Shown piece by piece: positions 1 through 34,325 of a stretch of DNA of 34,325 nucleotides; position 1 is the stretch's first letter; each line of letters starts with the position of its first letter. The position numbers and the translations under genes are program-made. Location of the stretch: NCBI GenBank assembly GCA_029936155.1, contig JAPYUK010000019.1, positions 1 to 34,325 of the forward strand, given 5' to 3'. Source of the stretch: Dehalococcoidia bacterium. GTDB lineage: Bacteria > Chloroflexota > Dehalococcoidia > Lucifugimonadales > Lucifugimonadaceae. Below the pieces are notes generated by a model. It had not been told where the DNA came from. It was given only the letters and a program-made list of their open reading frames with translations, and did not search any database.

Positions 1-207
1 GGGTGCGGCTAGTCGTGCAACTTTCAATTTAAGGCAACAGCTTTCCAGAGAACTTAGTGTTTATATCAGAAGGCTGCAGCGAACTTTACACCCGCCCAAG
101 GTCGCAAACAATCGCTAATTTTCGACGTGCGCATCTGCAAACATGGACCGAGTCGGTAACCCTGCTTAGTCTCTATTAATGCCGTTAATTTCCCGGTGAT
201 TCGCTAA

Positions 208-1695
208 CTAATGAATTGCCGGTAGCGGAGCAGTGTCACCATTCTCGACCTGCCACAGATGCAGACGAGCCGCCATTCGTCGGATGCGATCCCGGTGCTC
301 AGGCTTTTCAAACAGGTTGTGAACCTCCGATGGATCCGTATTCAGGTCGTATAACTCACCCTGATCCACTGCGCACAGGTTCAACTTCCAACGATCCGCT
401 GTGATGACCGAACGCCACGGCATGGTGTTCAGGAAGTTGAGCTCGCGAAGCTTTTCGTCGCTCATCGCCCAGCTGTCGCACTCTCCGGCGAGATCCCTGT
501 CGCCAACCCCGTTGTGCTGCACAACTACGTCGTTGTCACACAGGTCGTCCGTGCCTTCAAACACGCCCATACGGCTTTCACCCTGCAAATAGTCAGGAAT
601 TTGCTGCCCCAACAAATCCAGCAAAGTCGGCACAAAATCTATCTGGCTGAAGTTGCCCGGAACACGCGTCTCTGAGTCAGTGAGCCACGGAATACGTACA
701 AACAACGGAACCTGCGCCGCCTCTTCGTAAGGTGTCCGCATCTCGATCATGCTGTGCGTTCCGATCATGTCGCCATGTTCACTCGTGAAGACGACAATCG
801 TGTTGTCTGCAACACCCGCGCCATCGATCGTTCCCAGAATCGTTCCCAGCATGTCGTCGACCAACTTCACGTTCCCAAAGTAGTTGGCTCGAAGCTGACG
901 CATCCCTACTTCTGTCGCAGTCGAAATACCATCGCGAACGCAGTCTCTAAATAGCTCAGCGCGAGTCCGGTTGAACAGCGTGCTCTCGACCGGTGACTTC
1001 ATGAACGTATCGTCGACCGGCAAGGTAGCAGCGTCATACATATTGTCGAACGGACCTGCAAACGGCGGGTGAGGCTCGATGGTGCTCACGTACAACACGA
1101 ACGGATTCTCACTGTTGTTCGAGATGAAATCGGCTGCACTATCGGCAAGGAACGACGCCATCTGTTTTTCTGGCGGCAGATTCGACCGCTGCATCATCGA
1201 GAATGTCTTGCCGCCCGGATGATCCTGCTCAGGCTCATAGCCGTCCTCAATGAGGCTTTCGTGATAGCTGGAGAATTTTTTCTGATCGTCCTCATTCGTG
1301 TACTCGGGCCACCAGTAGTCGTTGGCACTAACCCACTCGTCGAAGCCGCGCTGCTTGATGATCTCGTCGCCCAGATGCCACTTGCCTATATATCCGGTCT
1401 TGTAGTCGTCCGAAACCATCTCTGCGACTGACTTAATTTCGGTCGGCATTACGAGCCGATTTCGAGGCATCCCGGCAGCCGGAGGATAGAGCCCGGTGAT
1501 AATCGAAGCCCGCGCCGGAGCACACACAGGTTGCGTCACATAACAATGCTCGAACACAAAACTCTCCGAAGCCAGCCGATCCATGTTCGGCGATTGAATC
1601 CAATCGTTGCCGTAGGCCCTAGACGTGTCTTGCCTCAACCGATCAGGAAGAATGAAAACAAGATTTGGTTTCGCAGGTACGTCAGATACGGTCAA
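208..1695 (-). CDS. Cys-type sulfatase (arylsulfatase/choline-sulfatase-like)
   Basis: This 495-residue protein is of typical length for the sulfatase (alkaline phosphatase superfamily) family, which hydrolyses sulfate esters. The FGly-forming motif CAPAR places the catalytic Cys at residue 58. The N-terminal metal ligands are the Asp pair D18 and D23 in PDRLRQD. GKWHLGD supplies K105 and H107. A C-terminal metal motif, SEHGD, lies near residue 305, with Glu where Asp is more usual. No signal peptide is visible, so a cytoplasmic enzyme acting on imported substrate is likely. A Cys-type enzyme needs a formylglycine-generating enzyme, which is not in this window. The start is TTG, supported by a GAGGGAG Shine-Dalgarno about 7 bases upstream. 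It resembles the second sulfatase at 6654-8129 throughout. The substrate cannot be told from sequence. Confidence 0.93.
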   Translation of the reverse strand: MTVSDVPAKPNLVFILPDRLRQDTSRAYGNDWIQSPNMDRLASESFVFEHCYVTQPVCAPARASIITGLYPPAAGMPRNRLVMPTEIKSVAEMVSDDYKTGYIGKWHLGDEIIKQRGFDEWVSANDYWWPEYTNEDDQKKFSSYHESLIEDGYEPEQDHPGGKTFSMMQRSNLPPEKQMASFLADSAADFISNNSENPFVLYVSTIEPHPPFAGPFDNMYDAATLPVDDTFMKSPVESTLFNRTRAELFRDCVRDGISTATEVGMRQLRANYFGNVKLVDDMLGTILGTIDGAGVADNTIVVFTSEHGDMIGTHSMIEMRTPYEEAAQVPLFVRIPWLTDSETRVPGNFSQIDFVPTLLDLLGQQIPDYLQGESRMGVFEGTDDLCDNDVVVQHNGVGDRDLAGECDSWAMSDEKLRELNFLNTMPWRSVITADRWKLNLCAVDQGELYDLNTDPSEVHNLFEKPEHRDRIRRMAARLHLWQVENGDTAPLPAIH

Positions 1696-1762
1696 GATGA
1701 TTCTCCCTCGTTGCTCTCGAAATTACGGGGCGATTATAAAGGCGAAACTGAGCGATTTATTG

Positions 1763-2578
1763 TTAGCCAGCTACCTTGCTCACCGATACCGGCTCATTGA
1801 ACTCGCGAATTATAATTTCACCGATTGATTCCAGCACGATCGACGTGTCGATTAGTTCAGACTGACACGCCGTTGAAACCAGAATCTCCTCCGGTTCGGC
1901 AAGATCACACAGCCGTGATGCAAGGTTGACGATCGATCCAAACAGATCACCGCCCTCTTCAAGCGGTTCGCCCGATGTCATTCCGATTCGAATGCTCAAG
2001 TACTCGTCAGTTCCCTGTACATCGATCGCAGCCACACCTTCGCGAATTTCGATAGCGGCACGCACCGCTTGATCGGCATCGTCAAATGAAGCCATGATCC
2101 CGTCGCCAGTGCGCTTTACTTCTCGGCCTGCGAGCTTCGTCAAAGAATCCCGCACCACGTTGTAGTGCTCCCGCAGCAGCTTGAACGCTCGTTCATCGCC
2201 AAGCCGACTCATCATCGACGTTATACCTCACAAGATCAGTAAACATGATGGTGCGCAGGCCTTTATCGAACATCCGGCCGTCATCTCGCTCATCCGTGGG
2301 TATGGCTGTAATACGTCCCATAACCGACACGATCTCGGTCTGATTGACCTCAACGACGTCGTTCTGAATCTGCCCATGGGCTCTATTGTGAATCGTCGAT
2401 ATCATGTCAGAACTCGGAGCTGACACGAGACAAAACGTTGTGTGTCGTCCCTCGGCAAACCAGAACGTAAGGAACTTACGCCATATTCGTCCTGGATGCT
2501 CAGATCGAGCTCGTGAGCCCTGGAGATATCGTCGTCGCCAATACCTTCAACATAGTGACGATCTAAATAAAGCGGCAA
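1763..2578 (-). pseudogene. DUF4242-class III adenylate/guanylate cyclase fusion, twice frameshifted
   Basis: Three reading-frame pieces join into one protein. The first piece starts at TTG 2578 behind a GAGGG Shine-Dalgarno (2588-2592). It begins LPLYLDRHYVEG, the usual DUF4242 opening, and runs to DEYGV. The second piece continues with FLTFWF, TTFCLVSAP and RAHGQ, the rest of DUF4242, then the cyclase start TIMFTDLV. The third piece is SRLGDERAFKLLREHY, REVKRTGDGIMASF and a C-terminal cyclase fold ending at 1763. The first shift is near 2475-2478, where adding one A would restore GVKFLT. The second is near 2228, where removing one base would restore TDLVGITSMMSRLGDER. The two shifts cancel, so the outer pieces share a frame. 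The intact gene would have made a small cytoplasmic signalling protein. Sequencing error is the alternative to decay. Confidence 0.82.
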
Positions 2579-2587
2579 TTAGTTCTT

Positions 2588-2592
2588 CCCTC
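2588..2592 (-). promoter_or_regulatory. Shine-Dalgarno for the TTG start of the DUF4242-cyclase gene
   Basis: GAGGG on the minus strand lies 9 bases upstream of the TTG at 2578. An in-frame TAA directly precedes that TTG, so the TTG is the only sensible start for the conserved DUF4242 N-terminus. Confidence 0.6.
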
Positions 2593-2727
2593 ATCTGGCA
2601 CTTGATCTAGGCATAGGAAATTCCCAATAATTCGGAGAAATATAGATGAGCAACCATACCCACTCGCACCATATCCACTGATACATTTTCGCCCACACCA
2701 AAATGCCTTAAGAGGATGTTTCGAAAA

Positions 2728-4221
2728 ATGCGAATTCTGATCGGTGGCTGTCAGCAAGAGATATCGACCTTCAACCCCATCCCATGTGAGTATGAATTCT
2801 TCGACTACCTTCGGGGCGACGAAATTAGAGCGACGCACGATGGAGCCGACTCGCAAATCGGCGGAGCGATGGCGGAGCTTGAAGCCGCGTTCGGCGACGA
2901 CCTCGAACTGGTGTTCACGTTCGATGCCGAAGGTACGGCGGCTGGACCTCTACTCCACAGCGCGTTCCTCCGTATCGCCGACGAATTTCTCGACTCTCTA
3001 AAGCCGCACGCCGGCAAAATCCACGGGGCCTATTTTTCGCTACACGGTGCCATGGGAACGACTGAACTGTTGGACCCCGAGGGCTACCTCCTCGAAGAAG
3101 CGCGCAAGATCCTCGGCGACGAGATTCCAATCGTCATCACTATGGACCTCCATGGCATCCTGACCGCCAAGATGCTAGAGAACATTAACGGCCTCGCATC
3201 GTTCCACACCTACCCGCACATCGACTTCGCCGATACTGGTAGACGTGCAGCCAGGTTCCTCACAAGAATCCTCAAAGATGGTGTGAAGCCAATCGGAGCC
3301 AGAGTGCGGGTTCCGGCCATCGTGCGAGGCAATGAACTCATCACCGAGAAAGGGGCTTTCGGCGCACAGATTCGCCACGCCAAGAAACTGCATGATAATC
3401 CCGATGTTCTTTCGGCAGGATTCTTTATATGCAACCCGTTCACCGACGCCCCAGAACTCAGTAGCCAGGCGTACGTTTTCACCGATGGCAACCAGCAGCT
3501 CGCCGAAGAGAACGCGTTTAAGATGGCGAATGATTTTTGGCCGAACCGACACATCATGCAGGGTCAGTTCATATCGCTCGAAGCTGCCGTGTCGAAGGGC
3601 GCAGCAATGGGCGGGTCGATCGCATTTACCGACGCTGCCGATGCTCCAAGCTCCGGATCGTCCGGTGACAGTAACGCAATAATTTCCGAGATGATCCGGG
3701 TCGATTACCCGCACTCGATCCTTGCTCCAATTGCCGATCCTGCCGCTGCTGCGAAGGCTCACGAACTCGGCGTGGGTGCAACTTTCAAGATGGGTGTTGG
3801 CGGAGCGCACGATCCTCAATTCGAACCGCTCGTACTTGACTGGATGGTCGAATCTCTCACCGACGGGACTTTTAAATGCGAAACGTGGAAATACGAGCCG
3901 AAAATTGGCCCTACAGCGGTACTGAAATCCGGGAACCTGACACTGGTAGTGACGACAGAGACCGTGATGCTCGTCGATAGAGCATTGTTCTTCAAAGTCG
4001 GTCTCGACCCTAAACATTTTCACTCAACAGTGGTGAAATCGCCCCACTGCGAACCAGCTTTTTTTGACGACTGGGTGGAAGCGAACTTCAACGTCGATGC
4101 ACCCGGTGCCACCAGCGCAAATCTGAAATCACTCGGCCACACAATCTGCCCCCGCCCAATCTACCCCCTCGAGCAGGACACCGAGTTCCACCCGAGCGCT
4201 GAGGTGTTCTCAAGGGTTTAA
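2728..4221 (+). CDS. M81 family metallopeptidase (MlrC-like)
   Basis: The protein has 497 residues from the ATG at 2728. An in-frame ATG at 2716 would add four residues but sits directly on the AAGAGG Shine-Dalgarno (2710-2715), so the later ATG fits better. The family includes microcystinase MlrC, a zinc enzyme that cuts small or cyclic peptides. Family hallmarks seen are the opening MRILIGGCQQE, EISTFNP, the metal-binding stretch TMDLHG, and SFHTYPHIDFADTGR. The DUF1485/MlrC C-terminal region follows, with SSGSSGDS and VGGAHDPQF. No signal peptide is seen. Most homologues are of unknown substrate and occur widely in bacteria that do not degrade microcystin, so a general amidohydrolase or peptidase role is safer than MlrC itself. 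It is divergent from the cyclase remnant and convergent with the alcohol dehydrogenase. Confidence 0.9.
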   Translation: MRILIGGCQQEISTFNPIPCEYEFFDYLRGDEIRATHDGADSQIGGAMAELEAAFGDDLELVFTFDAEGTAAGPLLHSAFLRIADEFLDSLKPHAGKIHGAYFSLHGAMGTTELLDPEGYLLEEARKILGDEIPIVITMDLHGILTAKMLENINGLASFHTYPHIDFADTGRRAARFLTRILKDGVKPIGARVRVPAIVRGNELITEKGAFGAQIRHAKKLHDNPDVLSAGFFICNPFTDAPELSSQAYVFTDGNQQLAEENAFKMANDFWPNRHIMQGQFISLEAAVSKGAAMGGSIAFTDAADAPSSGSSGDSNAIISEMIRVDYPHSILAPIADPAAAAKAHELGVGATFKMGVGGAHDPQFEPLVLDWMVESLTDGTFKCETWKYEPKIGPTAVLKSGNLTLVVTTETVMLVDRALFFKVGLDPKHFHSTVVKSPHCEPAFFDDWVEANFNVDAPGATSANLKSLGHTICPRPIYPLEQDTEFHPSAEVFSRV

Positions 4222-4313
4222 CGGTTGCCAGCGGTACTCATCCAGCACTACCAAAATGCGATCCTGATGTGCTTGAAGGACAACACGCCAGCCAACCACT
4301 TAGGCGACGCCAG

Positions 4314-5330
4314 CTACGGCACAAGCACCAGCTGAACGTGTTCATCGGGCTTCATCAAACGTTCCATCGAAACCTGCATCTCGTCCCAGCCGATAAAGCT
4401 GTCATCGGTGATCATAGACTTCTCCGAAAGCTGACCTCGCTCCATCAGGTTCAGCACCGTCTGCCAATCGTTCGGAGCCGAACCATACGACGCCTTCATC
4501 TCAACTTCACGCCCTATCCAATCAACCGTCTGCAAATCAACGTCTTCCCACGCCATCGAAATAAGCAGCAACTGACCGTTTCGTCGAACCATCTCCAGAC
4601 CTTGCTGAAAAGTCTGCTTTGCCGCAGCCGCGTCAAAAGCTATCGGTACACCAGGGCCTCCCGAAAGTTCCAACACCCGCGCCACAGCATCCTCATTCAC
4701 GGGATCGATAACCAACGTTGCGCCGAGGACTCTTGCAGCCTCCGCACGTGCCGGCGCGGGTTCAGAAACATAGACCGCCGAAGCGCCACCAGCATTGAGC
4801 ACCTGCATAGTCAACAGACCGATAGGACCAGCGCCCATTACGACCGCCGAATCACCTATCTTGAACTTGGAATTCCGAATCGCATGAACCGCGATTGAAG
4901 CTGGTTCCGCCAGAACAGCAAGCTCATCGCTCACACCATCAGGGATCATCAACGGTCGCCACTCGTCCATCGTGACGTACTCAGCAAAACCACCAATCCT
5001 CGTCGCCTCAACACCGACAGTTCGGGCGCTATACCGCTCACCCGCAGAGACTGTGCCCTGCATACCGACAGGCGGAGTTCCACCACCACCAACTATCCGG
5101 TCGCCTTCTTTCAACCGTGTGACATCCTGACCCGTCTGAACAACCTCACCGATGTATTCGTGTCCCAGCACCGACCCTGAATTCGCCATTCCGTACTGGA
5201 ATCGATGAACATCCGAACCGCAGATCGCCGAGTATCTGATTTTGATCAGTACCTGATTTGGACCCGGCTCCGGGGTCGGAATATCCTCAATCGCGAACTG
5301 CTGAGTTCCGCGCATTACGGCAGCTTTCAT
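4314..5330 (-). CDS. Zinc-dependent medium-chain alcohol/polyol dehydrogenase
   Basis: The protein has 338 residues from ATG 5330 (MKAAVMRG). The frame stays open further upstream, but no family residues lie there. It belongs to the MDR superfamily, which oxidises alcohols or polyols with NAD(P). The catalytic-zinc ligands are C37 in CGSDVH, H57 and E58 in GHEYIG, and E142 in AEPAS. The nucleotide-binding motif GAGPIG spans residues 166-171. The lobe that carries four structural-zinc cysteines in many relatives lacks them here (GGTPPVGMQG), as in sorbitol or threonine dehydrogenase-like forms without structural zinc. The gene is divergent from the SDR at 5518, about 190 bases apart. Together with the SDR it could handle sugar or polyol oxidation; the substrate is unknown. 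Confidence 0.92.
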   Translation of the reverse strand: MKAAVMRGTQQFAIEDIPTPEPGPNQVLIKIRYSAICGSDVHRFQYGMANSGSVLGHEYIGEVVQTGQDVTRLKEGDRIVGGGGTPPVGMQGTVSAGERYSARTVGVEATRIGGFAEYVTMDEWRPLMIPDGVSDELAVLAEPASIAVHAIRNSKFKIGDSAVVMGAGPIGLLTMQVLNAGGASAVYVSEPAPARAEAARVLGATLVIDPVNEDAVARVLELSGGPGVPIAFDAAAAKQTFQQGLEMVRRNGQLLLISMAWEDVDLQTVDWIGREVEMKASYGSAPNDWQTVLNLMERGQLSEKSMITDDSFIGWDEMQVSMERLMKPDEHVQLVLVP

Positions 5331-5505
5331 AGTTTCGAAGTTCTTTCTTGTGTACCGTGTGATTTGTGGGCGACTATAATCTCGCCCGAATCTGTCCCGC
5401 AATCCTGTCCGATCGGATTATCCTCCGCCATGTTGCGCCGGTCAAAAAGAGCCAGCAACGGCGCTGACTCACTCCGGGCAGATCTCGATCAATTGGAAAC
5501 TGGAT

Positions 5506-5511
5506 AAGAGG
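5506..5511 (+). promoter_or_regulatory. Shine-Dalgarno pointing to an ATC start of the SDR gene
   Basis: AAGAGG is followed by 6 bases and then ATC at 5518. No ATG, GTG or TTG lies at usable spacing. The first GTG (5539) sits inside the conserved first beta strand and has no Shine-Dalgarno. Confidence 0.55.
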
Positions 5512-5517
5512 TGCGAA

Positions 5518-6333
5518 ATCACTCGACTCGATAACAAAGTGGCAATCGTCACCGGAGCCGGCACGAGATCGGCAACTACAGCCGGAGTCGGGGTTGCAAC
5601 CGCTAAAAACTTCGCAGCACACGGCGCAAAAGTGCTACTCGCCGACATGAACGAAAAGGCAGCACGAACCACGGAGCAGACGATCACCGCAGCTGGTGGT
5701 GAAGCATCGATCTTCGTTGCCGATGTCGCCAATGAAACGGCCTGCAAGGCTCTAGTCGATGCCGCAGTCGAACGCTACGGCCGACTCGATATTCTGATGA
5801 ACAGCGTCGGCATCGGCGGGGCGGGTTCGCCCACAGAAGTCACTGAGGAAACATGGGATCGAGTTCTCGATGTCGACCTCAAAAGCATGGTCTTCATCTC
5901 CAAGTACGCCATCCCAGAAATGATTAAAACCGGTGGCGGCTCGATCATTAACGTGTCATCCGTCGACGGTATACGCGCTGGAATGACGAAAAATATCCCC
6001 TACAACGCGGCCAAAGGAGGGATGATCACCGTAACCAAGGCGATGGCGGTTCATCACGGTCGGGACAACATCAGGGTGAACTGCATCGCACCCGGCTTGC
6101 TCTACACTTCAATGACCGAAGCGATGGACGATCGAACACGCCGGCTTCGGCGCGACATCGCCCCACTTGGCACTGAAGGCCGAGCTCAGGACATCGCAAT
6201 GGCAGCGAGTTTCCTTGCCTCAGAAGAAGCACGCTGGATCACGGGAGTGCTTCTGCCAGTGGACGCCGGACTTATGGCAGCCGGACCCCAAAGCATCGTC
6301 AACAACATCCTCGACGACTACGAGCAAAAGTAA
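5518..6333 (+). CDS. SDR family NAD(P)-dependent oxidoreductase
   Basis: This is a classical short-chain dehydrogenase of 271 residues counting from ATC 5518 (264 from GTG 5539). Residues 1-12 read ITRLDNKVAIVTG-like, matching the usual SDR start M-RLDNKVAIVTG. The cofactor loop is unusually long: TGAGTRSATTAGVG in place of the compact TGxxxGIG. The catalytic Tyr and Lys are in YNAAK (Y162, K166), with Ser in NVSSVDG. NSVG replaces the usual NNAG. The C-terminal MDAGL-type motif is present as PVDAGL. The gene is divergent from the zinc dehydrogenase, and it is followed by the GNAT stub. The reaction is likely oxidation of a secondary alcohol in a small metabolite; the substrate is not predictable. 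The start codon is the only doubtful point. Confidence 0.9.
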   Translation: MTRLDNKVAIVTGAGTRSATTAGVGVATAKNFAAHGAKVLLADMNEKAARTTEQTITAAGGEASIFVADVANETACKALVDAAVERYGRLDILMNSVGIGGAGSPTEVTEETWDRVLDVDLKSMVFISKYAIPEMIKTGGGSIINVSSVDGIRAGMTKNIPYNAAKGGMITVTKAMAVHHGRDNIRVNCIAPGLLYTSMTEAMDDRTRRLRRDIAPLGTEGRAQDIAMAASFLASEEARWITGVLLPVDAGLMAAGPQSIVNNILDDYEQK

Positions 6334-6385
6334 TAAAAACTTAGAATCGATACCCACATCCGATTCCACTATGTTGAAGCACAAC

Positions 6386-6640
6386 ATGCGAGTCATCGAA
6401 TACCAAAGCGCGTCAGAGTTCCTCGCAGTGGCCAACGAGCATCTGCTCGAAAACGAAGCAGTCAACGCAATAATCCTCAACTACGCACACAACCAGATGC
6501 AGGGAATCAAATCTGCGATGACCACTACTTTCTACTGCGTAGCCGAAGGCGATAAACCGCTCCTCCCAGCAATGTTCACGGAAGGCATATGCCCGCTATT
6601 TAGCAAGGCTGATCGCATCGACAACCACAGGCAATCCACA
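6386..6640 (+). pseudogene. Truncated GNAT-like N-acetyltransferase N-terminus
   Basis: From ATG 6386 the translation opens MRVIEYQSASEFLAVANEHL and continues with LLENEAVNAIIL and YCVAEGDKPLLPAMFT. This resembles the N-terminal subdomain of GNAT acetyltransferases, where a long helix is followed by a strand reading as VAEDDG. The acetyl-CoA-binding half is absent. The frame runs on into the antisense of the sulfatase gene that ends at 6654, where the composition becomes repetitive and unlike protein. It looks like a 5' remnant cut off by deletion or rearrangement. An alternative is a chance open frame, but the hydrophobic periodicity and family-like wording argue against that. Confidence 0.42.
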
Positions 6641-6653
6641 CCAGTCCGACGTC

Positions 6654-8129
6654 TCATCGTTGTTCAAGATCTAAATCCAACTCGTCACCCGTGCTTACCT
6701 GCCACTCCAGCACCCGCTCCGTCATGGCCCTCACCCGATCCGAATGATCCGGGTGATCGAACAGGTTCACAAGCTCAAGCGGGTCGCTGTTCAAGTCATA
6801 CAGTTCGCATGTATCGGCGGGGGAGAGGTTTAGTTTCCACCGATCGCCCGAAACCATGCACCGCCACGGAATCTCCGATAATCGTTCAACTTCGGCATTC
6901 CCAAGCGGCACCGTCGCCGCTCCACCATGCCACTGCATGAACACGTCATCGACCAACTCTGCATCACCCGTGAGAACTTCCTTACGGCTCGCCCCCTGAA
7001 GATGATCCGGCACATCCTGCCCCATCAAATCAAGCAATGTCGGAACCAGATCAGTATGCCCGATGCTGCCGCCAATCCGCTGTTCTCCGTCCGAAAGCCA
7101 TGGCACGTGAACGATTAACGGCACCCGTGCCACTTCGTCGTAAAACGCCCGCTTGTTGATCATGCCTCGATCACCCAGAGAGTCGCCGTGATCGCTCGTA
7201 AATACGACGATCGTGTCGTCGGCCTGCCCCGACTCCTCAAGAGCCGCCAATATCGATTCAATCCCGCGATCAAGCACAGTAACGTTCCCGAAGTACCGAG
7301 CGCGCAACTCACGCCAGTAACTCTCCGGATCTTCCGGGCGACGTTCCTCCGCCTCAGCTATGTGATGCTCGGCACGGACACGATTGAACGCCGGGGTGTT
7401 GTCAGCTGGTTTCTTCAAGAAAAGCGGACCCATCGGCAACTCTGCTGGGTCATACATTTCATTCAGTGGGCCGTTGTACGGCGGGTGCGGCTCGAACATG
7501 TTGACGTACATCAGCCACGGCTTCCCATCTTCACCGCGATCTTCGATGAAATCGACGGTATTCCGACTCAGGAACATCGCCATCGTATCGTCCATGGGAA
7601 AGTAGCCACGCTGAGCCTGTGTGTGCGACTTGTGCCCCTCGTGATCGCCCTCAGGCTCGTGCCCCTTGCCGACGAGATAGTCGAAGTAGTCTGACTTGCG
7701 ATCCCTGTCCTTCGGGTCGACCCAGTTCGGATAATTGTTATCGTGAGCGTCTTCTGTGCTCACCCATTCGGAAAACCCATGCTGAGGCGAAAGATCATCG
7801 CCCAGATGCCACTTGCCGTACTTACCGCAAACGTAATCGTCCGACACCATTTCTGCGATCGTTTTGACGTCCGGGAATAAGTTGCTGAACGGCCTACCCG
7901 GCTGGCTGTTTCGAACTACTCCCGCCGAGTGCGGATACAGACCAGTCATCATCGTCGAACGGGCTGGTGAGCAGACCGGCTGCGTTACATACGCGTTCTC
8001 GAACACAAAACTCCGACTCGCCAGTTCGTTCAGTGCTGGAGTCTCGATCCAGTCGTTCCCGTAGGCGCCAATTGTGTCGGTCCGTTGTTGATCAGAACAA
8101 ATGAAAAGAAGATTTGGCTTCGAATGCAT
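6654..8129 (-). CDS. Cys-type sulfatase (second copy)
   Basis: This 491-residue sulfatase is clearly paralogous to the one at 208-1695, sharing wording such as AYGNDWI, FVFE-YVTQPVC and GKWHLGD. The formylglycine motif is CSPAR with Cys at residue 53. The N-terminal metal motif is SDQQRTD (D13, D18). The C-terminal metal motif is TSDHGDSLGD, the canonical form, unlike SEHGD in the other copy. EPHPPYNGP is also typical of choline-sulfatase-like and N-sulfoglucosamine-sulfohydrolase-like subfamilies. No signal peptide is present. The ATG at 8129 opens MHSKPNLLFI, and only a weak GAGAAA lies upstream. It probably removes sulfate from an imported organosulfate; the exact ester is unknown. Confidence 0.94.
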   Translation of the reverse strand: MHSKPNLLFICSDQQRTDTIGAYGNDWIETPALNELASRSFVFENAYVTQPVCSPARSTMMTGLYPHSAGVVRNSQPGRPFSNLFPDVKTIAEMVSDDYVCGKYGKWHLGDDLSPQHGFSEWVSTEDAHDNNYPNWVDPKDRDRKSDYFDYLVGKGHEPEGDHEGHKSHTQAQRGYFPMDDTMAMFLSRNTVDFIEDRGEDGKPWLMYVNMFEPHPPYNGPLNEMYDPAELPMGPLFLKKPADNTPAFNRVRAEHHIAEAEERRPEDPESYWRELRARYFGNVTVLDRGIESILAALEESGQADDTIVVFTSDHGDSLGDRGMINKRAFYDEVARVPLIVHVPWLSDGEQRIGGSIGHTDLVPTLLDLMGQDVPDHLQGASRKEVLTGDAELVDDVFMQWHGGAATVPLGNAEVERLSEIPWRCMVSGDRWKLNLSPADTCELYDLNSDPLELVNLFDHPDHSDRVRAMTERVLEWQVSTGDELDLDLEQR

Positions 8130-8266
8130 GGGAAGTTTCTCGGTGATAGAGGTTGATTCGTCGAGATTATAGGAGGCTCGCGTACCCTGCGGTAATTAAT
8201 GCAGCTGACGATCAGCCGCCACACCCAACGCTACGTTCGAATCTGGCTGAAACCAACGACGAACCT

Positions 8267-8290
8267 GTCATCCTGAGCCAGCCGAAGGAC
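8267..8290 (+). repeat. Dispersed CATCCTGAGC-type palindromic repeat, copy 1
   Basis: GTCATCCTGAGC, then CA, then GCCGAAGGAC. Related sequences occur near 10423-10445 and 14851-14871. This is a REP-like intergenic unit between the sulfatase start and the aldolase stop. Confidence 0.5.
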
Positions 8291-8346
8291 GACACGACAG
8301 CACCAATCGTCACCCCCCGGCTACGCCGTGAAGTCAAATCCCGAAC

Positions 8347-9096
8347 CTACCTATCGATACCACTCAACCCGTTCTTAATGCCCTCGGTCGCCCAAGTTGC
8401 CCAAGGCTGCGTGAAGAACTTGTACCCCTTTGCAATAAGATCATTCGCCTCAAGAGTCGGCGGAATGAAGTACATACCCGGAACAACCCCGTGGCTCTTG
8501 CAAGCAGCAGCGATAGTGTCCAGACCCTTCGTGTACGCATCGCTCGTGTAGTCGAGTGGAGTCTTCAGTTCAATCGAAAGATCGGACGGACCAATCAAGA
8601 GAACGTCGATTCCGGGCACACTCAGAATTTCATCAATGTTGTCGATCGCCTGTTGCGTTTCGATCATCGGAATTATCAATAACTCTTCGTTGACCATATC
8701 CAGATAACTGCGGTAGTCGGCGGCTTCACCGAACTCGCCTCGGGGACCCGAGTGACTACGATCGCCGTCTGGCGAATACTTGCAAGCTCGCACCATCGCT
8801 TCCGCTTCCGCTTTGGTGTTGACCATCGGGACGATCACGCCCATGGCACCAGCATCCAGAGCAAAACAGATGAGATCGGGCTGATTACCGCTAACTCGAA
8901 CAATCGGCTTAGCTTTCATGCCTTTGATGGACTGGATATTAGGAACGAGCTGTTTGACTTCGACAGGCGTGTGCTGAGTATCGAACAACAGGAAGTCGAA
9001 GCCGGAATCAGCCAGCACGGTCATGTCACCAGCCGCCGCTCCGGCAGTTCCAACAACGGTCTTGCCGGATTTCAAAAGTTCTCTAACGACGTTCAT
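8347..9096 (-). CDS. HpcH/HpaI-type class II aldolase
   Basis: The protein has 249 residues, typical of HpaI-family aldolases, which retro-aldol cleave 4-hydroxy-2-oxoacids to pyruvate plus an aldehyde using a divalent metal. The residues matching the E. coli HpaI active site line up with a constant three-residue offset: base H42 (QH), R67 (IVRVSG), and metal ligands E146 (MIETQQA) and D172 (GPSDLS). The barrel stretch GAMGVIVPMV is also typical. It is likely cytoplasmic and hexameric, as known for the family. It is transcribed in the same direction as the sulfatase downstream, with about 217 bases between them. It could equally serve 2-keto-3-deoxy sugar acids, as YfaU and GarL do, or an aromatic meta-cleavage product. 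Confidence 0.92.
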   Translation of the reverse strand: MNVVRELLKSGKTVVGTAGAAAGDMTVLADSGFDFLLFDTQHTPVEVKQLVPNIQSIKGMKAKPIVRVSGNQPDLICFALDAGAMGVIVPMVNTKAEAEAMVRACKYSPDGDRSHSGPRGEFGEAADYRSYLDMVNEELLIIPMIETQQAIDNIDEILSVPGIDVLLIGPSDLSIELKTPLDYTSDAYTKGLDTIAAACKSHGVVPGMYFIPPTLEANDLIAKGYKFFTQPWATWATEGIKNGLSGIDR

Positions 9097-9303
9097 ATAA
9101 GTAAATTCTCTGGTTATTGAGCAACCAATAATTAATGTGCCAGTACTAATTCAAAAGGGCATGTACTGCGCCGCATTGTTGCACAAAACGAGACGAACAA
9201 CCCAAGTGAAGTGAATGAGATTAAATAACGCCGCAGCCCATCCCCGCAAAAGATAGAATCAGCCGACTTCCAAAACCCGCACCAGTCCAATCAAACGAAA
9301 TCC

Positions 9304-10311
9304 ATGCAACGCGTATACATAACCCTCCAAGACGATCACAAAATCGCCATCTACAATCTGAATTCCGACATCGGCGCACTGACTCACCAGGAAGACATCG
9401 CAACTCCCGGCGGACCCGCCCCATTCGCCGTATCGCCCGACAAAACCCGCGCCTACACCGGGCTTCGTGACGCCAACAAAATGGCAAGCTTCGATATCGA
9501 TGCAACGACTGGGGCCCTTAAGCCGATAGGTACAGTCGATCTCGAATCCGACCCCTGCTACATCTCCGTCGACAACACCGGTCGACACCTGCTCTCCGCC
9601 TACTACGGAGCCGGTCACATCGCCGTTCATCCAATCGACGAACAAGGTGCTCTCGGCGGTGCGCCAACCGAATGGATCGCAACTCGACACCGTGCCCACT
9701 GCGCTCAAACCGATTCAACGAATTCGTACACGTTCCTGCCGCACGTCGACGATTCAAACGCCATCTACCAATACAAATTCGACGATCAAACCGGCAAACT
9801 CACCCCGAACACGCCTGCCGTAATCGAACCTCCAGCAGGGCACGGACCCCGTCACTACGCCTACCACCCAAACGGCAAATTCGTCTACTTCGACAACGAG
9901 CAAGCCTCCAGCGTTACTGCCTATAAATTAGACTCAGCAACCGGCACGTTGGAAGCATTTCAAACTCTTTCAACGCTCCCCGATGACTTCACAGGCGAAA
10001 ACTCAAACGCCCAAATTCACATGAGTCCCGACGGCAAATACCTCTACGCGGCAAACCGTGGACACAACTCGATCGCCATGTATTCAATCAACGATTCGAG
10101 TGGCGAACTAACATCCCTCGGCAACCAGCCATCACTCGGCACGCCGCGTGCGTTCGGAATCGACCCCACAGGAAAATTCATGCTCGTAGGCGGACTCGAC
10201 AGCGGCGATCTAGCCACCTACAAAATCAACCCCACAGGAACCCTCACCCACCTAAAAACCCAACCCATCGGCAACCTCCCAATGTGGATCCACATCACCG
10301 CTCCCGTCTAG
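9304..10311 (+). CDS. Lactonase family beta-propeller protein
   Basis: This 335-residue protein belongs to the 6-phosphogluconolactonase/YbhE (PF10282) beta-propeller family. Repeats are visible with the recurring pattern ISVD-TGRHLL, YHPNGKFVYF, MSPDGKYLYAANRG and IDPTGKFMLVGG, about 50 residues apart, fitting seven blades. Segments such as FAVSPDKTRAYTG and GHGPRHYAYHPNGK are family signatures. No signal peptide is seen. The proposed role is hydrolysis of a sugar lactone to its acid. Family members also include muconate-cycloisomerase-like scaffolds with no proven activity. No clear Shine-Dalgarno precedes ATG 9304. A hairpin follows the stop by 13 bases. Confidence 0.88.
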   Translation: MQRVYITLQDDHKIAIYNLNSDIGALTHQEDIATPGGPAPFAVSPDKTRAYTGLRDANKMASFDIDATTGALKPIGTVDLESDPCYISVDNTGRHLLSAYYGAGHIAVHPIDEQGALGGAPTEWIATRHRAHCAQTDSTNSYTFLPHVDDSNAIYQYKFDDQTGKLTPNTPAVIEPPAGHGPRHYAYHPNGKFVYFDNEQASSVTAYKLDSATGTLEAFQTLSTLPDDFTGENSNAQIHMSPDGKYLYAANRGHNSIAMYSINDSSGELTSLGNQPSLGTPRAFGIDPTGKFMLVGGLDSGDLATYKINPTGTLTHLKTQPIGNLPMWIHITAPV

Positions 10312-10324
10312 TCACAATCGAGTC

Positions 10325-10347
10325 CCCTCACCCTTCAAGGGAGAGGG
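10325..10347. terminator. REP-like hairpin, possible bidirectional terminator
   Basis: CCCTCACCCTT (10325-10335), then C, then AAGGGAGAGGG (10337-10347). The arms pair over 11 positions with one A-A mismatch. It lies just after the lactonase stop. There is no U-tract, so factor-independent termination is uncertain. Confidence 0.45.
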
Positions 10348-10411
10348 TTAGGGTGTGGGTCCAATCGCTAGTTCTCACAATCCTCAGCGTAGCCAAACCA
10401 CCCAGACTGTC

Positions 10412-10457
10412 ACCCTGAATTGCATCCTGAGCTGAGTCGAAGGGTCATTTTCAGGGT
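10412..10457. repeat. Nested palindromic repeat with CATCCTGAGC-type core, copy 2
   Basis: The outer arms ACCCTGAA (10412-10419) and TTCAGGGT (10450-10457) are perfect complements. They enclose an inner unit, ATCCTGAGCTGAGTCGAAGG, related to the copies at 8267 and 14851. Confidence 0.55.
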
Positions 10458-10545
10458 CAATCGTTCAACAACTACCAATTCCCAACCCAGCCAACAAACA
10501 ACGCTGCAGCTGTCTCCTTCTAGACGGAATGGCTAGGGTAGGAGA

Positions 10546-10582
10546 ATTGCGACGCGAGCCGAGTCATCCGATGACGAGCGCA
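10546..10582 (+). repeat. Dispersed hairpin repeat, copy A1
   Basis: The core hairpin GTCATC-C-GATGAC (10563-10575) is flanked by GCGACGCGAGCCGA and GAGCGCAAC. The stem is identical to that of copy A2, 48 bases away. A C-rich partner hairpin, GTCT-CCTTCT-AGAC, lies upstream at about 10512-10525. Confidence 0.6.
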
Positions 10583-10602
10583 ACTAACGAAAATTGCAAC
10601 AA

Positions 10603-10632
10603 GCGACCAAGTCATCCGATGACGCCCGGAGC
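10603..10632 (+). repeat. Dispersed hairpin repeat, copy A2
   Basis: GCGACCAA, then the hairpin GTCATC-C-GATGAC (10611-10623), then GCCCGGAGC, with AAAACGACC following. On the minus strand the copy supplies the last codons and the TGA stop of the 2-hydroxyacid dehydrogenase gene. Confidence 0.65.
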
Positions 10633-11574
10633 AAAACGACCAACCCACGCCCTAACATTCTCGAACGACGCCTCCATAAATCCCTGAATCGTGCTCACCG
10701 TCGAATAACCCAAATGCGGCGCCAACAGCACATTCTCCAACCCCAACAACGGATGATCCGCCGCCACCGGCTCAACGTCATAAACATCCAACGCCGCACC
10801 CGCTATCTGCCCACTCTCCAAAGCCGAAACCAAAGCCGACTCATCAACAATAGGACCCCGCGAAGTATTCACGAGAAACGCCGATCGCTTCATCAGCTCG
10901 AACTCACGAGCAGTAACCCACCCACGACTCAAATCCGTCAACGGAACGTGAATCGAGAGAATGTCCGAATCGCTAAACAGCTCATCCCACGAAACATACT
11001 TCACACCATTCGCCTCAGCCCGCTCGGCATCCAGCGTCGGCCCCCACGCAATCACATCCATATCGAAATGATTCCCGTAGCCCGCAACCCTCGTGCCCAA
11101 ATTACCCATACCAAGAATCCCAAGTGTCTTGCCGCCCAAACCCTCAGCCCGGCGCGACTGCCACACACCCGCACGCAACTGCCTATCCTCCCACGCAATA
11201 TGCCTCGAAACCCCCAGCACCAAAGCCCACGTCAACTCGGCAGTGCTATTGCCACGACCCCGCGACGCTGTCGTGTTCATCACCTCAATACCAAGCTCCT
11301 CCGCCTTCGCCATATCGACATTCGCCTGCCTGCCACCCGTTCCCGCAATTAACTTCAAATTTGGCAATCCATCAAGCACACCGGCAGGAAACCGAGTCCG
11401 CTCACGAGTGGTCATCAAAACCTCGTAAGGCTTCAATCGATCGATAATTGCAGCTGGCTCGATCAGCGTGTCGTAAAAGAAATCCACCGTCGCCCCATCC
11501 AACACCGACCAATCCACAGCATCCTCAGCCATCCGCCAGTAATCATCCAAAACCGCAACCCGAATTCCAGTCAT
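10612..11574 (-). CDS. D-2-hydroxyacid dehydrogenase
   Basis: The protein has 320 residues from ATG 11574 (MTGIRVAVLDDYW). A longer open frame upstream carries no family residues. It is an NAD(P)-dependent dehydrogenase of the phosphoglycerate/glyoxylate reductase type, interconverting 2-oxoacids and D-2-hydroxyacids. The Rossmann motif GMGNLG spans residues 155-160. The catalytic residues are R239 (NTSRGPIVDE), E268 (DVYDVEP) and H287 (APHLGYST). The length is typical for members lacking the ACT domain. GGGGTG-like bases on the minus strand lie about 8 bases before the start. The C-terminus runs into a dispersed hairpin repeat, so the last residues may have been changed by repeat insertion. 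Confidence 0.93.
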   Translation of the reverse strand: MTGIRVAVLDDYWRMAEDAVDWSVLDGATVDFFYDTLIEPAAIIDRLKPYEVLMTTRERTRFPAGVLDGLPNLKLIAGTGGRQANVDMAKAEELGIEVMNTTASRGRGNSTAELTWALVLGVSRHIAWEDRQLRAGVWQSRRAEGLGGKTLGILGMGNLGTRVAGYGNHFDMDVIAWGPTLDAERAEANGVKYVSWDELFSDSDILSIHVPLTDLSRGWVTAREFELMKRSAFLVNTSRGPIVDESALVSALESGQIAGAALDVYDVEPVAADHPLLGLENVLLAPHLGYSTVSTIQGFMEASFENVRAWVGRFAPGVIG

Positions 11575-11682
11575 TAAAATCACCCCATGAAATCCAAAAT
11601 ATATATGCGTTTCAGCACCAACCCTACCGGGACTAGGAAAAAGCCAACAACCCAATCAAACGCCCACAACCTGCCTTCGCCC

Positions 11683-11706
11683 GGTCTCTCTCCTTCGGGA
11701 GGGACC
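11683..11706. repeat. C-rich partner hairpin upstream of repeat copy B
   Basis: GGTCTCTCTCC, then a TTC loop, then GGGAGGGACC: imperfect arms of about 10 bases. Similar CTCC-TTCG-GGAG hairpins precede copies C and E. Confidence 0.5.
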
Positions 11707-11726
11707 GAGGAAGGGCGAATTGCAAC

Positions 11727-11758
11727 GCGCTACCGAGTCGTCCTACGACGCCTGGAGC
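11727..11758 (+). repeat. Dispersed hairpin repeat, copy B
   Basis: Flank GCGCTACCGA, hairpin GTCGT-CCT-ACGAC (11737-11749), flank GCCTGGAGC. The stem bases differ from those of A and D/E, but pairing is kept. It lies between two minus-strand genes, just past the stop of the PLP enzyme gene. Confidence 0.6.
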
Positions 11759-11770
11759 CTTACGAAACCT

Positions 11771-12871
11771 CTAGCGAAACTTACCGCGGCCGGGGATTGG
11801 GATAGCTGCTTCGAGCTTGCCATCGCGAATGCCGAAGTAATACTCGTGCAAGTTGATCGTCGTATCACCGTGAGTTGGGCGTGATCGCACCTTGTCACCC
11901 ACCTGCAAAGCCTGCGAAGCCGCATCTGGAAGGTTCACAGCCGTGTGCTCTTCGGAGTGCTTGATGATCGAAGCCGACACCGGCGAGATAACCTCGGCCA
12001 AACCTCGATCCATCGAGATCGACTTCAAACCCATGTCGACAATCGCAACGTCCTGCTTCTGTCGGGAAATGACAGTCGCCAGCACCGAAAGAGCAGGCTC
12101 GAAGTCCTTGAAAACCTCAAGGTAGTCACCGTCCATGAAGATGTATGAACCACACTGAAGCTCGGTAACCCCGTCGACTCGACCCGTGATGTTGTAGGTT
12201 CCTGTACCCGCAGCCGAAACCAGCTTCACATCGATGCCAACATTTCGAATCTGGTCAGCAGCGCCAGTGAGAATCGCCATGGCCTTCTCGGCTTCCGACT
12301 TGCGAACCTCGTAGTCCCGTTCGGCAACCACGTGACCTTCGTAGCCCATCAGACCATCGAAACGCAGGCCCGGCGCAGCGTCGATCTGCTTCGCAAGTTC
12401 AACCGCGCCATCTCCGTCGACACCACATCGATCCATTCCAACATTTATCTCAACGATCACACCGAGCTCCGCACCAGCAGCGGTCGAAGCCTCTGAAAGA
12501 TCGTCAACGTTTCCTGAACTCTCAGCCGCCACGATAATTCGGGCCGAGCGAGCCAGCGCGACCAGCCGAGCAATTTTGCGCTTGCCGATCACCTGGTTCG
12601 GAATCATCACTTCTGGCACACCAGCCTCGACCATCACCTCAGCCTCGCCAACCTTGGCGCAACAAACACCAATGGCACCTGCCTCGAGTTGCTTTCGAAC
12701 CCAGTAAGGGCTCTTGTTCGTTTTCGAGTGAGGTCGCACATCAACGCCCATCTCATTGGCAGCAGCCTGCAGCTTTGCGATGTTCGACTCAGCAACATCG
12801 AGGTCGATAACAATGCACGGTGTGTCCAGCTCCTCAAGAGGAGTGCCAGGCATTGGAAGGTATTCAGTCAT
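11771..12871 (-). CDS. DSD1/D-threonine aldolase-like PLP enzyme (alanine-racemase fold)
   Basis: This 366-residue protein has the N-terminal alanine-racemase-type barrel and the C-terminal D-serine-dehydratase-like domain. The PLP lysine lies in RPHSKT (K50). ELDTPCIVIDLD at the N-terminus and LVSAAGTGTYN in the middle are typical of the family. The C-terminal metal site reads H-G-D (H334, D336). In this family H-x-D is the pattern of D-threonine aldolase, while D-serine dehydratase uses H-x-C, so a D-threonine or D-3-hydroxyamino-acid aldolase role is favoured. The protein is cytoplasmic. ATG 12871 is the only well-placed start. The gene is divergent from the F420:NADP oxidoreductase-like gene. 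Confidence 0.9.
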   Translation of the reverse strand: MTEYLPMPGTPLEELDTPCIVIDLDVAESNIAKLQAAANEMGVDVRPHSKTNKSPYWVRKQLEAGAIGVCCAKVGEAEVMVEAGVPEVMIPNQVIGKRKIARLVALARSARIIVAAESSGNVDDLSEASTAAGAELGVIVEINVGMDRCGVDGDGAVELAKQIDAAPGLRFDGLMGYEGHVVAERDYEVRKSEAEKAMAILTGAADQIRNVGIDVKLVSAAGTGTYNITGRVDGVTELQCGSYIFMDGDYLEVFKDFEPALSVLATVISRQKQDVAIVDMGLKSISMDRGLAEVISPVSASIIKHSEEHTAVNLPDAASQALQVGDKVRSRPTHGDTTINLHEYYFGIRDGKLEAAIPIPGRGKFR

Positions 12872-13135
12872 TTAAGTTCTATTTCAGGGGCCCTATCGGA
12901 CGATTAGAAGCAACAGTGCAGCGCCTTGCGAGCACGGATACGAAGATTACTCCCGCAATAGTCGAAACGGTACACGCAGAATGCGTAAATCTGCGACATA
13001 CCAACGGCACTCACTTGCCGTCCACGTCACCGGCCTGCCATTGCAGTGAGTCCAGAACATCGTGGCAATCAGCGATCCGAAGCGATACTATCTCGACTCA
13101 GTCAACAATTATCAAACTCTCGGAAAACGTCACTC

Positions 13136-13771
13136 GTGACCCGAAAACCTCGCATCGCAATACTCGGCACCGGCAATATGGCTCTCGCCCTTGGCAAATC
13201 TTTCATGGCGTCAGGACATTTCATCGCCTACGGATCGCGCCGACCCGAAACCAAGAACGACTTCCACGAGGCCGCAGGAACCGAATCTCGCATCTGGGGT
13301 TATCAGGCGGCGATCGATGCCGGTGAAATCGTGATCATAACGTTGCCTTACAAAGAGGTCGCGGCTATGGCACGGAAGTTTGCCAATTCGCTGCGAAACA
13401 AAGTGGTGGTCGACATCACAAACCCGTTCGCAGCCCAGCCGAATAATGGCGAATCGGGTGCACAGGTTACAGCCACAGCTATAGGCGAGGGTGCACGAGT
13501 GGTGGCTGCATTCAAAACGAATTTTGCGTCGACCTTTGACCATCCGAATGACTCCACTGGCGAGCCACGAGAAGTGCACTACGCTGGCGATGACGAAGAG
13601 GCCATGGAGATAGTTGAAGGACTCATCAGCGAAATCGGATTCAAGCCAATCGACTGCGGAAGTCTGGCTGAAGCTGTCGTCCTCGACCACATGGTCCCGC
13701 TAATGATCCGTCTCGACACCACCGAACACTCCGCCCAGCACCTCTCCTCATGGCGAATCACCCCCGGCTGA
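13136..13771 (+). CDS. NADPH:F420 oxidoreductase-like protein (NPD family)
   Basis: The protein has 211 residues from GTG 13136 (VTRKPRIAILG). The open frame extends 30 codons further up, but nothing before the GTG resembles the family. The Rossmann motif is GTGNMA (11-16), followed by SRRPET, the part that selects the NADP phosphate in coenzyme F420-dependent NADP oxidoreductases. Other family-like segments are AGEIVIITLPYKEV, VVDITNPF and VVAAFKTNFAST. The C-terminal region is present. The likely role is hydride transfer between F420 and NADP, or reduction of another substrate by a relative. The PPOX-type gene at 19325 also points to F420 use. The Shine-Dalgarno is weak. Confidence 0.82.
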   Translation: MTRKPRIAILGTGNMALALGKSFMASGHFIAYGSRRPETKNDFHEAAGTESRIWGYQAAIDAGEIVIITLPYKEVAAMARKFANSLRNKVVVDITNPFAAQPNNGESGAQVTATAIGEGARVVAAFKTNFASTFDHPNDSTGEPREVHYAGDDEEAMEIVEGLISEIGFKPIDCGSLAEAVVLDHMVPLMIRLDTTEHSAQHLSSWRITPG

Positions 13772-13890
13772 ACAAACAAAATCCTGAGTAATCGCCATCT
13801 GTGGTCGCAGGGAAGTTACCTGCGTGACACGACGATCATCAGACACCGTACGGTACCTCGTTCACCACGTTCACACCCTCGCCACGCCAC

Positions 13891-14811
13891 CTAGCACTGC
13901 GACTCCGCCATAGGCACATCCACCCGCACCTTGCGCACCCGACCATCACCCTGAAACCGCTCCCGACCCAACACCGTCGACTCGCAAAGCCACAAATCTC
14001 GACCCTCCTCCCCACCTAGCATGCACGCATAAGCGCTCTTGTCACGGTCCTCAAGCGCAATCACCTGCTTGACCTCACCGCCATCTGCAACGCGAACCCA
14101 CCCACCGGAATCGCCATACGAAAAATAAGGACACGCCACCCAGATACAGCCTTCGGCGTCTAGCGAAATCCCATCCGTCGGAGCCGCAAGATTCGCAAAT
14201 GGCCTCCGACCCGACAAGGTCCCGTCATCCTCGATATCCCACGTCGTCAATGTAAACGCGAAAGTCTCGGCAACAATCAGCGTCTTCCCATCAGGTGTAA
14301 TCGCCCCACCGTTCGGAAAGCACACCCGATCAGCAACAACCTGTGACGAACCGTCAGGACGCGCCAAAACCAAATTCCCGAACTGGGGTGGATTCGCCGG
14401 ACCCGGCGGCACCTCTTCGCTCAAGCCAGGCAAGTAAGCCCCCGCGTAAGCGTTCCCGTTCGGAGCAACCACCATGTCGTTGTTCGCGGTTCCATACGGT
14501 GTCGAGATATCTGCGTGATGCGAAGAATCCGACCGCTTCGCATTGCCGGCCACCACCTGATCGGCAGCTAGGCGAACGATCTCATGGCTTTCTGTCGCAA
14601 CAACCAGAAGATCGCCATTGTCCAAAAAACCAAGGCCGTTCGGGAACTCGTCCGGCTCGAACACCGTCTGAACCGCACCCTCACCATCAACCCGTGAAAC
14701 CTTGCCCGCCATCACATCACTGAAATACAGCTTTTGTTCCTCAGCGCGCCACCTCGGACCCTCAGGAAAAAATAACTCATCAGCAACTATCTCAATCGAA
14801 TCCAAAACCAT
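13891..14811 (-). CDS. SMP-30/gluconolactonase/LRE family lactonase
   Basis: This 306-residue six-bladed beta-propeller of the SMP-30 family hydrolyses sugar lactones, such as gluconolactone or xylonolactone, with one divalent metal. The metal and active-site residues fit the family: E17 (FPEGPRW), N111 (TANNDMVV), N167 (CFPNGG) and D213 (PTDGISLD). The length is typical. No signal peptide is seen, so it would act in the cytoplasm. It is divergent from the IlvD/EDD-family dehydratase at 15047, with about 235 bases between. The pairing of a lactonase with that dehydratase fits sugar-acid breakdown. Confidence 0.91.
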   Translation of the reverse strand: MVLDSIEIVADELFFPEGPRWRAEEQKLYFSDVMAGKVSRVDGEGAVQTVFEPDEFPNGLGFLDNGDLLVVATESHEIVRLAADQVVAGNAKRSDSSHHADISTPYGTANNDMVVAPNGNAYAGAYLPGLSEEVPPGPANPPQFGNLVLARPDGSSQVVADRVCFPNGGAITPDGKTLIVAETFAFTLTTWDIEDDGTLSGRRPFANLAAPTDGISLDAEGCIWVACPYFSYGDSGGWVRVADGGEVKQVIALEDRDKSAYACMLGGEEGRDLWLCESTVLGRERFQGDGRVRKVRVDVPMAESQC

Positions 14812-14850
14812 CCATTACTCCCAAACAAGTGCGATCAATCGATCAGCATC

Positions 14851-14871
14851 ATCCTGAGCCCCGTCGAAGGG
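14851..14871 (+). repeat. Dispersed CATCCTGAGC-type palindromic repeat, copy 3
   Basis: ATCCTGAGC, then CCC, then GTCGAAGGG. It lies in the divergent gap between the SMP-30 gene and the dehydratase, about 200 bases upstream of the latter. Confidence 0.5.
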
Positions 14872-14988
14872 CCACGAAGTGCCGTAGTACACGCCACCCT
14901 ACAACACCCACCACCTAACCAAAAATCCCCAAAGAAAACCTCCTCTTCCCCATGTACCATTACGGGTCGGAAAACACCGTGATTCAAG

Positions 14989-15007
14989 TTCAACAACAAA
15001 TGTTGAA
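14989..15007. promoter_or_regulatory. Inverted repeat before the dehydratase gene
   Basis: TTCAACA, then ACAAA, then TGTTGAA: a perfect 7-base inverted repeat 39 bases before ATG 15047. It could be an operator or a leader hairpin; no bound factor is known. Confidence 0.3.
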
Positions 15008-15046
15008 GCACGAATAGAATCAACAACCAACAGCAAAAACACCAAA

Positions 15047-16774
15047 ATGACCACAACAAGCGGTTCACAAGAAAAACTCGACCAATCCCGCTCCGCCAAG
15101 CGTGCACCCGGCAAATGGCGTTCATGGGAGACCACCGAAGGCGCGATCCGAGCACCCCACCGCTCGATGATGAAGGCCATGGGACTCAATGACAAAGACA
15201 TCGCTGCACCGTTCGTCGGAATCGCCTCAACCCACAACGAAGTCACTCCCTGTAACTCAGGAATTGCACCCCTCGTTGAAGAGGTAAAACGCGGAGTTTT
15301 TGCCGCCGACGGCACCCCGTTTACTTTCGGAACAATAACGGTCTCCGACGCCATTTCAATGGGAACCGAAGGCATGAGAGGCTCCCTTGTTTCGAGAGAA
15401 GTCATCGCTGATTCGATCGAGACAGTTGTGTTTGCCGAACGCTACGACGGGCTGGTCGTCGTTGCTGGATGCGACAAGTCTCTCCCCGGCGGAATGATGT
15501 CGATGGCTCGCCTAAATGTCCCGTCCGTGTTCATCTACGGAGGTTCAATTCTTCCCGGGTCGCTGCACGGTGAAGATATCCAGATCCAGAACGTTTTCGA
15601 AGCTGTTGGACAGTTCCAAACCGGTGCTATCGACGCCGATGAGCTTTACGCAATCGAAAATCATGCCTGCCCCGGCTCCGGCTCTTGCGGTGGAATGTTC
15701 ACAGCCAACACGATGTCGTCGATCGGCGAAGCGCTCGGACTCTCGCTCCCCGGAGCCGCATCCGAACCCAACGTCGACCAGCGCAAAGCAGCTTCGTCCA
15801 GAGAAGCCGGGCATGCCGTCATGAACCTGTTGCGAAAGAACATTCGACCCTCCGACATCCTCACCCGAAAAGCGTTCGAGAACGCGGTGACGGTCGTCGT
15901 CGCCATGGGCGGATCAACCAACACCACGCTTCACCTCCCCGCTATCGCACACGAAATGGGCGTCGAGTTGACCCTCAAAGACATCCACGACATCTCGATG
16001 CGCACCCCGCTCATCGCAAACATGAAGCCGGGCGGCGATTACTTGATGCTCGATCTCGATCGACTCGGTGGAATCCCGGTTGTGATGAAGCGACTCCTCG
16101 ACGCTGGATTGCTCCACGGCGATTGCATGACTGTGACAGGCAAGACCATCGCCGAAAACCTTGCCGATGTTTTGGTTCCCGAGCCAACAAAGGTTCTCCA
16201 TTCGGTAGAAGACCCCATCTCAACAACCGGAGGACTCGTCACTCTCTTCGGAAATCTCGCTCCCGACGGCTGTGTGCTGAAGGTCGCTGGACACCAGTTC
16301 GGCCAGACATTCGGTGGGCCTGCCAAGGTGTTTGATGGCGAAGAGGGAGTGATGCAAGCTCTCCAGAAGCGCACGATCAATGAGGGCGACGCCATCGTCA
16401 TTCGCTACGAAGGACCCAGGGGCGGACCCGGAATGCGAGAAATGCTGTCAGTTACGGCCGCACTCGTTGGGCAGGGACTTGGTGAGAAGGTTCTATTGAT
16501 GACTGACGGTCGATTCTCGGGTGCCTCCCACGGCTCGATGATCGGCCACATCGGTCCCGAAGCCGCAGTCGGCGGTCCAATCGCAGCTGTGCGGGACGGC
16601 GATCTGATCGAGGTGAATCTCGACAAGTTCGAACTCAACCTCAAGATCAGCGACGATGAACTGGCAAGCCGGCTCGACGAGTGGCAGCCAAAGCCCCCGC
16701 CTTACACCAAGGGCGTCCTCAGCAAATACATCAAGCTGGTAAAACCCGCCTCAACCGGCGCCATAACTAGCTAA
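15047..16774 (+). CDS. ilvD: IlvD/EDD-family dihydroxy-acid dehydratase
   Basis: The protein has 575 residues, the usual length of dihydroxy-acid dehydratase. The iron-sulfur cysteines are C69 (EVTPCNSGI), C142 (GCDKSLPGG) and C214 ([15 protein letters not shown]), the three-Cys pattern of the [2Fe-2S] members. [21 protein letters not shown] and [10 protein letters not shown] are also conserved. The textbook reaction is dehydration of 2,3-dihydroxy-3-methylbutanoate in valine and isoleucine synthesis. Sugar-acid dehydratases for arabinonate, xylonate or gluconate share all these motifs, and the neighbouring lactonase makes that reading plausible. No other ilv gene is nearby. No Shine-Dalgarno is visible before ATG 15047. 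Confidence 0.92.
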
Positions 16775-16804
16775 GTACCGCCGAGCGATTCTGCCACCGT
16801 TCTA

Positions 16805-16832
16805 CCTCCCTCCTTCGGGGGGTGAGGGAGGG
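16805..16832. repeat. C-rich partner hairpin upstream of repeat copy C
   Basis: CCTCCCTCCTTCGG, then GGGGTGAGGGAGGG: imperfect C-rich/G-rich arms around a TTCG loop. It lies about 30 bases after the dehydratase stop and may also act as a terminator. Confidence 0.5.
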
Positions 16833-16845
16833 TAGACTGGTGCTA

Positions 16846-16874
16846 GCGACCAAGTGCGAATCCACGCCCGGAGC
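16846..16874 (+). repeat. Dispersed hairpin repeat, copy C
   Basis: GCGACCAA, then GTGCGAATCCAC (weak stem GTG/CAC), then GCCCGGAGC, with ACAACGACC after it. The stem is degenerate but both flanks match A2. Its GGAG (16870-16873) sits 10 bases before the ATG of the NIPSNAP gene, so the repeat seems to provide the Shine-Dalgarno. Confidence 0.6.
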
Positions 16875-16883
16875 ACAACGACC

Positions 16884-17501
16884 ATGATCTACGAATTCCG
16901 AACCTACGACCTCTTCCCTGGCAACATGCCGAAGTACAACTCGATCCTCACGGACTCCCTGTCTGCAGGACGTCTTGATCACTCCGATCTCTTCGCCTAC
17001 CTCTACACAGAATTTGGGCCACTGAATCAGGCGCTGCACATTTGGCCATACCAAAACCTGGAAGAGCGATTAGCGATTCGGGAGAAGACCACCGGCATCA
17101 CCGGATGGCCTCCACCAACAGGTGACTTACTGGCAGGTCAAAGTGCCGAGATCTTTTTCCCCGCACCGTTCAACGACCCCACGATTACCGGCGCTCAGGG
17201 ACCGTTTTATGAGTTCCGAACGTACACATACGCAACAGGCGAAACACCCCAGGTGATCGACACTTGGAGCAAAGCAATCGACGAACGCAGGAAGCTTTCT
17301 CCATTCATCGGCGCCTGGTACACAGAACTAGGCGGCTTGAACAAGTGGGCACACCTCTGGGGTTATTCTTCACTCGAAGAACGCAACAGAGTCCGCAAAG
17401 AGGTAGTTGAGCGAGGCATATGGCCACCAAAAGATACACCAACTGCTCGAACGCAGGAAAACAAGCTTTACATGCCGTTCTCATTCAGCCCGCTAAGCTA
17501 G
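16884..17501 (+). CDS. NIPSNAP family protein with two tandem domains
   Basis: The protein has 205 residues from ATG 16884 (MIYEFRTYDLFPG). The open frame extends ten codons upstream, but those lie in a repeat. NIPSNAP domains are ferredoxin-like (dimeric alpha-beta barrel) folds of unclear catalytic role. Two halves align with each other: IYEFRTYDLFPG at the start and FYEFRTYTYATG near residue 108, each followed by helices and an H-W-Y stretch (LHIWPYQNLEERL, AHLWGYSSLEERN). This internal duplication is usual for the family. It follows the dehydratase by about 110 bases on the same strand. A substrate-binding or monooxygenase-like role cannot be assigned. Confidence 0.88.
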   Translation: MIYEFRTYDLFPGNMPKYNSILTDSLSAGRLDHSDLFAYLYTEFGPLNQALHIWPYQNLEERLAIREKTTGITGWPPPTGDLLAGQSAEIFFPAPFNDPTITGAQGPFYEFRTYTYATGETPQVIDTWSKAIDERRKLSPFIGAWYTELGGLNKWAHLWGYSSLEERNRVRKEVVERGIWPPKDTPTARTQENKLYMPFSFSPLS

Positions 17502-17725
17502 CGGCCTAATCTCACAATTCACAACCGAACCCGCTTTTCCAAATCTCCATTTCTGACGTTTGGAGACAACACCCTAGGCGACACCAACAAGTCAATTTTA
17601 TGTAGTTATCTGAGCTAATAAAATGGTTTGCGCTCGACGCGTAACCGCTGTAAATTCCCTGAGTTCAACCCACGTATTGCTCTGTCGGGGCCGCGGAGCT
17701 TCATAAATGGAACCGGTTGCAGATA

Positions 17726-17751
17726 GCGACCAAGTCCGCCTCGGACGCCCG
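17726..17751 (+). repeat. Dispersed hairpin repeat, copy D
   Basis: GCGACCAA, then the hairpin GTCCG-CCT-CGGAC (17734-17746), then GCCCGA. It lies 22 bases before the ATG of the ceramidase-like gene, on the same strand. No C-rich partner hairpin is clear here. Confidence 0.6.
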
Positions 17752-17773
17752 AAATTAAACGAAAGATAAGAAA

Positions 17774-19150
17774 ATGCTCACAGCCGGCGCCGGACGCTCA
17801 GACATCACTCCACCCGTAGGGATAGCCCATGCAGGTTGGGGAGCCGCAACCCACCAGCGTGCCGAGGGTGTCGACATGCCCTTCTTTGCAACTGCTCTTT
17901 ATGTAACCGACGGCGAGCTCGAAATCGCAATCGTCGACCTCGATATGGGCGTGCTGACCAACGAAGACGACATGGCGATTCGAGATGCAGTCGAATCCAC
18001 GTCTGGTATCAAGCCTGAAAACCTGCGACTGTCTGCCACTCACACCCACTCTGGGCCCGTAAACCGAGGTTCCTGGCTCGACGAAGGTATGGATCTTGTC
18101 GGACCCTACTGGGACTCGCTCCCATCACGAGTCGCCGAAGCCGTAAACACAGCACGCTGGGCCGCAAAGCCCGCCCATGTCGGTGTCGGAAAAGGCAGCA
18201 GCAGTATCAACGTCAACCGTCGACCCGCCCTCGAAAACGGCACGTTGTTTACGGGTCGAAACTGGGAGGGTGTGGTCGACCACGAAGTAGGCGTTGTCGC
18301 CTTCAACGACAACGAAGGCAACCCGATCGCAACCATCCTCAACTACGCCTGCCACCCCACCATTCTCGGCCCCGCCAACAAGCTGCTATCACCCGACTAC
18401 CCCGGCACCACCCGCAAAGTTGTCGAGCAGTACGCCGGTGGATTGTGCCTGTTCTTGCAGGGTGCAGCGGGGAACTGCGGCCCGACCCACGGATTTATCG
18501 GAGAAGTTGCAGTTGCAGAATGGCTCGGCAACCGACTCGGTCTCGAAGCAGCCCGAGTTCGACTCGAAATCGACCCCATGCCTCGAAAGGAACGCCTGGT
18601 CGAAGTAGTCCAATCCGGTGCCGACCTCGGCATGTACGAAGATGATGCCGTAGGCGAACCCGACGATACGCTACGAGTTGTAAACACCACCGCCACGCTC
18701 CCGATCGGCCAGTTTCCATCGGTAAAAGACGCACAGGCTGAGTTCGACAACGTCGTCGAAACCCTCAACGCCACGCGAGAATCCGGAACTGAAGCCGAAA
18801 TAAAACTCGCCGTCTCAAACGCAAAAAGAGCGAATTTTGTGCTCAGCAACTCCATACGCACGGAGGATGGCCCGATGGGAATGCGGGTTCAGGCAATGCG
18901 AATCGGACCCGCCGCCCTGGTCGGAATCCCGGTCGAAGCCTTTTGCGAAATCGGGATGGCTGTCAAAGAATCGTCACCAGCCGCCCAAACCCTGTTCAGC
19001 GGATACACCAACGGCTCCCTCGGCTACATGCCCATGGCCGACAACTTCGAAGAGGGTGGCTACGAAGTTACAACAACCCCAATGGCAGCCGGAGCCGCCG
19101 AAGAAACCATCACCGTCTGCACCGACGCCGTTCAGGCGCTGTGGCGGTAG
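17774..19150 (+). CDS. Neutral/alkaline non-lysosomal ceramidase-like hydrolase
   Basis: This 458-residue protein matches the N-terminal catalytic domain of neutral ceramidase (PF04734), a zinc amidase that cleaves ceramide into sphingoid base and fatty acid. Family motifs are GAGRSDITPP at the start, ATHTHSGP (H90, H92), NYACHPTILGP with a His near residue 196, and the nucleophile-region stretch LLSPDYPGTTR. LQGAAGNCGP follows. It is shorter than true ceramidases (about 650 residues) and lacks their signal peptide and C-terminal immunoglobulin-like domain. It is therefore probably a cytoplasmic amidase or hydrolase of unknown substrate, as in many environmental relatives. ATG 17774 follows an AAAGATAAG stretch. 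Confidence 0.88.
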   Translation: MLTAGAGRSDITPPVGIAHAGWGAATHQRAEGVDMPFFATALYVTDGELEIAIVDLDMGVLTNEDDMAIRDAVESTSGIKPENLRLSATHTHSGPVNRGSWLDEGMDLVGPYWDSLPSRVAEAVNTARWAAKPAHVGVGKGSSSINVNRRPALENGTLFTGRNWEGVVDHEVGVVAFNDNEGNPIATILNYACHPTILGPANKLLSPDYPGTTRKVVEQYAGGLCLFLQGAAGNCGPTHGFIGEVAVAEWLGNRLGLEAARVRLEIDPMPRKERLVEVVQSGADLGMYEDDAVGEPDDTLRVVNTTATLPIGQFPSVKDAQAEFDNVVETLNATRESGTEAEIKLAVSNAKRANFVLSNSIRTEDGPMGMRVQAMRIGPAALVGIPVEAFCEIGMAVKESSPAAQTLFSGYTNGSLGYMPMADNFEEGGYEVTTTPMAAGAAEETITVCTDAVQALWR

Positions 19151-19162
19151 AGTCTCTTTTCC

Positions 19163-19184
19163 TCCCTCCTTCCTTCGGGAGGGA
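19163..19184. repeat. C-rich partner hairpin upstream of repeat copies F and E
   Basis: TCCCTCC, then TTCCTTCG, then GGAGGGA: 7-base arms. It lies 13 bases after the ceramidase-like gene stop, where it could also stop transcription. Confidence 0.5.
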
Positions 19185-19215
19185 CTACGGGCCGCGTCGC
19201 AGACATAGATCCCAA

Positions 19216-19235
19216 GGACGAATGTCCGCCGGAGC
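19216..19235 (+). repeat. Dispersed hairpin repeat, partial copy F
   Basis: GGAC-GAAT-GTCC followed by GCCGGAGC. The right flank matches the family, while the left flank is degenerate (CCCAA). It lies in tandem with copy E. Confidence 0.45.
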
Positions 19236-19257
19236 AAACGCAGGTAGACTGCCGCTC

Positions 19258-19287
19258 GCAACCAAGTCCGCCTCGGACGCTCGGAGC
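19258..19287 (+). repeat. Dispersed hairpin repeat, copy E
   Basis: GCAACCAA, then the hairpin GTCCG-CCT-CGGAC (19266-19278), then GCTCGGAGC. It lies 37 bases before the ATG of the PPOX gene. Its stem is identical to that of copy D. Confidence 0.6.
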
Positions 19288-19324
19288 TAATACGCCACGC
19301 CCGGACCATAATGAAAGACACACC

Positions 19325-19786
19325 ATGATCCTCGATCCAAAAGTAACTCAGTTCATCGCCGACAGTCCCCAAGGCGTCCTCACCACCTACCGACGCAACG
19401 GCAAAGCACAAATGAGCATCGTTACAGTTCGACCTCACGAACGCGGAATCGCAGTGTCGATCGCCGAAGACAGAATCAAGTTCAAAAACCTGTTGCGCAA
19501 CCAGGACTGTTCAATTCTGATCTCGACCGAAGACTGGTGGTCAGGATTTATCGTCATTGACGGCACAGCCGAAATCACATGGTCCGGCAACACCGCACCC
19601 GAAGCGCTTCGCCTTGCAAGGCGAGACGTCTACAGCGCTACAACCCGTCGGCGCGTCGACGACTGGGATGCCTACGACGAGCGAGTCGAAGCCGATAAAC
19701 GAGTAGCGTTAATTATCAGCCCAGCGCACATGTACGGCACCTTCTTCGACGAAAATTGGAACCCAGGGATGCGCACCAGACAGTAG
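19325..19786 (+). CDS. PPOX-class F420-dependent oxidoreductase
   Basis: This 153-residue split-barrel protein is of the pyridoxamine-5'-phosphate-oxidase fold, in the size range of the F420-binding PPOX subgroup. Its start, QFIADSPQGVLTTYRRNGKAQMSIV, and FKNLLRNQDCSILIS in the middle fit that subgroup, where a short N-terminal helix is followed by a VLTT-G strand pair. The C-terminal stretch ALIISPAHMYGTF closes the fold. The likely role is F420- or FMN-dependent reduction of a small substrate in the cytoplasm; no substrate can be named. The start at ATG 19325 has only a weak GAAAG upstream. Confidence 0.84.
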   Translation: MILDPKVTQFIADSPQGVLTTYRRNGKAQMSIVTVRPHERGIAVSIAEDRIKFKNLLRNQDCSILISTEDWWSGFIVIDGTAEITWSGNTAPEALRLARRDVYSATTRRRVDDWDAYDERVEADKRVALIISPAHMYGTFFDENWNPGMRTRQ

Positions 19787-19804
19787 GCCTGCGGCGCCTT
19801 CACT

Positions 19805-19829
19805 GTCATGCTGAATTTATTTCAGTATC
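19805..19829 (+). repeat. Dispersed palindromic repeat (GTCATGCTGAA-type)
   Basis: GTCATGCTGAA, then TTTAT, then TTCAGTATC. The arms CTGAA and TTCAG pair. A run of nine C (19829-19837) follows, a place where sequencing length errors are likely. Confidence 0.45.
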
Positions 19830-19862
19830 CCCCCCCCGCAGCGTTCGAACCACATCAACCAC

Positions 19863-21149
19863 TTGACCTCCCCGTCCCAACTGGCACCACGCCTGCAAAA
19901 CCCAAAACTGCTTCGAAATGGGCAGTTCCTCAGACTCTGGTCGATAGGCTGGATGACCGGAACGATGATGTGGCTCGAAATGCTCGTCATCGCGCTACTA
20001 GCGCTCGAACTAACCGACTCCCCATTTCTTGTTTCGATCACATTCTTTCTGCGTTTCCTCCCGATGCTTTTCGGCTTCGGACTTGGCGTGCTTGCTGAAC
20101 GACTAAACAGAAAGCACCTCATGGCAGGCGGACTCGCGGTTCAAGCGACCGTCTCCGCTACCCTCGCCTTCCTCATCATCAGCGACTCGATCCAGTACTG
20201 GCATCTCGCGCTGGGCAGCTTCCTCATCGGAGCCGTGATGGCGAGCGAGTTCCCGGTTCGACGCACCATGATCGGCGAGGTCGTAAGCCGAACAAACGTC
20301 GGGCGCGCCATCTCACTCGAACAGACCACCAATTCGCTATTTCGCATCCTTGGCCCATTCATCGGAGGCGTCTTTCTCTCCACAATCGGCGCCCAAGGCG
20401 GTTTCCTGCTCGGTGTTCTCCTCTACTCGGTCGGCATCGTAGTCGCACTGTCGATGAAGTACTCGCGCCCTACAGCAAACGACCAGCTGGCAGGTCCCAA
20501 AACGCAGATCATCGAAGGCATTCAATACATTCGTCGCAGCCAGGTCATGATCGGCACCCTTGGCGTAACGCTCATCCTCAACGTATTCGGTTTTTCCTAC
20601 ATGAGCCAGCAACCGATTGTGGCGAAACAAGTGCTGATGGTGAGCGACGTTCTGATCGGAGTTCTGCAGTCTGTCGAAGGTGCAGGAGCCTTCATCGGAG
20701 CTGCCTTAATCACCGTATTCGTACGACCCCGACACTACACACGCATCTACATGTGGGGATCGGTTCTGTACCTGATTTCGATAATTCTTTTCTCGCAGTC
20801 CGAGACGTACTGGATAACCCTGATCATCCTCTTTTTTGGCGGTATCGGCATGTCAGGATTTGCCACGATGCAGAGCGCCATCATGATCTACGTAGCATCG
20901 CCTGAAATGCGAGGACGTGTACTCGGATCGGTCGCCGTGTTTATCGGTCTTGGCCCCCTCGGGCAACTCGGAATCGGGCTTCTGGCAAGCGTCCTCGACC
21001 CGGCGACTGCTGTGCTCATAACAGCGTCGACCGGCATCGTGTTCATGTTCATCTCCTTCGTCCTCTACCCCGCAATGAACAAATCTGTGTCCATCGAGCT
21101 CGACGCCAATCAGGACCGACATTCACCTCGCACGGCAGGAAAAGGCTAG
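19863..21149 (+). CDS. MFS transporter (EntS/MFS_3-like exporter)
   Basis: This 428-residue integral membrane protein has about 12 hydrophobic segments. It opens LLRNGQFLRLW, like the start of MFS_3 exporters, followed by MMWLEMLVIALLALELTDSPFLV. The MFS signature loop between helices 2 and 3 is GVLAERLNRKHLM, and a conserved loop near the middle reads SPEMRGRVLG. The central cytoplasmic loop holds GIQYIRRSQVM. It probably exports a small hydrophobic molecule or metabolite by proton antiport. The start is TTG 19863 (MTSPSQLAP), with no clear Shine-Dalgarno. The ACR3 gene follows on the same strand about 110 bases later, so the two may be co-transcribed. Confidence 0.9.
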   Translation: MTSPSQLAPRLQNPKLLRNGQFLRLWSIGWMTGTMMWLEMLVIALLALELTDSPFLVSITFFLRFLPMLFGFGLGVLAERLNRKHLMAGGLAVQATVSATLAFLIISDSIQYWHLALGSFLIGAVMASEFPVRRTMIGEVVSRTNVGRAISLEQTTNSLFRILGPFIGGVFLSTIGAQGGFLLGVLLYSVGIVVALSMKYSRPTANDQLAGPKTQIIEGIQYIRRSQVMIGTLGVTLILNVFGFSYMSQQPIVAKQVLMVSDVLIGVLQSVEGAGAFIGAALITVFVRPRHYTRIYMWGSVLYLISIILFSQSETYWITLIILFFGGIGMSGFATMQSAIMIYVASPEMRGRVLGSVAVFIGLGPLGQLGIGLLASVLDPATAVLITASTGIVFMFISFVLYPAMNKSVSIELDANQDRHSPRTAGKG

Positions 21150-21258
21150 GCTGTATCTGCCACAATTCCCAGAAGAAGCCGAACCTTCTCATCCCAACCT
21201 CCACCAATCAACGTCTCAGAAAAAGTACCACTGGCACCAGAAAAAGTCACATTCGACC

Positions 21259-22362
21259 TTGCAACTCGGAATCTTTGGAAAATATCTCACCCTTTGGGTG
21301 GCACTATGCATCGTCGCGGGCGTTGCTCTCGGTGAGTTTTGGCCCAGCTTTCCCGAAACGCTGAGTCGATTCACCGTCAGCCAGGTATCGATCCCCGTCG
21401 CCATACTCGTCTGGTTCATGATCTACCCGATGATGGCACGCATCGACTTTTCATCCGTAGCCAACGTCCGCAAGCGACCCCGCGGACTCGCCCTCACGCT
21501 CGTCATCAACTGGCTCGTCAAACCTTTCACCATGTTCGTGGTCGCATGGTTCTTCCTGAAAGTGCTCTTCTCACCATGGATCGACGGCGACCTCGGATCC
21601 GAATACCTCGCCGGAGCCATCCTGCTCGGAGCCGCTCCCTGCACAGCGATGGTGTTCGTCTGGAGCTACCTCACCAAGGGCAACGCCGCATACACACTCG
21701 TCCAAGTAACCGTGAACGATATCGTCCTACTCTTCGCGTACGCCCCGATAGTGATTTTCCTTCTGGGCATTGGCGACATCACCGTGCCTTACGATACCGT
21801 GATTCTCTCGGTCGTCCTTTTCGTCGTCATACCGCTCGCAGCCGGTTATGCCTCGCGGGTGTTTCTACTCCACAGCAAAGGTGCCGACTGGTTCGAAGAA
21901 ACCTTCTTGCAAAAACTCGGACCGGTCACCATCATCGGACTGCTGTTGACCCTCATCGTTCTCTTCTCGTTTCAGGGGAGCAAGATCCTCGACAATCCCG
22001 GGCACATCGGTCTCATCGCCATCCCGCTAATCACCCAGACATTCATCGTGTTCGGAATCGCGTACGGAGTGGCCAAGGTGTGGGGGCTCAGCCACGACAT
22101 CGCCGCCCCGGCGGCACTAATCGGAGTATCCAACTTCTTCGAACTCGCAGTGGCCGCGGCGGTATCGTTGTTCGGCCTCAACTCTGGAGCTGCACTGGCG
22201 ACCGTAGTAGGAGTGCTGGTTGAGGTGCCGATCATGCTCATCCTCGTACGATATGTAAACGCCACGGCTGCTTCCTTCTCGCACAACCACGATGGCACCT
22301 GCTGCCCTTCCGGAGCCGCGTTGGTTCATGAGTTGGATGCAGCCGAAGCTCCGAATCGGTAG
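21259..22362 (+). CDS. acr3: ACR3 family arsenite efflux permease
   Basis: This 367-residue membrane protein of the bile acid/arsenite/riboflavin transporter superfamily has about ten hydrophobic helices. The ACR3 signature APCTAMVFVWS carries the essential Cys at residue 128. The second conserved acidic residue is in SNFFELAVA, in the ninth or tenth helix. TVNDIVLL and the opening LTLWVALCIVAGV are typical. It extrudes arsenite from the cytoplasm using the proton gradient. The C-terminus carries about 25 extra residues with HNHDGTCC, a possible thiol or metal-binding tail that most relatives lack. No arsR or arsC lies beside it. The start is TTG 21259 (MQLGIFGKY). Confidence 0.93.
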   Translation: MQLGIFGKYLTLWVALCIVAGVALGEFWPSFPETLSRFTVSQVSIPVAILVWFMIYPMMARIDFSSVANVRKRPRGLALTLVINWLVKPFTMFVVAWFFLKVLFSPWIDGDLGSEYLAGAILLGAAPCTAMVFVWSYLTKGNAAYTLVQVTVNDIVLLFAYAPIVIFLLGIGDITVPYDTVILSVVLFVVIPLAAGYASRVFLLHSKGADWFEETFLQKLGPVTIIGLLLTLIVLFSFQGSKILDNPGHIGLIAIPLITQTFIVFGIAYGVAKVWGLSHDIAAPAALIGVSNFFELAVAAAVSLFGLNSGAALATVVGVLVEVPIMLILVRYVNATAASFSHNHDGTCCPSGAALVHELDAAEAPNR

Positions 22363-22516
22363 TCAGCAAAAGTCGCCCTATTAAAATCCCTGCGGAACAA
22401 CTCCGAAACTTCGAATCAGGAATATAGTAGCGGCGCACAATCCCTTCTCATTGGAACGCTCACAAGCAGGATCAGCCTTTGCTCAAAAATGATGTCGCGC
22501 CTGACCGGAGTACGCG

Positions 22517-23671
22517 ATGACTACCAACCAGATGCTCGAAATACGGACTCAGCTGCTTTCGGCGGTGCGCGATTTCATGATCCGTGAGGCCGGCTCTCAG
22601 GCAGCCGAGCACGATGAGAACGACACCTACCCGAGCGATCTTGTCGACCAGATGGCAGAGATGGGTCTGTTCGGCATGACAGTCCCCGAGGAGTACGGCG
22701 GACTGGGTTTAGATGTCGTGACATTCGCGATGGTTTTCGAAGAAATCTCGAAAACCTGGATGTCGCTGACAGGGCCGATCGGTTCTCACTCGATGCTCAC
22801 GTTTGCCATCAACAAACACGGTACCGAAGAACAGAAAAACCGCTGGCTCCCCGATCTTGCAGCCGGTAAAAAACGTGGCGGACTCGCTCTTACCGAACCC
22901 GGTGGCGGCACCGATGTCGCTGCGATGAAAACCCGGGCGGTCAAGGATGGCGAAGAATACGTCATCAATGGCAACAAGCAGTTCATCACGAACGGTCGCA
23001 ACGGAGACGTGTTCTTGCTGCTTGCCAAGACCGATATGGACACCGATCCCCCACATCGTGGAATCACAAGTTTCATCGCGGAAAAAGGACCCGGATTCAC
23101 TGCCGGAAAAGATTTCAACAAGCTGGGCTACCGAGGAGTCGATACTTCAGAACTCGTCTTTCAGGACTATCGAATTTCAGAACATGAGGTTCTGCAAGGC
23201 GAGGGCAACGGTTTCTACCACGCGATGGATTCGCTGGAAACCGGCCGAATCAACGTCGCTTCCCGAGCTGTTGGCGTCGCTCAGGGGGCTTTCGAATCCG
23301 CGATCAAATACGCCCAACAACGCGAAACGTTTGGACGCCCGATCGCCAGCCGCCAAACAATCCAAAACATGCTCGCCGACATGGCGACGAAAATCCACGC
23401 AGCTCGACTGATGACCCGAGACGCCGCCGAGAAAAAACAGCGCGGCGAACGAGTCGACGAAGAAGCCGGAATGGCAAAGCTCTACGCATCGGAAATCTGC
23501 GCTGAAGTGACCATGGATGCCATGCGCATTCACGGTGGAGTCGGCTATATCAAGGACCTGCCAATCGAACGCTACTACCGCGATGCTCCGCTGATGATCA
23601 TCGGCGAGGGCACAAACGAAATCCAACGAATAGTCATCGCCAAAAACCTGCTAAAACGCTATGAAATCTAG
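22517..23671 (+). CDS. Acyl-CoA dehydrogenase
   Basis: This 384-residue flavoprotein has the standard acyl-CoA dehydrogenase length. It carries the N-terminal helical domain with VPEEYGGLGLD, the FAD-binding beta domain with ALTEPGGGTDVAAMKT and YVINGNKQFITNG, and the C-terminal domain with GGVGYIKDLPIERYYRD. The catalytic base is E364 in IGEGTNEIQR, at the position used by short/medium-chain enzymes. It oxidises an acyl-CoA to the 2-enoyl-CoA and passes electrons to ETF. Chain specificity cannot be read. CGGAG lies about 7 bases before ATG 22517. It stands alone, followed by the convergent Ada remnant. Confidence 0.95.
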   Translation: MTTNQMLEIRTQLLSAVRDFMIREAGSQAAEHDENDTYPSDLVDQMAEMGLFGMTVPEEYGGLGLDVVTFAMVFEEISKTWMSLTGPIGSHSMLTFAINKHGTEEQKNRWLPDLAAGKKRGGLALTEPGGGTDVAAMKTRAVKDGEEYVINGNKQFITNGRNGDVFLLLAKTDMDTDPPHRGITSFIAEKGPGFTAGKDFNKLGYRGVDTSELVFQDYRISEHEVLQGEGNGFYHAMDSLETGRINVASRAVGVAQGAFESAIKYAQQRETFGRPIASRQTIQNMLADMATKIHAARLMTRDAAEKKQRGERVDEEAGMAKLYASEICAEVTMDAMRIHGGVGYIKDLPIERYYRDAPLMIIGEGTNEIQRIVIAKNLLKRYEI

Positions 23672-23673
23672 CG

Positions 23674-24076
23674 CTACGGTTTTGTGATCAGTATGTCCCG
23701 AAGCGAGTTCGCCAGTAGCGTAAAATCGTCGATACCTGCCATGTGATCGCCGGTGACCAGCAATCCCGAGCCGTTCCAGACTGCGTCCAGTATCTCCTCT
23801 TTCGCCGCCTGCTTGCAATCTCGATGATCAGCGCGTTTCTATCGGCTACCGATGCTTCATCGGGCCGGCATCTCTTACATGCTCGAAATCCAGCGTCATG
23901 CGCGGGGTCGGACCGCCTTCGAAAAAAGGATCATTTTCACGCTTCGCTTGCCTCGATGGGCAGCTCGGTCGGCACTAAATACCGGTAGAACTCACAGCGT
24001 AAACGAACGAGCCGTCAAGCTCGACGTTCCGTTCAAGAACTGCATCCCACCGGGCTTCATCAGATCCTATTGACAA
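23674..24076 (-). pseudogene. Decayed Ada-type methylphosphotriester-DNA repair domain
   Basis: Reading from TTG 24076, the protein begins SDEARWDAVLERN and FVYAVSSTGI, the opening of Ada. Next come an in-frame TAG (23975-23977), where Ada has Tyr, and CRPSCPSR with the first Cys pair (23960-23974). It continues RENDPFFEGG. After a one-base frame change it reads AGFRACKRCRPDEAS with the second Cys pair (CKRC at 23868-23879). All four zinc/methyl-acceptor cysteines are thus still encoded. Intact Ada N-domains take a methyl group from DNA phosphotriesters. Beyond CRPD the frame continues about 15 residues, then shifts again into a piece ending at 23674 (LLVTGDHMAG, LLANSLRDIL). I do not recognise that piece, and it may be a different gene. 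No AraC helix-turn-helix is seen. Confidence 0.75.
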
Positions 24077-24077
24077 T

Positions 24078-24089
24078 CAGTGATCACTG
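24078..24089. promoter_or_regulatory. Perfect 12-base palindrome CAGTGATCACTG
   Basis: It sits directly upstream of the first Ada-like codons, between the remnant and the stop of the NHL gene. The position suits an operator. No factor is known. Confidence 0.3.
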
Positions 24090-24135
24090 AAACCCGATTC
24101 TTACTTTCAAAATCGCGGCGACGGTGAATGCCCTG

Positions 24136-25110
24136 TTAAACCGATGCGAGTGCCGGTATCCGGCTGTAAATCTGGATACGGTGTCGACAGCTATCTGCGA
24201 TCAACACAAGCCCATCCTCACTCGTTTCAACTGCCGATGGGCGCCAGAAAAGCTTCTCCTGCTCCAACAATCCCGCACCATCACGCCAGCTTGCCTGCTC
24301 AGGATTCACATCAAGAAACTCCTGGCTCCACTTCGACAATGTAGCATCGCCTACCAGAGTCTCGGAGTGCGAGCCGTCCTGCCCGAACACTTGCACCCTA
24401 TCGTTACGCCAATCGACCACAAACACTGCACCGTCTGATGCCACGTGAACCCCGGACGGTCGATCAAATTCACCATCATTCTGGCCACTGGAACCAAGCA
24501 CACTCACGAATTCACCGTCCGGGGTAAATCGCTGCACACGATCGTTCCGCCAGTCGGCGATCCAGATGCCATCCTCGGCGTCTACCGAAATCCCCCAAGG
24601 AAAGTTGAACTGCCCAGCCTCGGTGCCGAACGTACCAAATGAAGAGATAAAGCTGCCGTCCGGTGCCAGTTTCTGAACACGAGCATTCAAGTGGTCAACG
24701 ATATGGACGTTGCCCTCAGAGTCGAACGCGATTCCAGACGGCCTGTTGAACTGACCATCGCCAGTGCCGAACTCACCCCACCGTTCGATGAACTTGCCAT
24801 CTCGATCAAAGATCGACACGTTGTGCATGAACTCGTCGGTAACAAAAACCCGATCATCGGCGTCTAAAGCAATCGCAGTTGGCTGCGTCGTCTGACCCGG
24901 ATCCGTACCCCAGCGTCCAAACTCATACATGTACTCGGAATCCAGCGTCTGCACGCTAACCCGGACGTCCTGGTTGGCTGCGTTCGAACGACTCAGCACA
25001 AACAGAATGCCCTTGCTATCCAGCCGCATATCGACCGGATTCATGAACCCTCGACCGAGAAATGACGCAATGCCAATCGTGTGACTGTACGCAAAGTTTT
25101 CGAGTGGCAT
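24136..25110 (-). CDS. NHL-repeat beta-propeller protein, cassette 1
   Basis: This 324-residue protein carries NHL repeats with recurring units of about 45 residues, such as FNRPSGIAFDSEGNVHIVD, FNFPWGISVDAEDGIWIAD and FDRPSGVHVASDGAVFVVD. A five- to six-bladed propeller is likely. Between the penultimate and last blade lies an insertion starting LSKWSQEFLDVNPEQ, also present in the paralogue at 32072. No signal peptide or membrane segment is seen. ATG 25110 is one base after the TGA of the DUF1501 gene, and AGGAGC overlaps that stop, so the two are translationally coupled. As the third gene of a DUF1800-DUF1501-NHL operon it may be a binding or sensing partner; its function is unknown. Confidence 0.9.
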   Translation of the reverse strand: MPLENFAYSHTIGIASFLGRGFMNPVDMRLDSKGILFVLSRSNAANQDVRVSVQTLDSEYMYEFGRWGTDPGQTTQPTAIALDADDRVFVTDEFMHNVSIFDRDGKFIERWGEFGTGDGQFNRPSGIAFDSEGNVHIVDHLNARVQKLAPDGSFISSFGTFGTEAGQFNFPWGISVDAEDGIWIADWRNDRVQRFTPDGEFVSVLGSSGQNDGEFDRPSGVHVASDGAVFVVDWRNDRVQVFGQDGSHSETLVGDATLSKWSQEFLDVNPEQASWRDGAGLLEQEKLFWRPSAVETSEDGLVLIADSCRHRIQIYSRIPALASV

Positions 25111-25111
25111 A

Positions 25112-26257
25112 TCAGCTCCTAACCAGATCGAGCTTGCTGAATTTCTGCTTCAATACCGGCTCCGACTCGACGCCAAGTACGTCCTCAAGCAGCGTTGCAT
25201 AAATCTGCCTAAAGTCCGTGTTGAACCTCACGTCGCCTTCCAACTGATCCGATAACCCAAGCTTCGGATAGTCGCCGTAAAGACCACCATTCACAGTGTC
25301 GCCAATCACAAACGCAACCCCACCCGAACCATGGTCTGTACCGGCGCCGTTGTCAGCAATACGCCGACCAAACTCCGAGAACATCCAGATAACCGTCTCG
25401 TCCTCTTTACCCTGCTGCTTCAGGTCATCCAAGAAGCACGAAACCGCCGCCGAAAGCTGATCCCACAGCAAAGCATGGTTAACCAGCTCGGCGGTGTGGG
25501 TGTCGAAGCTACCGTGAGCTGCGTAGTAGATACGAGTACCCAACTCCGCCGACATCACCTGTGAAATGCCCTTCAGGCTCTGGGCGATCGGGTTGTCTTC
25601 CGGGTACTCAACGTCCGACTTGTAAGTCACCGGTGCCTCACGAAGCAAGTCAGCACCATCCAGCGCTCCACGACCCGTCTCTAATATCCTACGAGACGGG
25701 AAGCCTCCGTCAGCCATCGGCTGGTAAATACGACTCACAGTGTCGAGCATGGCGTCTCGATTGGTAGCACCAGACAACCCGGTGTACAAGCCATAAGTTT
25801 CGAGTGCCCCTACCGAAGCGACCGAAACTCCCTGATAAGCCAGCGCCCTTGGAAGTCCACGGCCGAAGTTCACAGAAATGATCGGATTTTTACCTTCAGG
25901 ATCGATCAGCGAGTTAGCTTTGCCGAGCCAGCCTTCAGCCGAAGTCGTCGACGGCTCGGCTGTGTGCCAGATATCCATAGACCGGAAATGCGACCTGTTC
26001 GGCTCCGGGTATCCGATCCCCATCATCACGGCCATCTTGTCCTGATCAAAGAGACTCTTGAACGTACCCATGTGCGAATTGAACGCCAGTTTGTCATCGA
26101 CCGGGATAAGGTCCTCACCTTTGAGTCCCATGTTTGGTCGAAAATCGTAGTAGTGCCCGTCCTGGTAAGGAACAACGGTGTTCAGATAGTCATTACCGCC
26201 CGAAAGCTGAATCACTACCAGGTTTTTCTTCTTGTGTCCGTTTGTATTGTTTACCAT
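25112..26257 (-). CDS. DUF1501 domain protein, cassette 1
   Basis: This 381-residue protein is of the DUF1501 family, which shares the alkaline-phosphatase/sulfatase-type fold. Seen features are LVVIQLSGGNDYLNT at residues 14-27, SHFRSMDIWHT, GSFDTHTAELVNH and, near residue 300, MFSEFGRRIADNGAGTDHG, likely metal-site residues in part. Many family members start with a twin-arginine signal; this one starts MVNNTNGHKKKNLVV and has none. GAGGAGG lies 8 bases before ATG 26257. It starts 35 bases after the DUF1800 stop and is coupled to the NHL gene after it. The biochemical role of the family is not established. Confidence 0.92.
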   Translation of the reverse strand: MVNNTNGHKKKNLVVIQLSGGNDYLNTVVPYQDGHYYDFRPNMGLKGEDLIPVDDKLAFNSHMGTFKSLFDQDKMAVMMGIGYPEPNRSHFRSMDIWHTAEPSTTSAEGWLGKANSLIDPEGKNPIISVNFGRGLPRALAYQGVSVASVGALETYGLYTGLSGATNRDAMLDTVSRIYQPMADGGFPSRRILETGRGALDGADLLREAPVTYKSDVEYPEDNPIAQSLKGISQVMSAELGTRIYYAAHGSFDTHTAELVNHALLWDQLSAAVSCFLDDLKQQGKEDETVIWMFSEFGRRIADNGAGTDHGSGGVAFVIGDTVNGGLYGDYPKLGLSDQLEGDVRFNTDFRQIYATLLEDVLGVESEPVLKQKFSKLDLVRS

Positions 26258-26292
26258 ATCGACGCCTCCTCAGGTCGCCATAGCCTGCGCAA

Positions 26293-27684
26293 TTAGCAGT
26301 ACTGGTAATCGGGTGTGGAAACTATCAGTTGGAACATCTCGACGATGCGATCAGCACCGTCAGTCTCAGTGGAACTTCTCTTCGCTGCGTGATCGATCAG
26401 CACACTCTTCGAATCGGTATCAATATCGATCGAGCCCATCGCGTCGAGACACGCCTCAACAAACTCACTGGGATCTAGAGCTTCGCCTGCCTGCTCCACC
26501 AACTCGACCATCCGACTGACACCGGGTGATTCGACTCGAGCCAGCTCCGAGGCGGCAAAGTTGATTCGTTCGATAAGCGAACCCGAATCGACCCACTCCT
26601 CACCCTCGTGCCAACCTTCAACGCCAGGCGGATTTAGCAGAAATTGCCCCATATACATCGACTGGTTCGCCAGAGTCGAAGAATCCATGTCTGGAATATC
26701 AAAACGATCAGTAAGCCGCGCCGTGCCGAAAACTAGCTCAGCCGGACTTTTCACCTTGCGGAAACGCACGGCCTCAGACTTGAAATGATCCGAGTTGAAC
26801 AGTGATCGAAGGATCGCCCGGATGTCGCCATCCGTCTCCTGGAAAATATCGGTAAGCCGTTCGATTTCCTCGTTGTCGGGCTCATCCGAAACGAAGAACA
26901 GATACAACCGCATGGCGATAAATCGTGCAGTGGCGCGCTGCTTCACGACAATGTCGATTATCTCTTCGCCACCGAAGTTGCCAGTCTCACCGAGGAACAG
27001 CTTGTCGTTATTGTCGTGATCCGACTCGTCGAACCTGAACTCCATAGGGAACGGGCCTAACAAGAATGGAGGTGGTGTCGGCTTCGACGCCCACCCGGTA
27101 AACGCCCGAGCAGCAGTCTTCACGTCCTCTTCGGTGTATGCCCCTTCGCCCATATCGTCGATGCCCATCGAGAACAGTTCCAATAACTCCCGACCGTAAT
27201 TCTCGTTCGGAGCATCCTTGTGGCTGTTCTGATTGTCGAGCCAGTACATCATCCCTGGATTGCGTGAAATCTCAGAAAGAATCGTTTGAAACTTGCCAAG
27301 ACCAACCCGCCTGAAGAGTTCGATCTCGGTGAGCATCTCGAGACCGTGATCGAGCTTTATTCCGCCAACTGCCAGCAGACTGTGCCAGAAAAGAGCGATC
27401 TTTTCTTCAAGAGGTTTCTCCGAAGTCGCTAATCGCCACGACCACTGTGGGTCGGCGTGCGTAACTGAACGAGCCTCGACCGACGCAATGAAATATCGAT
27501 CCATCAGGTCCTCGTCTTCAGGCTTTCCAGCAACCGGGTTGAGCAGATACTCGACGGTCTCTTCGTATCCTCTGTCGAGATACTGATCGATCTGATCGCA
27601 AGTCGCACCGAAGCCCGCCCTTCGGAGTAAATGCGCCATAACGGCTACATCTTCGCGTTTGTGTTTTTTGGCAGTGGTCGTCAT
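26293..27684 (-). CDS. DUF1800 domain protein, cassette 1
   Basis: This 463-residue protein is of the DUF1800 family. Hallmarks are MAHLLRRAGFGAT at residues 15-27, EKIALFWHSLLA, NENYGRELLELFSMG, ARAFTGW, LGETGNFGGEEIID and LLNPPGVEGWHEG. The family is largely helical and almost always lies next to a DUF1501 gene. No signal peptide is seen; the start is MTTTAKKHKRED. It is the first gene of a three-gene minus-strand operon with DUF1501 and NHL. GGGGGTTGAG precedes ATG 27684. The family function is unknown, and a partner role for DUF1501 is inferred only from constant pairing. Confidence 0.92.
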   Translation of the reverse strand: MTTTAKKHKREDVAVMAHLLRRAGFGATCDQIDQYLDRGYEETVEYLLNPVAGKPEDEDLMDRYFIASVEARSVTHADPQWSWRLATSEKPLEEKIALFWHSLLAVGGIKLDHGLEMLTEIELFRRVGLGKFQTILSEISRNPGMMYWLDNQNSHKDAPNENYGRELLELFSMGIDDMGEGAYTEEDVKTAARAFTGWASKPTPPPFLLGPFPMEFRFDESDHDNNDKLFLGETGNFGGEEIIDIVVKQRATARFIAMRLYLFFVSDEPDNEEIERLTDIFQETDGDIRAILRSLFNSDHFKSEAVRFRKVKSPAELVFGTARLTDRFDIPDMDSSTLANQSMYMGQFLLNPPGVEGWHEGEEWVDSGSLIERINFAASELARVESPGVSRMVELVEQAGEALDPSEFVEACLDAMGSIDIDTDSKSVLIDHAAKRSSTETDGADRIVEMFQLIVSTPDYQYC

Positions 27685-27810
27685 ATTCTCAACCCCCGGT
27701 CACAAGTAGATCGGCCGACTCAATTTTCGGTTCAGACCGATCACCACCATCTTGTGCTAGATATTTGTGCGCGCAAGCCTATTAGCAAATTGAGTCGAAT
27801 GCAACAGATT

Positions 27811-28737
27811 TCATACGCTATCGTGCCTACTCGATATCTGGACTCCGGCACGCTCTTCCTGCAATGTCATCACAATCGACGCATCCCGATGACCAAGCCC
27901 CATCGAAACAGCAGTTTCCATCTCGGCCAGCACGGCACGGGAAAGCGCTACCGGCACATCAAGCTCATCTGCAAGTCCTACGGCCAATCCCAGATCTTTG
28001 TACGCCGTTGCCAGTGTGAAACGCGGCTCGAAGTCGCCTCTCATGAACGTTTCAGGCAGACGAACGTGCAGATTCCCGCCTTTTCCAATCGCAGCACGCT
28101 GCAACGCGTCGAGCAAGTCGTCTGGGGAAATCCCGGCTTTGACGCCGATCGAGAGGCACTCACCTATCACCTGATCCATCGAAAATGCAGCGAGATTATT
28201 CATCAACTTGGCGATTGTGCCGGTCCCTAACGGCCCAACATGAACGACGTCGCTCGAAAAAGCCTCTAACAAAGGACGAACTCGCTCTACATCCCCACGT
28301 TCGCCACCGATCAACGTCGTGAGCGTGCCCTCGGCTGCACCTTCCACCCCGCCGCTAATCGGAGCATCAACCAATGAAGCGCCACGCGCACGCAGCTTCT
28401 CGCCGATCTCGCGCGCGAGCGCGGGCGATCCAGTAGTGTGATCAACGATAAGTGTGCCAGATCGAATATCCGACTCAATTCCGCCCTCGCCAAGTACCAC
28501 TTCCTCAACCTCGGCTGGACCCGGCAGGCACAAGCAAACTATGTCGCATTTTTCAGTCACTTCACCGAGTGAAGTCGCAACCTCAGTGCCAGCCGCCTCA
28601 TCAAACACAGAACTCGCCGCCGCATCAGAGTCGAATACCATCAACGGATGACCAGCCCTCAGTAACTGCTCCACCATCGGGCGACCGATTTTGCCAACCC
28701 CAACGAAGCCCACTCGCGTCGACCTACTAGACATCAT
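27811..28737 (-). CDS. 3-hydroxyisobutyrate dehydrogenase-like NAD(P) oxidoreductase
   Basis: The protein has 308 residues from ATG 28737, 8 bases after GGGAG. The frame stays open for 140 more codons upstream, but these lack family residues. It is a beta-hydroxyacid dehydrogenase, oxidising or reducing 3-hydroxyacids such as 3-hydroxyisobutyrate or tartronate semialdehyde. The Rossmann motif is GVGKIG (13-18). The substrate loop is DAPISGGVEGA (125-135). The catalytic Lys is K177 in GTIAKLMNN. The length and two-domain layout are normal. It is divergent from the chemoreceptor fragment and has the same orientation as cassette 1, about 126 bases upstream of DUF1800. Confidence 0.92.
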   Translation of the reverse strand: MMSSRSTRVGFVGVGKIGRPMVEQLLRAGHPLMVFDSDAAASSVFDEAAGTEVATSLGEVTEKCDIVCLCLPGPAEVEEVVLGEGGIESDIRSGTLIVDHTTGSPALAREIGEKLRARGASLVDAPISGGVEGAAEGTLTTLIGGERGDVERVRPLLEAFSSDVVHVGPLGTGTIAKLMNNLAAFSMDQVIGECLSIGVKAGISPDDLLDALQRAAIGKGGNLHVRLPETFMRGDFEPRFTLATAYKDLGLAVGLADELDVPVALSRAVLAEMETAVSMGLGHRDASIVMTLQEERAGVQISSRHDSV

Positions 28738-28981
28738 CAAATCTTCTCCCACTGCCGAACGAAAATAACCGAGTGGCATGTAGACACAATACTCTGTCCA
28801 AGCCGAGCCGCCATGGTATCGGTCACCTACCCCGTGCCTGCAGTCACAAATTTGTAACACGGCGTCGAGAAAACCGTTAATGCCTTCGGCACTCGCTCGA
28901 CACCCAGCATTCCATTGAGTGACAGTTGCACACAGGTGGTTACACGCATTTTGTGCGAGTAATAACTTGCGCGCGTAAAGT

Positions 28982-29278
28982 CGACTTAAAGGATCGAAGC
29001 TCGCGGCTGAGGCCGGAGACTCGTTGAATAGGATTCGAGAGACAGTCCTTTCAGTAACAGAACAGGTCGAACGAATGTCCTCAGCTGCCGAAGAGGTCAC
29101 CGCATCCAGTGATGAAATGGTCAAATCAATCGAAAGCGTCAACGCTATTACTGAGGAAACCACAGCTTCGACTGAGCAGATGGCTGCCGGTAACTACGAG
29201 GTTCAGCAGTCAATGGATCAGATCAACGAGATCACTCAGGAATCTGGAGAAGCGATCGATGAAGAATTGGCCGCCTAG
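28982..29278 (+). pseudogene. C-terminal fragment of a methyl-accepting chemotaxis receptor
   Basis: The translation KLAAEAGDSLNRIRETV, then VERMSSAAEEVTASSDEMV, then ITEETTASTEQMAAGN is a heptad-rich coiled coil of the signalling/methylation type seen near the C-terminal end of chemoreceptors. There is no membrane segment, HAMP domain or complete hairpin tip. Similarity begins upstream of the first possible start (TTG 29024) and directly after a TAA, so the 5' part is missing. It ends EAIDEELAA and is followed by a strong terminator. It may be the tail of a lost receptor, or a small coiled-coil protein of 84 residues from TTG 29024. No other chemotaxis gene is in view. Confidence 0.5.
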
Positions 29279-29299
29279 GTACTAACGCTAGTATGCCGC

Positions 29300-29333
29300 A
29301 AAAAAGCCCTTGCATTTCTGCGAGGGTTTTTTT
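29300..29333 (+). terminator. Intrinsic terminator after the chemoreceptor fragment
   Basis: The stem is CCCTTGCA (29307-29314) with TGCGAGGG (29319-29326) and a TTTC loop. Six A precede it and seven T follow. It is the clearest factor-independent terminator in the window. Confidence 0.85.
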
Positions 29334-29462
29334 ATTCGACTTCTAAGTCAATGCGAAGCTCAAACTCACGCTCATCTCCATTATTTCAATCGCTGAGCTA
29401 AAGGGCAGTCTGGTAGGGTTTGGCGACTTGATCGCGGACACAGAAGCTAAAAAAAGCCATAA

Positions 29463-30875
29463 ATGTCAGAAAATAGTGGTACCAACCTGAGACTGATGAG
29501 CCATCTCATGCGCAGAGCTGGATTCGGTGCGGGTCGAGATGAACTCGAACAACGCGTTTCTACAGGCTACGAAGAAACCGTCGACGAGCTCCTGCATCCT
29601 GAAAATCAAGTCCCCGTCGACTACTACGAATTCCTACGCTACTACCCGCTGTGGTGGAAACCTGGAACCATGGGCGGGCTCGGGCATGCCGGATGGGTCT
29701 GGCGCATGATCAACACTCGGGCACCGCTTCAGGAAAAACTCTGCCTCTTCTATCACCAGCTTTTTGCGACAGGAGTCGCCAAGGTCGATCACTACGACGA
29801 GATCGAAGACATGATCGACATGTTCCGCGAAAAGGGGCTCGGTCACTACAAGACCATCCTCATGGAAGTCTCTCGTAGTCCAGCCATGATCTACTGGCTC
29901 GATAATCACGAAAACCATGCCACCTCGGTGAATGAAAACTGGGGCCGAGAGCTGCTAGAACTCTTCACTATGGGTGTCGGCAATTACACCGAAACCGACG
30001 TCCGAGAATGCTCACGCGCCTTCACCGGCTGGACTCTCGTTCACAAACTCCCTCGTTTCCACATGGGACGCTGGGACTGGGAGTTCTGGTACCGACCCGA
30101 GGATCACGACAACGATGAAAAAGTCTTTCTCGGGCACACTGGAAATTTCAACGGCGAGGAGATTGTCGACATCATCCTCGCTCAACCCGCCACAGCCACA
30201 TTCATCGCCCGCCATCTCTACAGCTTCTTTGTCGCCGACGAACCGCAGGTCCCCGCCTGGTCCGTCACCCCGCCGAACAACCCCAAAGCCGTCCAGGTGA
30301 TCGCCGATGTCCTCATCGAAAGCGACTACCACATCGGCACGGCACTGAAGTTCATCCTCACGTCCGACTTCTTCAAACAGGCAGTCTTCTCGAAGGTAAA
30401 AAATCCCACCGAAGTCGTTATCGGAACGCTCCGACTCGTAGGAAATACCGAGCGACCATCGCCAGAAACCATGGGCTGGGCAATGGATATCACCAACATG
30501 GGGCAAGACCTGCTCAACCCGCCGAGCGTCGAGGGCTGGCATTCGGGGATCGAATGGATCAACAGCGGCACGCTGATGAAACGTACCAACTTCACCGCCG
30601 AGTTGATCAGCGATCAGTCCAGACCCGGTGTGGCCGATCTCACAAACCGCGTGCTTTCGGCAGGCAATTCACCCGAGGCTCTCGTCGACGCCTGCCTTGA
30701 CGTGATGGGACCTCTCGAAATCGACTCAGACACCCGACTAGAGTTAATTGAGCACGCCAAATCACTCGAAGATTCAGGCCAGAGTAAAAACAGTGCACAG
30801 CGTGAAAACGGCGTATCGAATATTTCTGAAATTCTCCAGTTGATCGTATCGCTCAGAGAATTCCAGTTCGCCTAA
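29463..30875 (+). CDS. DUF1800 domain protein, cassette 2
   Basis: This 470-residue paralogue of the DUF1800 protein at 26293-27684 shares MSHLMRRAGFGAGRDEL near residue 12, QEKLCLFYHQLFATG, NENWGRELLELFTMG, CSRAFTGW, LGHTGNFNGEEIVDI and LLNPPSVEGWHSG. The protein opens MSENSGTNLRLM, with no signal peptide. It starts the plus-strand cassette DUF1800-DUF1501-NHL and lies 130 bases after the terminator at 29300-29333. The Shine-Dalgarno is weak, with only AAAAAAGCC upstream of ATG 29463. Divergence from the first copy is substantial, so the duplication is not recent. Confidence 0.92.
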   Translation: MSENSGTNLRLMSHLMRRAGFGAGRDELEQRVSTGYEETVDELLHPENQVPVDYYEFLRYYPLWWKPGTMGGLGHAGWVWRMINTRAPLQEKLCLFYHQLFATGVAKVDHYDEIEDMIDMFREKGLGHYKTILMEVSRSPAMIYWLDNHENHATSVNENWGRELLELFTMGVGNYTETDVRECSRAFTGWTLVHKLPRFHMGRWDWEFWYRPEDHDNDEKVFLGHTGNFNGEEIVDIILAQPATATFIARHLYSFFVADEPQVPAWSVTPPNNPKAVQVIADVLIESDYHIGTALKFILTSDFFKQAVFSKVKNPTEVVIGTLRLVGNTERPSPETMGWAMDITNMGQDLLNPPSVEGWHSGIEWINSGTLMKRTNFTAELISDQSRPGVADLTNRVLSAGNSPEALVDACLDVMGPLEIDSDTRLELIEHAKSLEDSGQSKNSAQRENGVSNISEILQLIVSLREFQFA

Positions 30876-30903
30876 CTTCCTTTCACGAATCCGCGGAAAA
30901 CAC

Positions 30904-30909
30904 GGAGGT
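30904..30909 (+). promoter_or_regulatory. Strong Shine-Dalgarno before an apparent ATC start
   Basis: GGAGGT is followed by 5 bases and then ATC at 30915, in frame with DUF1501. No ATG, GTG or TTG is in frame from the upstream DUF1800 stop to GTG 30990, which would remove the conserved GGND strand. Confidence 0.65.
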
Positions 30910-30914
30910 CAGAC

Positions 30915-32048
30915 ATCAGTAACGAAAAAAAAGACCCAGTAATCGTTGTTCTTCAGCTTTCAGGAGGTAACGACTATCTGAACACCGTCGTGCCTCACGC
31001 CGATCCTCTGTACAAGGACTACAGGCCGATAGTTAACGTCGCCGACGAAGATGTCCTGCACCTCGACGACCAGATCGGTTTCCACCCATCTATGGCTCCG
31101 ATTCAGAAGATGTATCAGAAAGGCAACGTTGCAATCCTTCATGGTGTGGGATACGAAAACTCCCCGCGATCGCACTTCCGCTCGATGGACATCTGGCATA
31201 CCTGCGAGCCGGAAATCCTCGGCACGGAAGGCTGGCTTGCGCGTGTAATTCGAGATATCGATCCCAATAAAGACAACGTCGTTACCGCTGTCAGCATGGG
31301 ACCATCTCTGTTCCGCGCCCTCGTTGGACCAGGCGTACCTGTAGCAACGGTCGAAAACATCGACAGCTACGGCATGCTCACCGGACTCACTCCGGAAGAA
31401 AAACTTTCACGAGTTCTCACTCGCTACCGCCGAATGTACTCGCCTGCAATCGGCTCAGGGCCAGTCATGGACTACCTCGGTCAGACCGGTCTCGATGCGC
31501 TCAAGGGCGCAGATATTCTCGCAGCCGCGCCTGCCAACTACTCTTCAAACATCGAATACGCCGATACGAGTGTCGGAAAGAAACTGAAAGGTATAGCCCA
31601 GATTCACCTAGCAGGTCTCGGATCAAGAATTTTCTATCTCGATCACTCCGGATTCGATACCCATGCCGACCAGATCGCAACACACGCACGACTTTGGAGT
31701 GAAGTTTCAACGGCGATCAACGATTTCTTCGAAGATCTTGAAGCCCGCAACGCTGCCGACAACGTGGTGATGTTTTTGTTCTCGGAATTCGGACGTCGAG
31801 TCTACGACAATGGAGCAGGCACCGATCACGGCGCAGGCGGCGTGTGCCTCGCCATAGGAAAGGGCGTCAAGGGCGGCCAGTACGGTGAGTACCCCTCAAC
31901 CCGCCCAACCGATCTCGATCAGGGTGATCTGGTCCCCGGCACCGACTTCAGAAGCGTCTACACCACACTTGTTGAAGATTGGATGGAACTCGATCCAGTA
32001 TCGGTCGTCGGTGGCAACTTTGAAAAGCCTGAGTTCATCGCCAAATAG
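30915..32048 (+). CDS. DUF1501 domain protein, cassette 2
   Basis: The protein has 377 residues from ATC 30915, against 381 in the paralogue at 25112-26257. The N-terminus ISNEKKDPVIVVLQLSGGND aligns with that of cassette 1. The first ordinary start, GTG 30990, would delete that conserved strand. Other shared features are SHFRSMDIWHT, SGFDTHADQIATH and FSEFGRRVYDNGAGTDHG, likely parts of a metal site of the alkaline-phosphatase-like fold. No twin-arginine or Sec signal is seen. It follows DUF1800 by 39 bases and precedes the NHL gene by 23. The role of the family is unknown. Confidence 0.9.
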   Translation: MSNEKKDPVIVVLQLSGGNDYLNTVVPHADPLYKDYRPIVNVADEDVLHLDDQIGFHPSMAPIQKMYQKGNVAILHGVGYENSPRSHFRSMDIWHTCEPEILGTEGWLARVIRDIDPNKDNVVTAVSMGPSLFRALVGPGVPVATVENIDSYGMLTGLTPEEKLSRVLTRYRRMYSPAIGSGPVMDYLGQTGLDALKGADILAAAPANYSSNIEYADTSVGKKLKGIAQIHLAGLGSRIFYLDHSGFDTHADQIATHARLWSEVSTAINDFFEDLEARNAADNVVMFLFSEFGRRVYDNGAGTDHGAGGVCLAIGKGVKGGQYGEYPSTRPTDLDQGDLVPGTDFRSVYTTLVEDWMELDPVSVVGGNFEKPEFIAK

Positions 32049-32071
32049 CACACCCCCTAGCGGAATTATCA

Positions 32072-33085
32072 ATGTCACCCTCACTAACCACATCAGCCGC
32101 CGGGCGGGCCTACGACTTCAGCCACGTCGTCGGAGGTCGCCAGATTACGGGCGTCGTGAACATGGCGTTCGGTGAGAACGACGATGTATATGTGACGAAA
32201 AAAGCACTGGCCTTCTTCGACGTTGAGCTGCTCAAGATCGGAACCGAGCCGGGCGATGAGGAGGTCGTTACCTCGTTCAAAGAAGTGAACCCCGGATTTT
32301 TCGATGAGAGCTGGCCGTCATGCGTGGCCGTAGCGCCGAACAAAGACGTGTACGTTACCGATGAGCTTCGCCACTTCATCTCAGTCTTCGATCGTGATGG
32401 CAAGTTCATTCGGAACATAGGTGAACACGGCAATCAGCCCGGCAATTTCGACCGACCGTCAGGCATCGTTTTCGCAGACGACGGGTCTCTCTACGTTTCC
32501 GACACCAAGAACCACCGAATTCAGCATCTCACCGCAACAGGTGAACATCTGAACAGCTTCGGAACACAAGGTTCTATTGAAGGAGAATTCCAGTCACCAT
32601 GGGGCATCAGCCTCGATGCAAGAGGTAACGTGTTCGTCGCCGACCACGCCAACAACCGGATTCAAAAGTTCGACAGCAAGGGCACATTTATCTCAACGCT
32701 AGGCAGCCTTGAATCAGGTTCTGGCGCGGGGAAGTTTGATCATCCCTCCGACGTCGCAGTCGACCCCGATGGCGACATCTACGTGTGCGACTGGGCAAAC
32801 AACCGTGTTCAGATGTTTGATGAGTCGGAAGAATATGTCCTTCAAATGGGCGGATCTGCGGTCGAGCTTTCAAAGTGGCAGAAACGCTACATCCAAGGAA
32901 ACCCCGACGTATACAAGGCTCGCCGACGCGTCGATACTCTTGATCCCGAGACCGGTTTCGCACTCCCAACCGGTGTCGAGTTCGACAGCCGTACAAAGCG
33001 ACTCTTCGTGGTCGACTCCCAGCGCTGGCGAATACAGATATTCAACAAGCTAGAAGACTACGCCGAACCGCAGTTCAACATATAA
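32072..33085 (+). CDS. NHL-repeat beta-propeller protein, cassette 2
   Basis: This 337-residue NHL-repeat protein is paralogous to that at 24136-25110. Repeats read FDRPSGIVFADDGSLYVSD, FQSPWGISLDARGNVFVAD and FDHPSDVAVDPDGDIYVCD. The stretch FISVFDRDGKFI matches VSIFDRDGKFI in the other copy. The same insertion follows the penultimate repeat, here LSKWQKRYIQGNPDV. No signal peptide or membrane helix is seen. It starts 23 bases after the DUF1501 stop with a modest GGA-type Shine-Dalgarno, closing the plus-strand operon. A scaffold, ligand-sensing or lactonase-like role is possible; none is shown. Confidence 0.9.
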   Translation: MSPSLTTSAAGRAYDFSHVVGGRQITGVVNMAFGENDDVYVTKKALAFFDVELLKIGTEPGDEEVVTSFKEVNPGFFDESWPSCVAVAPNKDVYVTDELRHFISVFDRDGKFIRNIGEHGNQPGNFDRPSGIVFADDGSLYVSDTKNHRIQHLTATGEHLNSFGTQGSIEGEFQSPWGISLDARGNVFVADHANNRIQKFDSKGTFISTLGSLESGSGAGKFDHPSDVAVDPDGDIYVCDWANNRVQMFDESEEYVLQMGGSAVELSKWQKRYIQGNPDVYKARRRVDTLDPETGFALPTGVEFDSRTKRLFVVDSQRWRIQIFNKLEDYAEPQFNI

Positions 33086-33274
33086 GTTGATCCTCGATGA
33101 AATTACCTCGCAGCACCGATCGACGGCGCAGATCCACAACGTTTTCTGGAAGATAGGATCAGATGGACTACCCCATCCCACTAATGAGGAACGATGCTAT
33201 TCTGCCCCGAAACTGAGTTCTGACAGAATCCCGTGTCGAGACACCTTCCGGGCATACGCGACCGTCGCACAAGT

Positions 33275-33928
33275 TCAATTAGCTCCAAAGACCGAACGGT
33301 AGTCACCCGGGCCAGCGCGCATTACAGTTTTCTCAAGTTCTCCTGCCGCCTCCCTTAGTGCTCCGCCGGCCACCTTCAATCTATTACTCACTGGTTCAGC
33401 TTCGAGTATTCGTTGTCGCGTCTCGCCGGAAAGCCCGAGGAGGACGGTACTCAGGAAGTACAAAAGCTTCAAAGGATCGTTCGGAAGTTCAAGTTGGCGG
33501 CGCCACTCGCCCCGTACGGCAAGCAGTAACCGGATATAGCGGCTGGCTTCCTCCCGTGCATGCGCTGCGGCTCTCTCTGCGGCTTCGTCTACTACTTCCT
33601 CAAGCAGCGTCACATCGGCGACCAGATACGGTAATGAATAGTTTAGGCTGACAATCCTAAATCTCTCCACACCGCGAGCAATTATCGGAATTGAACCCCG
33701 ATTCTCTTCGTCGACGCGCTCGATTCGGGCAACAGTTCCCATCTCATATGGACTGGCGGAAGCACCCACTTCTTCGCCACTCTTAATTAGCGCGACGCCG
33801 AATCGTCTATTCGCCGCAAGGCATCGCTCAAGCATCTGTCGATAGCGAGGCTCGAAAATACGCAACGGCAGAAGCGCTCCAGGAAACAGCACCGTGTTTA
33901 GAGGAAATATTGGGATCGTCTCTGACAT
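33275..33928 (-). CDS. LON peptidase substrate-binding domain protein
   Basis: The protein has 217 residues from ATG 33928 (MSETIPIFPLNTVLFPG). The open frame extends 19 codons upstream without family features. It is the Lon N-terminal (PUA-like, PF02190) domain alone: PLNTVLFPGALLPLRIFEPRYRQML, FGVALIKSGEEVG, GTVARIERV, RGVERFRI. The rest is helical and ends RSVFGAN. The AAA+ and Ser-Lys protease domains of Lon are absent, as in the YcaO-neighbour type stand-alone proteins, so it is not a protease itself. It may bind or present damaged proteins. It converges with cassette 2 and has no operon partner in view. Confidence 0.92.
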   Translation of the reverse strand: MSETIPIFPLNTVLFPGALLPLRIFEPRYRQMLERCLAANRRFGVALIKSGEEVGASASPYEMGTVARIERVDEENRGSIPIIARGVERFRIVSLNYSLPYLVADVTLLEEVVDEAAERAAAHAREEASRYIRLLLAVRGEWRRQLELPNDPLKLLYFLSTVLLGLSGETRQRILEAEPVSNRLKVAGGALREAAGELEKTVMRAGPGDYRSVFGAN

Positions 33929-34325
33929 GGGTCCCGAGACTGTACCAGTCCGTAAGTTTGCACGCCGGCTGGGCTGCCCCCTCAAACGAGTGGTACAGGT
34001 TCTGAGAGCACTTCAGAGCCATCGACATCTCATTGCTATGTCAGATTGATTCCTAGACAGATTTGAGACGTGGTTTCTGATGCATTGTGATATCAGCACC
34101 GCTACTCCTGAAACGCTCACGTCGCTTGAGCCCTGATTCGAGTATGATTCTCTCTCGCCGGAGTGAACAACGTTGATGGGCTTAGCTTCCATCATTAACT
34201 CGACGTCAATTTGAACTTACTGGTCCGGCGATGATGTCGTAGTTGCGAGCACGGAATATGGCATAGATTGTGAATCTGTATTTCATATTCAACTTCAAAG
34301 CAATCTCGTTTTAGGATCGGTGAGG
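33929..34325. other. Right-end stretch with no recognisable gene
   Basis: About 400 bases upstream of the Lon-domain gene. Only short open frames without family resemblance are present. No RNA gene or clear promoter was recognised. It may hold the promoter of the Lon-domain gene. Confidence 0.5.

Follow-up and report, generated by a model that had tools for sequence, protein, structure and literature searches.

Do three gene families that occur twice in one stretch of bacterial DNA, in the same order and with the same tight spacing, belong together, and if so, what might their products do? The window analyzed here, a 34,325-nucleotide stretch of a SAR202/Dehalococcoidia genome, was originally predicted to carry two divergent paralogous cassettes of DUF1800, DUF1501 and NHL genes, and Pfam matches placed each family twice, on the strands and at the positions predicted (Table 1).

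Two cassettes in one window

The intergenic gaps are as tight as first described, with 35 (cassette A) and 39 (cassette B) bases between DUF1800 and DUF1501, and 1 and 23 bases between DUF1501 and NHL. The DUF1800 proteins of the two cassettes share 45% identity and lie in separate lineages of a DUF1800 tree, confirming that the cassettes are divergent paralogues. The interval between them fared less well: the gene called a dehydrogenase is indeed dehydrogenase-like, its closest model being 2-hydroxy-3-oxopropionate reductase at a score below that model's cut-off, but its 450-aa open reading frame is over-long and the gene most likely starts at the ATG at 28734, while the supposed chemoreceptor fragment (28979-29278) matched no Pfam family at E 1e-5.

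Table 1. Features of cassettes A and B and of the interval between them, in window coordinates
Feature	Position	Strand	Description	Pfam match
Cassette A NHL beta-propeller	24136..25110	-	324 aa, cassette-specific type	PF01436 E 1.6e-31, 107.2 bits vs cut-off 20
Cassette A DUF1501	25112..26257	-	381 aa, ATG start	PF07394 E 1.4e-26, 94 bits vs cut-off 27
Cassette A DUF1800	26293..27684	-	463 aa, helical	PF08811 E 1.9e-98, 330.8 bits vs cut-off 26.1, profile 1-419
2-Hydroxy-3-oxopropionate-reductase-like dehydrogenase	27811..28734	-	between cassettes, outside module	PF03446 from residue 150 of over-long ORF
Cassette B DUF1800	29463..30875	+	470 aa	PF08811 E 4.1e-96, 323.1 bits vs cut-off 26.1, profile 1-418
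Shine-Dalgarno-like GGAGGT	30904..30909	+	sequence upstream of cassette B DUF1501 ATC	
Cassette B DUF1501	30915..32048	+	377 aa, non-canonical ATC start	PF07394 E 1.2e-28, 100.8 bits vs cut-off 27 (scored on frame from 30882)
Cassette B NHL beta-propeller	32072..33085	+	337 aa, ATG start	PF01436 E 5.1e-37, 124.5 bits vs cut-off 20

Also encoded in the window are two sulfatases, a lactonase and a dihydroxy-acid dehydratase. Promoter and terminator scans gave signals no better than those of shuffles, and searches against NCBIfam at E 0.01 left the DUF1800 and DUF1501 proteins of the window without a match. PADLOC defence models at E 0.01 likewise matched neither family (cassette B DUF1501 being taken from 30990 on); an anti-phage defence system was rejected because only the NHL proteins were matched, weakly and in part, by PD-T4-6 (E 0.0066 and 1.4e-4). 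Restriction-type genes do occur in or near a few cassettes.

Linkage and co-divergence of the three families

In the window's own genome, all seven DUF1800 genes sit in trios with DUF1501 and NHL, and these seven paralogues take seven separate places in the DUF1800 tree, so a recent local duplication giving rise to cassettes A and B was rejected. In the same tree (92 rows), the 20 classical rows form one side of a branch with SH-aLRT support of 100, and both cassettes fall outside this classical clade, in a cassette clade that is leaderless, multi-copy and NHL-linked. In the phylum sample, 65 genomes outside the taxonomic family of the window's own genome have DUF1800, and 56 of them carry a single copy. 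Mapped on the tree, presence of NHL has to change 6 times and that of DUF1501 10 times, short flanks being part of the reason.

The NHL gene had been proposed as a fixed third member, which comes close to the truth within the cassette clade and fails beyond it. Among cassette-clade DUF1800 genes with at least 4.5 kb downstream, NHL lies nearby in 58 of 61 in the sample of relatives and in 60 of 61 in the named-genome sample; the two samples overlap by at least three loci (L125=L034, L150=L057, L166=L042), without which the latter count is 58 of 58. By comparison, 37 of 39 classical genes sampled adjoin DUF1501 and 0 of 39 have NHL nearby, for which reason we rejected a general NHL association of the DUF1800-DUF1501 pair. 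The trio is thus clade-specific, tied to one DUF1800 clade with a distinct NHL propeller. In the linkage survey, 14 cassette genes were found without NHL, 10 of them with short flanks, and one DUF1800 gene cut by a contig end (L190) scored 490 bits, intermediate between the cassette and classical groups. The sampled regions, from a 14-genome set and another set, were hand-picked among the matches listed, with near-complete genomes and mid-contig positions favoured.

Focusing on seven near-complete relatives, we found a DUF1800 gene on the same strand no more than 1.5 kb away from 42 of 52 cassette-type NHL genes. When 51 of these genes were placed at random (the remaining one, on a very short contig, being omitted), on average 0.43 and at most 4 came that close to DUF1800. 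Chance adjacency, against which the original prediction had set its claim, was therefore rejected. Within 5 kb of DUF1800 we counted 48 of 52 cassette-type NHL genes, leaving 4 without, and 0 of the 32 other NHL genes used (from 35 weaker rows, three overlapping second pieces being dropped). A DUF1800 gene lacks NHL within this distance in 3 of 53 cases and DUF1501 in 18 of 53, and 4 of 37 DUF1501 genes lack DUF1800; since members of all three families stand without partners, linkage of all three in cis is not obligatory. The predicted triplets therefore hold up best for DUF1800 and its near-constant NHL partner, with DUF1501 the member most often missing, and DUF1800 plus NHL looks like the core of the module.

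Gene order differs among the cassettes of the seven genomes, and the trio is present in metagenome-assembled genomes of several phyla. A fixed fourth gene was rejected, as the commonest flank family occurs in only 22 of 144 loci, and with neighbours so varied the substrate of the cassettes is a guess. Within genomes, the three families co-diverge (rho 0.69, 0.85 and 0.69; 0 of 2000 permutations for each, in permutations that treat related genomes as separate though orthologous cassettes are common to them).

We take COG5267 to be DUF1800 and COG3391 to be a beta-propeller family. Both are named together with COG4102, which is given as DUF1501 in a table row of PMC6329079, as uncharacterised families in a paragraph on the abundant-COG correlation matrix of SAR202 (Saw 2020, PMC6946804). 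The passages of that paper bearing on the three COGs contain no physical linkage among them, the terms 'NHL' and 'propeller' are absent from its main text, and we found no report of such linkage in the literature. Passages of three papers describe SAR202 as widespread in the ocean, with large paralogue expansions thought to aid oxidation of recalcitrant organic carbon (PMC6946804, PMC10444878, PMC5395668). Three uncharacterised, expanded SAR202 families are here brought into one testable, co-diverging system.

A candidate cytoplasmic unit

The model of cassette A DUF1501 (pLDDT 85.1, pTM 0.88) agrees with the alkaline-phosphatase-like fold that was predicted. Foldseek returned 156 PDB matches at E<=0.001, the best being to LtaS (4uor, E 3.1e-7) and to sulfatases, and the protein models as a member of the alkaline phosphatase superfamily, although the fold match is remote (TM-score about 0.44, identity 14%); a profile search of solved-structure sequences found none at E 1. 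Among frames over 330 aa, a cleaner division into cassette and classical DUF1501 than the score-based one used for the export test below, residues D23, S89, H90, D252, H254, E295, R298, D308 and H309 (cassette A numbering) are kept in 120 of 120 cassette DUF1501 proteins and in 37-38 of 38 classical ones, and in the model S89 immediately precedes helix 90-99. Two-metal alkaline phosphatases carry a third histidine ligand, for which no counterpart was identified in DUF1501. Type I (formylglycine) sulfatases have the signature Cys/Ser-X-Pro-X-Arg at the nucleophile, and the sequence around Ser89 reads R-S-H-F-R; because the presumed nucleophile is an invariant serine outside that signature, we rejected the earlier idea of a sulfatase, for the formylglycine type, as unlikely.

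The cassette NHL propellers stand apart from other NHL proteins. Against a cassette NHL model of which both are members, those of cassettes A and B score 507 and 461 bits, while the remaining NHL proteins of the genome, among the loci fetched, score 54-164 bits. NHL proteins of other types align only over about positions 60-261 of the 336-position model; judging by these alignments, the cassette family is a type with N- and C-terminal regions of its own. A regular expression for its C-terminal insert recognized 67 of the 135 cassette NHL proteins, against 0 of 14 others, and was dropped. For cassette B DUF1800 (model pLDDT 89.0, pTM 0.90), a fold search of the PDB gave no match at E<=0.001 (best 0.52) and a profile search of solved-structure sequences gave weak matches only (best Glr1262, E 0.0071). 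A remote relation to PSD1 was indicated by hhalign (89.6% and 85.0%, with a PSD1 alignment of 7 sequences from two related genomes), while a Pfam scan of cassette DUF1800 at E 0.001 gave DUF1800 only and no PSD1 (PF07587).

We consider it somewhat probable that the three proteins of each cassette form one functional unit in the cytoplasm, perhaps as a physical complex. Its core would be the helical DUF1800, related to PSD1 of PVC-type bacteria, together with the cassette-type NHL propeller, which may act as an adaptor holding a partner or substrate. DUF1501 would be the catalytic subunit, with Ser89 as the nucleophile and Asp and His residues as metal ligands, presumably cleaving or transferring a phosphate ester, a sulfate being less likely. 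The substrates in SAR202 would probably be sugars or sugar-acids, not the same for each of the cassettes, which are old paralogues. In cassette B, the amount of catalytic subunit made would be held low, and possibly tuned, by initiation at a conserved AUC start of the class repressed by IF3. The two protein models, of cassette A DUF1501 and cassette B DUF1800, are starting points for work on such a unit.

A rather unlikely alternative is that the three proteins serve a single pathway, as successive enzymes or with one as a binding protein, for instance a hydrolase with an SMP-30-like lactonase propeller, and are co-inherited without forming a complex. Propeller models for SGL/gluconolactonase and Vgb-lyase do also recognize the cassette NHL proteins, sugar-acid genes lie near other cassettes as well as in the window, and some cassettes have no DUF1501. 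However, the NHL terminal regions and the strong co-divergence with DUF1800 fit contact better than mere sharing of a pathway, though neither is proof.

No export signal or Tat leader was seen in cassettes A and B; by a crude hydrophobicity and motif test, none of the sampled cassette proteins (121 DUF1501, 135 NHL) begins with a Tat-like or strongly hydrophobic stretch, so that the unit appears to work inside the cell. We regard it as quite improbable that the proteins act outside the cytoplasm through an unrecognized export route, despite the example of the classical Tat-exported pair, whose presumed catalytic residues are identical: about half of the low-scoring DUF1501 proteins (n=41) are Tat-like by the same test, probably an underestimate because this group contains truncated cassette genes, and a passage of PMC5122149 describes a twin-arginine motif in DUF1501 beside bacterial chitin synthases. 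The classical pair (PF08811-PF07394), of which the genes beside chitin synthases are an example, shares with the cassettes its families, their adjacency and the presumed active site, but has no NHL partner and a DUF1501 that is often Tat-like, whereas the cassettes are NHL-linked and leaderless. Neutral clustering, or a recombination hotspot, in an old multi-copy family with no joint function is very improbable: unrelated genes (GmrSD-like, DUF4268, ankyrin) do lie inside some cassettes and one own-genome locus (C79) carries a near-identical tandem NHL copy, but other NHL genes stay away from DUF1800 and the trio recurs across phyla and survives changes of gene order.

In two Poribacteria genomes, DUF1501 directly follows PSD1 in 5 of 11 PSD1 loci (with short flanks), and beyond these genomes PVC clusters pair PSD1 with DUF1501. 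Passages in the literature describe DUF1501-containing genomic clusters in PVC bacteria (PMC4452313, citing Kamneva 2012) and DUF1501 often annotated beside WD40 propeller genes in Planctomycetes (PMC5587647). Such clusters resemble the cassettes in setting DUF1501 beside a distant DUF1800 relative or a propeller gene, although most of the PSD1 frames, at 557-1292 aa, exceed cassette DUF1800 in length and WD40 is a propeller family different from NHL; the module suggests a logic shared with these clusters.

The start codon of cassette B DUF1501

The original prediction placed the start of cassette B DUF1501 at 30915 without remarking that the codon there is ATC, not a canonical start and a very rare one. 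Sequencing error was rejected because 10 genomes agree: in the orthologue group (at least 83% identity, own genome included), the codon is ATC in nine and ATA in one, preceded by purine-rich runs as judged by eye. Start codons were read for 30 loci plus L121, which by sequence is the same genome as G001. In all 10 genomes the stretch up to the first core strand is free of ATG, GTG and TTG, and in 8 of them so is the stretch up to the GGND motif.

That the ATC is no start at all, with DUF1501 reached by readthrough or frameshift from DUF1800 or from an internal start, is improbable. The stop codon of DUF1800 in the window does share the reading frame of DUF1501, and the other two orthologues have a GTG 5 codons (G021) and a TTG 2 codons (G016) before GGND; yet in G021 only four codons part an in-frame stop from the ATC, which excludes a fusion there. 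In alignments the ATC also falls where other cassettes have their ATG, and pairwise identity is 34% in the 45 nt upstream of it versus an average of 88 and 90% at codon positions 1 and 2 of the 39 codons that follow.

Of 23 infC loci in this lineage, 17 could be read (six failed the search pattern and were left uncounted), and all 17 show ATA/ATT and lack an ATG, with a GTG or TTG further upstream in 9 of them. ATA/ATT thus appears to be the infC start here as well, and this suggests that translation is gated by IF3, also for cassette B DUF1501. IF3 represses such non-canonical starts in other bacteria, where infC starts with ATT in E. coli and ATC in Streptomyces and sigR with GTC, according to passages of PMC5472188. 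Cassette B DUF1501 has a non-canonical start in common with these IF3-controlled genes and differs in lying between two partner genes in an operon-like cassette, with IF3 control presumed here.

Taken further, and only tentatively, the cassettes may encode an unrecognized cytosolic three-protein machine, diversified in SAR202 into substrate-specific paralogues, in one lineage of which the dosage of the catalytic subunit is controlled by IF3 through AUC, adding a third kind to the naturally IF3-gated genes infC and sigR. The conserved AUC would then be a rare natural case, outside those two, of translation controlled by choice of start codon. Across the sample, 6 of 121 cassette DUF1501 genes have no canonical start 10-40 codons before the motif; in one of these (L165) the anchor was misplaced, and the other five are all cassette B orthologues.

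Two DUF1800 clades and the NHL partner

On re-reading the sequence, the ORFs, families and gaps that the original prediction had claimed for two cassettes of DUF1800 (PF08811), DUF1501 (PF07394) and NHL beta-propeller genes were borne out (see table). The dehydrogenase placed between them is reductase-like, while the proposed chemoreceptor fragment kept its resemblance by eye but had no Pfam family match; it is probably a decayed fragment. In its genome (2.07 Mb, 89% complete) the window makes up contig C14. Its sulfatase, lactonase, dihydroxy-acid dehydratase and transporter genes together resemble a sugar-acid catabolism neighbourhood.

Features of the window and sampled loci
Feature	Position or locus	Strand	Basis
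Cassette A	27684-24136	minus	ORFs and family matches
Cassette B	29463-33085	plus	ORFs and family matches
2-hydroxy-3-oxopropionate-reductase-like gene	between cassettes A and B		closest profile match, below cut-off
Short chemoreceptor-like ORF between cassettes	28979-29278	plus	by eye; no Pfam match at E 1e-5
Two sulfatase genes	208-1695 and 6654-8129	minus	
Lactonase gene	9304-10311		
Dihydroxy-acid dehydratase gene	15047-16774		
Bile-acid-symporter-type transporter gene	21259-22362		
Purine run and ATC start position of cassette B DUF1501	30904-30917; orthologue loci L210-L219		
infC	L240-L262 (own genome, L255)		
Close cassette-type DUF1800 in other groups' metagenome-assembled genomes	L140, L144-L147, L149, L151, L184, L191, L193, L196-L198		

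The genome holds seven DUF1800 genes, seven DUF1501 loci (an eighth row belongs to a gene already counted, as its second piece) and many genes with NHL repeats, and each of the 7 DUF1800 genes has DUF1501 and NHL as trio partners. Five trios read 1800-1501-NHL, contig C34 reads 1800-NHL-1501, and contig C79 reads 1501-1800-NHL-NHL; the order can change while the gene company stays. The tandem NHL genes of C79 (locus L011, 5070-7550) are near-identical over most of their length, a recent duplication or an assembly artefact.

HMMs made from these cassettes were used to scan ORFs in 60 regions around DUF1800 matches from 14 relatives, 40 phylum-wide regions, and 80 loci in named genomes, with three loci in both the relatives and named samples. 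DUF1800 is present in 41 of 60 relatives, at up to 13 copies per genome, and most of the named genomes that the own-genome DUF1800 alignment matched are metagenome-assembled genomes of SAR202/Dehalococcoidia or Chloroflexota. DUF1800 scores split in two, above 500 bits for the cassette type and below 400 bits for the classical type; the sole intermediate (L190, 490 bits) is a gene cut by its locus end. Counting DUF1800 genes with at least 4.5 kb downstream, and an NHL gene of at least 200 bits on the same strand within 5 kb as partner, we found NHL beside 58/61 cassette-type genes in the relatives, 60/61 in the named genomes and 2/2 in the phylum sample. For classical DUF1800, NHL was found in 0/39 and DUF1501 in 37/39. 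The proposal that NHL is a fixed third gene thus largely holds for the cassette clade but not for classical DUF1800-DUF1501 pairs, and the trio is a real three-gene variant of that known pair.

A quick tree of 92 DUF1800 sequences separated all 20 classical rows from the rest by a branch of SH-aLRT 100, and required 6 changes for the NHL label and 10 for the DUF1501 label. The seven own-genome paralogues occupy seven separate places; the gene closest to that of cassette B comes from the same genus (85% identity) and the one closest to that of cassette A from the same family (73%), so the cassettes are old paralogues with orthologues elsewhere. Their side-by-side arrangement is not general, since the 13 kb around the cassette B orthologue in one relative (G004, L071) hold a single cassette. 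Complete trios were also seen in Caldilineaceae, Poribacteria, Entotheonella, Acetobacteraceae and one Rhizobium metagenome-assembled genome, which suggests transfer, provided that binning is correct. Close cassette-type DUF1800 genes in metagenome-assembled genomes of Rokubacteria, Entotheonella, Proteobacteria, Caldilineaceae and Poribacteria likewise reflect transfer or misbinning.

Within the accessible, mostly open-access part of the literature, no published description of the physical trio was found under DUF1501, DUF1800, COG4102, COG5267 or COG3391. A correlation-matrix paragraph on abundant COGs in Saw 2020 names COG3391, COG4102 and COG5267 as uncharacterised proteins (PMC6946804).

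Reciprocal linkage and co-divergence

Linkage was also examined reciprocally in seven near-complete genomes with 53 DUF1800, 37 DUF1501 and 52 cassette-type NHL genes (308 bits or more; the next-best NHL scored 141). A same-strand DUF1800 lay within 1.5 kb of 42/52 cassette-type NHL genes and within 5 kb of 48/52, as compared with 0/32 within 5 kb for the other NHL places in these genomes (35 rows minus three overlapping second pieces); placing 51 NHL genes at random brought 0.43 of them on average, and never more than 4, to within 1.5 kb of DUF1800. Per DUF1800, the orders were 1800-1501-NHL (22), 1800-NHL (14), 1501-1800-NHL (5), 1800-1800-1501-NHL (4), 1800-NHL-1501 (3), other (3) and alone (2). 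Because 18/53 DUF1800 genes had no DUF1501 within 5 kb but only 3/53 had no NHL, the core of the module seems to be DUF1800 with NHL. Every one of the seven genomes has at least two DUF1501 genes, so DUF1501 could act in trans.

Distances between same-genome paralogues were correlated for DUF1800-NHL (rho 0.69; 7 genomes, 194 pairs), DUF1800-DUF1501 (rho 0.85; 6 genomes, 99 pairs) and DUF1501-NHL (rho 0.69; 6 genomes, 94 pairs). The observed values were never reached in 2000 within-genome shuffles (maxima 0.49, 0.68 and 0.56, respectively); the genomes are not fully independent, because related ones have orthologous cassettes in common. This is good evidence for joint evolution of the three families.

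Predicted properties of the proteins

The alkaline-phosphatase/sulfatase-like fold expected for DUF1501 agrees with its AlphaFold2 model (pLDDT 85.1, pTM 0.88), for which lipoteichoic acid synthase and sulfatases were the top PDB matches (E down to 3.1e-7, TM-score ~0.44). D23, S89, H90, D252, H254, E295, R298, D308 and H309 (cassette A numbering) are found in 120/120 cassette and 37-38 of 38 classical DUF1501 sequences, and S89 directly precedes the helix coming after a core strand, where the nucleophile usually sits. There is thus moderate evidence for DUF1501 as a predicted AlkP-type enzyme. Three further residues, R88, R92 and H98, vary among classical sequences but never within the cassette clade.

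The DUF1800 model is helical (pLDDT 89.0, pTM 0.90) and had no PDB match at E<=0.001. Aligned by hhalign with PSD1 (PF07587), a family of PVC-type bacteria, DUF1800 gave probabilities of 89.6% and 85.0%, versus 0.2% for DUF1501 and 0.1% for NHL as controls. Of the matches listed for the PSD1 HMM on sampled ORFs, the best 15 were without exception DUF1800 (E 6e-7 to 4e-4); in the other direction, the DUF1800 HMM recovered 4/11 PSD1 loci, a small set (E 2e-6 to 6.5e-4). By these profile comparisons DUF1800 is distantly related to PSD1; DUF1501 comes after PSD1 in 5/11 loci (two Poribacteria genomes, short flanks). The NHL model aligns nearly end to end with cassette-type genes and with the middle only of other NHL proteins.

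By a crude test, no export signal was seen in cassette proteins, with Tat-like N-termini in 0/121 DUF1501, 0/135 NHL and ~1% of 152 DUF1800; the same test found them in 51% of 41 low-scoring DUF1501. No fixed further gene accompanies the cassettes among 144 loci. Short-chain dehydrogenases are a frequent neighbour family (22/144), as are luciferase-like monooxygenases, GMC oxidoreductases and enolase-superfamily enzymes; published portions on SAR202 describe flavin monooxygenases, enolases and dehydrogenases as abundant there anyway (PMC6946804, PMC10444878). Some cassettes have GmrSD-like, DUF4268 or ankyrin-repeat genes between members (L049 7343-9163, L035 3527-5497, L061 2705-4699), and one HSDR_N and one DNA methylase gene adjoin others (L040, L063).

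Non-canonical start codons in DUF1501 and infC

The DUF1501 gene of cassette B has no ATG, GTG or TTG from the upstream in-frame stop to a GTG at 30990, past the GGND motif. The codon at 30915, 16 codons ahead of GGND and with GGAGGT upstream, is ATC. A search of 100 relatives gave copies with 83% identity or more in 10 genomes, own included; nine have ATC and one has ATA at this position, and by eye a purine-rich stretch precedes the codon in every case. Canonical codons 10 or more codons ahead of GGND were found in 0/10, and 8/10 have none at all before GGND; the exceptions (GTG at -5 in G021, TTG at -2 in G016) lie inside the first strand. In G021 only four codons separate an in-frame stop from ATC, which excludes a fusion there. 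Pairwise identity is 34% over the 45 nt upstream and, within the codon itself, 100% at bases 1 and 2 and 80% at the third, compared with an average of 45% for third positions of the next 39 codons. An ATC start conserved in one lineage of DUF1501 was unexpected and is a prediction from codon conservation. In five of the next orthologues (77-79%) a TTG or GTG lies further upstream, and in G251 (71%) a TTG lies at -16; more distant orthologues read ATG in 14/14. Beside the ten ATC/ATA genes, an ATG is available to NHL in the 9 loci reaching it and to DUF1800 in the 9 that include its start; overall, a canonical start lies in reach of 115/121 cassette DUF1501 genes.

This lineage's infC, which encodes IF3, has ATA (15) or ATT (2) ahead of the conserved core in all 17 of the 23 loci that could be read, the own genome among them, and these 17 show no ATG. 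Four have no canonical codon near, four have only a GTG after the core begins, and nine have GTG or TTG further upstream, so the ATA/ATT reading rests on conservation and precedent. Read this way, infC in these SAR202-type genomes would start with ATA or ATT, resembling the classical infC that IF3 autoregulates. IF3 is described as repressing non-canonical starts, known cases being infC, with ATT in E. coli and ATC in Streptomyces, and sigR, with GTC (PMC5472188). We infer that cassette B DUF1501 could be under IF3 control, a candidate reading; a physical complex of the cassette proteins is likewise hypothetical, as is any substrate. SAR202 bacteria can be cultured, and fucose and rhamnose enhance their growth (PMC10444878), so direct tests are possible. 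At codon 9, soon after the ATC of cassette B DUF1501, a Val codon is GTA in 10/10 genomes, where GTG would compete as a start; this may reflect avoidance of a competing start, or chance.
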